NCBI RefSeq assembly: GCF_021917145.1
Contig: NC_061081.1
Span: 4,732,966 to 4,796,965 of the forward strand
Length of the DNA: 64,000 bases
Direction: 5' to 3'
Source: Hypomesus transpacificus
Lineage: Eukaryota; Chordata; Actinopteri; Osmeriformes; Osmeridae
A program made the translations under genes and the position numbers. The notes below the pieces were generated by a model. The model saw only the letters and a program-made list of their open reading frames with translations. It ran no database searches and was not told the DNA's origin. The stretch's first letter is position 1; each line of letters starts with the position of its first letter. This document shows, in pieces, positions 1 to 64,000 of this stretch.

Positions 1-1870
1 AGCGGTAGAGCTGGACCCTAAAGACTGCGCAACGCGATGGAGGAGGTTGCTGTACAAGTTTGTGAGGGCCAAGAGGACTTTTAAAAGCAGAAGTGGCGAT
101 GCAGGAGGGAAGAAGATGCCTGCCATCCTAACGTCACAAAAATACCAAAGAAAATACTAACGTATTCATTTCATGGAATCGTTTTTTAATAGTTTCTATA
201 GTGTATATAAGATAAGCATATCATTTTGTTATTGAGTGCTACTATTTTCCCCACAAATAATACCTACCATGATAGAGATAACTTTGCTCTTTCAGGTGGT
301 TATATAGCATTAGACACAGTCTTTAATATAATATTATGTGACTGCACCTGCTGCACTCATCGTCTGACTAGTGACAGCTGGAAGGAGGGTCACACGTGTG
401 ATGAGAGGTGGGAGATAAACAACGACGATTTCTAACTTACAAAGACGCAACAAAGCAACGTGTTTTCGACAAAAAAACGTTGCTCAAACGTTGCTCAAAT
501 CACAATAATGTGATGAGAAATGGGCAGTGTAGTTGCTGAAAATGTGCGTATTTTATTGATGGAACGGCTAATTTGTAAATTTGCTCCGACTTTTCGGTAA
601 CCTAGGTAAATAAACCCTCAACGACGTCTAAACAAAAAAACGTTGCGCCACCTACTCTTCTGGCGGTGAATTGTTTTCAGCACCCACAGCCTACGGAGAA
701 CCATAAACGCAGTCTATCCGTCCGTATCCGTGCGCCCGCCCATCCGTAAACGGAGACGCAGAAGCATATTTCGGCCTTGAGTACCATACTGGCACCTTTA
801 CGTTGACGCAGAGGTTCGGCATCCACCATTTTGCTTCCTCGGACAAAGACATCCGTTTTTTCACCAGGTAAGGCAACTTCAGCCTATAAACTCAGGCCTA
901 TTAACTCAGTGCCAAGGAAATCTCTGTAATGTTACCTAGATTGAAGAGGAAAGTGTGTTGGGTACGTAGCTACGTGTAGCCTAAAATTAACAGTGTTGGG
1001 AAAGCTACTTGGAAAATGTAGTGAGCTGAGCTACCAGTATATGTAGCAAGCTAAGTCTCCATGTGATGTCGATTCAACCTGTAGCTTCTCATGTAGCGAG
1101 CTACTTTTGTTGTGCTTGTTAGCTTAGAAGTAGCTCGCTACATGAGAAGCTACTGGTTGAATCGACATCACATGGAGACAGTTTACATGCCAACAGACTT
1201 GTTTTATTGTTCAAGCGTCATGCCAGGCGAATTCTTCTGTGGTTAATATAGGCCATAAGGTGAACTAGGAAAAAGTGGCTAGAAAGTGATTTTCGTTCCC
1301 ACACCTGGGCACTACTTTTTAAATGCATTTTTGCATAGACAACACCCTTATGGACTTTATGTTAAAAGTTCTCAGCAAAATATCCAGCAGTTTTTTGTCA
1401 CGATCCATAAATGTATATGATTGTACATAAAAAAAAAACCGAAATTCTTCTGCAGCTGGTTTTGCTTGTAACTTTATCTTTATTCATTTTAGTTCTCAAA
1501 CTGTCATTTATACATGTACCTAAACATTTGAGACAGGTATTGGTGCATTACTATACTCAAGTGTGAATGTAGACCATGAAATATGGTAAATTTGTAGAAC
1601 ATATGCTTATACTTTATGAATTGGCACCAAGCAAAATTAAACATACACATTGTAAATTTAGCAAAACTGTGATGTTTTATACATCAAACTGTTCAGTAGG
1701 CACAGTGTAATCACAGAAACATAAAAAGAAAGAAGCACACTGGCCCAAGTTGGCTGAAATGACTCAAAATGCTACCCCGTCACTTAATTCTGAATAATGC
1801 CAAACATTTGACAATTCTACAATAGATTCATTACAGCTCAAAAACAACCTAAAATAATGGACTTACCGTC
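1..1870. other. Intergenic or accessory DNA, no gene recognised
   Basis: I see no supported coding gene here. The stretch holds a long imperfect palindrome (separate entry) and several A+T-rich segments. Near 780-870 a G+C-richer stretch ends in a good splice-donor-like CCAG/GTAAGG at about 868. This could be an untranslated exon of an unseen gene, but nothing else supports that. The open frames on both strands are short and have no recognisable motif. Confidence 0.5.
1055..1179. repeat. Large palindrome, arms of about 50 nt
   Basis: The left arm (about 1055-1104) starts GTCTCCATGTGATGTCG. It is repeated as its near-perfect reverse complement at about 1129-1179, leaving a loop of about 25 nt. 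The flank at 985-1055 repeats the word GCTAC several times. It looks like a foldback MITE or a rearranged inverted repeat. No target duplication was resolved and no gene is involved. Confidence 0.6.
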
Positions 1871-2006
1871 ATGACGTGGACGTGAGAAGACGCAGAACCC
1901 ATGTGCTCCGGTGAAATATATCATATATAAAAGTAAACCTGTTTGTCTGATGTTGTAAAAAGTCGTAGTCGAGTAGTATAAGTGCAAGATATCAGTAGGA
2001 TCCAAA

Positions 2007-2890
2007 ATGAAGTCGAGTAAACCCGGTTCAAGAGGTAAAGAGAAGAAGAGTGATGGCGATTCTGAGTTAGCTCATGGGCTAGCTGACGCCCCAGAAATCC
2101 AAGCTAGAGATGATGGAATTTTAGCAGCTATTAACGCTCTTCTGAAAGACTTCTCTGCCCAGCTCAAAGAAGTTGTCACCTCAAACCACGAGATCAAAGA
2201 AGCCTTAGACTCCTTCTCCGCAAGACTAAATGGAGCAGAAACCCGTATAAGTTCCGCTGAGGACCAATTGAACAACCTAGCTGACGTTTCTTCAACCACT
2301 CAAAGAAAGATGCTAGCACTCACCAGATCGGTGGAGGCCATGAGGAACCGCCAGCGCCGCCTGAATTTGAGACTGGTGGGCTTGCCAGAGGGCACAGAGA
2401 AAGGTGACCTGGTGTCCTTCCTTAACATATGGCTACCCGACCTCCTTGGTCAACAAAATGTCCCGATTCCGCTTTCCATCGACCAAGCATTCAGGCTTCC
2501 AGGGGCAGCAACTTCTAAGGCTAGCAAGCCAAACCGAAAACCTTATCCTCGGGCGATCCTCGTGAAATTCCGCTGGCTGGCCGACAGAGACCAAGTGATG
2601 AAGGCTGCTCACAAGATGAAATTGCTACAGTTCGAAGAGAATCGCGTGATGTTTTTTCCAGACCTTTCAGCGGAGATCCAGCAGCAGAGGAGAATGTTCG
2701 ATGGCGTGAAAACCCGACTGCATAATCTGGATATTGAGTTTGGATTACAGTTCCAGCAAAGATGAGAATCTATCACAAGGGTAAACTGCTCACGTTTCTT
2801 ACTCCATCAGATGTAGAGGCCTTCATCCAAAAGATTGAGACAGAACGGTCTCAGACTCAACGGGACAATTATGTGAGTGAGTCTAGCTAG
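2007..2890 (+). pseudogene. LINE ORF1 RNA-binding protein, frameshifted
   Basis: This is the likely nucleic-acid chaperone of the LINE. The open frame runs 252 codons from 2007 to 2765. It has a charged N-terminus, a heptad-like stretch at residues 40-110 (coiled-coil trimerisation region in L1 ORF1 proteins), then an RRM-like start RRLNLRLVGLPEG near residue 117. It continues into a C-terminal-domain-like segment with RAILVKFRWLADRD. A frameshift near 2755-2765 moves the rest (MRIYHKGKLLTF and onward) to another frame, which ends at about 2890. Without the shift the protein would be about 294 residues, usual for fish L1 ORF1. Confidence 0.7.
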
Positions 2891-3345
2891 ACTTTGCGAG
2901 CATGCATGGATCCAAAATAATGAACAACTTAGACTAAGCTTTATTGGATAAGAGTATTGTGTACCACATTGGCTGTATTATAGCTGGCCCTCAGTTTGAT
3001 TGTATTAATATGTTTGGTTTTATTGTACATAATGTCATCGGTCAGTAATAACACATACTTGGGTATACTTTTAGTTTTTTATACATAATTCATTCTGCCG
3101 GACGTGGTTTCCACCCAAATTTGTTTAATGTTTTGTATTTGCTCCTAGTTAAGGATCAATGCAAGTTGTCCGGAATTTCAGTGTATTGCAAGAGTGTGAG
3201 TGGGGTCTGTGCAAATAGGGGGCGCAGGAATTTAAAGGGGCGTTTGTTACTATTTTTTCTTTTCTTTCTTTTTCATGTTTTGATGGCACACTGGTCTCCT
3301 ATAGAGGAGTTGAAATTATAATGATAATATTACTAAGGCTGGGTT

Positions 3346-6265
3346 ATGAGTAATGCCCCTTATCTCAATATTACTTCATGGAATGTCAGGGGTATGAGAA
3401 AATTAGTTAAAATTAAACAAATACTGTCCAGACTTAAACACCTCCAAGCAAAAGTCATATTTCTCCAAGAAACTCATTTATTAACAGATGAGATTGTGCG
3501 CACAAGGAAGAGATGGCCTGGGCAAATTCTAGCTTCCTGCTGCTCTTCACAGGCAAGACGAGTAGCAATCCTTATCCATAAATCAGTCCCCTTTAGGGTT
3601 CACAAACTTCTTCAGGATCCTGCGGGTAGATTTGTGGTGGTTGGGGGAACTCTTTTGAATCAAGAAATTATTCTTGTAAATGTTTATGGGCCCAACAATG
3701 ACGATGTCACATTCTTTAGGAACCTCTTTATGACCATTTCCTCTTTTCGAGGTGAAATAATTATGGGTGGAGATTTTAATTGTGCTCCTAACCCTCTTCT
3801 AGACCGTTCATCGAGAAATGACTCCTCCCACACAAATACCCGAAGGGTGATAGGCCACTTCATGTCAGAGCTGCATCTTTGCGACATCTGGAGAATTAGA
3901 AATCCCACCACACTAGGATATTCATGCCACTCAAACACACACCAAACACAATCCCGCATAGATTATTTTTAAATCTCTGTGACTCTTGCGGCCAATGTAC
4001 AGGACTGTGGGCACAAAGGAATAGTTATTTCAGATCATGCCCTATTGTTTTTGCATTACCGCCCCACTTCACATGCCAGGGGCCAAACAGTGTGGAGGTT
4101 TAGCCCGAGATGGCTACATGATCAGAATTTTCTATACTTTGTGAAAACAAATATTGAGTACTTTGCTACAAATACAGATGAAACCTCAGCATCTATTAGA
4201 TGGGAAGCCTTTAAAGCTTATATTAGGGGTGTAATGATTTCTTATACTAGTAGCAATACAAATAAGACCCATCTCCTCATGACTGAACTTGAGCAAGGTA
4301 TTAAAGACCTAGAAAGGGAGCTCTCAGTGAATAATACACCGGAGAATCTACAGAGGCTCTCAGAATTAAGGGCTAAATATAATAATGTCACAGTAAGTAA
4401 GGCCTTAAACAGTATCACTCGGTTAAAGCAGACATATTATGATCAGGGAGAATCAGTGGGTAAATTACTAGCTTGGAGTATTAAAACACTGCAAAATGAA
4501 AGGGCTATCACTGAGATTGAAACTGAAAGTGGGATAACAACTAATCCAGCAGAAATTAACAGAGCTTTTCAAAAATATTATATGAACCTTTATACGTCAG
4601 AGTCCCTGGATACTAATGACCTACACCCCTTTTTGGATCATCTTACCATTCCAACTTTAGAGGAAAGGGTTAAAGAGGAGCTTGATTGACTTGATTACAA
4701 AGGACTGTTTGTAATGGGAGACTGTCCCAGACTATCCCGTTGGAAGCGCTGTCCCATATAAACGGAGGGAAAGCTTCCGGTCCTTCTGGTATACATTTAC
4801 ATTTAGTCATTTAGCAGACGCTCTTATCCAGAGCGACTTACAGTAAGTACAGGGACATTCACCCCGAGGCAAGTAGGGTGAAGTGCCTTGCCCAAGGACA
4901 CAACGTCATTTGCCACGGCCGGGAATCGATCTGGCAACCTTCAGATTACTAGTCCGATTCCCTAACCGCTTAGCCATCTGACTCCCTACATCCCTATACC
5001 CACTGACATCTACAAATGCTTTAAGGAGATTCTTGTGCCACCCCTCTTTGATATGTTAGTCAAATCAATTGAAGCAGAATATTTACCTCCCTCCTTATCA
5101 GAGGCTTTAATAACACTGATTCTAAAGCCAGATAAACCCCACATAAAATGTGGGTCATATCGTCCTATTTCACTAATAAACTCAGATGCTAAGATTATAG
5201 CAAAGGTGTTTGCGAGGCGTCTTGAAAACCATCTTCCCTCTCTGATCACCTCTGACCAAAACGGTTTCATAAAGGGTCGTCAAGATTTCCATAATATTCG
5301 AAGACTACTAAACATTATAGATGTGAGGAAGGAAAGCCCAGACACAGCAATAGTCTCCCTGGACGCTGAAAAAGCATTTGACAGGGTGGAACACAATTAT
5401 CTTTTTGAAGTGCTTCAGCGGTTTGGGTTTGGGGAATACATCTGTAAGTGCGTGAAAATGTTATATCACTCCCCAAGCGCGTCAGTCATGACAAATTTTC
5501 AAACCTCCCAACACTTCACACTCCAACGAGGGACCAGACAGGGGTGCCCCCTCTCGCCCCTTCTGTTTGCATTAGCAATCGAGCCACTTGCAATCGCAAT
5601 TAGACAAAACAGCAGTATAACAGGAATCACAACAGGGACTGTGGAGAATAAAATTGGATTATTCGCAGACAACAGTCTTGTTCCTGACCCAGCTAAAGTG
5701 CTCTATCCCAAATCTCCTTAGATTAATAAATACTTTTGGATCAATTTCAGGATATAAACTGAATGAATCCAAGTCAAACATCCTCTTTCTTAAACAATCA
5801 GAGAGAAGTTGTCCCCCAATACAAACCACATTTAAGAATACTTCTAGTTTTACTTATTTGGGGATCAAAATTACTCATTCAACAGAGGACCTTGTATCCA
5901 CTAACTATAGTCCAGTGATATCAGGAGTGACTAACCTGATTAACAGATGGACAACAATGCCAATTTCAATGATTGGCAGGATTAATATCCTCAAAATGAA
6001 TGTCCTACCAAAATGTCTTTACTTATTCCAATGCATACCACTTCCACCTCCAACAAACTTCTTCTCAAATATGACTAAAGTCTTCAGAAATTTCATATGG
6101 AGTAACAGACGAGCAAGATTACGCCTACTACAAGCCAGACGGACTATTGCAAAATGTTGGAAATCTTTACAGAGGCTGACTACCAAAGGCTGGCTAGAGG
6201 ACATTGTACAAGTTATAGCCATGGAAAAAATAACATATTCACTGAAAGGAAAATATGCAGTTTGA
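3346..6265 (+). pseudogene. LINE ORF2 endonuclease and reverse transcriptase, broken
   Basis: The N-terminal part has APE-type endonuclease motifs: ITSWNVRGM near the start, FLQETHL, GGDFNC and SRIDYF. An in-frame TAA at 3970-3972 interrupts it, and the same frame continues from 3979 with ISDHALL. After a stop at 4687 the frame changes. A SINE sits at 4795-4989 just after the GKASGPSG motif. The reverse transcriptase then follows from 5035 (SYRPISLIN, SLDAEKAFDRVE, RQGCPLSPLLFALAIE). The catalytic FADD box reads FADN, and a frameshift at about 5660-5720 moves the thumb region to another frame ending at 6265. The copy cannot encode an active enzyme. Confidence 0.8.
4795..4989 (-). mobile_element. 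tRNA-derived SINE (V-SINE-like), full length
   Basis: On the minus strand it begins with a tRNA-like head: A box in TGGCTAAGCGGTTAGGG and B box in GATCGATTCCCGG. The body contains CCTTGGGCAAGGCACTTCACC. The tail is GTCGCTCTGGATAAGAGCG followed by TCTGCTAAATG and a short ATG-rich end. The same unit recurs at 11890-12011, 17079-17262 and 25553-25741. The insertion splits the LINE ORF2. A short TACAT at both edges may be the target duplication. Confidence 0.8.
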
Positions 6266-6596
6266 AGAAATGTGGACTTCCTTCTTGGACTTTGTAAAGG
6301 GCCCTCAATTTCTTAGGGCTCTAAAGTGACCATACAGACATTACGCCTGTAAAATCGATGGGCAACCCACTGTCTAAATACCTCTTGCCAATGTACCAAT
6401 GAATGTGCCATCTGGTTTTGAGTGTTTCATTTTATATAATTTATTTTATTTGTATTATTATTTTGTATTTTTTTGTCAGGTAGCTTGTTTCTTATGTTTA
6501 TTGTATGTGTAACTTGTTATTCCCTGAAAGAAAAAAAAGAAAAAATCCAATAAACACATTTAAAAAAATAAAATAAAATACAACACAGCGCAGCTC

Positions 6597-6947
6597 GTCA
6601 GTATCATACTCATCAGAATCATCCTTACTCATCAGAATCGACCTTACTCATCAGAATCATCCCTACTCGTCAGTATCATCCCTACACATCAGAATCATCT
6701 TTACCCATCAGTATTATCCATACTCATCAGTATCATCCCTACACATCAGAATCATCTTTACCCATCAGTATTATCCCAAGTCATCAGTATCATCAGAATC
6801 ATCCCTAATCATCAGCATCATCCCTAATCATCAGTAACATCTTTACTCATCAGTATCATCCCTACTCATCAGTATCATCTTTCCTCATCAGAATCATCCC
6901 TAATCATCAGTATCATCCTAAGGCATCAGTATCATCCCTATTGCTAT
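6597..6947. repeat. Minisatellite of CATCAGTATCATCCCTACT-like units
   Basis: About 350 bp are built from imperfect copies of a unit of 18-20 bp alternating CATCAG(T/A)ATCATC with CCTACT, CTTTAC or CTAATC. It starts right after the LINE tail. Unit variants are interspersed rather than ordered in blocks. It is non-coding. Confidence 0.8.
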
Positions 6948-7137
6948 AGTCAGAGCTGTCATCCCATGTAGCCCTTTCCTCTGTTTCCTGGGTGATATTT
7001 GCACAATTTTGGCACCGACAAATCAATACAAGAAAGTCTTGCAGACATACAGGAACATCTTCCACACTCACATTTGTCTGGCTTGCAACTACAGTGGACT
7101 ACCTGCAACACACTTTCAGGGGCAGGATTTCTAGTCA

Positions 7138-8285
7138 AGTATTTTATTGTCAGATGCACAGAACAACACAAGGTCAGACTGGTCACTGAAAAATCCTTAG
7201 GACAAGACAACGCAAAGCACAGTACACAGAACATAGATTACATCTATGATAAGCAAAAATATAATAGATCTCCTAATATATAATAATATATAATACAGTA
7301 TAGTAAACCTCTAAATACACATAATAACCTATACTAACCTTATAAACCTAAGCTAACCCAGTGTTTCCCACAGATTAGAAATCTAATTGTGGCGGGGAGG
7401 GGTGGGGGTTGTCGGGGGGGGGGGGGGGGTGTCGTAATAATTCCTTCGTTAATAATTCGTTACACAGTTAATTTGTTAATAATTTGTTACATTAAATATT
7501 AATCCAAAATGATTCACACTTTCACAAATTAACAACAACTAACATATCAATTATGCATGTAGCAACATTAGTGCTAAACAACTATTTAACTGGTCGGCTC
7601 CATGACGCCGAGTAAGTAGCTAGCTCTTGAGACTTCTCACCAAAAGAACGAAGGGGAAACTTTGAGTACTGTAAGTCGCTCTGGATAAGAGCGTCTGCTA
7701 AATGACTAAATGTGAGTAAGGTACCTAGCGAAAAGTAGCCTCAACTTTCCTCGACTTTTAGCTACGGCACTAATGCTGAAGGCTCGCTGATATAGCTGTC
7801 GGTCTTACTAGAACAGCATATGCATGCATTGTTGCTAACGTGTGCTGACGTTGTGACTGTGTGCATATGTGGGAAAGACACATGAGAGACGGAGGGAGAG
7901 CAGGGGAAAGGAAATGCAGCTGAACGAATACGCTGCGTGTTTTAACCTAAATAGCGATAAAAAAAAGTTTTCCAAAACGCAATGTGTGGCGGCCGGTGTT
8001 GATTCTGTGGCGCACCGCCACAAATTAGTCTATGTGTGGGAAACACTGCTAACCTAAGACAAGTGAAGTACTATAGTGCAATATAGCTGATAGTGCAACC
8101 AGTAGCTGAAAGTGGCAGTGTGTAAAATGACTAGTGAGAAGTGTATCAGTGTCCATATCAATGTTCATTCAGAAGCCTGATGGCCCTTGGAAAGAAACTG
8201 TTGTCCAGTCTGCACGTGTGAGACCAAATGCTACGGTATTGCCTGCCAGAAAGCAACAGGGTAAAAAGACTGAATGATGGGTGGT
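7138..8285 (-). mobile_element. Rex1/CR1-type LINE 3' fragment, split by a hAT MITE
   Basis: Read on the minus strand, 8285 to 8056 and then 7351 to 7138 match the 3' end of the element at 11000-11610: the C-terminal codons, the repeated phrase around GCTACTGGTTGCACTAT, and the final part with CAGTCTGACCTTGTGTTG and a terminal CTGACAATAAAAT. The two parts are separated by the hAT-like MITE at 7360-8047. It ends head-on against the plus-strand Rex1 copy at about 8283. Confidence 0.7.
7360..8047. mobile_element. hAT-like MITE with 8-bp target duplication
   Basis: The termini are inverted: AGTGTTTCCCACA at the left, TGTGGGAAACACT at the right, each followed inward by a match around TTGTGGCGG. 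The flanks are GCTAACCC (7352-7359) and GCTAACCT (8048-8055), a 7/8 match of hAT size. It holds a poly-G run near 7418 and a fragment of SINE tail at about 7670-7712. No transposase is present. It lies inside a minus-strand LINE fragment. Confidence 0.75.
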
Positions 8286-10175
8286 AACGACAAACCCTGG
8301 TTTACAACGACAAACCCTGGTTTACAACGACAAACCCTGGTTTACAACGACAAACCCTGGTTTACAACGACAAACCCTGGTTTACAACGACAAACCCTGG
8401 TTTACAACGACAAACCCTGGTTTACAGCTAAACTCAGAAGGCTGAGGCTGGACAAAGAGGCAGCGTTTAGGAGTGGGGACAAGGATAGATTCAAGGAGTC
8501 GAAGAACAGGTTTAGCAAGGCGGTGAGAGAGGCTAAACGACTGTACTCTCAGAGACTGGAACACCAATTCTCTGCTAACGACTCTGCTTCTGTCTGGAGA
8601 GGCCTCAGGCAGATCACCAACTTCAAGCCCAGAGCCCCCCACTCTACTAACGACTCCCGCCTGGCCAACGACCTGAATGAGTTCTACTGTAGATTTGAAA
8701 GACAATTGGACAGTCCTGAACAATCCCTTTCCACCCGTGCCCCCCCCCCCCCCCTTCCCCCATCTACAGTGACGACCCTCTCCATTCAGGAGAGAGAAGT
8801 GAACAAACTGTTCAAGAGACAGAACCCCCGCAAAGCAGCTGGGCCGGACTCTGTCTCTCCAGCCACCCTCAAGAACTGCGCTGACCAGCTGTCTCTGGTG
8901 TTTACCTACATCTTTAACACCTCCCTGGAGACATGCCATGTGCCAGCGTGTCTCAAATCCTCCACCATCATCCCTGTGCCCAAAAAGCCCAGGCCAACTG
9001 GACATAATGACTACAGATCCGTCGCCCTGACCTCTGTGGTAATGAAGTCTTTTGAGCGCCTGGTGCTGGCACACCTTAAATCCATCACAGACCCTCTACT
9101 GGACCCCCTGCAGTTTGCCTGCAGAGCCAACAGGTCTGTGGACGATGCAGTTAATTTGGCCCTCGACTTCACCCTACAGCACCTGGACTCCACAGCATCC
9201 TACACCAGGATCCTGTTTATGGACTTCAGCTCTGCCTTCAACACCATCATCCCCGCTCTGCTTCAGGACAAGCTCTCCCAGCTGAACGTGCCTGATTCCA
9301 CCTGCATGTGGATCACAGACTTCCTGTCTGACAGGAAGCAGTGCGTTAAGCTGGGAACACAAGTCTCTGATTCCCGGTCCATTAGCACTGGATCTCCCCA
9401 GGGCTGCGTCCTTTCTCCTCTGCTCTTCTCCCTGTACACCAACAGCTGCACCTCCAGCCATCCATCCGTCAAACTCCTGAAGTTTGCGGACGACACCACC
9501 CTCATTGGGCTCATCTCTGGTGGAGACGAGTCCGACTATAGGTGGGAAGCGGACAACCTGGTGACCTGGTGCAGCCAGAACAACCTAGAGCTCAATGCTC
9601 TCAAGACAGTGGAGATGGTTGTGGACTTCAGGAAGAACACAGCCCCACTCACCCCCATCACCCTGTGTGACTCCCCAGTCAACACTGTGGAGTACTTCCG
9701 CTTCCTGGGCACTATCCTCTCCCAGGACTTCAAGTGGGAACTGAACATCAGTTCCCTCACCAAGAAAGCACAACAGAGGATGTACTTCCTGCGACAGCTG
9801 AAGAAATTCAACCTGCCAAAGACAATGATGGTGCACTTCTACACAGCCATCATTGAGTCTATCCTCACCTCCTCCATCACCATCTGGTACGCTGCTGCCA
9901 CTGCCAAGGACAAGAGCAGGCTGCAGCGTATCATCCGCACTGCGGAGAAGGTGATTGGCTGCAATCTGCCTTCCCTCGAGGACCTGCACACCTCGAGGAC
10001 CCTGAGACGAGCGAAGAAGATTGCGGCGGACTCCTCCCACCCTGGTCACTCCCTGTTTCAAACACTCCCCTCCGGCAGAAGGCTGCGGTCCATCAGGACC
10101 AAAACCTCACGCCACACAAACAGTTTCTTCCCTTCCGCTGTTGGCCTCTTCAACAAGGTCAAGAGCTCACACTGA
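8274..10175 (+). CDS. Rex1-type LINE reverse transcriptase, 5'-truncated
   Basis: One open frame of 633 codons encodes the reverse transcriptase part of a fish Rex1 (CR1-related) retrotransposon. The start is nominal: the first 50 or so residues come from the 20-bp tandem array. From about residue 50 it follows the family: RKAAGPDSVSPA, a full palm with FMDFSSAFNTI, STGSPQGCVLSPLLF and the catalytic FADDTT box, then the thumb and the C-terminal RRLRSIRTKTSRHTNSFFPSA. The endonuclease domain is missing, so the copy is 5'-truncated as is usual for LINEs. The 3' tail (10176-10400) ends with GAATAAATCCC and a TTTTGATTCTGA-type end. The RT looks undamaged, so the insertion is probably fairly recent. 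Confidence 0.85.
   Translation: MMGGNDKPWFTTTNPGLQRQTLVYNDKPWFTTTNPGLQRQTLVYNDKPWFTAKLRRLRLDKEAAFRSGDKDRFKESKNRFSKAVREAKRLYSQRLEHQFSANDSASVWRGLRQITNFKPRAPHSTNDSRLANDLNEFYCRFERQLDSPEQSLSTRAPPPPLPPSTVTTLSIQEREVNKLFKRQNPRKAAGPDSVSPATLKNCADQLSLVFTYIFNTSLETCHVPACLKSSTIIPVPKKPRPTGHNDYRSVALTSVVMKSFERLVLAHLKSITDPLLDPLQFACRANRSVDDAVNLALDFTLQHLDSTASYTRILFMDFSSAFNTIIPALLQDKLSQLNVPDSTCMWITDFLSDRKQCVKLGTQVSDSRSISTGSPQGCVLSPLLFSLYTNSCTSSHPSVKLLKFADDTTLIGLISGGDESDYRWEADNLVTWCSQNNLELNALKTVEMVVDFRKNTAPLTPITLCDSPVNTVEYFRFLGTILSQDFKWELNISSLTKKAQQRMYFLRQLKKFNLPKTMMVHFYTAIIESILTSSITIWYAAATAKDKSRLQRIIRTAEKVIGCNLPSLEDLHTSRTLRRAKKIAADSSHPGHSLFQTLPSGRRLRSIRTKTSRHTNSFFPSAVGLFNKVKSSH
8288..8427 (+). repeat. 20-bp tandem repeat inside a LINE ORF
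   Basis: Seven near-perfect copies of a 20-bp unit starting CGACAAACCCTGGTTTACAA lie head to tail. As 20 is not a multiple of three, successive units are read in all three frames without a stop, giving the recurring peptides DKPWFT, TNPGLQ and QTLVYN. The last copy runs into the normal Rex1 sequence (PWFTAKLRRLR). Confidence 0.9.
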
Positions 10176-10559
10176 CTCTAATGACTTCATGTCTTAAAAC
10201 TTTTTACTTTTGCACTACATTCAATTCCTGTAATATTTGTATTTTATATTGTATTTTATATTGTAATTTGGCAACTTATATTTTATTTTATGCCCACTTT
10301 TATTAAGATTCCTATATGTTTATTGTATGCACCTTCCTGCCAAAGCAAATGCCTTGTCAGTGCAAACTTTCATGGCGAATAAATCCCATTTTGATTCTGA
10401 ACCCCCTCCCATTCTCTTAGCGTCACTTGTCGGGGGCATGGATAGTTCTGGCAAAGCTAACGATGCCATGCAGAATGCTTTTTTATCTTGCATCGTTCAC
10501 AGTTTTGGCAGATGAGTGGCCATACAGGTGGCACACATATTTGCAAAGTAGTTCATCAT

Positions 10560-11612
10560 GATGTCAGGACAATAACCTCTCTCTCAACGTCAGCAAGACC
10601 AAGGAGATGATTGTGGATTATAGGAGGAGGCAAGAGGAGGAGCATGCACCCCTACACATCAACGGATCCGAAGTGGAGAAGTTCAGCTGCTTCAAGTTCC
10701 TCGGGGATGAACATCAGCAATAAACTCACCTGGTCTGTTTAAAAGGTGGTCAAAACGGCCCGTAAACGCCTCTTCTTCCTGAGGAGACTGAAGAAGTTCG
10801 GCATGGACTCAGTCATCCTCACTAACTTTCACAGATACACTATAGAGAGCATTCTGACCGGTTGCATCACAGTGTGGTATGGGAGCTGCACAGGCAGGGA
10901 CCGCAAGGCCCTATGTAGTATGGTCTGTTCTGCTCTCAGCCCTACAGGACACCTTCCACACACGATGCCTCAGGAAAGCTGGCAGGATTCTAAGAGACTG
11001 TTACCACCCATCCTTCAGTCGCTTTACCCCTTTGCCTTCTGGCAGGCGATACCGCAGCATTCGGTCGCGCATACGCAGACTGGACAACAGTTTCTATCCA
11101 AGGGCCATCCGGCTTCTGATTGGACATTGATGTGGACATTGATTCACTTCATACTAGTCACTTTACACACTGTCACTTCAGCTACTGGTTGCACTATTAG
11201 TAACATTGCACTAATGTATTTCACTGTACTTTGCCATCAGGCTCCTGAATGGACATTGACATGGTCATTGATTCACTTCTTACTAGCTACTTACACACTG
11301 TCAGTTTCAGCTACTGGTTGCACTATCAGTAATATTGCACTATTGTACTTCACTGTACTTCACTTAGTTTAGAATAGGTTTATAGGGTTAGCAATAGGTT
11401 ATTAAGTGTATTTAGGGTTTAGTATATTGTATTTTTATATGTATCTGTATATTTAGGAGGTTTACTTATTTAAGCTTAGCATAGATGTAATTTATGTTCT
11501 GTGTATAACATATGTAATGTTATGCCAGGTTCTTACATTGTCTTGTCTCAAGAATCTCAGTGCCCAGTCTGACCTTGTGTTGTTCTGTGCATCTGACAGT
11601 AAAATACTTTAA
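10560..11612 (+). pseudogene. Second Rex1/CR1-type LINE, 3' fragment
   Basis: The fragment begins in the thumb region: NNLSLNVSKTKEMIVDYRR, then HAPLHINGSEVEKFSCFKFLG. After a frameshift it continues with ARKRLFFLRRLKKFGMDS and IESILTGCITVWYGSC. After another shift it ends with SFYPRAIRLL. The 3' UTR carries two copies of a phrase around GCTACTGGTTGCACTAT and ends near 11612 after GACAGTAAAATAC. It differs from the 8.3-10.4 kb copy, and its tail matches the minus-strand fragment at 7138-8285. Confidence 0.75.
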
Positions 11613-11889
11613 CATAACAAAGTTAGACTGGTCCAGGTTGGTCCAAAACTGCTACCCATATTTGTAAATGCAGTCAGGTATTCATCTTTCTCTCAAGCAA
11701 CAGAAAATGCCTTTCTTTTGCCTTTGCCATAAATGTCAATGAAAAGCCTGTAGCAAGTGGAGTGAAACCCAGTGTCTTCGGGAACATTGTCAACTTCTAG
11801 ACAATGTTTGTAAGTTTCCGCTATTTTCCGATTCTCACCCTGCAAGCCAAGCCACCGTTTGGCCCGGTTTCTGAATGTATCCCAGATTC

Positions 11890-12011
11890 AGATGGCTGAG
11901 CGGTTAGGGAATCGGGCAAGTAATCTGAAGGTACCCAGTTCAATTCCCGGCCCTGTACTTACTGTAAGTCACTCTGGATAAGAGCGTCTGCTAAATGACA
12001 AAATGTAAATG
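11890..12011 (+). mobile_element. SINE with internal deletion
   Basis: The tRNA-like head (GATGGCTGAGCGGTTAGGGA and a B box in AGTTCAATTCCCGG) is joined directly to the tail (CTGTACTTACTGTAAGTC, then GGATAAGAGCGTCTGCTAAA). The central CCTTGGGCAAGGCAC segment is missing. Confidence 0.75.
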
Positions 12012-12183
12012 TATCCCACCATGTGCAGGTAAAATACTTAGTTTTCTCGTCCTTTATGGACGTGAGATGTATGTAGCATTGTTTAAAATCCTTACCACGT
12101 AGTTTTGAAGGTCTGGCCTTAATTTCCTTGTTATCGCTACTTGATATTTACGAGATTGATGGAGAAAACCTCAGACTCTTTAA

Positions 12184-13561
12184 CCTGTTCTGGAGACTGT
12201 TAAATGTGCCTAAAAACGCCTAAACAGCATGCCCAAAGTAAATTGAAAGCTGTTCTTGAACCATTTGGAGTACATGCATGTAAATGAACTCTTTTGAAAG
12301 CTGACACTCTGAAGTTATGTTCCTTGTTGTCAGGACCCCTGTCAGTCCTACTGGTGTTGAGTAATAGAAGCTTGAACACAAGGAAAGTGAAAGTTTCTAT
12401 TTCCGCCTGGATTTTGTTTTGAAAACAGAGGCCTGAAGAGGCCTAGAGGTGGTAGGTATTAGCTGGAAGACAGAATTGGACCACAGGTTGAAGCCTTACC
12501 CAATTCAGATCAAAAGTCAAACATAATACCACAATATATTCATATTTGACATATGTTTTTATAAGAGTACATCCAGGCGTTTTCTAAAAGGGCCTTTTGG
12601 AGACTCCAGAATGACCCTTCTAACCAAGGTCAAATTCTTAGGATAAAAAGGTATAATTGTTATCTCTAATGAAAGGTGGTCCTTAGAACTATCATATATA
12701 ACAGCTAAATATTACTGAAACACGAAAACTGAAGCATGAACACATTGGAGTGATTTATCTGATTTCCAGGATTGGCACACAAAGAACACTGACATATTGC
12801 GCAATCGACTTTTATTTTGAAGGCTCCACAAAACCTGGCATATGGGGTATCGCCATTTACAGCTAGCGCTAAGCTACAAGGATAACTAGCTCTTTTCAGA
12901 ATCAGTCCAAGCCAGTTAGAAAAAATTGTGTAGAGGGGGCGGGGGGGGTGGGCGGGGGGCGGGCTGGACGCACAGACCTGGTTGGCTTTAGAGGACTGTC
13001 ACCGGGTTATGGAAGCTCCTATTGGCTAAACCAAGGTGTCTATCTAAAGGTCACAGTGTAGCGGCCATTTTAAGACTATCCCCGTGTTTCTACTTGACCC
13101 AGATCTCATGCTATGAGCTAAAGTGCGTTGAGAGACAGAATTTTTTTTTTTTACGAAGTAACAATGAAGCAACAAGATCGTGGCTATGTGTGGATATAAT
13201 TCTTTGGTTGGACAACTACTCGACATGGTTTGATACTTTGGACCCTTGGGAATGTAAGCAGATGAGGTTTTGATGAGTTGTGTGCATACCTGGACATTCC
13301 TAAGTAATCGAAGGTAAGTACAACTTTTTTCTCTGGCATTGTTGAATGAACGGTCACCGGACAAAGACGTTGACGCTACTTTCTGTTGCAAGTTGAGCTT
13401 GAATTGGTTTATTTCAATGGAAGCACAAGAATCGTAGCTTTCCAACGATGTATAACTTGTGTACTAGTCGAAAAAAATTATTTATGATTTTTAATGCGTA
13501 ATAACTGGGGGAGGAGGGGGCAGTGTTTCGGGCCCGCGGGCGGGCCCGCACGCAAAACAGG
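12184..13561. mobile_element. Possible piggyBac-like non-autonomous element
   Basis: Both edges are TTAA (12180-12183 and 13562-13565). The termini are inverted: CCTGTTCTGG on the left, and CAAAACAGG read inward on the right. TTAA duplications are the hallmark of piggyBac. The inside (1.38 kb) has no transposase frame. It has a G-rich run at 12935-12965 and a C/G palindromic stretch at 13530-13555. The inverted match is short (about 8 bases), so this is a moderate call. I see no other gene in 12010-13980. Confidence 0.45.
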
Positions 13562-14114
13562 TTAAATGTTGATACAAAAAGCGGCCACTTTATTGGTCTA
13601 GCGGCAAGCACGTGTTGATTTCCTCATCACTCATGATCAAAATATAATTACGCGATGAAAGAACTAGTGCTGACTTTAAACACTAATAAAAAAAATAACT
13701 GCAGGATTCCACATGGAGAACTTTTTTTCTCTTGCTCAAAACCAATAGGTGTTTTTATCAGAATCAAAGGAATGTAGTGTCCCTTATATGGGAACGGGAC
13801 GAAACGAAAAACGGCTTCACCTTACGGCCTAATATCAGGATAATGTCTATCAGTACCTGCAATGTTAGTGAAATTCATGACATAATATAGTTGGGAATGC
13901 ATCACATTTGTTTACAACCTAATAAAGGTGTAGAACATTAAAATGGGAATATCTACAAGATGCACACATCTCTATTCTGTTTCCCTAGGTTTGTATCACA
14001 TGGCCTACTCATGCTTTTCCGGGTCTTGATCGAACCTTCCCTGCCATCAATGACGAGTGTAAGGCAAGCTCAGAGAGGCACACTCACTGAGGCAAACGCT
14101 ACCATCCACTCTTC

Positions 14115-15172
14115 AGCCCATCGATGAGCTGTTCCTATTTCTCAATTACCAGAGTCCATCAGTCCACAGTCAGTCGGATCATCACATCATGGAGCAACTT
14201 CTTATATGCGGTGCTTGGCTCAGTGAGGATTTGGATACCTCAGGAGCAGATACAGGAATATTTGCCAGCAGATTTCAAAGACTACCCTGACACTTCTGTC
14301 ATCCTTGACTGCACAGAGTTGAGGTGTCAGTGCCCATCTTCCACGCTCCTCCAGAGTGAGGTATTTTCCAGTCACAAGTCCCACTGCACTCTGAAAGGAC
14401 TCATTGGGATTGCCCCACATGGGGCAACCAGAGGTTTTCTCATTGACGACATTGCACCATGCAAAGTTTACAGGCCAGCATTCCTGTCCGGCAGGTCTCA
14501 GGAGCCGAGTGCACCAGCTGGGCGTAAAAAAGTTGGTCTTAACTCTTACGTCGGTCTTAGCTACATCCGACTTTGTGATTTGAATTTATACCAAGTGCAT
14601 CAAGCTTGACAGACCACGGTCGTAGCTACGTCTGGTCTTAAGATGCGCGTCCTTGTGAAAATGCGAAAGCGACGATCGTTGCCAAGCAACACATTTAAAA
14701 GCCTATTAGAGCCAGTCTACGGGATTATTAGACATTCTCTGAGCCTATCCGAAGTGCGCTCTATAGCTAGCCTATCTCCCTTCAAAACAAGCCATGGGTT
14801 TTTTCAACTTACGCCTGCTCCCCACTAGGCTTAAAATGTACACGCAGGTGCAGCACACAAAGGGCTTAAGTCTAACTGGTGCACTAGTCGTAACTTTAAG
14901 TTAATTGTAACTTTCAGTTCTACGTCGGACGTAGCGTACACCCAGGCGTACGCCCAGCTGGTGCACTCGGCTCCTGATGCCAGCTTGTGATGTTAGGGAG
15001 ACCCAGGCCATTGCACGTCTCAGGGTCCATGGTGAGCGTTTAATTCGGTGGGTAAAGGAGCACAAATTCTTTGACTCGGTAATCCCCCTTCTGCTTTTTG
15101 GAAGCATTAATCAAATTTACACCGTGGCCTGTCTCCTCACAAATTATGAGAACTGGCCTCTTGTAAAAGCAT
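14115..15172 (+). pseudogene. Harbinger/IS5-like (DDE_Tnp_4) transposase relic
   Basis: The first part (14118-14500) reads YFSITRVHQSTVSRIITSW, a helix-turn-helix, then SVILDCTELRCQ with the first catalytic Asp, and FSSHKSHCTLKGLIGI. The second part (14985-15172) reads DVRETQAIARLRVHGERLI with the catalytic Glu region, followed by FGSINQIYTVACLLTNY. These are the usual signatures of fish DDE_Tnp_4 transposases. The middle is truncated and a 480-bp MITE with long TIRs sits between the halves, so the gene is dead. Confidence 0.75.
14498..14977. mobile_element. MITE inserted in the Harbinger-type relic
   Basis: The inverted termini are about 29 bp long: TCAGGAGCCGAGTGCACCAG with GGGCGTA at the left, and its near-exact complement ending in TCCTGA at 14977. 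Inside there are sub-terminal repeats around TACGTCGG and TTAGCTAC. I could not fix the target duplication because the edges are themselves palindromic (TCAGGA/TCCTGA). Confidence 0.7.
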
Positions 15173-15699
15173 AGGCTATGTAAGTGCTTATATTTGCTTT
15201 TATTGTAAATATCTTTGTATAGTGTGCTGATATGTACCAAGGAGTTCATTTAATTTCCTTAATTACATACATACATACATACATTTCAAAACTAATCAGA
15301 CAAGTAAATACTGAGAAAGACATTAAAAAAGAAAAAGTCAAACTTCTCCTTAATGACGTTTGTTGTTTCATTATCAGGGGTAATCCTTTGTATAAACATG
15401 TCCTCTTGTGTGTACACAACAAAGTCACACCAATGACATCCAGAAATCAACATTTGGCCCTGGACTTGCCAAAAGTAAGGATGTGTTTTCCTGAGTTTTC
15501 CCCCGCTGCTCATAATATATGGGCAGTCTACATAGCACATTCGGCTATGTTTATTTTACATTAAAAAACTATTTTGCGCTCAAATAAAGGCCCTATTCAG
15601 CTTTCATTAAGTGTGGAAACCCATAACTAGCATCACATCAATCACAGAAAGTGCATGCATTGGCAGGGCAGCTGTGGTGCGCATATATTTACATTTACA

Positions 15700-17072
15700 A
15701 CACAAGCTCTTCTCCTGCCTGGCCCCCCAATGGTGGAACCAGCTCCCCACCTCCATCAGGGACACTGACTGTCTCCCCACCTTCAAGAAAACGCTCAAGA
15801 CACACTTGTTCCGGGAGTACAACGGCCCTTAGGAATGCTTGGCTGGACCTGATGTTAGTTTTCTCCAGGATCACAATGACTCTTATTGAGTGACTTGTTG
15901 CTCTTGTAGGTTAGTTATAATGAAGTTAAGTCTTGTACTCGCAGTGAAATATTTTACTGTTGATTGTTCTTCTACAGGTACAGCACTTTTTGTGGTTCAT
16001 GATGTTTTAATTTGTAACTTGTATAACTGCATGCTCTTATGGGTCTTCCCTTTGACACTTGTTTAGTTTTTTCACTATGTATGCTTCACAGGGCTCTCAA
16101 GTTTTGAAGACAGGCAAGAGTGACATTCTCAAGGACATTCAAGGGGTCAAAATTAATTAATGAATTGCTTTTTACCTGACATCTTTGAAAGGCAGCAATG
16201 ATTAATGCATCCATGGCCAGGATATAATAATAAAATATGACATTATTTTAAAAGTCAAAGGAATTGGGCCTATTTACATTCCGCACTGGGATCGATCCTG
16301 CCACCTTTGACTTCCCAAGCGGCGCCACTACCAACTACGCCAACGATAAGCTAGATAACCATTGATGCGGGTGGCGTTTTACTTACCTGACGAGTGAGTT
16401 TCACCGATAAACACCGGCTACATCTATGAACTACTTGTTCTGAGCAGGTGTTGTCAGTGAACAGGCTGTAAAACTGTTGGTTAAGAGACTCGTGAAAAGC
16501 TGATGCTAATTATCAGGGATTTTTTTTGTCAAGTTGTCATTGTTTGTGTCAAACAAGTTGTGAATTTGTTGTAACATTAAAACAGGAGATCATGACTGTG
16601 CTCAAAGTGATGCTTGAGCTCCAGCGGTTTGCTTTGTAGGTGAACAAAACTTTCGAAAAATTACAGGATATGCTTTTTTTCCATTGGTTGTTGCATTAAA
16701 TCTTACCCAGATACAATGGTGCTATTTTCCGATTGGCTATTGTATAGACCCTTTCTTTTTTTTGATGCCGGTTCCATAGTGAGAGTGGGGCGACCAGAGG
16801 AATTTTGGTTGGGTGCTGCGGCATATTAACTATATTATTTTAAAAAGAAATCGGCGTGAGAAATACAATGTGTGGCGGGAGGGCGTGACTAAAGACCGAA
16901 AAGAGTGACTGTCACTCTCAATGCGTGACACTTGAGAGCCCTGGCTTAATGTTTTGGCTGCTTGCAATGTTTGGGACTACCTCGTTGTTATGATCAGTGA
17001 CCTATGCTCTTTTGTAAAGCTCTCTCTCGGAAGTCGCTTTGGATAAAAGCGTCTGCTAAATGCATACATTTA
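15700..17072 (+). mobile_element. L2-type LINE 3' end, split by a MITE
   Basis: The 5' part encodes the L2 C-terminus ([21 protein letters not shown], then FREYNG). It is followed by the L2 3' UTR and the tail GAAGTCGCTTTGGATAAAAG with CGTCTGCTAAATG at 17035-17067. The UTR is interrupted at about 16090-16942 by another element. The same C-terminus and UTR occur in the larger L2 copy ending at about 42600 and in the fragments at 19868-20110 and 32459-32655. Confidence 0.75.
16090..16942. mobile_element. hAT-like MITE inside the L2 tail
   Basis: The termini are AGGGCTCTCAAGT and its complement ACTTGAGAGCCCT, with further inner matches (GAGTGACA against TGTCACTC). The flanks TGCTTCAC and GGCTTAAT are a weak 8-bp match. 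No transposase frame is visible. It interrupts an L2 3' UTR that continues on the far side. Confidence 0.6.
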
Positions 17073-17078
17073 AATTCA

Positions 17079-17262
17079 CATTTAGTCATTTAGCAGACGC
17101 TCTTATCCAGAGCGACTTACAGTAAGTACAGGGACATTCCCCCTGAGGCAAGTAGGGTGAAGTGCCTTGCCCAAGGACACAACGTAATTTGGCATGTCCA
17201 GGAATCAAACCGGCAACCTTCTGATTAATAGCCCGATTCTCTAACCGCTCAGCCATCTGATA
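17079..17262 (-). mobile_element. tRNA-derived SINE, full length
   Basis: It has the same structure as the SINE at 4795-4989 in the same orientation: tail CATTTAGTCATTTAGCAGAC first on the plus strand, central GTGCCTTGCCCAAGGACAC, and the tRNA-like head ending CCGCTCAGCCATCTGA. It abuts the L2 tail at 17035-17070, whose final bases are the same sequence in the opposite orientation. Together they form a natural inverted repeat. Confidence 0.8.
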
Positions 17263-17599
17263 TATGGTGGCCGGTTCTGGTGGGCCGGTCTGGATCCAGA
17301 AGTCCAGGGCCTAATTTTACTCCCAGTTAATTCCTGCCAAACCCTGATCAACCACCGTCAACCAGCAGTTTAGGGACCGATAGACAGCAGAGAACCACCA
17401 CCTCTGAATAGGTGTTGCATTGGGATGCTGCTGTTGTGTTATTGGTATTAAAGTTATATGTTTGGTAATAAAAAGTTAAACTGGCAAAAACAAACGTCAA
17501 ATTATGCTTAGGGCACCAAAATGGCTAGCAGCGGCACTGCAGGATTGAATCGAGGCTCCTATTCAATTCGAGTTGGCCGGCCAAACTGAGTAATCAGGG

Positions 17600-18535
17600 A
17601 AGAAGGGTCTTAGTCAGGGAGGTGACCAAGACTGACAGAGCTCCAGCGATGTTCTGTGAAGAGAGGAGAATCTTGGACAACCATCTCTGCAGCACCACCA
17701 ATCAGGCCTGTTAATTGTAGAGTGGCCGGACGGAAGCCACTCTTCCAGAAGAAGGCACATGACAGCCCATCTGGAGTGTGTGAAAAGGCTCCAGAAGGGC
17801 TCTTTCACCATGAGAAACAAAGTTCTCTATGAAACAAAGATTGAACTCTTGGGCCTGAATGCCAAGCGTCATGTCTGGTGGAAACCATGCACCGCTCATC
17901 AACTGACCAATACCATCCCTACAGGGAGGCATGTTGGTGGCAGCATCATGCTGTGGGGATGTTTTTCAGCATCAGGAACTGGGAGACTAGTCATGATCCA
18001 GGGGAAAGATGAATGCTGCAATGGTTCGGCCGAGGTCCATCTTCCAACAGGACGACAACCCTAAGCAAGTTAACAAAGGAGTGGCTTCGGGACAAAACTG
18101 TGACTGCCCTTGATTGGCCCAGCCAGAGCCCAGACAAGAACCTGATTGAACATCTCTGGAGAAATCTGAAAATGGGTGTGAACCGACACTACCCATCCAA
18201 CCTGATGGAGCTTGAATGGCCCTGCAAAAAAATGGGAGAAACTGCCCAAAGATTGGTGTGCCAAGTTTGTAGTATCATACTCAGAAAGACTTGAGGCTGT
18301 AACTGTTGCCAAAGGTGCCTCAACACAGTATTAAGCAAAGGCTGTGAATACTTATGTAAATTTATATATTTTTGCTAATCTATTAAAAATATTTAAACAA
18401 ACTTTTTTCACTTTGTTATTATGGTGTATTGTGTGTAGAATTGAGGAAAAACATGAAATGAATCAATTTTGGAATAAGGCTGTAACATAACAAAATGTGG
18501 AAAAAGTGAAGTGAATACTTTCCGGATACACTGTA
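17600..18535 (+). pseudogene. Tc1 transposon relic
   Basis: Several frames together read as a Tc1-like transposase remnant: LECVKRLQKGSFTMRNKVLY, VGGSIMLWGCFSASGTG, and in another frame IGPARAQTRT followed by the NLIEH-like region. The right end carries the typical Tc1 3' text (ACTTATGTAAATTTATATAT, then GAATACTTTCCGGATACACT near 18515-18535). There are multiple stops and frameshifts, so this is an old inactive copy. Confidence 0.7.
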
Positions 18536-18539
18536 TGTA

Positions 18540-19865
18540 TCTGTTCTAGCAGGCAGTCCTTGCGAGTTCTCAAAGTGACTTTGTTGGGATGGACTGTGCA
18601 ATGTGTTGTTTCAAAGTTGTGAAAATGTTGTTTTCAGTCCGGCACTTGAATGTATGTATGTATGCTTGAATGCATACTAGTTTGTGGTGGACTGGGTCAC
18701 GTCAACATTCTCAAAGTATTTTGTATTGTATCTACCTGCAACAATAAACTCAGTTACAGCCAATGTTAAAACTTCAACTTTAGTACCATTTTGTGCTTGA
18801 TCAGGGCCCTGACCTTGGGGATACCTGGGGCTGAAACACTGGCGTGTCAGTGAGGAAATATAATTTCACCCTCAATGACCTGGCCACAGTTGACACCCTT
18901 TCAATACATGTCAAGTTTGGGTCCTCTGTTCATGCTCAAATGCTGTATATCCTACTCTAGATCTGAGAAAAGCCACAAATGCAAAGGTGGATATAAGGTC
19001 ATTTTTAAGAAATCACACAAAATATTTTTGTCACCACTGTTTTATTGATGATTGGAAGCATTACTTGCAAAGTGTCTTCCAATTGGATGTGATAGGGTTA
19101 ATATCTCCAAAGACAACCTTTAGACAACCCTGTAAAACATTTATATATTTTTGCAAATGCTGTTTAAAAAAGTGTTTTTTACCTGTGAAATAAGATCTTG
19201 AATTCAACTTTTACTCGTCAACCAACCAAACACTTTACAGTATATCTCATTCGCTTCGGTATATTTTTTAAATCATCCTTAACATTAGCAAAACAGTAGC
19301 ATTTATCAAAATAATTAGTACAAAGTGCTATCAGAATGACAAGTCCTTGTCTCATTCTTAACAAACAAGATGGTTAACATGCTTAACCATGTTGTCAATA
19401 CAACAGTGTACTCTGTAAGCAGTTTCTGTTGTAAACTTTAGCTAAGGTTTTGATGACAATGATTGAAAATGCTAAAGGCTGCACTTTTTGTGTATGGCAT
19501 ATCAATTTCAACAGAACAAAGCTACACATTACATACGTGTAAGTGGGAGATTGCTTGCAAGAGTTTGGACAGGATTCACAGTCACACTTCTACTGTTTGT
19601 ACGGTTGTTGAAAGGACCATGTCAATGTTATACAGAAAAAAAGGACAAAACTGTTTTACTGCACTGCATAGCACAAAGGGAAAAAAACAATTAACAGAAA
19701 TGTAAACATAGGAAATACCCCTTCAGCAGAACTGTATATGCAATGCTGGTATGTTAAGACATTACTAACTTCAAAAGAGAACCAGTATAACACATTTTAA
19801 TCAACATGACATAAGCAATTGATAATGTAGGAAAAATAAGCTAATTTTCTGTAATAATTTGCAAG
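18540..19865. other. No gene recognised
   Basis: This is A+T-rich DNA with short open frames only. A short duplicated ATGTATGT run lies at about 18650. I see no transposon termini or coding motifs that I can support. Confidence 0.4.
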
Positions 19866-19867
19866 AA

Positions 19868-20110
19868 GTTCCGGAAGTACAACGGCACTTAAGAATGATT
19901 GGCTGGATGTTAGTTTTCTCCCAGGATCACCATGACTCTTATTGAGAGACTTATTGCTCTTGTTGGTTTGTTGTAACTGTCTTAAAATTATTGTACTTGC
20001 TGTGAAATATATTATAGTTGCTTGCTTTTTCCACAGGTACACTCTTGTACTTTTGAGGTTCTTGCTGTTTAATTGGGTGTGCTTTGCCTTCGGCAAGGGC
20101 ACAACCATTG
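19868..20110 (+). mobile_element. L2 LINE 3' UTR fragment
   Basis: It begins with the L2 C-terminal text (TTCCGGAAGTACAACGGCAC), followed by the UTR phrase with GACTCTTATTGAGAGACTTA. It matches 15810-16030 and 42185-42380. It is cut off by the left end of the Tc1 element at 20125. Confidence 0.65.
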
Positions 20111-20561
20111 TTATCTCACATATACAGTGCCCTCCAAAAGTATTGGAACAGTGAGGCCAATTCCTTTATTTTTGCTGTAGACTGAAAACATTTGGGCTTG
20201 ACATCAAACGATGAATGTGAAACCAGAGATCAACGTTTCAGCTTTTATTTCCAGGTATTTACATCAGGATCTGATGCACAAATTAGAAAATATCACCTTT
20301 TTGTTCGAACCCACCCATTTGTCACGTGAGCAAAAGTATTGGAACATATGACTGACAGGTGTGTTTTGTTGCCCAGGTGTGTCCTATTACATACATTATT
20401 CAATCAATAAATACCACTGAATGTCTACACTCAGGTTCAGATTGGGTAAGATAGGTTTTGTCTATGCAGACTGTATTCAGAGGTGAAAACAACATGAAAA
20501 CCGGAGCGCTGTCTTTGGGTGAAAAACAAGCAATTGTGAGTCTTAGAGAAGATGGAAAATC

Positions 20562-21276
20562 TATGGAGTTAGATTTGTTTCATAATTCAAACAAACAAAC
20601 GCAACACGATTCAAACAAACTTAACACGATCCAAACAAACGTAACACGATTCATACAAACATAACACGATTCAAACAAACAAACGTAACACGTTTCAAAC
20701 AAACGTAACACGATTTACAAATGTATTTCGTGATGCTTAAATGTAACGCGATTCACAAATAAATGACCCTATTACATTCGTTTGCAACCTGACAAACACA
20801 AGTTACAAATCCCTGCATTCGTTGGTGTGAATCCCTGCATTCGTTCGTGTGAATCCCTGCATTCGTTCGTATGGATTTTTGGAACTTTCCTGACGCGCTT
20901 AGATTCACAAATGCATTTTTTCTAAAAGATATCCTCTGCAGCCTATCAGATGTCTCCAATTTTAGCCAATCACATATGGACTACAACGACCTTACCCGCC
21001 ATAGTAACGGACTTGACATCACGAACAATGGCGTCTGGTGGTAGCCGCCCACCAAATGTAAGTGAAATATAGCTTGTTAATCTTATTAAACCGATTATCA
21101 TACGTGATTGAATATTCTTGAGAATGGCAGGATCCATGTTTAGTCATTTTAAGTGTTTCCTAGGCTAACGTTTAGCAAGCTAGCTAGTCAATGTCTAACT
21201 TAACCTGGGCTTGCTAGCTAACATTGATGGATACAGTACAGTACTGTACGATTGATGCATTAGTTTGCGGTCAAGC
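20562..21276 (+). repeat. Left TIR: binding-site array, promoter, first exon
   Basis: The outer 160 bp is an array of 7-8 copies of a unit of about 20 bp, AACACGATTCAAACAAACGT, a plausible transposase binding array. Next come three copies of a unit around AATCCCTGCATTCGTTCGTG (20810-20870). The inner half has a promoter-like stretch with CCAAT (20966-20970) and a CRE-like TGACATCACG (21014-21023). The ATG at 21028 opens a 30-nt first exon with a consensus donor GTAAGT at 21058. The repeat continues 219 bp into the intron and ends at 21276. Confidence 0.9.
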
Positions 21277-23926
21277 TAGGTGGAGTGTGGCAGGTCAAAA
21301 TAATAAAATTGTGTGGCAGTAGCTTGGTAGTTAAGCATTGGTAGCTAGAAATTTGTACAGTATAGCAGACATCTGAATGTTGGGATGGCCCATTCAGTTG
21401 AATTTAGGATAATATTCTGTCGAATTCTGAAGCACCTTATGTGTGTCTGTGCACTCATGTTTATTTGTTTGTCTGTCTGTCTATCTTTCCCTAGGATTCG
21501 CTGAAGTATTTTATTTTGAGAAGATTACATGATCGAGTTGTGCGGATCTTGGAAAGGCAACCTCTGGACCTAGATGGTCTACAGTTTGCTTGCCATCAGG
21601 AACATGTTTTGTTGAGCGCTCTAGCTGAAGTAGTAGTTGTACACGAGGACATACTCTCAGCACTCTCAGATCTTATTATTGCTATCCAGCAACAAATGGA
21701 AAGTCGGCAGACATTTGTGATTCTGGAATTTGAAAGAAGTTCTGGACGTGGCCGTCCAAGATTTACAATTTCAGAAGATGCACTCACACATCTAGTTGAA
21801 ATGGCTCTGCCTTTAAATATCATTGCCAAGCTTCTGGGTGTGTCTAGAACAACAGTACACAGGCGGATGAAAGAACTCAATCTATCTTTAAGGGCCTTAT
21901 ACAGTAGTTGCAGTGACAATGAATTGGATTATTTGATCACAGAAATTAAAAACACAATGCCAGATGCTGGTTATCGTGTTGTCCGAGGTGCTCTCCTTGC
22001 ACAGGGACACAAAATACAATGGGATAGGTTGCATGCGTCCATGCATCGCGTAGATAGTGTTGGTGTGTTCTCCAGGCTGACTGGTCTTGGATGTGTGGTC
22101 AGAAGAACATACAATGTTCCTTATCCAAAGTATTTGGTGCACATTGACACCAATCACAAGCTAATCAGGTATAACTGATTCATATCTGTATATCAATTTG
22201 TCAGTTTATTAACATGTAAAAAATTGTGTAGTTTGTATTTTGTATAACATCACTGTATGTCATATCATCGATAGACCATAGTAACCAGAACAGTATGAAT
22301 TTAACATTGTTCTAGAAACCATGAACCCATTTTTCTCTGCTAAGATGCAGATATTGTATCATGAGACCTATGCTGTTGAAAATGTTGTGTATTGTGTTTA
22401 AAAGACACTTAACAGTTGTTCATATACTGTTAAAGCTAATACAATTTATTTTAATAAAGGTACAACTTTGTCATCTTTGGGGGAATAGATGGCTACTCAA
22501 GGAAGGTAAGAATGCTTACTGTTGAATACCATCTTATACTATGTCTTAATCAAAATAAATGGAATGATCAACACTTTTCAGACGGATGCAACTTCCATTT
22601 GGGCATATGTTGTTTTGCTCGGGGCAGTGTAGTACAGAAATCTCTGTTCCTCATGTTGGATAGAAAACTGACCAATCAAAGTACTAACCTACTGTACTAT
22701 TTGTGAATGTATGTGAGGTTATGTATCTAAAGGTAGCAGACAATAACCGCTCTGACACACACGTGGCCTTTTTCACTGAAGCTGTCAATGAGCATGGTTT
22801 CCCTCTGAGGTATTCACATTTCAATTGTCATCCTTAGTATTATTGCAGAGGTCATCATAGAATTTAGATGTTCAGATATTAGTTTAAACCTAACATATCT
22901 TTTTAACATCATCGCCAATATGGAGCTATTCTTGTGTTTGTAATATTTGCACTACATAACTTTCAAAACTGTATGAGGCAATTTACATGTTATATTTTCA
23001 GAGTGAGAGGAGATCATGGAGGAGAAAACGTGGGAGTTGCTGAACTGATGTATAGAGTTCGTGGAACTGAAACCAACAGCTTCATTGCTGGAAAAAGCGT
23101 GCATAACCAACGGTGAGTTAAACCTAATTTTATGAAGAATTATATTGACAAAAAAGATTTCTGTTAACTGACCTCAATGATCCATTGCAAGACACATGGA
23201 TATTAAGTAATTGTAATGTAAATGCTTTTTTCCAATACAGAATTGAGCGCCTCTGGCGTGATGTGTTCATGAGTGTTACAGGTGTATATTACAACGCCCT
23301 GCACACTCTAGAGGATCAATACTTGCTCGATATCAGCAACATCCTGCACATGTTCTGCTGCCACTACGTTTTCCTGCCACGTATCCAGGCCAGCCTGAAT
23401 GTCTTCCATGAGGCCTGGGATAACCATCCCATTAGGACAGAGCAAAACCTGACACCAAATCAGTTGTGGCAGGTGGGCCAGGCCTTGAATCCCGTTGCAG
23501 ATCCTCTTCCTGAGGTAAATGGTGATTTGTTAAAACATCTAATTACCATAATGTCTTGTTAGTCATTTATAAATTAAAAACTGACACCCTAAAAGCCAGA
23601 ACTTTAAACCATAACCATTCATTGATCAGTTTTATACATGGTAGTGGTAATGGTTTCAGTTGGTTTACTTAACATTTGTTGTGCTTATATCTAATATCTA
23701 TCTTTGTCAGGCTATACTTGTACCAGAAGTCGAATGGGAGGAGAGCGTCTACATCAGTGAGCCACACCCTGGTGTCAATGTCCCTGTGCTGGACAGCCCA
23801 CTCTCAGATGAAGAAATGGTGCAACTTCAAGACGCCATTGAACCATTACAATACTCTGAAAGTTTTGGAGTTGACATTTATGTCAACACAGTCCAGTTTG
23901 TTGAGAATTTACTTGAGGCAAGATAA
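21028..23926 (+). CDS. DDE (rve/integrase-like) transposase, 7 exons
   Basis: Exons: 21028-21057, 21495-22168, 22460-22505, 22733-22809, 23002-23112, 23241-23514 and 23711-23926. All introns are GT-AG and the joined frame is 475 codons ending in TAA. Exon 1 ([10 protein letters not shown]) lies in the left TIR. Residues about 97-138 hold [12 protein letters not shown] and a helix-turn-helix ([20 protein letters not shown]) for DNA binding. The catalytic core has Asp228 ([10 protein letters not shown]), Asp280 (RGDHGGEN) and Glu315 (IERLW), i.e. D-51-D-34-E, as in retroviral-integrase and IS3-type enzymes. It is inferred to cut and join the element's own TIRs in the nucleus. The acidic C-terminus (last 70 residues) has no known motif. 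A variant poly(A) signal ATTAAA lies at 24037. Confidence 0.9.
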
Positions 23927-24036
23927 ATATAAAATGAAATAATAATTATAAGAGGGTCTGATAAATGACTGAAATGTAAATAATAATCATAAACATATCT
24001 TAATGAAACTGCATAGGTGGCTGTACATAGATAACT

Positions 24037-24042
24037 ATTAAA
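24037..24042 (+). terminator. Candidate poly(A) signal ATTAAA of transposase gene
   Basis: ATTAAA lies 111 bp after the transposase stop codon. The opposing gene's AATAAA (24094-24099, minus strand) lies just beyond it, so the two transcripts would end within about 60 bp of each other in a 358-bp space between stop codons. Inferred from sequence only. Confidence 0.5.
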
Positions 24043-24093
24043 CACCTGCTTGACGATCAGAAAACAGGATGTTTTGTCACCGGGAACTCTTTC

Positions 24094-24099
24094 TTTATT
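24094..24099 (-). terminator. Candidate poly(A) signal AATAAA of ligase gene
   Basis: TTTATT on the plus strand reads AATAAA on the minus strand, about 186 bp beyond the ligase stop codon. It faces the ATTAAA signal of the transposase gene at 24037. Confidence 0.5.
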
Positions 24100-24284
24100 A
24101 GCATAAGACAATTATTTGACAACACAATGTGAAAGACTGAAGTTATGCTACTCAGTGAACGATAAGGATATAACTTCTGCATTATTAGTTTTGTGTAAAC
24201 ATCTAACATTCTTAACATACTTATTTCACTCATGCTGACCTTATTTTGGCATCCATAAAAGATGTCCATAAAAGATGTGAAAAC

Positions 24285-27200
24285 CTACACTAGCCCAAAA
24301 CCACTATTGGTGCATCGGATACACATCGATAAGTCATCGTGGAACTTGATGTAGGTCCGGTAGTGGCTGGGAAGCTTCAATTTGGAGAAACAGGTGTGTG
24401 CTACTGGATAGGTAGAGGTCACAACCTCCACGATGAGGTTGGTAGTCAGCTGTTCCCACCCGACCCAGAACTTCACAAGGTCACGTAACACCTCTGGTGA
24501 TGCTACGAAGGAGAATATTGAATGTATGTGACATCTCCAATACATTTAATCAAAACGAACATTTTGAGCATAGCAAATTAACCAAAATGTCACATATTTT
24601 GCATTGATTTAAAATGTTACACTAAATTCTGTATAATATTATTATCTGTACAATGTCATCTCTGGCTGCACGATATCTGCTACTTTATCCCTTTATTAGC
24701 AGGGAACAACTGCTTCAAAATCCAATATAGGAAATTAATATTACCTTCCACAATGAATTTTCGTAAAAACTCAGTTATAAGAGTAACTGTCTCAAATGGG
24801 ACACAGTCTTCCTCATCCTGGTCGCTGTCAGATGTCGGTTTTGGCCAGCAAATGTTCTTGATCACAGTCTACAGGGTTAAAACATGTTTTATGTTATTAG
24901 TAAAATGATTCATGGCAGTTGCAGTTAATCAGCATGACTTTCTAACAACCAACCTTTATTATAAGGGATAATGTATAGAACGCCGGTCATTATCGGGAAA
25001 ATAAGCTCCGACAGGGCGAACAGCATCCCGACGCGAAGCGGAAGGACTTATTACACGGCTACTTGCTAAAGAAAATGCTACTTTTTACAATGTATTTGTT
25101 CCCATTCGTTGTGTTGATCAGCAGAGAAATAGTTCGCCAAAGACATTGAACTTCATAGAAATTAAACATTCTTTAGGCTTCAAATCAGCTGACGTCGCTT
25201 ATCAACGGAGTACGCTGGGGTTGAAAAGTTACCGGACTACTTGCGGAGTGCTACGAAAGACGTGAATAAGAAGCAAAAAGGCCACTTTCCTTGACAGCGG
25301 TCTGTTATTCATAGCAACGGTCTGTTATCAGAAGATATCAGACCGCAGAACGTTGGGAAGCCCCATTCAAGTGAATGGGGCATTCTACAGCGTTAAGAAC
25401 AGCCCTGTAATACTGATGTTTGACTATTATATTCTACCTTTAATGCTCCGGATCTGTCTTAACTTGCTTATGACTTCAACAACAAAGTTTACCTTTCTAA
25501 CAATGACATGAAAATGCTACACTATAATGTAGCACTATTTGTGCTTTTAAATGGCAGTCAGGTGGCTGAGCAGTTAAGGAATCAGGATAGTAATCAGAAG
25601 GTTGCCAGTTCAATTCCCGGCCGTGCCAAATAACGTTGTGTCCTTGGGCAAGGCACTTCACCCTACTTGCCTCGGGGAAATGTCCCTGTACTTACTGTAA
25701 GTCCCCTGGATAAGAGCATCTGCTAAATGACTAAATGTAACTGAAATTACCATGAGCTATGCTGCAGAACAATCATACAATTCAATTGCAGACAAATTGC
25801 ATTGTGTCATATAAACACAAATCCTTTCTAAACTAACCAAAGCAATGCTTACTTGCGCATCAAGCTCCTCATCTGCCTCCCGTGGGAAAATGATGGGGTG
25901 AACATCTGGTCTATCTGACAGAAGCGGCCAGATTCCTGTGTCTTTCAGGCCTTTCCGGATCTGTTTAATGGGTTGCGCAACACGATCAAGTACCTGCAGT
26001 GATGAATGACAGAACACAAGGCACAGGTACAAATGTGGCATGTGTTACACTGTCAACCTCCGATACAAATCAGAATGGGTTAGATGGTCATATTTCCATT
26101 TTAGTAATCTAAATAATAAAATGATTACTGCTTGTGTGAGCAGTTCTTGAAACAGCCAGTCATGATTGGTAGGTGAAGGAACCGGGAGATCCCAGGACAG
26201 GCAAAGATCAGTCACACTGGTGGTTTCTGCTGCAGTCATTTTTGCTTTTGTGAGCTAAAACACATGCATAAAAAAAGAAAAGAATATAATAATTGATGAT
26301 GCATGATTTAAAAGCTCATGTGAGAAAAACATGTCGCATTGTGATAAGCATATGACATTGGGACATTTAAGAATTTAGAAATGCTGCTACTCACAAGAGC
26401 AATTGTTTCGCGGTGATCTAGATCAGGACAGTCCTGCAGGGTCAGAGCGGATGCTGCAGTGTCCCTGTGTCTACCAGTCAAAAGTTTAACCACAGGAGAA
26501 CTGAGTCCTGAGAAACCAGGACCCCCATGCAGGACAGAGTGGCCAATCATCCGGCCTGCCATCTCAAACAGGTTACTTGCCCTAAGCACAGCAGCTGCGG
26601 AGGGAACCCGATGTTCTTTTTCGCCTTCAAAAAGGGTTGTGAGACCAGCAGAGCCTTAAGAGCAAAAATATGTGTTATCCCCAAATGTTTGTATTACATT
26701 CTAAAAGAATGTTAAATTAAAGCATTTTCTCTTGTGGTCTCTTCACAAACCTAGATTTATACTGAAACCAGTTTTCAGTTTTTGCATGACCAATGACAAA
26801 ACATGTCGGTTCACCCCTTCGCCAACAGCTGCATCTCCTTGAAAATAAATTATGACTTCAGATGAAAAACAAGTAACTACGAGATACAATACACAGTTAT
26901 TAAGAAACAGAATGCAATTTACATGATTAATAAAATAAATATCACACATTTTAGTAATACCTCTCAGATGGCACTTGAATGGAGCAGCCCAGTTAACATT
27001 GTTCATTTTATAGAACGAAATCAGCGAACTGTCCTGTTCTTCTGGTTCATCAAACATGTCGAGAGTGAGAGAGAGACGTCGATGTTCGGAGTTTCTGTCC
27101 AGTAGTTCTTCTCGGAACAGCTGACATGCTTTCCAAGGATCTTGTTTGTTCATATGTGCTGGCAATAAAATACAGTGTAAAATCAGTTGTTTTAAAAAAA

Positions 27201-29924
27201 CTTCCAAATTGCATTATACTCAGATTATATCATAAGGGTATAAATCACCTGCTGAGAGTTGTATGGACAGTCGTTGAACTGAGGGTCCTGGCAATTCCTC
27301 TCTCCTTGTAGGGCTGGCTGATTCGCTGTGAGTGATGCCCATTCTTAAGACAGACATAAAAACTTGTTACTTGCAAGAATGAAAAGACAAATCATGACTG
27401 AAACGCATCTTAACGTATTACGTCCTGCATATCATTTTCATCTAGCAAAGTCCTTCAAAATCACCTTCATATTTATATCCATTATGAATACTACTTTATT
27501 ACAAAGACGCAGCACGTGCATGCACCGATGCAGTCTAGAGCAGTAACATTGTAAGATATAAAAAACGAGCATTTAAAGCTTGGATTTAAAGTCAAGTTCG
27601 ACGTGACTTTTAATCATGCAATTTTTTATCTGAATCTATTAGTCATAAATATCTTACCTATCACCACACGTGCTTGCATGAGATAACAGGATATCAAATG
27701 GGTATGGTGTAAGACAAATTGGGCAAACCTGGAAAAAACAACATTCAATGGAATATTTTAATAAATTGTAATAAGAAGAAACCAAAGTGCTTATGTGGAA
27801 GGCATTACCTCAAAAGATACTCCCATCCCTTCTCTGGTCCCTGTGGTAGGTTCAACTGGCTGATCAATGACATGGCAATCTTCATCAAGACTAGCCCCAG
27901 GTGTATTGCCCTTAAAAAACAAAAGATTTGTAGATTTTCAAACAAACAAAAAATATGCATGTTTAATTGAGTAATAACAGAAGTGTTGCCGTACAAACGT
28001 ACAGTTATTGTGCCACTGCATTGTCCCACATGCAACGGCAAGAGCTGCAAGGGCATTTCACTACCACAGGTGATGCAGGTTGACTGTGGCATCTTTGAAA
28101 ACTCAGGTGAGTCATAAGGCAATGGCTCTGTAGATAGGTGCTCTTGTATTGGAACCATATAGATTGTGTTCTTTCCATTTTTTGAAGCTGCTTTTAACAC
28201 ACGTGTGGAGTAGCCTTCAGAGTCTATTGGAATAATTGTGAGCTTGCGACGCCCACTACCACCTGGTAAAAAAAAAAAAAAACATGAACAAAAAGATTTT
28301 CATTATTGGAGCTACTAAGTAGCCTTGTACAACCATTTGTACCACCTGTTCTCGTGAGGTCACATTCTGTTTCACGTCACAGACCAGGCTGGACTTGCAC
28401 ACGTTTTGTTTGGTAGTGGCATTGACAATGGGCGTTGAGAAAAGTTATTATGCAGTCTACTGGATCACACTACACAAATCCAAACAATTACACAGATGAT
28501 GGGTTCTGGAGACAGTCTAATACTTTCAGACTGACCTGTTGAGTGAAACAGAATGTGAGCTTGCGAGATCAGGATGGTTGTACGAGGTGATCTAGCAACA
28601 ACAGTGATAGAAATGCTACCTGTTCCCTTGGAAAACATCCATCCTCCTTTTAGGGTCTTCAGTTTAGAGTATTCATCCTCTACAAGAGACACAATCTAAA
28701 ATAATAATAAGTGAATACAAATGGCAAACACTATTCAGTAAGTCCCATTTTTAACAATTAGAATGATTGACTATTTAACATTATTGTATTATTTGTTTAC
28801 CTCACTGTGCTTCAAGTGGTCTGCTAGACTGAGCATCCTTTTACCAAGGCCAGCATGGGCAAATTCTATCTCTTCAGAGCCCTTTGGTGTATACAGGGTT
28901 GGTTCAGAAAGGACAAAAAAATGAAAGGCTGTACTTTTTACAGTGCAGGTGGAAGGGGTTGAGAACCGTCTTTTTCCTCTTGGCTGATCGGTATTAAACA
29001 TACTTGGGAACTGCCTGATGAGGGAGTGACAAAAAGATGAATGAAGAAAACAGCATTGATTTGCAATAATTGCTGAACTATTTCAATATGTTAATTAATT
29101 GCTTGAGGATCATAATGCCCTGATAGATAAACAGACAGGCACAGTCAGATTGTAAAATACATTAGCTATGACTTGGCAATTGCAGTTGGCAAATGCATTT
29201 ACAACAACACTTTCCCCTTTAACAACAATTATGACTCTTCAGGCACTGTTTTTCGAAAACATGATGGCGCTCAATTCGTGTGTAAGGAATTTCTGAAAGC
29301 CATGTGGGGGTTCGATAAACTAAGTGCTATCCAAATCGAATACATCTAGCTAACCTTGAATACTGATGCAGTGTTGGGTACTGTCTCCCATATAATGTAT
29401 AGCATTAATCCTTACCCACATACAGTGTATGTATTACCTTCTCATAGCCTGTCTCACCCTACTGTCAGTATTGGTGGCATTAGGTATGGTAGGGGCCATA
29501 GTTACAGCCCCAACTGTGCTCTCTGCTGCTCGGCTCTCTGCCATTGGGGAAATATTCCTAGCTAGGGCTTGCACAAGAACACGTGCTGCTGCCTCCACTT
29601 GATTTGACAGTCCCTGCTTTGGAAAACATCGTTTTAATTATCTGTTCACTAAAGTCCCATGTAAGATGTTACCTGGCTTGACCGCAAACTAATGCATCAA
29701 TCGTACAGTACTGTACTGTATCCATCAATGTTAGCTAGCAAGCCCAGGTTAAGTTAGACATTGACTAGCTAGCTTGCTAAACGTTAGCCTAGGAAACACT
29801 TAAAATGACTAAACATGGATCCTGCCATTCTCAAGAATATTCAATCACGTATGATAATCGGTTTAATAAGATTAACAAGCTATATTTCACTTACATTTGG
29901 TGGGCGGCTACCACCAGACGCCAT
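24285..29924 (-). CDS. Transposon-borne UBZ-HECT ubiquitin ligase, 15 exons
   Basis: Exons in transcript order: 29895-29924, 29438-29613, 28801-29014, 28536-28695, 28003-28262, 27809-27910, 27658-27728, 27249-27343, 26961-27158, 26751-26837, 26395-26654, 26129-26254, 25853-25993, 24745-24868 and 24285-24502. All are GT-AG; the joined frame is 753 codons. Exon 1 is the same [10 protein letters not shown] exon as in the transposase. Two zinc fingers share exact spacing: C256, C259, H271, C275 and C316, C319, H331, C335 (C-x2-C-x11-H-x3-C, UBZ-like ubiquitin binding). Residues about 370-753 resemble the HECT region of fish proteins named G2/M-phase-specific E3 ligase-like (G2E3-like): VLHGGPGFSGLS, then FWVGWEQL and AHTCFSKLKLP. 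C719, 34 residues from the end, fits the HECT catalytic Cys. Predicted role: ubiquitin transfer to an unknown target, perhaps the transposase or a host factor. AATAAA on this strand lies at 24094-24099. Confidence 0.88.
25553..25741 (+). mobile_element. SINE in intron 13 of the ligase gene
   Basis: It has the full structure: head GGTGGCTGAGCAGTTAAGGA, B box AGTTCAATTCCCGG, centre CCTTGGGCAAGGCACTTCAC and tail GGATAAGAGCATCTGCTAAA. It is the only secondary insertion I can define cleanly inside the 9.8-kb element. The neighbouring 24960-25400 (with CCCCATTCAAGTGAATGGGG, a perfect 20-bp palindrome) may be another short repeat. Both lie within an intron and leave the coding frame intact. Confidence 0.8.
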
Positions 29925-30390
29925 TGTTCGTGATGTCAAGTCCGTTACTATGGCGGGTAAGGTCGTTGTAGTCCATATGTGATTGGCTAAAATTGGAGAC
30001 ATCTGATAGGCTGCAGAGGATATCTTTTAGAAAAAATGCATTTGTGAATCTAAGCGCGTCAGGAAAGTTCCAAAAATCCATACGAACGAATGCAGGGATT
30101 CACACGAACGAATGGAGGGATTCACACCAACGAATGCAGGGATTTGTAACTTGTGTTTGTCAGGTTGCAAACGAATGTAATAGGGTCATTTATTTGTGAA
30201 TCGCGTTACATTTAAGCATCACGAAATACATTTGTAAATCGTGTTACGTTTGTTTGAAACGTGTTACGTTTGTTTGTTTGAATCGTGTTATGTTTGTATG
30301 AATCGTGTTACGTTTGTTTGGATCGTGTTAAGTTTGTTTGAATCGTGTTGCGTTTGTTTGTTTGAATTATGAAACAAATCTAACTCCATA
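29676..30390 (-). repeat. Right TIR: mirror copy with promoter and first exon
   Basis: This is the reverse complement of 20562-21276 over its whole 715 bp. It therefore carries the same outer repeat array, the same promoter-like stretch and the same first exon (ATG at 29924 reading left, donor after 29895). Here the exon is spliced to the ubiquitin ligase gene rather than the transposase. One substitution was noticed at the middle CCCTGCATTC repeat. Confidence 0.9.
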
Positions 30391-31622
30391 AAAATCAATC
30401 AGAGCCATTGCAGAAACATTGGCCATAGCCAGTACAACCATTTGGAATGTCCTGAAGAAGAAAAAAACTACTGGTGTACTAAGTAACAGACGTCGAACAG
30501 GTAGACCAAGGAAAACATCAGCAGTTGATGACAGAAACATTGTGAGAGCTGTAAAGAAAGACCCTAAAACAACTGTTAGTGAGATCAGCAACAACCTCCA
30601 GATGGCAGGAGTGAAGGTATCACTATCTACTGTTCGCAGAAGACTTCATGAACAAAAGTACAAGGGCTACACCAGAAGATGCAAACCACTCATTAGCAAG
30701 AAGAATAGGAAGGCCAGGCTGGAATTTGCCAAAAAGTACAGAGATGAACCTCAAAAATTCTGGGACAAAGTTTTATGGACTGATGAGACAAAGATTAACT
30801 TTTACCAAAGTGATGGAAAGGCTAAAGTTTGGAGAAAGAAAGGAACTGCTCATGATCCCAAACACACAAGCTCATCTGTGAAACACGGTGGAGGTAATGT
30901 CATGGCTTGGGCTTGCATGGCTTCTTCTAGGACGGGCTCATTAATCTTCATTGAGGATGTAACACATGATGGCAGCAGCAAAATGAACTCGGAAGTCTAC
31001 AGAAACATTTTGTCTGCCAATTTAAGGAAAGATGCAACCAAACTGATTGGCAGAGCCTTCATCATGCAGCAAGATAACGACCCAAAACACACTGCCAAAA
31101 CAACAAAGGAGTTCATCAGGGGCAAGAAATGGAAGGTATTAGACTGGCCAAGTCAATCTCCAGACTTAAACCCTATAGAGCATGCATTTTACCTGCTTAA
31201 GAGGAGACTGAAGGGAGGAACCCCACAAAACAAACAACAACTGAAAGAGGCTGCAGTGAAAGCCTGGGAAAGCATCAAAAAGGAAGAATGCAAAAGTTTG
31301 GTGACGTCAATGGGTCACAGACTTGCTGCAGTTATTGAAAGCAAAGGATTTGCAACTAAATATTAAGTCTTATTCACTTAAATATGTTTTAAGTATATCT
31401 GTTCCAATACTTTTGCTCACATGACAAATGGGTGGATTCAAACCAAATGTGATATTTTCTTAGTTGTGCATCAGATCCTGATGTAAATACCTGGAAATAA
31501 AAGCTGAAACGTTGATCTCTGGTCTCACGTTCATTATTTGATGTCAAGCCCAAATGTTTTCAGTCTACAGCAAAAATAAAGGAATTCGCCTCACTGTTCC
31601 AATACTTTTGGAGGGCACTGTA

Positions 31623-33552
31623 TATTTATTATCTTTTTTTCTGACCCCCCTAAGGCTCAGTCAATATTTGGACTACATAGACAACGCCTGTGTAAAAATG
31701 TTTGTCTTGGTCTCGATTGAGTTTCTTGTATCGGTATTTACGTTCCATTGCACAGTTTAGGAGGTTTCAGCGTTTTTGTGGCGAAAAGTGCCTTTAGTCG
31801 ACGAAGGGTACTCTGTGCCAGCTACTTCACCACGTCAACACACGTTAGCAACGACGCATGGATACAACGTGATAGTGACGTTCTAGCACGCAAGTTGGAG
31901 CTTGGATTATGAGTGAAAAATACCACCCCCAAAAATGTTCAACCATTGGACTTTGTTGAGAAAGCGATTTTGAGTGGAACTGCCATCTCGGATTTTTGAT
32001 TTAGTTCTGAAAGTCTTTGTAATTTGAGCGAGTGCGGGTCGAGAGCCCCGTCAGCCTCCATGGACGATTGCGGCAGCTGTTGTCGATCTGCGTCGTCTGA
32101 GTATTTTCTTAATTTCGTAAGTGTGGCTAGCAACAGCAGCTAGCTTGCCTTTAGCAAACTTCTTTTGAATTAGCCATGTCCCCCTAAATTAATATCAAAC
32201 TTATTTACGTTTTGGGGGGCTTATTTTCAGTTAGCAGACGGTACTGTTTGAATCGCAATTCCATCTGAAATACTGGCAGTGACAACGTTGTTACAGTAGC
32301 TTATTTCAAAGGGTGTTCGCTTGTTTCAAAGGGTTTTTTTAATGAATTATGCAATATGAGTAGGCTAAATGCTTGAAAATATTACTAGAAGGGAAAACGG
32401 ACCCACCTGCAACTGACGCAAACAAGCACACCCTACAATTTCCCCAGAAATTGTACCCTCTCTAGTTGTAACTTGTCAAACTACATGCTCTTATTGTTCT
32501 TCCCTTTGGGACTTATTTGGTTTCACAATGTATGCCTACTATGCTACATGTTTGGCTACCCGCAATTTTTGGGGCTATCTCGTTGTTATGATCAGTGACC
32601 TATGCACTTTTGTAAAACTGTCTCTTGGAAGTCGCTTTGGATAAAAGCGTCTGCAAAAAAAAGAAGAAAATACCAAGGCATTGACAATTTCAAAAGAATG
32701 TGAAATAGCTTTTATGATAAACACAATTGACTAGATTATGTGGAGGTTTAATCAATTACTTTGAGAATTTCAATTGTGATCTGAGAGATGTACCAAAGTG
32801 ACTGGGATGTAACTGTAATGATCATCTATAGATCAAAGTGCTTTATCCATACATGTATAGATGCTACACACAGACAAAAGGCCATTAAAATGCTGAGTCA
32901 ATGTCCAATAAATACATATTGGTTAGTAATTTACAAGGCACTGTAGTTCAGAACACTACACATTTTTCATATGATATCACGTAGTTAGTGTTGTAAGATT
33001 AGCAGATGGCTTAGTTGATGTTTTATAAATAAGTGAAACCTGCCTGACACTTTGTTACTTCACTAGACCATGTCATTAAACAATTAGCCACAGGACTTGT
33101 GCATGTACTGAGTTCTAACCTCTATTTATTCTAAATTACTTAGTAACTTAGCAGCTATTTGAACATTAAAACTAGAGTGGCCCAGAATTGTTTGGTGGTA
33201 AAAAAAAGAAATCCAAAGTGTTATGTAGAAAAGGTATTTTGAACCCTGTCATATAAGTGTGTTCTATAATGTTATCACAATGATCATTAGAAACAGTATA
33301 ATATCTTGTTAAATTTGAAGATTTGGTGGTGGTATTATGCATGGTGACTGGGTCTACTGAAAATACAGCAAAGCGAGGTGTTATACAGTAGTTAGTGTCA
33401 GGTTAATTCAGTGTGTCAAGCAATAGGACAATATGACATTTCGAATTGATAGTTATTGTTTTAGACTCCCCCCCCTTTTACTTTCTCCACATCCTCCCCT
33501 CCATACAACCCTCCTTTCCATACATCTATCCATTCCTCCCCCACACCTCTAT
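31623..33552. other. Intergenic, downstream of pcyox1; no gene certain
   Basis: This is mostly A+T-rich DNA and includes the pcyox1 3' UTR at its right side (a minus-strand AATAAA occurs at about 33124). At 32058-32114 there is a short ATG frame (MDDCGSCCRSASSEYFLNF) ending at a consensus GTAAGTG. It looks like a first coding exon on the plus strand, preceded by G+C-richer sequence (31780-32060). I cannot link it to a downstream exon or a known protein. Confidence 0.35.
32459..32655 (+). mobile_element. L2 LINE 3' tail fragment
   Basis: It matches the end of the L2 UTR: GTAACTTGTCAAACTACATG, TGATCAGTGACCTATGCAC and the terminal GAAGTCGCTTTGGATAAAAG with CGTCTGC, followed by an A-rich stretch. 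It is a short 5'-truncated insertion. Confidence 0.7.
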
Positions 33553-36500
33553 CTACAATTCCCCTCTCAGGCGGGTGTGCAGGTCCTCCTGGTCAATCTT
33601 GCTCATCTGGTTGTACCAGCGGTGGTGTGCCAGCAGTGCCAGGTTCCTAGCTGAGATGGCACTCATCTCCATGGCACTAGCCGCCCACTCTACAGCATTC
33701 AGGTAATAGAGGCGATCGTGGAGGATAAAGGGCGGGGTCCGCCGGTGGGGCGGTCGATAGGAAGGGTAAGCGAGCCACCTGGTCTCAGAGACAGAGTCCC
33801 AGGAAAGGAACATGCTATGAAGCTGCTCCTGAGAAAGAGGCTGATGAGACAAAACCTTCCACACCTTGCTGTGGCTTGCCGGGGGGCGGGTGTAGCTTGG
33901 CGGGATGTGTACAGGGTCGATGGAGCTCAAGCTGTTGATGATGGAGCCCTTGGTGTCTGTGGTAAAAATGTCTGACACCCTAAACTGGGAGGGCTGCTCA
34001 GTGGTACCCAGGAAGGACACATTCAAAAGGCCATGGACCAGGGTCGAGACAGTCTGGTGGTAGCGCCCTGGGTAATGAGAAGGGATGGGAGGAGAGAAAC
34101 CTGCAAAGGTGATGTCCGACTTTTCCTGATGAAGAGGCGTGGCTATGATCACAATGTCATAGAGAGAGTGGCCGGTGGCAGAATCTCCAATGTAGTTTAC
34201 CTCGTAAAAACTGCCTGTTGAGCCTGAGGACAATAAAAGCTAGTTAATAGGAGATAGTAAAATATGGTGTATCGTCAAGGGAAATTTTATTTTTTAAATT
34301 GTATTTAATTTTTTTTGTTTTTCAATTAGGGCAAGACAGCGCAATCCAAAACAGAATAAACCAGAGACAATGAAAGTACATAAGGTCATGCAGGTTCCTG
34401 TCCAAGTTATGTCTTGCACAACTGCAATCCAGTCTTCAAGATTTGACCTCAATCGTACCTGACTTGGAGTGCCGCACCTTGACAGAGATGGCCGTCACTC
34501 TGGTAGGAATGAGCTCGGCCTTGCTGTGGTAAAGGAGGCCTGTACACACTCTTTTGTTGCCTCCATCTACTGCCCACAGGCCTGGATCAGCGCCGGCTAG
34601 AGAGACAGCCCCTGAAGACAACAGAATATAATTAAATATGCGTTAAAGCCAAACTCTTAATTCAATTTAGAATAGCACATGGAAATTGCAGGCAGCATGC
34701 TTTAGGGTTAAATTGTTAGAAATTATTAGCTTCTACAAGGTAACCACTATGGTGGTTTTAGAATATGTGACCTGTTTTTATTCAATTTGATAGCAATAAA
34801 GGCTCATGCCACAGTCAGAGTAAACTGTGAACAATTTTACCCCCCTTTTTTGTGTGTAAAACTCACCTACAAAACCATTGATCCGGACACTCTGGCCATA
34901 GTTTACGCGAGTAAATGGTGCTACAATGTCATTAAGGAAGCTCTGAGAAAAGCCCTCCCCCAGCATGGCCTCCTCAAGCGTCTGATTGGCTAGTACGAGG
35001 AAGCCATCACCACCCATGGCATGAAGGAGCTTTTCCACACTGGAGAAAGAGTACCCAAACTGCTGGTACTGATAAATCCTGAACAAACAGGTGGCAAGGA
35101 ACATGCTCAACAAATAGTAAAATATAATGATGTAGAACCTATATACATTGAACACAATTATAAACGCAACACTTGTTTTTGCCCCCATTTGTCATGAGCT
35201 TAAGTCAAAGATCTAAGACTTTTTCTATGTACACAAAAGGCCTATTTCTCTCATATTGTTCACAAATCTGTCTAAATCTGTGTTAGTGAGCACTTCTCCT
35301 TTGCCCGAGAAAACCATCCACCTCACAGTCGTGGCATTTCAAGATGCTGATTAGACAGCATGATTGTTGCACAGGTGTGCCTTAGGCTGGGCACAATAAA
35401 AGGCCACTCTAAAATGTGCAGTTTAACTGTATTGGGCGGGTTCGAGCTAACCCTCGACTTGACCCGCAGTCAGGTCGAGACCCTGGCCTGATGAGGAAGA
35501 CCCGATGATGACGATGAGGATGACGAGCATGCAGGTGAGCTTCCCTGAGATGGTTTCTGATAGTTTGTGCAGAAATTCTCACCCTAACGCTAACCGACTG
35601 GTTTTCAAACCCCCTCCCCGGACCCCTCCAATACAGTAAAAATGCACATTTTTAGAGTGGCCTTTTATTGTGGCCAGCCTAAGGCACACCTGTGCAATAA
35701 TCATGCTGCATCTTGATATGCCACAACTGTGAGGTGGATGGATTTTAGATAGAAAAATCATAGAAACATACATAGAAAAGTCTTAGATCTTTGAGTTCAG
35801 CTCATGAAAAATGGGGGTAAAAACAAAAGTGTTGCTTTTATAATTTTGTTCAGTGTAGAATTAAAAGATAATTGTGTTTGATCCCATGTCTATAAGCTTC
35901 TGGGGAAATGTGCACTGGGAATAGAGGAGAAGATAAATTGCTGATGCAGACAAATTACGTCTTTTAAACATGCTGACGCTGAAATGTGCCATCCTGAAAT
36001 ACAGACAATACAAAACAACCTCTCACCTCATGAACTTGTCCAGAACACTCTCCACCCACATGTGCATGCGGAGGAAGTTAAAACCATATCGCCAGAGCAG
36101 ACGGAGAAAATTCACGATGAACCAGTCACTCTCTTCAAAGGTAAGCTCCTTCCCATCAAAGATGGCCATCTTGGAGGGAACATCCTTTCTCTGAGAAATC
36201 CCTGTAAAAAAATATTTTAAGGCAGGACATAAATCTTTTCACTTATGATATACCATACGCTGAGACCAGAAGCCATCCATCCATCCATCATCTGCCGCTT
36301 GTCCGGGGATCGGGTCGCGGGGGAAGCGACCTAAGCAGGGAGGCCCAGACTTCCAGAAGCCAATACTACAAAGCAAGTTCAACATACCTAGGATGTATTT
36401 TTGTTAAGTGACTTTACTAAGTCTAACATCTGCAATCACGCATAAGTAGTGTTACCATTTACGTTGTTGTCAACTTAAAGGTCACATGATATGCTGTTTT

Positions 36501-39500
36501 TGGATGCTTTTATATAGGCCTTAGTGGTCCCCTAATACAGTGGTTCCCAACCCTGGTCCTCAGGGCACCCCTGTCCTGCATGTTTTATGTTTCGCTGCTC
36601 CAACACACCTGATTCAAATGAATGGTCATAAGCAGGCTTCTGCAGAGCTGGTTAACAACCCATTCATTTGAATCAGGGGCCTGTTCCATAAAGGCCGCTC
36701 AAATAAGTTGAACTGAAAGTCACAAACCAGACTTGAATTAGCTTAACAAGTCAAGCGGGGCTAAAGCGGTTCCATAAAGGCCAATTTCAGCTCACGCAGT
36801 CCTACTAATTCAAGTCAGATTTAAGTAGTCAAGCTAATTGCGCGTGCACCCTATTCTTAAGCAGCCCGAGAGGTAAAACATGGATCATACAATCCACCAC
36901 GGCAAAAGCAATGCACACGGCCACGTGACTTCTTCCAGAAAGAACGTTCCCTTTAAGCCTTGTACTATGACAGCTCCCTCATCCACCGCTTCATCAAAAT
37001 GAAACGACAAGCCATGATTGACGCGAACGATAGGCCACGTAGGTCGAGGTCCTTTTTTAGACCTTTAGTTACTTCGTTGATTAAAAAACAGACACCCTCT
37101 AAACACATGTAAATGTAATTTTTTGACATTGTTTTAAATAAATAGCCTACTATTAATCAATACATAACCCAGTAGTCTAACTTTTTAACATGGTTGTGTC
37201 AGGATAATGGAGGATGTAGCCTATGGATTTAGGTTTGTTTTGCAATTGTAGACTACTGTTAACAACTATATAGCTATGATAATTATACTCGGATAATTTA
37301 GATTGAGGCCTATGCCTGATGCCTAAACATTTGAAATCACAAACTAGGCTACGTAACGTGGCGTGTAGGCTATCAAATCATTGTTCATCATCGTTTAATG
37401 CTTTAGGCTAAATGTTGTAGCCTATGTAGGCTATTTAAGTTGATTTTCTATCAATGTTGAACATGAAAATGAGAATATCCGTGGTAAATCATCGTTTTCC
37501 CGTTGGGTCAGTGTTACAGGAAGGTCTGGTTAAGCACCAAGTCAGGCTAAGCCTGACAGTTAGCCTGACCCTGACCAGACTAGTTTCGCAGCCTAAGTTT
37601 CCATAGTAACCGAGTTCGACCTACGTTGAGCTAGCTTTATGGAACCGAATGAACTAGAAATGAGTCCGACTAACTGACATAAGTCTAGCTTATTCGGTAA
37701 ACTTGCTTTATGGAACAGGCCTCAGGTGTGTTGAAGCAGGGAAACATCTAAAACATACAGGACAGGGGTGCCCTGAGGACCGGGGTTGGGAACCACTGCC
37801 CTTTTATTGTATCTGAAATCTCTTTCCCGAAATTCAGCCTTGGTGCATAATTACAGCCACTACAAGCTTTTCTGAAGATGCACTGTTTGTGTCGGTAGCT
37901 TTGCTAATGAGGAGGAGAGAGGCGGCACCATGCGTTAATGTTTACAATGGATGTATCGCAATGTCTCGTAGCCCCGTTGCTGTAAGATGCCTCGAATTTT
38001 CCCAATTCTCATCTGATCACCCTGGTTTGGGAGAGCGTATAATGTCTTGCTGAGTGAACACCAGGACCACCGTATTGACTGCGAGTAATCAAGGCTGCTG
38101 TTATATTGCGTTTAGCTAAAACTTGGTCTCATGGGTAGAGCTCAAGGAACAGCAGTTGGATAACTAGTTTAAACTGGTCTAAGAGTAGCTAGCCAGTGAG
38201 TCATTTTCGGTTTCAGGGTACTCAGGGTACTCGAGCAGCCTTGTTTTACAGTAATTGGGGGCGTTGTATCTTTGCATTAGCATATTTAAGGCAGCTAGCA
38301 CTACAGAGGCACCCTCGTCTGGCAGCCTCGGCGCACAAAGACTCGGTCGAACAAAGACAAGGAGTCTACCTGCGGCAGTCCACAGAGGAAGGTCGACGGG
38401 GCCGGATCACCTCTTCTGATAAGTATCACCCTATTTATATATTCTATTCTACCTAGAACATTTTCATAGCTAGCATGTGTTTCCATAGAATTCCTGTTTA
38501 TTACACTACCCGTAGACGTAGATGTCACAAAGTATATACGGTCAACTTCTAACCTTCACTACCTATCCAGATCTTCTCCACCTGCCCTCTCTCTTTCTAT
38601 AGGTCTGTGGAACTGCCAGTCTGCTGTGAACAAGGCAGACTTTATCCCGGCATTTGCATCTCATGCTTCTCTTCATGCCCTTGCGCTGACGGAGACGTGG
38701 ATCCGCCCAGAGAACACTGCAACTCCAGCTGCTCTCTCCGTCAACCACTCTTTCACTCACTCACCCCGCTCAACTGGGCAGGGTGGTGGGACAGGGTTGC
38801 TTCTTTCCCCACATATTAAATACACATCCACTGATCCTATCAAAGCATCAAATGGTTATTTATCGCCCACCAGGACCGCTAGCCGACTTTGTGGAGGAAC
38901 TGGACATGCTCCTCAGCGTCCTCCCGGATGATGGAACCCCCCTGATAGTCCTTGGGGACTTCAACATCCACTTCCGAGGAACGCAGGCCATCGACTTCTT
39001 GTCTCTCCTGACCTTCGACCTGACGCTGCTGTGCACACCGGCGACCCACAAGGCAGGCAAACAGCTAGACCTCATCTTGACACTTAACTGTATCACTGAC
39101 TTAACCTCTGTAACCCCACTGCACATTTCTGATCAGTACTTTATCCAATTCTCTGTCTCTCTCCCTCCAACTCCTCCTACCTCCCCTCCCCTCGTAACTT
39201 TCCGGCACAACCTCCACTCCCTATCCCCCTCCCATTTCTCCTCTATTGTAACATCCTCCCTCCCATTGACGAGTTCTCGTCCCACCCCACTAACACTGCC
39301 ACCAACACCTTGTTCACCACTTTAACTGCATCACTTGACTCTCTCTGTCCCCTGTCAACCAGGCTTGCACGATCTTCTCCCTCCTGCCCATGGCTTATGG
39401 ATGTTATTCGTGAAGAACGGTCCACCCTTCGGGTAGCTGAAGACGTTGTGGACCTTGATAAGTATCACTCCCTCCTTAAATCCTTCTCTTCTCACATAAC

Positions 39501-42500
39501 TGGTGCTAAAACCCTCTACTTTCTGAACAAAACTAACTCTGCTTCAAACCCCCACAACCTTTTTTCTACCTTCTCCACCCTTCTTAACCCAGCTCCCCCA
39601 CCCCCTCCTTCCACCCTGACAGCAGACGACTTCTCCTCCTTCTTTGAGAAAAAAGTCACGGACATTAGCAGTCGGTTCCCTAAACCCACCTTTCCTACCC
39701 TCTCACCCTCCGTTACTGACCCAACTAATTGTCAAAACTCTTTTTCTCCCCTGTCCGAGGCAGAGATCTCTGACCTCATTCTCTCTCATCGCCCCACCTC
39801 CTGTCCCCTTGATCCTATCCCCTCCTCTCTCTTTCAAACCATCTCCCCCACCATCATAACTTTTCTTCTCCATGTCCTAAACGCCTCTCTTACCTTCAGC
39901 ACCTTTCCCTCTGCCTTCAAACAGGCCAGAGATATCCCTCTACTCAAAAAACCCTCCAATGTTTCCCCTATGTTGATTTTGCCGTGGCGGCCCGCCACGG
40001 TTAAATTTCTGCCGCCACGGTATCAGAATTAGAGCTGTACAACATTTTTGGCCGTCTATCAGCCGTGATTGTTAGAGCGCATGTCGGAGAATAGCACAGC
40101 GAGTTGAGATTGCGCATATGCGTTCTAAATCATATAACTTATGTTGTCAGTTCATTTAAGCCTGTTATTGTAGTAGTCTATAGTTCTTGCAAATTTAAAT
40201 TAAGTTAACTGGTGATTTTTTTTTTTGTATTCTTCCCCTGCTAGCGAAATTGCACGTCTGTTGATTCGATAGCGATTGCTGCCCTTGCTAACGTTTGCAT
40301 TTAAGGTGCATTATTATGCTTAAGTAGCCTAGTTTTAGGGAATAAATAGTGGGTATATGAGTCGCTCTGGATAAGAGCGTCTGCTAAATGACTAAAATGA
40401 CCAAATGTATATTGTTATTATTTGCTACAGAATGCTTAGCCTATCAAGATCAAATGAAGCAGACAGTGTGTACATGCTTCCGAGTGGCCTACCTTAATCT
40501 ATAGGCTAGGACAATGCATTTACAATAAGTTGTTACGTAAATTATTAATTGGCAGCATTTATGCATTTACAACATACTGTAAGGTGTTTAAGTATGCTAA
40601 TTTGATTTATTTAGGGGAAATAGGACGAAAGTATGTGCAATATTTCATTAGCTATTAGACTATTACATTAAGTTGCTCCGAAATATCGGGTCAGCCCTTT
40701 GTTTTGGGGGAGAGGGGGGGGTAGACCTGACCTGCCCCCACTGCTAAAAAAAATCCTAGGGGAAACACTGCCCTCCCTTAACCCTGCCGTCCTCCAGAAG
40801 TACAGACCAGTATCACTCTTTTCTTTTCAAAAACAATTGAACGTGCTGTATCTAACCAACTGTCAAACTTTCTCTCTCAGAACAACCTGCTTGACCCCAA
40901 CCAATCGGGCTTCAAGACTAGCCACTCCACAGAGACTGCCCTCCTTTCAGTCACCACTGCCCTCCAGTCTGCCAGAGTGGCTTCTGTCGTGGGAAAAACA
41001 TCACTGCTGTAATTATGACGATGAAGAAATGATTATGGATTATATGATTGAAGAACCTCTTAATCACCTTTTTTACTTTTAAACGCTTTATTACTGAAAA
41101 CCAGATGCAAAGCTGTTGACTGATTAGTATTGCCACTAATATGTAGATGATATTAAGCCCAAAGTGCAAATCTGAATATTAAGGGGCTCAGGGCAAGAGA
41201 AGACTGTGTGCATAGGCTTCTTCCATAGAAAACTACAAGACCCTGATATCCAGGACTACAAGACCCAGATATCATGGAACAAATTTTTGACCCTACACCC
41301 AGGCATTTAGTGCAGCCGGTCTTCAAGGCCAGAGCAGGCCTGATTTCTATGCAACTGTAATCTGAAGCCCCTGACGACACGCAGCTGTACCTGTCGTTGC
41401 CCCCGACCGATCCGGGGATCTCAGCTAGGATTGAGGCCTGCCTAAAAGACATCTCTTTCTGGATGACCGAGCACCACCTCCAGCTGAACCTCGCCAAAAC
41501 AGAACTTCTCATCATTCCGGCTAAACCCTCCATCTCCCTCGATCTCTCAATCACCCTGGGATCTGCGACGGTGACCCCATCATCCTCTGCCAGGAACCTT
41601 GGGGTTACTATGGATGACGAGCTCTCCCTCACGGCCCACATTGCTGCGGTCTCACGGTCGTGTAGATTCACCCTCTACAACATCCGGAAGATCAGGAGAT
41701 ACCTGTCTGAGCACTCCACCCAGCTGCTAGTCCAAGCACTTGTCCTCTCCAAGTTGGACTACTGCAACTCGCTGCTCGCTGGTCTCCCAGCATGTGCAAC
41801 CCGCCCTCTTCAGAGGATTCAGAACGCAGCGGCCCGCCTGGTCTACAATCTACCAGGCCCTCCCATGTTACCCCGCTCCTCATCTCTCTCCACTGGCTAC
41901 CCATCACGGCCCGTATCAGATTCAAAACCCTGGTACTGACCTTCCAAGCAGTGAACCGGACTGCACCCGACTACATTAAGTCACTCCTGCAGCCTTAAAC
42001 CCCCACCCGCCACCTACGGTCTTCTTCAGACAACCGCCTGGTGGTCCCACCGCTCAAGACCGCCCGGTCCCAACACAAGCTCTTCTCCTTTCTGGCCCCC
42101 CAGTAGTGGAATCAACTCCCCACCTCCATCAGAGACACTGACTGTCTCTCCACCTTCCAGAAAAGGCTCAAGACGCACTTGTTCCGGGAGTACAATGGTA
42201 CTTAGGAATGGTTTGCTTGACCCGATGTTAGTTTCCACAAGGATCACAATGACTCTTGCTTAGAGACTTGTTGCTCTTGTGGTTAGTGGTAACTGATGTA
42301 AATTGTTGTACTCGCTGTGATATATTGTTTTTATTGTTGCTTGTTTTTTTTACAGGTACACATGCACTTTTAGTGGTTCATGTTGTTTAATTGTAACTTG
42401 TTTAACTACATGCTCTTATGGTTCCTCCCTTTTGCACTTATTTTGGTTGTTCACAATATGTGCTTCATGTTTTGGCTACGCGCATTGTTTTTGGGGCTAT

Positions 42501-44636
42501 CTTGTTGTTATTATCAGTGACCTATGCATTTTGTAAAGCGCTCTCTTGGAAGTCGCTTTGGATAAAAGTGTCTGTATAAATGAATAAATGTAATGTAATG
42601 TAAATGTTTGCAGAGGTGCACACTCAGTCATTTCAATGAGGGGAAAGGCAGATATCGCGTGCGCCATAACAGCAGAATGGTTATCCAAATAACAGCACTC
42701 GTGTTACAGCATGTGTATTCACACACACATACTTGATGCTATCTACCTTTACATTAGCGACAGTAACTCAGCTCATAGCTGCACAGCTAATGTTACAGCC
42801 ACATTCTAAGGGTAGCAAGCTCGGTAACCATATACAGTAAAGCAACAAATTGATATAGCGTTAGTTAACTTACTTGTCCGAGGTTTGTAGCTGGACCAAG
42901 GAGAGTTAGTACTGTTCCAGAATTTTATTTCAGCAAGGCCAGCTTTGTATTAACTCAAGTTGAGGAAACAGTTGTGGCTGAAATGTTTGGCGCAGACATA
43001 CAAAACTTTTGTCGGCGCATTTCCAGAGAAAATAAAATTAAGACACTGGGTCTTCAGAGGCTCGGATGAAGGAACTGTAAAAATACATTTGTTTTCCTTT
43101 GTACATCCAAACTGAGCAAACGTAATGCTTTGTTCGTTTGCAAGCCATGTCTCTCGAGGATAAAAAACACTTGCACGGTCATAGCTCAGTTTCTCATGGG
43201 CAAGACAGATTATCTGGGCGGGCAAAGCAGAGAGAGGGGAGGTAACCTTCCTCCTTGTGACGTCACAAGCGTTTGAGCTTTCATTTTCTCTAAGGCGGAG
43301 AAGAATACCCAGGGCTTGGTTTACACCTATCAAAATTTCTAGCCACTGGGGGACCAAAGGCAGGCTAGGGGAACTCATATTAATGTTAAATAACCTCCTA
43401 AAGTGAGGTTTTCATGTCACGTGACCTTTAAGTCAAGTCTACCCAGGTTTTCCCTGATCTAGCAATGAGCACGTTCACGTGAAAGCAGCGGTGTTTGCAA
43501 CATGACCAATCCCAAACATGGACACGTCTGCCAGAGATGCATATTACACAAGATGGACAAACTATAATACTAAACACATACGAAGAATTTAAAACATGAT
43601 CCAGGCTTAAGAAAAGTTACTGCTGCCAATGGAAGGAGCAAAGCTGGCAAAAACAAATCTGACTGTCTGAATGTGTAAGTTATAAGGTTTATCAATATCA
43701 CTGCCTCATCATTGAGGCACGAGTAGATCTGACTATAATTACAATTGTGTATTCCATCAAATGAATGTGTTGCTTAGGTGTATTCTTATGGTGCATAAAA
43801 TAATCCATTCGCATTTGCTGAGAATCAATAGTATATCTTTCCCATGGATCATCAGGGTTAACTACCCTCTCGCTATTCATGGTCCATGGAATCTTCTACG
43901 ACAATTGTAATAACTGTTTCCAAAATAAGTTATTAGTCAGTTATACTTTTTGATCTGTTATCTGAACCATGGCGCTGTACCTCAGTAGAAAGTGACCCAC
44001 CGTAGTGAAACCCTGGGTTAAAACAGAAATTACCTTGTCAACCCCAAATCCTGCTTTGTTGTATGTTTCTGGGCGATCCAGTTTAGCTCTAGTAGTATAT
44101 AATAACCTTACCTAGTTTCTCAATAAAATGCTTCATATGAAGATTAAGGGGGTGAATGACTGAGCCCCCTGTCTCATACTCATTATCCCCAATCTTCTCG
44201 GTGGCCAGTCGCCCTCCTATGGTCCCCGGTTCAAACACATCAATCTTTACCCCGGCTCCAAACTCCTCCCTCAGGAAGTACACGGCTGCTGTTCCACCAA
44301 TGCCTGCTCCTACCACAGCTGTGAATGAGGTGAATCAAAACAAAAGGTTTCAACCATGGAACCATAAATTCCAACGGAACACTGGTCAAAAAGCTAAATA
44401 CAAATGCTGCATATACCAACAGAACTCTTTCTCTAAATACATGCATAGATTTAGGCTAGCCTCACAACCTGTGCACAATCCCAATGATAAGTAGAATCTG
44501 GACTTTGGTCTTAGCCTGGCTTACCTATCCTCTTGGGTGGTTCTTTTAGCTCAGGAGCTGAGGCTAAACTTCTCCTTCCAGTCTGACACAGACCCAAGAA
44601 GAGAAGAGCCCTGACTGACAAGGTTTTCAAAGTCAT
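33553..44636 (-). CDS. pcyox1: Prenylcysteine oxidase 1, 6 exons
   Basis: Exons: 44525-44636, 44112-44318, 36027-36201, 34867-35078, 34459-34611 and 33553-34223; the joined frame is 509 codons (human PCYOX1 505, also 6 exons). The enzyme is a FAD-dependent thioether oxidase that breaks prenylcysteine to a prenyl aldehyde, cysteine and hydrogen peroxide in lysosomes. Exon 1 encodes a signal peptide ([15 protein letters not shown]). Exon 2 holds the FAD-binding Rossmann motif [15 protein letters not shown] and [10 protein letters not shown]. Exon 3 begins [16 protein letters not shown]; exon 4 carries [14 protein letters not shown]; the last exon, 223 codons, ends in HTRLRGEL. All junctions are GT-AG and in phase. 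The paralogue PCYOX1L is the alternative; I favour pcyox1 from the gmcl1 and fam136a neighbourhood. Intron 2 is 7.9 kb and full of nested transposons. Confidence 0.9.
35146..35855. mobile_element. Tc1/mariner-type MITE in pcyox1 intron 3
   Basis: The ends are CATTGAACACAATTATAAAC and, inverted at the right, GTTTATAATTTTGTTCAGTG in complementary form. It is flanked by TA on both sides. The TIRs are long (about 80 bp, including TCTAAGACTTTTTCTATGTA against its complement). An inner inverted pair (AAGGCCACTCTAAAATGTGC and its complement) lies at 35399-35420 and 35643-35668. No transposase is present. Confidence 0.75.
36538..37798. mobile_element. hAT-like MITE, itself interrupted
   Basis: The termini are CAGTGGTTCCCAACCCTGGT and its complement, with a further match through CTCAGGGCACCCCTGTCCTG. 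The flanks CCCTAATA (36530-36537) and CCCTTTTA (37799-37806) are a 6/8 match, as expected for an aged hAT duplication. The element carries another insertion at 36678-37721. Confidence 0.7.
36678..37721. mobile_element. Innermost MITE of the stack
   Basis: The ends are GGCCTGTTCCATAAAGG and, inverted, CTTTATGGAACAGGCC. The 5-bp flank TCAGG is repeated exactly (36673-36677, 37722-37726). The inner sequence repeats the theme TTCCATAAAGGCC and AAGTCAGGCTAAGCC. No coding frame is seen. Confidence 0.7.
38570..42605 (+). mobile_element. L2-type LINE, broken, in pcyox1 intron 2
   Basis: The endonuclease part (38607-39325) has LGDFNIHF and [10 protein letters not shown] in shifted frames. The RT N-terminus (39310-39958) reads [20 protein letters not shown] and [14 protein letters not shown] hAT-like MITE then intrudes (39959-40769), and the frame resumes with [13 protein letters not shown]. 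The palm with the catalytic DD region is replaced by unrelated sequence (about 40985-41365). The sequence picks up again at [20 protein letters not shown] and the C-terminus (41371-42206). The 3' end at 42555-42605 is GAAGTCGCTTTGGATAAAAG followed by an ATGTA-type tail. The 5' edge is uncertain; L2 leader sequence may begin near 38060. Confidence 0.75.
39959..40769. mobile_element. hAT-like MITE inside the L2 LINE
   Basis: The termini are ATGTTTCCCCTA and TAGGGGAAACACT (complementary apart from one base), flanked by ACCCTCCA and GCCCTCCC (6/8 match). Removing it rejoins the L2 codons LLKKP and [14 protein letters not shown] short SINE or L2 tail (GTCGCTCTGGATAAGAGCG) lies inside at 40362-40398. 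Confidence 0.7.
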
Positions 44637-45391
44637 TTTGAAGCATTCAGTTATTCACATGAGCAGGCGTCTGTGAAAATAAACACATCCACAATAAAAT
44701 AACAATGCCACTGAAAATGATAGTTAGCCTGTATGGGCTGTGAATGATAAGAGATGACTGAGAACTATTAATGGAGGCAGGAAATCAACGTCTTTAATGT
44801 GTAAACTACTAAGGTTAAACTTAATACTTAACCGTATCTCTTTGTATTTTGTTGTCTAACAATCTAAGAAAACACTATCACCTACCTTGAACCTAAAATG
44901 GTTGTTGCGTGCTCAAATAGAAGGTGGCAATATCAGAATTTCACACACCATTTGAGTCCGTTCAGGAGCAGACATCAGGTTCTTTCTTCGAGTGGTTTTG
45001 ATTCAGATTGTGTCCTTGGTCGGTAGTTCTGTAATTCAATAGCAAACTAGTAACTCATTGCTTTCTCTGATCATATAAATGGGAAGAGATGAGATCATTG
45101 TATCTTTAAAGTTTCAGCCTTTCCAAATGAGACTTTGATCATGTTGCAACCATGTTTGTAAACGGAACCGGAAATTGAGGGAGGAAGCGGAACTTGATCG
45201 CAAAAGGGGTTATTTTGACGTGATGAGGCCATGCCTTCTTGGGACGTGACCTCAACAGCAATGCAAATAGCCTCAAGATAGAATACAATAGTTTTTTTGT
45301 AGTTTGAGTATATCTGTTGTGAAAACACAACTCCCCTGTAAAGCACCACATTTTACAGCTGTGATTCTTATATCGATCGCTGCATACAGAG
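44637..45391. promoter_or_regulatory. Divergent promoter region of pcyox1 and fam136a
   Basis: The two start codons face away from each other with 755 bp between them. The spacer has no long open frame and must hold both 5' UTRs and core promoters; I see no clear TATA box. In human the same two genes are separated by SNRPG (from memory), which is absent here. Confidence 0.55.
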
Positions 45392-46011
45392 ATGGCAGAG
45401 GCGCATCAAGCTCGTGTGCAGTCAGTGATAGAGGATATGGTTCAAAACTTGGAAAGACCATATTAGAAAAATGCAAGTAAGTGGACATAGCATACAACTT
45501 TGCCAAATCACCATTGTTTTCTTGTTCAATTTACGAATGGAATTATCTGTGTTAATGTAAACAGGGTCTCATGTTCAAATGCAGTGCAGAATGTTGTGAG
45601 CACTCCACGGACTCGATGTCACAGGTGCATCACTGTATTGACCGCTGTCACACGCCTCTGGCCCAAGCTCAAGGAGTGGTTACCTCTGAGCTAGAAAAAT
45701 TTCAAGTGAGTATTTCAAAAACCACCTCGAATGCATGTGATCACAATAGTGATTATATTAAATCACCCGTCGCCGTTTCACTGCCAACGGTCTACGCTAA
45801 AGCAATTACTCCTTATCTCCAGGATCGACTTAGCAGGTGCACTATGCATTGCAACGACAAAGCCAAGGACCTGTTTGACTCAGGAGACAAGGAGCCAGCG
45901 GTACGTGCACTGATGGAAAGTTGTGTGGGCACCTGTGTGGATGACCATGTCAACTTAATTCCTAGCATGACACGCAGACTCAAAGACAACCTGGACTCTA
46001 TACCTCAGTGA
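45392..46011 (+). CDS. fam136a: FAM136A mitochondrial protein, 3 exons, exon 1 frameshifted
   Basis: Exons: 45392-45476, 45565-45705 and 45823-46011. FAM136A is a small mitochondrial intermembrane-space protein. Here four C-x3-C pairs are visible (CSAEC, CIDRC, CTMHC, CVGTC), and exons 2 and 3 are fully conserved ([39 protein letters not shown], ending LDSIPQ). Exon 1 starts [18 protein letters not shown] but hits TAG after LERPY. The next bases (CATATTAGAAAAATGCAA) would read HIRKMQ, the conserved end of exon 1, in another frame, so two bases seem to be missing after LER. As written, the product stops at 24 residues. It may be a real lesion, an allele, or an assembly error; the rest shows no decay. 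Translation from ATG at 45471 would be in frame with exon 2. Confidence 0.85.
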
Positions 46012-47635
46012 GGAGATGTGCTACAGATAATTCACTAGACAGCTTGGACCCAATTCTATATGAGCAGGGAGGAGTTCATAGTTTACTTATCTCGAATGAA
46101 GGAGAAGTAATTATACTAATAACTAACATAATGTAATGGTGACACTGCAGTGAAAATAAGTTACAATGGAAGATCTAATGAAGTTGGATTTGGGAGGTTG
46201 GGTTTCTGCTTCAGAAGATTATTGTGAAGGCTTTACAGTCGGGGGAGGGCACATACTTCTCAAATACTCTGCAAACTGGCCAGTCTATGTGCAAGGCTTG
46301 TCCATTTCAGATTCTTTGTCTCAGTTAAAGTACCAGGGTTTGGAAAAACCTATTTTGTTGTGGTGTTCAAGCTGACAAGAACAGATGAAAAACATAGTAA
46401 CCCTGAAAGAAAAAAAAAGCCTGATATCTCTGGTCACTGTGAACTTTTGGGATCAAGGTGAATTACAACACAACTGAACAGTTGTTGATTGTTGTTGAAT
46501 GAACTCTTCCTTGTTAATTGTGCTCTGAAATCTTTGTTACCTTTGTGTGACTGTTCTTCCCCATTGACCTCTGATATTTGTTTAGATTGCTGTCAACGAG
46601 TGTGGAACAAACTTCACCTTGTTTGTGAATCTGTTAAGCATGGAAATTAAAGAAGATTCTTGAATGGTCTAATAGAATAATTACTAATAGAAAAGCACAT
46701 CTGTCACCTAGAGCTTGAGGATAAGTATTATAGCTGAGGTTGGTAAATGTTTCATAGCAGAAAAACTGTCACCAATAGGTCCACATCTGAATAGCGTGGT
46801 GATTGTAACAGGCTTGTTAATACTTAAGATATTGGGGGGGGTTAACTAAACTTAATTGAAAATATTGTGCAGATGCCATTTCCTCCTCTTGAGTTTTATT
46901 AACAATAGGCATGTTCAACAGTCACATACAGTATGTCAGCACGGACATATGATCTGTCCAAAGTACATGTGCAGGTACATACAATGGTACACTTTTTTTT
47001 GCATTTGAATGAGGGTACATCTAAACAAAAAATATTGCAATGACAAATGTAATGATCTGGATCATCTGTAGACACCAGTGACTAAATCTAGGTCATTGAA
47101 GGAGTAGTAAAGGGATTACTGCTATTTCACTTTGGTCCAGATAAATACTTTCCCACACAGTGCACTTATCCTAGCATTTAGTTATTCAAATTAAATTAAA
47201 ACACTTTGAACAAATTGTTCATAAGCTAAGAGTAAGTAAAGAGGATTAAAGACAGTTATGGATGTACAAAAATAGAGGTTTGTTTCCCTTTGAGTCCCCT
47301 GTTTGTATAATTACACAATTCTAATAGTACCACTGTCCTCAGGAGCGGATAATGTGTGGGATGTTGAAGGTTTTTCCTAATGTTTTCTTTCATACAATAT
47401 TTAAAAATAAACAATACTAAATGAGATGTCAAAAGGAATGAAAAAGTTTAACATAAAAGTAAGAACATTTGATTAAAAAAAAGAAAGCTACAGAAAGATT
47501 AATACGATCATAAAATAACTCCCAGGCCAGGCTCTAGAGCATGCAGACATCAGAAGTCAAGGTGAGGGATCATACAGCTATGACAGTAAGTGGCCATTGC
47601 CTGCACACTGTGGTTTAGGGGATGTGTCCCAAGTA
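46012..47635. other. Convergent 3' region of fam136a and gmcl1
   Basis: This is the space between the two stop codons. It should contain the 3' UTRs: ATTAAA on the plus strand at about 46645, and AATAAA on the minus strand at about 46895. A+T-rich, with no coding frame or transposon end that I can support. Confidence 0.5.
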
Positions 47636-50600
47636 TCACAAAACACTGCGAGCACTGCACTCTGGCTCTGGGCTGTTGGGCCGTCTGTCTGACTGTGTCG
47701 AGGTGTACAGGAAGTTACAGCACACATAGAGGGGGAAAGATAGTAGCCTGCTGTCCAGATTCATTACCACATACTCCTGAGATAGATTAAGAGGAAAAAA
47801 GAAGAGGTAGAAAAAATAAAATTTAATTTAAAAATTTACTGTAGCAATGCATTTTTACTTAATATTGAGACATATCACAACTAAACTTATACATTTTGCT
47901 AACAGGTGGTTCAAACCCCTTTACTCACTTGGTCTTTCTCCAGAGTGAGAAGCTGGTAACCTGTAGATCTGCTGCAAACCAGCTTACCACTGCTATCAAA
48001 AGAAGCCAGGCGTAACCTGGAAACAAGGAGAGGAACAAAAAAGGAGGAAGTACATATGTTATATTTAATTTTAAATTTTCAAGCAAATAAAATGTTGAAT
48101 ACTCAATTGAAAATAAAAACACAGACTGTTGAGTACATAAATATTTATGGCATTGTTATCAATTATCTAATTATTAGGAAAAGGTATAGCATATTTGACT
48201 TACCTGTACGCCAAATGCCTGCGAGGCTGCAGACTCACAGCACCCCCACAAGGTTGGCTGAGTGTGTTCCTCTTAAACACGATGAAGCGGTTTGTGTAGG
48301 TCACCAGCAGGTCAAAGCCAAAGTTGAATCCTGTCCAACGCCAACAGTACTAAAATAAGAGAAGTTGAATATCAAGCTGTAAATATAAAACACGTTTAGA
48401 TACCATCCATATTTTCTTGTACAAGTTCAACTAAATTAGACTTTATATGGGAGAGACCGGTAGTATGACTCACATCTCCATCTTTACTCAGTTTCCTGCC
48501 ACACCTCATGCTGTTAACCTCAAATTCCTCCTTATTGGCCTCCTGGGGACTACAGGCACATTAATAGCAATGACTACAATTTAAATATTTGGTCAGTTTA
48601 ACAATACAAGATGCAATTATGATTTTATAGCTGGCTACCAGGAGTCAATACTCCCAGTTATTGTTAACTGATAACATAAAATATCAACATTAACAGCTTA
48701 ATAAAGTTGGCCTGTACGTGTACTAGTATACCATGTGTCAGAAAGAGTTGCAATTAATTGAAACACTGAACATTACCCATTGTCGTTGTCGTGTTCTGTC
48801 CTGAGCATTGCAAACCATTGGTTCTTGTACACATAGGTTAGCCATTCTGTGAAGAAGGGGGTGGGACTAAGTCAAAACAAACACCAATCAATCATACTCT
48901 TTATCAATATTTTTTAATACTTTATATAAATTGATGAACATGATTATCCTTGTAATGGTGCTGTTTAAGCTCACCAGGAGGCAAGATGTTATCTCTCTCC
49001 AGGATGCGCGCTGAGGCCAGGTCGTTGATGATGTACTGCAGGCGGACGTGTTTGAAGACTGGGACGAAGAGAGATCCTTCCTCTGTCTTCAAGAAAGGCT
49101 CCTCCTCAGCAAGCTCTGCACAAAATGAAACATCAGGACAAACTGGCCAGTCGGTTGTTAACTTCGTTAACCGTAAATGAATGTGTGTGTGAATCACACT
49201 GTTTAAATCCGTTTTTACAGTACTATATTACGTACCAGCAACATCACAGAAGCACCTACCTGTCCTGCGTTTACACAGGCAGGAGTCGGCATCAGCCAAA
49301 AGCTGCTTGATGGGACCGTCCCAGGAGGGATTCATCTGCAGAAACATCCACTGAGGAGAACATTTTAATTGAGAGGAAGAGAGAAGAAGGGAAAAGAAGG
49401 AAATGACGCAGACATATAAGCAATCCATCTCCCATCCAGCCCAGGGGAGCTAGATGGAAGCTGGCTACCTTTTTTAAGGCTGTGTAGACATCCATCTCCA
49501 CCTGCATGACAAACAGGTCAGATGACTGGATCAGTTGCTCCATAACCTCCACCCTGCACAACCAGAGCAGAAGACCTCCTTGCTCAGAAGCATCATAGAG
49601 ACAACATGGTGTATATTCCAAGCTATGTCAAACCTTTTGTTGAAGCAGCAATTTGTACTTATCGTACTTTTCAGACTATAAGCTGACTATACCCTTACAT
49701 ATGGTAAGTAAACATTAAAACACCTACGGCTTATAGTCCAGTGCGGCTTATATATGTACACATCATTCAATTTAGCTGCAGCGGCTTATATAACGGTGCG
49801 CCTTATAGTCCGAAAATTACGGTATTTAAATTAATTTTTTTACATCAATATTTATTCAGACAAAAATTATTTCAGGTGAAAAAATATAAGGACCAAAGTA
49901 CAAACCAAAATAAATACTTACTTGATGGCAACACATTGACTTATTGATTTGAGTACAGTATAAGCTCATTGTTAAGATGGTTATCAAGATTATTGGTAAT
50001 TCAAGCCTTATTCATTCAAAATACCCAAGTTCCTTCATAAGGTCAACATTCTGGTGCGTCATTAGGTTGTTGAGGAGCCATTCCAGACACCTGCAGGAGA
50101 CACAAGCAAGTGAGCATAAGGATAAAAATCTATTGAGTTACGTATTGTATTAAATCTAGAAGAGCTAAGATCAAAGGTTTCCAGATTTTATTTAAATGTA
50201 TACAGTCTGCATGTACTCTGAAATTAAGGCACAGAACAAATAAATAATTGGAAATTAATGGATTAATTTTGTTTAACCAATCAAAAAAAAGCCACCTTTT
50301 GCAGATGTAACACAAAGTCAGGAGACTGTGCTGGTCATTACATCATTTTGGGGGTTTTCTTCTGAGGTAGTTCTGATATAGCATCGAAATATATTTTGGG
50401 TCATTATCTTTCTGTGGGATGACAATCTAACCAACTAAACGTATACCAGAGGATATTGCGGTGCAAAATGCTGAGGTAGACATCTTTATTCAAGGACCAC
50501 TCCTTCTTTGCGAGTCGCGATTCTAGATCCAGTGCCCCAGACCATCACAGTCCTGATCGAGCAACTAAAGTCTTATATTGAAACTTGCATACTTCAACCA

Positions 50601-53395
50601 GTAAGATGTGCTTGAAGCTATTGTCCTGTGAGCTGTTTATCACGCAAGCTGTTGATTCTCAGAAACGTTCCAGATTCTGTTGTGGCCTTGTGTCTGCCTG
50701 ACCTTTTGCTGTCAGAGTATTCTCCAGTTTCCAAGTGCGTTTTGATGGTGTATGAAATGGCTTTTTTACTTTTTGGTAAACCTGCAGTTGACCATTTTGG
50801 GTTATTTCAAGGGAGGGGAAACTGCTTACATTTCAATAAAACTGTGAACATTTTCTAAAACGTTTGACCAATGGTGTGTATGTGTTGAGCTTACTTCTTC
50901 ATTACTGAGTCTAGTCCGTAGATACTGGCAGAAGAGTAGTAACCACACACAGTCTTAACATTGACATTTTCCTTCATGGTCTCACCACACTGCTGAATAA
51001 GACCGTCCTGTACATGAACCAAATAAATATTCTGTATACAGCATAAATCTTTATCTTTCCCAATCTATGTAAAATATATTCTGATCTATGTGGATGTGTT
51101 AATGGTTACCGGTTAATCATATTGATAAGAATATACTGACCAGCTGGAGCATACAAGCAGCTGCAAGGATACTAACGACCCTACTGGGTTTGATAAGCAC
51201 GTCGTCCCTATACAAAGACCCAAACACCACCTGCAGAGCTACACACACACACAAACACAATATATCTAGTAGTAACCATAACTAGTGAAGCACAACATCA
51301 AAACAATGGAACAATGATGCAACCCAAGCTAAATAAATACTGTTAGAACTGGACTATAACCAAACTCTAGTTCTTGATTATCAGTTATGTAACTGAGTGT
51401 ACACTTACTACAGTTTATGCACCACTTGTACCTTGGTTTGAATAAAATAATCAGCTAAATAAATAATTGAAGGTAAATATAAAATCAACCTTCTGCTTTG
51501 GAATAGGCTCACCTTCTGTGTCAATGTTCTGGTCTGGGATTTCCAGCTCTATGACCATCATGTTGGACTCCTTCCACGAGCCACTAAACATGCTGGAGAA
51601 ATAGCCTGACTGCATATCAGGAGTGGAAGGGAGAGAAGAGGAGTGAGGAATAATAAGCTTTTTATTTTATTATTTATTTTAGCTTTGTAAAGGAAATGTG
51701 TTCATTGGCTTCATAACATCTATGTAACGTGTGAGGCTTATGTAATGAAAGCCCTAACATTCAGCATTTAATTTGATTGTATGGCTTCCATTGATTATTT
51801 ACAAATCATAAATCCTATACTTTCATATAGTGATATTTGTTATACTTTTTTAAAACTTTGCTGTATTTTGTAGGCACCTGACACCAATAACAAGGGTAGG
51901 TGATGGGTATCAGTTTGGTTGATAAAGTTTCTGATGGAGAGCGTTAAAGAAGCCTACTGTAGGTCCTGGCAGGGAGCCGGATGTTGTAACACAGAAGCAA
52001 AAACTCTGAGTGGTTAAATTGGTTGTTTTTGCATATCTGTGTAAGATACTGTCAACTGTTAGCCTGGCTGCCAGCCCAACTTCTCCCCGCCCCCAAAAAA
52101 ATTTGGTCGGGAAGTTGGGTCTGGAGGGTCTCGTATTGGGGACCAACTACAGAAAACCGGAATCTGGGCGAACCAATGAAATTGCTAGGGCGGGCTTTAT
52201 ACGATGATGGACAGATGATCAACAGTAACGTAATCACCCACGACACAAAAGAGCGCTTAAGTTGAATTCGTTTTGAACAAACATGGCTACCGCTGGAGAT
52301 CTGGGATGTTATGATTCTGCCATCAAGTCTGTTTTAGAAGACATCGACAGCGCATTAAGAAAAGAAAGAAAAAAGAAGAACAGAGAGACGCAATCAAAGC
52401 ATTTGTCGATGGAAAATACGTTTTTGCCGTCTTTCCTACGGGATTCGGTAAAAGTTTAATTAATCAGCTGGCCCCGATGGTCACGAAGAAGATGGGACAC
52501 AATGAAAACCCAGTGGCCATTGTGGTTTCTCCTTTTCTTTTGTGGAGTTGTAATCCTAAACGGAGAACTTGTTTGTGTATGCATTGCCCTTTATTGTTTT
52601 GCTCAAAAAGGTTGACCGTGTAAACAAGTACTCCCCCTACCCTTAAATTAATTTTAGAACACCGGCAAAAATCGTTTGTATTCATTCTTCAAGCATACTT
52701 CAAGTCTGCTTGCAGTTTAGTCAGTAAAGATTTAGCTTCCTCTCAGTTTAGTTCTATTGACAACAACTATGCGGCGCTTAACATACGTCACATACTCTGT
52801 TGCTCTGATTGGTTGTAGATCTATCCAATTGAGCGAAGAGGCATTTGTTTTCCAGACTCGTTTGAAACACGCCTCGTAGTCAAAGCCCAACGGAGAGTTC
52901 TCAGACTCATATTCTGATTAGAATTATGAGTATGACAACGTCAGGCTAGTCAACTGTGCCCTCACTAAAGCCCTTGCTCTTCAGTAAGCATGTGTTTGTC
53001 ACTAACCTGACAGAGATATACTTTGTGCAGGTTCCACTCCTGCCCGAGGGCGCAGATACGAATATCACTGTTCTCTCCATTCAGGAACAAGGTCTGGTAG
53101 ATGTACTTTGAGGTGCTTTTCAATTTCTTCCTGTTACAGTTCCAACACAGTTTTTATTACTTTATTACTTACTATTTTACCGTTCATACCACATTTCTTT
53201 GAATGGTGGGGCCTCTCACCTGCGTGGTGTGTCTAGAAGGGAATCCTCCTCCTCGGGCTCGCTGTCGCAGTCGCAGTGTGCGCTCCTCTTCCTCTTCTTG
53301 CAGTCACACCCGTGCTTGTGGCTGATACCAGCCCCTTCTACCACCTCCTCCGGTCCCTGGGAAGAATCCTGGAAACGGCTTCCGAAGGTGCCCAT
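47636..53395 (-). CDS. gmcl1: Germ cell-less homologue (BTB protein), 14 exons
   Basis: Exons in order: 53220-53395, 53007-53130, 51513-51609, 51141-51238, 50895-51007, 50025-50090, 49469-49553, 49260-49350, 48975-49115, 48777-48846, 48474-48549, 48204-48349, 47929-48016 and 47636-47776. The joined frame is 503 codons; human GMCL1 has 515. It is a nuclear-envelope BTB adaptor for CUL3 ubiquitin ligase, linked to germ-cell fate. Exon 1 has a basic cluster CKKRKRSAHCDC followed by an acidic run (likely nuclear signal). The BTB fold spans exons 2-4 (SDIRICALGQEWNLHKVYL, GYFSSMFSGSWKESNM, VVFGSLYRDDV). BACK-like and GCL-specific parts follow (GYYSSASIYGLDSVMKK, LQYIINDLASARILERD). All junctions are GT-AG and in phase. 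Intron 2 has gained an 889-bp element (52060-52948). Confidence 0.92.
49655..49823. mobile_element. Short repeat with ACTATAAG-type inverted ends
   Basis: The ends are TCGTACTTTTCAGACTATAAG and, inverted, CTTATAGTCCGAAAATTACGG. The inside repeats GCGGCTTATA three times. This is a widespread short Tc1/mariner-like MITE type in fish, here in gmcl1 intron 6. Confidence 0.6.
52060..52948 (+). mobile_element. TAGCCTGG element with 9-bp duplication and helicase fragment
   Basis: It starts TAGCCTGGCTGCC and ends GTCAGGCTA. Exact 9-bp copies of GTCAACTGT flank it (52051-52059 and 52949-52957). On the plus strand, from ATG at 52283, it encodes the start of a RecQ-like helicase: MATAGDLGCYDSAIKSVLED, then, one frameshift later, EQRDAIKAFVDG and the Walker A text FPTGFGKSLINQ. 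The frame is cut after IVVSPF. It may be a deletion derivative of a larger helicase-bearing transposon. It lies in gmcl1 intron 2. Confidence 0.7.
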
Positions 53396-54774
53396 CTTTC
53401 ACCCTGGCATTGAGGGTCATCAGTAAAAAAATATCAGCAGCAGTATTGTTTCATGTCCTTTACACAGTGCTGACCAAGCTAATAAAATCAAGTTGTAGTT
53501 AAAAAGGCCTACCTCGAAAGAATTCACATTCAGCACTGATGGAGTCAGGTCATCTTTTAATTTTGTCTAGATGTTTTCTTATACATTTTGTTTATATCTT
53601 GCAGCATATTCGTTTAGGTTGGCAGACAAAACCATGTTTTTATGAGACCAACTGCTTTGCAAGCTAGCTAGCTAGCTATCCCAACTTGAAATCACAAAAA
53701 CCCTTAAATCTAGGGTGACCAGACATCCTCTTTTTGAGAGCTTAAAAATGCGTCCGGCAGAGATTCCAAAATCGTCCGGGATTTTGCCTCGTCGGATATT
53801 TGTGTTTCTCTGGGTCTTTCACAAACTAATTATTACGCCCGGCCTTACACGTTTTGGAAGAGTATCTCCCTTTCGTTCCACCTTCTTGCGCGTAAACCGC
53901 CTTTTCAGTGTTGCCAGATGCACGATAATTATCCTCCAAATACGATGATTTTGAGCCTTTAGTATGATACCATTTCCAATCTGGCAACAATGTGAGCACC
54001 TTGCCGCCTTTGTTGAATATATGAGGAGGACTGAAAAGTGTCTTAATTTTCTTATGTTAATATGTGACCATAAACAATATATTATTCAGAATTTTGTATT
54101 TGTTTTCATTATTGCTTTAATATATGGATAAGACACATTAAAGACATTAAACAACCACTGAAAGCCTCAGAAGCACTGGACTAATAAACGTCACCAACTG
54201 TCATCGACATCGACAGTTGTTTTATTGTCGATGGGGACATAAACTACTTACCTGATATAATCTCAGTCCGTTTTTCTGGTTTTCTGGCTAGCTATAGGCT
54301 ATACTATAGCTATACTATAGCTAGCAGGTACTATCAGCGTGACAGTTCAGACGTAAACAAGCCCGACCACCGAGCCTGCGCATCTAAGCTTTATTATAAT
54401 AAGGCAAATGTAATAAATGTTTTAGCAAATGCCTCTAAAACAATTTAAAAGGATATCTTGCTTTCCACTTTTTTTTATCCAAAACAATGCAGGTTCGGCT
54501 GTCTTCTTCTACTATCTCTTCTTTGGAGCGGTACACTACTGTCACTACTGGTGGTTTGGTGTATTTGCAGGACTTCCGTTGACGCGAATCTTTGTAAAAA
54601 AAAATGTATTAGGGTTCCTCCGGTAGGAGATAACCTATTGTTTTTGTTAGTATTCTTATTATTATTCCTATTATTATTATATTTCTCCATGAAATGACTC
54701 AATAGCTCAAAAAGTCCTTGGCCCAATTTTTTCAAATTTGGCCTAATGATACAACAGGTCACTCACTCAACAGG
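53396..54774. other. Upstream of gmcl1; no gene recognised
   Basis: The first few hundred bases should hold the gmcl1 promoter and 5' UTR. At 54285-54335 there is a small array of CTATAGCTATACTATAGC-like repeats. At 54640-54690 there is an ATT-rich simple run. Short open frames have no motif. Confidence 0.4.
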
Positions 54775-55806
54775 GTCCAATTGCAGTGCTCCCTCCTCAG
54801 GCCCCTCTAAACCGGAACTCTCTCCTCAGGCCCCTGAAGCCGGAACTCTCTCCTCAGGCCCCTTTTTTCATGTGTATCCGAGGTATTAGCGCCACCGCTG
54901 GTCGGAGGATACTGTAGGCTATTTAGTTACATTAATAGGCTAACTTACATTGAACTTTGGTTTTAGCATAAGTCAATAGTGTTTACCATAGCGGAAATTA
55001 GCATTGCGGCTAGCATTACGCATTGCTAACATTACGAACATGACTGTTCTGCCCCTGGCAAGCATAGAAAATAGGTTTGGCAGTTTAGCGTCATCTAGTG
55101 GTCATATATCATCACATTTTTTCCGTTGGTCATTTGCAGCAGCTACAGCTGGCTCGTGTTATTGTTTATTGTTTCCAGGGCAACAAGAGCCGGCTCTGAA
55201 ATAATTAATTTTTTAACGTTGATAATAAAAACAACACTACTCTCTTAATCTGAAATCAATATATATCCTTGTATTTATGTTAAATGTTGCTTCATCAATT
55301 ACCACCTCAATCAAGATGTGTAATAATAGTACTAAACATATATTCCATATTCCAATAACGTAGGATTACGGCACAGTGTTCATGGGAAACTTAGGCTACT
55401 GCAGGGGGATAAATTAACAATAACCATGCCGAGAACATAGCCTTATGTATCGTTCATGAAATGCCTCATGTATCACCGGCCAAACTGGCTAGCGAGTTTT
55501 TATTATGAAAATGAAATTTAGCCGCATTTGGGGGGTTGGCGGGTGTTAATTTAGAACCCTGTACGTAACGCTAGCCGCAATGCTAATTTCCGCTATGTTA
55601 AACACTAATGACTTATGCTAAAACCGAAGTTTAATGTAAGTTTGCCTATTAATATAAATAGCCTACAGTATCCTCCGACCAGCGGTGCCGCTAATACCTC
55701 GGATACACATGAAAAAAGGGGCCTGAGGAGAGAGTTCCGGCTTCAGGGGCCTGAGGAGAGAGTTCCGGTTTAGAGGGGCCTGAGGAGGGAGCACTGCATT
55801 TTGGAC
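54775..55806. mobile_element. Long-TIR non-autonomous element, copy 1
   Basis: The inverted ends read GGGTCCAATTGCAGTGCTCC at the left, and GGAGCACTGCATTTTGGACCC, the near-complement, at the right. The TIRs run inward for about 240 bp, with the phrase CTCTCCTCAGGCCCC repeated at both ends. A second copy, in the opposite orientation, starts at about 60228. No coding frame is seen. Confidence 0.7.
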
Positions 55807-55834
55807 CCTTCTACTTTTTTTCCCTAGCTCCAGG

Positions 55835-58800
55835 ACCTTTTTTTTTTAAATTATTATTATTATTATTTTTTATTTTTTTATTAGCAATTTCAACAAAGAC
55901 AAATGCATTGGAGTTTATAAGATACATAAAGTAAAAAAACATAATTTACATTCAGAGTAAACATGTATCAATACAAAATAACATAACAAAAAAAATTACG
56001 CTAGGGGATATAAACCTTTACATTAATATATTTAAACTACTACAGATTGTTACTGTTTTAATGGCCTTTTGTTTAAGATAATTTTTTATTGAAAAAATAT
56101 ACTGTCTGAGCTCTCCTTTCAAGGCAATATAGGAAGGTTTTCTTCCCATGAATTTGCATCTATGAATATGATACTTGGCCATAATAATAATAAGGTTAAT
56201 AATATATACACAGGTGTTTTTCCTGGAACCGTCAAAAAGCCCAAACAATACATCCTTCCAGAATAAACAGAAATCAGCCTCAATATTTTCAGTAATAAAC
56301 TTAAAAAGATTTTGCCAAAATTATTTTACAATTGGACAATGCCAGAATAAATGCTCAACCGTTTCTTCACATTCATTACAAAAAGTGCAAACAACATCAA
56401 TGTCTTTCTTAAATATTTTCTTAATATAGCTTTTTGCTGGATAACATTTATGGATAAGTTTAAATGAAATTTCCTTCACTTTGTTTGTGACTAAATATAG
56501 ATTAGGTAAAAGCCAAACATTCTTCCAAACAATATCATTGACAAAACGATTCCAGTAAGGAATTGTAGTTATATCTCTCTGAAACAAATTTTGAATAGAT
56601 TTATTATAATTTTACCAGTATTGGAAAAGCAGGTTTTGCCTATAGGGGAGTCTGTAACAAGATTATGCACAAGGGGACAATTTTGGAGTGTAACCCTTGG
56701 CTGAGATTTAAAAAGCAGACAAATACCAGAGGGTATTGCGCCAAAGACTTTTGCATAATCCCCAGGTGTGACTGGAATCCTGTATTTAGCAAGAAACTCC
56801 TCATAAGTGAAAGGATGACCCTTCTCATTAAATAATTGATCTACCAGCAAGATATTATTACAGACCCAATTTTCCAAAAAGAGAGATTTGTGTTTATATA
56901 AGATGTTCTTGTTATTCCAGATCAAATAGTTGTGAGGAGAAAAATTGTGTTTGTATATGAGAAACCAAGCCAAAAAAACCTGTCGATGATATGCAGATAA
57001 TTTCACAGGAATTTTGTCAATGTCATAGTCACAAGCAAGAAAAAAATCTAAGCCACCAAGATGACAACACGTGGAAAGGTATCATATTCCAAACTGTAGA
57101 GGGGTTTCCAAAAAACTGTTTCAGTCAATTTAACTTAAAAGTATTATTTAAAGTACCAAAATCCAATACATTTAGTCCACCATTTTCATAGGAATCCATA
57201 AGAACAGTCTTTCTTATATAATGTGTCTTATTTTTCCAGATGAAATTGAATATCATTTTGTCTATCTCCTTTAGTAGCTTATTATCCAGATGCAGTGCCA
57301 AAGCCGCATAAGTCAAACGAGAGAGACCCTCTGCCTTAGTAATCAACACTCTACCTCTCAATGATAAATCTCTAAATAGCCATTGATTAAATCTTTTTTG
57401 AGATTTTTTAATGACAGGAGAAAAATTGGAATGACTTCTCTTATGTTGGTCTTTGGTAACTACAATACCCAAATAGAGAACTTCATCTTTAATTGGAATA
57501 TTGTAAAGAGAAGAGGAAGTGCACTCCTTAATAGACAAAAGTTCACACTTATTAACATTCAGATGTAGACCAGGTGCCTCTGAAAATTCTTTAATTGCTT
57601 TTATAGCAGCAGGAATTTGAAACTGATTCTTCAGAAATAGTGTGGTATCATCTGCCAGCTGTGTCAATAGTAATTCCCTGCCAAGTAGAGAGATACCTTT
57701 CACAGCACTAGCTTTAATATGGTCAGCCAACAACTGAGCTACTAAAAGGAAGAGATAGGGGGAGGTAGGGCATCCCTGCCGTATACCTCTAGACACCTCG
57801 AATCTAGGAGATGTGCCGCCTGTTAACTGATTAGAACTATTACTATGCATATACAAAGTTTTAATAGGCGTAGAAAAGTAATTACCAAATCCAAGTTTTC
57901 TCAGAGAATGCAAAATAAACTGATGCTCCACAGTATCGAAGGCCTTGTAAAAATCCAAAAACAAAATAAAACCATTATCATCAATCACGTCTGAATAATC
58001 CAAAATGTCCAAAACCAGCCTAATATTATTTGTAATATGTATTTTTGCCATGAAACCAGATTGTGTTTCATCAATAATAGAAGTCAACACCATCTTGAGT
58101 CTTTTAGCCAAAAGTATCGCTAGAATTTTATAATCATTGTAAGTAAGCAAATTGGGCGCCAATTGTCAATTAGCAGTTTGTCTTTGTTGGGTTTGGGAAT
58201 TAAAACAGTCACCCGTTGAGTCATAGTAGCTGGGAGGCAATTTTTCTTTAAAGATTCTGTAAACACCTCCAATAAAAACAGAGCTAGTTCATCAGCAAAT
58301 GCCTTGTAAAATTCAGACGTCAGCCCATCAGTACCAGGTGATTTGTTGTTTTTTAGCAGATCCAAATTATTCTTAATCTCCTGTAGAGAGATAGTCTTAT
58401 TGCACATCTCCATTTGTCTCCATTTCCATCTCTTATCAATAGTTTTAACATTCAGAGAGTCCAGGTAATTATCCACAGTTCTATGGCAAAACTTAAAGCT
58501 ATATAATTTTTTATAAAAATTGCTACAATAATTGGATATCACTTTGAAGTCATCTGTAATAACCCCATCAATATTCAATTTATTAATACTCTGGTTATTG
58601 GAATGAGCTCTTTCCAAATTAAAGAAATAGTGTGAATTTTGTTCCCCCTCTTCCAACCATTTAGCTCTCGACCTAATATAAGCATAGCCTGGTCCTAACC
58701 AGACCCTCGTACATTTCATTTGTACAGAGGGGCTGGGATCTCTCGATTGACAAACGTTAACTTCCTTGAAGGCGGGTCCTCTGTTGAAGTTTAAAACTAT

Positions 58801-59995
58801 TGGATCCACCCAGAGCCACTCTGATTTGCCATAACCAATCGCAAGCGTTCGCCTTAGCCAACTCCTTCACCACTACTGTAACGGAGCTAGCTGCCGTAGC
58901 TGGAAAATCAAACTTTTCCCGAACCCCGTGGGGAGGAGGGCCACAACATCATGGCCACCAACAAAACTCAGTAAGGAATGTTATTGCTCCGGCTTTAACC
59001 TATATTCGGCAGCGTTGCCACAACCGCAGAATAGTTTCGCTCGCATCTTTCTCCGCCGCCATTACTGAACTACTCAAACAAGTGCACAACGTTAACGTCA
59101 TCGTTCTCAGCCACTTCCTCTGTTCGCTGATTGGACCTACAAAAATGTGTTTCTGGAAACCGACTTCAGAACCGACATCCCAGACCTAGTACAGAAGCAA
59201 AATCCAAATTGAGCGGAAGTACGTAGGAGGGCAGAGCCAGGCTAATATAAGCACCCCTTGCCTTCTGATTATACAAGTCATCTAATTTAGCTTGTAGATT
59301 AACTAACTCAACCTTTTCCTCGTCTAATAAAGTATTTGGGCTTTTATTTGACAAAAAGGTAATCCTTGTTATTACCCTTAATTCTGCAGATCTTTGAGAA
59401 TGGACTTCATAGAACCATATTTTCAACAACAAAAAAATCCCACCTCAAATTTAAATAGCTCCCAATTACTACTAAATCGTTCTTCTTCTTTAGCTTTTGA
59501 CCAAAAATAAGAAATCAGATTTAAAACTTCTGTTCTAACATCATCATCTTGTAATAGAGAGCAATTGAGTGTCCAATACCTTGACTGAGCAGTCTCACTT
59601 TTCAAATTGGATAACTTTAAACAAAAACATATCGCCTTATGATCTGTAAGACGAGTTGGGCATATATCCTCTACAGAATCTTTGTTCAGACTCCCAGAGA
59701 TTAACCAAAAATCTATTCTAGACTGACTCAAACCTGTACTATTACTCCACGTGAATGATTTATCATCAGGATATTTTTTTCTCCATATGTCTATGAGATC
59801 AAATCTATCCATAAATGCTATGAGACTAGTATTGTTTCTATTTGGCTTACCAGGAGGCCATTTATCCATTTTACAGTCTAAAATGTTGTTAAAGTCCCCT
59901 CCCAATAACAGAATGGCGCTAGGAAATTTAACTAACCAGTCTTCCATAATATTCTCTAAGATACCAGTCAGGTCATCATTCTCCTTTTTTGTGAT
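55835..59995 (-). mobile_element. L1/Tx1-like LINE, minus strand, 5'-truncated
   Basis: On the minus strand it runs from the endonuclease (LLLGGDFNNILDC, QSRIDFWLIS, 59423-59947) through the linker (59166-59432 and 58120-58684) to the reverse transcriptase. RT motifs: LKNNKSPGTDGLTSEFYK, FLDFYKAFDTVEHQF, RGIRQGCPTSPYLF and catalytic LADDTTLF (57125-58162). The C-terminal zinc-knuckle-like text CTFCNECEETVEHLFWHCP lies at 56340-56410. It ends in an A-rich AATAATAAT tail at 55840-55890. Only a few frameshifts and one MITE (58685-59244) break it, so it is far younger than the copy at 1.9-6.6 kb. The 5' end is truncated inside the endonuclease. Confidence 0.8.
58685..59244. mobile_element. TAGCCTGG element with exact 9-bp duplication
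   Basis: It starts TAGCCTGGTCC and ends GAGCCAGGCTA. Exact copies of ATATAAGCA flank it (58676-58684 and 59245-59253). It splits the minus-strand LINE between GAYI and RSRAKWLEEGE; the duplication encodes the repeated AYI. Its termini match the element at 52060-52948, which also has a 9-bp duplication. Confidence 0.8.
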
Positions 59996-60227
59996 AGCCT
60001 ATAATAGCCTAACGGTCTAACGTTAGGCTATTATAACGTTATAAGAACTCATCACTTTATTCCATGTCACACTTAGCCTAATGTAGAGAGTAATACAACT
60101 TATAAAATCCTTGAACTTCCCTGTCAATATAAGTTATTTGGATCACCTAGCGCTGCAGATGTGTACAGAAGTGAGAAGCGGAAACAAATCTGTTTTCCGG
60201 TTCGAACGCTGAGCGCTCCGCATAACC

Positions 60228-62283
60228 CCTATTGCAGTGCTCCCTCCTCAGGCCCCTCTAAACCGGAACTCTCTCCTCAGGCCCCTGAAGCCGTAACTCT
60301 CTCTTCAGGCCCCTTTTTTCATGTGTATCCGAGGTATTACCGAGGTATTAGAACCACCGCTGGTCGGAGGATACTGTAAACTATTTATATTAATAGGATA
60401 ACTTACATTGAACTTCGGTTCTAGCATAAGTCAATAGTGTTTAACAAAGCGGAAATTTGCATTGTGGCTAGCGTTACGTACACGGTTCTAAATTAACAAC
60501 CGCCAACCCGCCTAGTGCGGGCTAAATTTCAATTTGGCGGGTGTTAATAAAAACTCGCTAGCCAGTTTGGCCGGTGATACATGAGGCATTTCATGAACGA
60601 TACATAAGGCTATGTTCTCAGCAGAAACCATGAACACTGTGCCGTAATCCTACATTATTGGAATATGGAATATATGTGTAGTACTATTATTACACATCTT
60701 TATGATTGAGGTGGTGATCGATGAAGCAATATTTAACATAAATACAAGGATAGATATTGATTTTGTAGGGCTGTTTTGGCAGCCCCTTTGTCACTGGTCA
60801 CCAAGACAATCGTCTGGGACAGTTGTTGATTTGCATGAATGCTAAAATGACAATCACACCTAATGACACACCTCTGGAGAGGTGGTCTCAACAGTTGAAG
60901 AGGAAGGTGGACAGAGGAAGACTCTGAAATTATCATTAAAAGTCATTTTTTAATGTCATGTTTGATATGCTTTTGTTTCTTATTTTATGTATTACATGCT
61001 TGTAATAATTTAAATACTGTAACATGTACATGTACAGGGTTTACAGAGTTTGTGCCTACAGCAGACCAACATGTGTTTAACATATTCCCTTGTCTTGCAA
61101 GGTCACCACTTAGTCTACTGCAGCCTGGATTAATGATCCAATTTGAATTTGTATGCGTTAGACAACTTTTCAGTCATGTGACCGGCGTCCCCATTTTAGT
61201 CAGGTTTGGGTGTAGGAAGAAGTTTTTACCAAACACTTCGAGTTTTGTTTACGATACAGCTCCGGTGCGTTAGGCGCCTAGTATTCATTGTGAATACCTT
61301 CGTTAACCATTGCTCTGAAGGTATGTTTTGTATTTGATGATATTTCATTATCATGGCATTGATTATCTTACTATTTAGATAATAAACTATTATTGTGCAT
61401 TTTTACGTTACTTGTTCTCTTTGAAACGTATCTATCAAGCTACGGCGGTGAAAACGTAGATCTAGTCTGGTTGATGCGGCTAACTGATTATAAACATAGA
61501 CTTTTGGAGTAGGTTTTAACTTAAGGCCTCTGAGTCACTTACAGTGGATCTCCACGCTCCGAAGGAATTTACCGGGGCCTCTGAGTGATCGATTACATAT
61601 CCTACTAGGTCGACTATGGTTAAATCTATATTATAGTAGATATATTATAGTTAGTAAACACGCATACTTCAGGGTCGGTGCTCTGATCAAGCAGACGATT
61701 TTTACCTACGTCAGAGTTCCATGTCATTAACTGTTTAGCGCTCGAGGTTACAGGTAACGCACTTGTGCACGTGTCTTAAAATTGGAGTCAGATATTAACG
61801 AGTCAATCATCTCCCTGAGAATCTAACCGACAGTGAATTGTGGTTCCCAAGCCAGGGACAAACACCAAGCGTCTCTGGCCTTTCGATTCACCGACTACAA
61901 TTTCAGATTAAGAGTGTAGTGTTGTTTGTATTATCAACGTTAAAAAATTTATTATTTCAGAGCCGGCTCTTGTTGCCGTTGGAAACAATAAACAATAACA
62001 CGAGCCTGCTGTAGCTGCTGCAAATGACCAATGGAAAAAATGTGATATTCTATATTGACCACTAGATGGCACTAAACTGCCAAACCTATTTTCTATGCTT
62101 GCCAGGGGCAGAACAGTGATCATGTTCGTAATGTTAGCAATACGTGTCGCTAGCTGCAATGCTAATTTCCGCTATGTTAAACACTATTGACTTAGGATAA
62201 AACCGAAGTTCAGTGTAATTTAGCCTGTTAATATAAATAGCGTACAGTATCCTCCGACCAGCGGTGGTGCTAATACCTCAGAC
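60228..62283. mobile_element. Long-TIR non-autonomous element, copy 2, interrupted
   Basis: It begins with TTGCAGTGCTCCCTCCTCAG and matches copy 1 throughout, with its interior inverted relative to copy 1. Phrases such as GGCCGGTGATACATGAGGCA and GCCGGCTCTTGTTGCC identify the interior. It is split by a 1,136-bp insertion (60764-61899). The right end is truncated near 62283; a short extra piece of the same interior (CATTTGCAGCAGCTACAGCT) follows at 62299. Confidence 0.7.
60764..61899. mobile_element. Probable solo LTR
   Basis: It begins TGTAGGGCTG and ends GACTACA, the TG...CA edges of long terminal repeats, with a 4-bp direct repeat ATTT on each side (60760-60763, 61900-61903). Length (1.1 kb) and an internal AATAAA (about 61380) fit an LTR. 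Comparison with copy 1 of the host element shows the uninterrupted site (GATTTCAG). The orientation and parent retroelement are unknown, and no internal gene is present. Confidence 0.5.
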
Positions 62284-62639
62284 CAACCTCCGTTGGCCAT
62301 TTGCAGCAGCTACAGCTGGCTCGTGTTTACATTTACATTTATTCATTTAGCAGACGCTTTTATCAAGGACCCATAAGGTCCGCCTTATGCATTTTCCTGT
62401 ACAGTTATAATTTGGGAAAACATTCAAAATTCCTCTTCTCTTGAACCAAAGGCCTAATCAACTTGAAATTTTGTACAGATACGTATCATTGACGTATTTA
62501 AAAATGTTACTTAAGGCAATTGAATAAAATACAAAATGGCTGAAAGGGGTGTATTTATGTAAATGTCCACATTGCCTCAAGATGTTTGTGTCACTAAATC
62601 AAATGTATTTTTGAAGGATGGTTCAAACCTAATAGGCTT

Positions 62640-63960
62640 TAAGGTGACATGCTTCTGAAGTACCATGCAAAGTTTTACCTTGATATGTCAAAATATGACT
62701 GAATTACAGCTGTTTGAACTTGGACCAAATCTAACAATGCTCGCCATTGGAGAAACAGCTTTTTTTTATTATCCAGTTTTTGAACTTTGTGTATTCCATG
62801 CCTGGGAATTGCTCAATTGGCTGAGGTGTTGTGCTGGTAAGCAAATGGTTGTAGGTTCAAAACCAGAGGCATAGTTTTTTATTTTTTATTTTGACAAAAC
62901 GGTTTCTAGTCTTCAGATAAATCCTCTGTTGTAAAACATAGCAATGCGTGTTTATTTGAGCCCATCACAACACTCCAATCAACTGTTTAGCGAGACTGTG
63001 TAAACCACTGCAAAACAAGTCAGGTTCACCACAGTAGCTAGCTACTTGTAGTCTACTCTGTTCAGGTGGATTCCTTGTCTGTTGCACAAATTCATTTCAG
63101 TAACCTAAGCCAGGACACATCCCCACTGATGCTAGGCATGATTTGAAATTCCCTTCCATGACAAGTTATGGCACTCCAAACAACCTTTTAAAAAAACTAT
63201 AAGTAAGTTATTCTTTACAGCAGCAACCCAGTCATCCCGTTGTCCCATTTTATAGGAAATTTATAAGCAGTTTCAACTTTGGCTGGATCTAACAACGCTT
63301 ACCACAGGAGAAACAGCTTACTTTTTAATACAGTAACTGAACATGACAATATTCAACACTGAGAATAGCTCAATGGGCTGGGATGGTGACCTATAAAGTA
63401 TAAGGTCGTAGGTTGGAATCCAGCCATTATCTTTTGGCCTGTCATCATTTTGATTATCTGTTTAGTTCAATAGGATGACATCATTCTGAAGTCCCACAAA
63501 CAATTTCACCTTGGTATGTCAAAATATGATTGAATTGGATCAGTTTCAACGTTGGCTAAATCTAACAACGCTCACCACAGGAGAAACAACTTACTTTTTA
63601 ATACAGTAACTGAACATGACAATATTCAACACTGAGAATAGCTCAATGGGCTGGGATGGTGACCTGTAAAGTATAAAGTATTAGGTTGGAAAACAGCCAT
63701 TATATTTTGGCCTGTCATCATTTTTATTATCTGTTTATAAACAGGACGACATCATTCTGAAATACCCTGCACAAATTCATGCAATTTCACCTTGAAGTTC
63801 CTAACCTTTGTCGCAAAGCTGACCAAAGCTAATACTCTGCCCTTTCTATTCATGCAATCTCAACAGTTGGTGTGTAGCAGAGAGGATAGAGACTGACTTG
63901 TAACCTTATGCTCATGAGTTCAAATCCCCATTCAGCATTTTGTTGATGGCCAAACATTAA
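62640..63960 (+). repeat. Tandem repeat array with tRNA-like modules
   Basis: Units of roughly 280-300 bp repeat the phrases CAACAATGCTC(A/G)CCA(C/T)AGGAGAAACA-like, GAATAGCTCAATGGGCTGGG and GGTCGTAGGTTGGAATCCAG. The best two copies (63285-63560 and 63550-63800) are nearly identical for long stretches. Each unit has an A-box-like AGCTCAATGGGC and a B-box-like GTAGGTTGGAATCC, spaced as in a tRNA gene. A diverged first unit lies at 62700-62880 and a last one at 63860-63940. Confidence 0.65.
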
Positions 63961-64000
63961 GTAGTTTTGCTCTCTTGTTGTCCAACTCTCGATCTTCTAC

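Follow-up and report, generated by a model that had tools for sequence, protein, structure and literature searches.

In the available text of PMC10045372, IS3EU/GingerRoot transposons are characterized by TA..TA termini, 6-bp duplications and an IS3/IS481-like DDE core without an HHCC motif ahead of it; neither HECT nor ubiquitin occurs in the main text of that paper. Fungal IS3EU elements, as far as the available text of PMC12730594 describes them, end in TAYGG..CCRTA, and TET/JBP genes have been transferred from one superfamily of fungal transposons to another. The TET/JBP-bearing IS3EU elements also carry an alpha-kinase gene opposite the transposase gene, with TET/JBP between the two, so that enzymes able to act on host modification are already described as transposon-borne (PMC12730594). 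OTU or Ulp1 domains are found in Ginger1 and in other transposons, and the authors of that description suggested that the ubiquitin pathway participates in transposition (PMC2836005, available text).

Here we describe an element of 9,829 bp from Hypomesus transpacificus that spans positions 20562-30390 of the stretch of contig NC_061081.1 analysed (64,000 nucleotides, hereafter the window). It shares the DDE core, the TA..TA ends, the 6-bp duplications and the lack of an HHCC motif with IS3EU/GingerRoot as presented in PMC10045372, but elements of the kind described here differ by a ligase gene and by repeats of 720-850 bp that hold the first exon of both genes. Like the fungal TET/JBP-bearing elements, it has TAYGG..CCRTA ends, 6-bp duplications and a second enzyme gene opposite the transposase, this enzyme being a HECT ubiquitin ligase here (PMC12730594, available text). 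As in Ginger1, an integrase-like transposase is tied to ubiquitin/SUMO chemistry; however, the proteases described for Ginger1 lie within the transposase and would strip the tag, whereas here the product of a separate gene would add it (PMC2836005, available text). Our literature search, conducted outside Repbase, found no published report of such a ligase-bearing element.

Boundaries and insertion site of the element

Both ends of the element are exact, with TATGG..CCATA termini, and the following features define its borders.

20494..20561, forward strand: interrupted Tc1-type transposase gene, 5' part (insertion site)
20556..20561, no strand: target site duplication AAAATC, left copy, 6 bp
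20562..21281, forward strand: left terminal inverted repeat, 720 bp, begins TATGGAG; contains the first coding exon of the transposase with its start codon and the sequence upstream of it
20585..20714, no strand: five subterminal ~20-bp units in tandem, AACACGATTCAAACAAAC with variants; mirror image at 30238-30367
29671..30390, reverse strand: right terminal inverted repeat, 718/720 identical to the left; contains the first coding exon of the HECT ligase with its start codon and the sequence upstream of it
30391..30396, no strand: target site duplication AAAATC, right copy, 6 bp
30397..31366, forward strand: interrupted Tc1-type transposase gene, 3' part

The element is an IS3EU-type transposon, judged by its ends, its duplication and its transposase. 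It has split a Tc1-type transposase gene: the open reading frame of the right-hand flank matches HTH_Tnp_Tc3_2 (E 5.7e-25) and DDE_3 (E 8.4e-14), and a 345-codon open frame is regained when the flanks are joined with a single AAAATC copy. An earlier sequence-only reading of this DNA had proposed terminal repeats of 715 bp, an exact 6-bp duplication and, tentatively, an IS3EU-like family. The repeats are indeed long but measure 720 bp each, with 2 mismatches between them; the duplication is present on both sides, and the family guess fits the ends and duplications given in the available text of PMC10045372 and PMC12730594. The subterminal tandem repeats are candidate transposase binding sites.

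Two convergent genes with first exons inside the repeats

Between the repeats, two convergent spliced genes can be modelled.

21028..23926, forward strand: transposase gene, 7 exons (21028-21057, 21495-22168, 22460-22505, 22718-22809, 23002-23112, 23241-23514, 23711-23926), predicted product 480 aa
24037..24042, forward strand: ATTAAA poly(A)-like signal, 3' of the transposase gene, read by eye
24094..24099, reverse strand: AATAAA poly(A)-like signal, 3' of the HECT gene, read by eye
24285..29924, reverse strand: HECT ubiquitin ligase gene, 15 exons (29895-29924 down to 24285-24502), predicted product 725 aa

In both models, built from the DNA alone, all introns are GT-AG and the exon phases are consistent, which reproduces the two complete genes of 7 and 15 exons proposed earlier. 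The lengths did not hold, as 475 and 753 codons had been announced for the transposase and the ligase; the former value probably reflects a later splice acceptor of exon 4, dropping VMYLK. The two transcripts would finish tail to tail.

The transposase contains an rva_4 integrase core (Pfam, E 2.4e-72) with a catalytic triad D228, D285, E320 (D-56-D-34-E). Ahead of the core, Pfam gave neither an integrase zinc-binding family nor an HHCC zinc motif, only HTH-type matches at residues ~107-143, all of them below their cut-offs. Matches to the NCBIfam IS481 (E 4.9e-11) and IS3 (E 2.5e-7) models are far below curated cut-offs that were set for bacterial members, and a PDB search with the transposase gave no match at E up to 1.

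The ligase matches the Pfam HECT domain over residues 457-724 (E 6.4e-13; 49.4 bits vs a curated cut-off of 23.9). Its predicted catalytic cysteine is C691 and its C-terminal end is GFGLV; HECT ligases need a phenylalanine in the fourth position from the C-terminus. Upstream of the domain lie two CCHC motifs (C228 C231 H243 C247 and C288 C291 H303 C307). A C-lobe with catalytic cysteine and terminal phenylalanine is shared with the HECT ligases AREL1, HUWE1 and SMURF2, from which the protein differs by a strongly divergent N-lobe, by the CCHC motifs and by being transposon-encoded. G2E3 and the "G2E3-like" genes of fish also code for HECT ligases with a zinc-binding N-terminal part, and G2E3 has N-terminal PHD fingers. 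The window protein resembles G2E3, compared here by description only, in this general layout, but Pfam at E up to 1 gave HECT alone and no PHD finger over its 725 aa. The fold predicted for exon 5 modelled alone reached a mean pLDDT of 45 and was not used.

In the window element as well as in two relatives (C14 and C6), each gene begins inside an inverted repeat, which contains its start codon and first exon. Both genes consequently share their upstream sequence and encode the same first ten residues and, as the two repeats are near-identical, a single promoter and a single ten-residue N-terminus would serve both proteins. With a common promoter, transposase and ligase would be co-produced and jointly fed back on by repeat-bound transposase. 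Placing a first exon within an inverted repeat is a simple route to co-express two genes, and we met no description of this layout in the available text of the IS3EU literature (PMC10045372, PMC12730594). We also considered that palindromic derivatives of ~1 kb might spread the promoter and first exon, and rejected this idea, since the exon and its donor were found within 5 substitutions in 0/20 of them.

Recurrence and divergence of the pair

All comparisons were made within one genome, that of the window. Three further copies (C18, C23 and C4) have both genes intact with exon counts equal to those of the window element, so that 4/4 near-full-length copies, which are near-identical natural copies, carry the pair. 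Among two decayed copies, C15b retains fragments of the two genes and C15a a fragment of the ligase alone. Exact 6-bp duplications flank 5/5 two-gene elements with both ends found, namely the window element (AAAATC), C18 (TCGGAG), C23 (CTAACT), C6 (ATACAT) and C22b (CTCTAC), and all five end in TATGG..CCATA; among the 12 related regions fetched, both ends were found in C6 and C22b alone. Short derivatives have a 6-bp duplication with at most one mismatch in 17/20 cases, 16 of these exact. The C14 cluster comprises 5 copies, one fetched and 4 known from match coordinates. The sequence-only reading had pointed to further copies with both genes, the same ends and 6-bp duplications as what would support it, and such copies exist in the source genome; copies with these ends consistently lacking the ligase, which would have spoken against it, were not seen among the near-full-length ones.

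At least 31 of at least 69 Pfam HECT loci have an rva_4 locus no more than 8.5 kb away (29 of the 31 within 3.6 kb), and among the matches listed the orientation is convergent in 31/31 pairs, for 0.26 pairs expected. These are lower bounds, because 150 of 151 matches per family search were used and only 150/273 rva_4 and 129/175 HECT candidates were scored. Pairs seen only in other searches raise the total to at least 36, all convergent, and in another set of 22 loci an rva_4 locus lies within 8 kb at 16, again convergent in 16/16. The pairing is retained in elements down to ~40% protein identity. As the pair recurs at about 30 other sites of the genome, the ligase is apparently a regular component of this kind of element rather than cargo carried by chance. 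The earlier suggestion that some fish genes annotated as G2E3-like ligases may be "cargo" of this family is supported for the source genome, among the matches listed, as far as the presence of HECT loci in transposons is concerned, but "cargo" is too weak a word for a pair found convergent at all of at least 31 loci. Among the matches listed, 38 HECT loci are unpaired; 33 of them match several exons and are presumed host genes, and 5 have one match. Conversely, 67/98 rva_4 loci among the matches listed lack a Pfam-HECT match over a distance of 8.5 kb, 4 of these loci being paired in the 22-locus set. Two unpaired rva_4 loci whose region was fetched and inspected contain no ligase, and the ligase is therefore not universal in rva_4 elements. 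In viral contigs, 2 and 3 pattern matches were obtained, none confirmed as a relative by tblastn.

The catalytic cysteine is present at 12/18 ligase loci, the other 6 having no aligned residue at this position. In an alignment of five families, which leaves out C6, C7, C21b and the broken C143, T469-C470 and G500-F501-G502 (catalytic cysteine and terminal GFG) and the first CCHC motif are invariant. The second CCHC is complete together with the first at 11/18 loci and is unaligned in C21a and C143.

The transposase and ligase trees share the starred pairs C14+C6, C29+C7 and C21a+C143, without starred conflict. The distances of the two proteins correlate (r = 0.63, matched by 5/720 relabellings of six families) in a test on 6/8 elements, C6 being left out as a near-copy of C14 and C7 for its 75 ligase columns; owing to poor alignment, C21b entered neither this test nor the two-protein trees. 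In the transposase tree, the rows of the two inspected loci without a ligase lie among ligase-bearing ones, and two changes are required to explain where the ligase occurs, a single change being also compatible. Between families, pN is 0.29-0.44 vs pS 0.73-0.82 for both genes, and the resulting dN/dS is a bound only since synonymous sites are saturated. The close pair C14/C6 is a weak test, with dN/dS 0.48 for the transposase (8 changes) and 0.85 for the ligase (76 changes; the C6 ligase is decayed), as are sister copies, with pN/pS 0.24-1.54 on at most 10 changes.

Possible roles of the ligase

Comparison of these sequences indicates that this IS3EU branch has long had the ligase as its second gene. 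We consider it probable that the element is an autonomous cut-and-paste transposon and that the core gene set of its branch is a DDE transposase and a convergent, co-expressed HECT ligase that aids establishment. The transposase would bind the repeats, excise the element and join it to the target with a 6-bp stagger, while the ligase, steered by its CCHC motifs and N-terminal half, would ubiquitinate proteins at the transposition site and help the element establish in a naive genome. With such a function, constraint would be seen between families but hardly among sister copies. Our tentative choice of substrate is a host silencing or repair factor, rated likelier than the transposase or its DNA complex, for which the case is more doubtful.

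The latter substrate would fit self-limiting control, in which the ligase removes the transposase-DNA complex once strands have been transferred, like ClpX in the case of Mu, or caps copy number. Ligase output would be tied to transposase output through the shared repeats, and the trees agree in their starred pairs, as expected of touching partners; plain linkage, however, predicts the same agreement, and self-restraint is hard for selection on an element to keep, so that we see self-limitation as possible but not as the leading account. An inactive HECT protein with a structural or repressor role might be suspected from the divergence of the domain, whose best solved structure scores E 0.016 by single sequence and 0.00028 by profile. 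Yet Pfam HECT is above its cut-off in the window protein and matched in 5/5 family members scanned at E up to 0.1, the cysteine is kept at 12/12 aligned loci and the phenylalanine in 5/5 aligned families, which makes a dead enzyme very improbable.

The origin of the pair can also be read differently. Since TET/JBP genes are mobile between fungal transposon superfamilies (PMC12730594, available text), separate IS3EU lineages might have acquired related HECT genes independently, and the ligase-less rva_4 elements intermixed with ligase-bearing ones in the tree would agree with this. The identical order in 31/31 Pfam pairs among the matches listed, the residues invariant in 5/5 families (first CCHC and HECT catalytic residues) and the absence of starred conflict make repeated acquisition very improbable. 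DNA transposons of other superfamilies commonly capture genes, and a cellular HECT gene taken recently by one element would be passive cargo bound to decay. We rejected this as hardly credible: the pair recurs in diverged relatives, convergent wherever it was seen, with constraint between families and an intact ligase in near-full-length copies, and these old paired families contradict it unless independent captures hit the same place.

Returning to the ligase as an old second gene, its retention in deeply diverged elements suggests that transposition, or escape from silencing, includes a step that depends on ubiquitin. A stronger proposal, about as likely as not, is that elements of this IS3EU branch cannot transpose or invade without the ligase as a second enzyme, placed opposite the transposase like the fungal alpha-kinase, with repeats providing both enzymes with a common promoter and N-terminal tag, and that nearly half of the HECT loci detected in this genome are transposon-borne and form a reservoir for new host ligases. 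A vertebrate transposon would then supply its own ubiquitin writer. With at least 31 of at least 69 HECT loci adjoining a transposase, mobile DNA inflates the number of HECT genes counted in a genome of this kind, and these elements should be masked before HECT expansions are surveyed.

Structure of the element and its two genes

The terminal inverted repeats of the window element are 720 bp each, with 2 differences between them, so that the long repeats of the sequence-only reading stand while its length of 715 bp does not. AAAATC lies on either flank, and the insertion site is a Tc1-type transposase gene, identified by Pfam matches, whose halves form a 345-codon open frame once the element and one AAAATC are removed. 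Between the repeats are two convergent genes whose coding regions end 358 bp from each other.

Features of the window element
20562-30390: whole element, beginning TATGG and ending CCATA
21028-21057, + strand: transposase start codon, 30 coding bases and GTAAGT donor, within the inverted repeat
24037-24042, + strand: poly(A)-like signal, by eye
24094-24099, - strand: poly(A)-like signal, by eye
29895-29924, - strand: ligase start codon, 30 coding bases and GTAAGT donor, within the inverted repeat

The transposase gene (+ strand) has 7 exons and encodes 480 aa, with an integrase core of the Pfam family rva_4 (E 2.4e-72), the catalytic triad D228, D285 and E320, a helix-turn-helix-like region whose matches are below their cut-offs, and a weak kinship with IS481 and IS3 transposases. 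The ligase gene (- strand) has 15 exons and encodes 725 aa, with a HECT domain above the Pfam cut-off, two CCHC motifs, the catalytic C691 and the C-terminus GFGLV. All introns of both genes are GT-AG and in phase; both gene models are complete, as first read, with 480 and 725 codons replacing 475 and 753. The intron preceding the penultimate HECT exon holds a repeat (25556-25743) that has further occurrences in the window, such as 4794-4983 and 17068-17260, and looks SINE-like by eye; three other near-full-length copies of the element in this genome (C18, C23 and C4) align across it, indicating that it travels with the element.

Since the first exons lie within the inverted repeats, the sequence upstream of the two genes is nearly identical and the two proteins share their ten N-terminal residues ([10 protein letters not shown]). 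In the diverged elements C14 and C6, whose transposases are 57-58% identical to that of the window, an ATG exon with a GTAAGT donor is identical in both repeats and differs from the window's exon; the aligner used it for their transposase models, and it would also be the first exon of their ligases. In the C22b element (transposase 38% identical), each repeat contains a short open stretch with an ATG and a GTAAGTA donor, which is only a candidate first exon. We infer from sequence that transposase and ligase could be jointly expressed from the repeats.

Recent copies and diverged relatives

The inverted repeat has at least 76 matches in the window's genome. The C18 copy (duplication TCGGAG) and the C23 copy (duplication CTAACT) are both complete, and the C4 copy is short by 175 bp at one end. 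In these three and the window copy, both genes are devoid of stops and frameshifts and exon counts are equal; divergence among the four is 0-0.83% per site class, which leaves too few changes to test for selection. No site class differs by more than 0.21% between C18 and C23, and the window copy differs from these two by 0.21-0.83%, a low divergence indicating that the family moved recently. Two decayed copies were also found on C15, C15b with parts of both genes carrying stops and frameshifts, and C15a with part of the ligase.

Twenty short derivatives taken from the matches listed (L037-L056) are palindromic non-autonomous derivatives of the window element's inverted repeats. Both ends, 0.85-1.12 kb apart, were found in 19 of them, and 6-bp duplications, allowing one mismatch, flank 17; the first exon plus donor was found in none of the 20.

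All relatives come from the window's own genome. Among 12 related regions examined, eight show a transposase opposite a ligase, and both element ends were located in two.

Diverged elements with both ends
C6: 11.2 kb, repeats of about 847 bp, duplication ATACAT
C22b: 9.7 kb, repeats of about 800 bp, duplication CTCTAC

The C14 element has long repeats and lacks one outer end. Genes are partly decayed in these relatives: the transposase models of C14 and C6 are intact, their ligase models carry one frameshift (C14) or one stop and one frameshift (C6), and C22b has stops in both genes. Five C14-family copies, four in the same orientation and one inverted, lie in about 160 kb (G000 C14:3071788-3230590), which suggests local or segmental duplication.

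Pairing, constraint and ligase-free elements

Searching the window ligase against its genome gave 88 exon matches, grouped into 22 loci. An rva_4 locus lies within 8 kb of 16 of them, convergent in all 16 cases; at a 17th locus, C29, tblastn detected a decayed transposase that is likewise convergent, and the other five comprise C15a plus four short fragments. Pfam-model searches, independent of the window element as starting point, gave at least 69 HECT and at least 98 rva_4 loci when the 150 matches listed per family were merged. An rva_4 locus lies at most 8.5 kb away from 31 of these 69 HECT loci (at most 3.6 kb for 29 of them). All 31 pairs are convergent, against 0.26 pairs expected by random placement. 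Adding C15b, C22b, C21b, C7 and C29 from ligase-led or tblastn pairing brings the paired loci to 36. Of the 38 HECT loci unpaired among the matches listed, 33 match at several exons and are presumed to be host genes.

In the trees of the two proteins, built from eight elements, C14+C6, C29+C7 and C21a+C143 recur as starred pairs, with no starred conflict between transposase and ligase. The distance matrices of both proteins correlate across six families (r = 0.63, attained by 5 of 720 relabellings). The pair is, as judged from these sequences, old. Nonsynonymous differences per site between families are 0.29-0.44 for the transposase and 0.30-0.39 for the ligase; synonymous ones are 0.73-0.82, and saturated. 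For the near-copies C14 and C6, dN/dS is 0.48 for the transposase and 0.85 for the ligase, the latter decayed in C6. The catalytic cysteine is found in all 12 ligase loci having a residue there, out of 18 examined, both CCHC motifs are complete in 11 of 18, and the five family members scanned all matched Pfam HECT at E ≤0.1.

The ligase is not universal among rva_4 transposases. Among the matches listed, many of them short, 67 of 98 rva_4 loci showed no Pfam-HECT match within 8.5 kb, in searches that scored best candidates only; four of the 67 are paired in the ligase-led grouping. At two of the 67, on C26 and C8, the transposase frame is long and no ligase was detected by tblastn with six ligase sequences as queries. 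Both group with the C21a+C143 side of the transposase tree, on which the ligase label needs two changes, though a single change may suffice. In an unusual layout, a ligase-free rva_4 transposase gene (L058, G000 C8:12320001-12329000) overlaps an arm of an inverted repeat of more than 1 kb.

Known systems and proposed working

IS3EU has been in Repbase since 2013, with TA..TA ends and, in most cases, 6-bp duplications (PMC10045372, in the part consulted). Sections of another study describe TET/JBP-bearing IS3EU elements in rust fungi and a truffle, with an alpha-kinase gene opposite the transposase and TET/JBP in between (PMC12730594). Ginger1 transposases bear OTU or Ulp1 domains, and passages of that paper suggest that the ubiquitin pathway participates in transposition (PMC2836005). 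The portions consulted of a killifish study of IS3EU abundance mention neither HECT nor ubiquitin (PMC12763893). We found no publication describing a DNA transposon that carries a HECT ligase. The gene may be noted in sources outside this search, namely the entries in Repbase and Dfam, the original paper on GingerRoot and most of the subscription journals.

The anatomy, signs of mobility, recurrence and intact catalytic residues can be read directly from the DNA. In the working that we propose, the transposase would bind five 20-bp subterminal units, the repeats would drive both genes jointly, and the ligase would ubiquitinate its target. As the main alternative, the ligase would turn over the element's own transposase complex. 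As the target we favour a factor of host silencing or repair, for two reasons. The accessory enzymes retained by other transposons have been proposed to target host modification systems, in parts of the papers on TET/JBP (PMC12730594) and OTU/Ulp1 (PMC2836005). Constraint that is seen between families, but hardly among sister copies, also fits selection at the invasion of new genomes.
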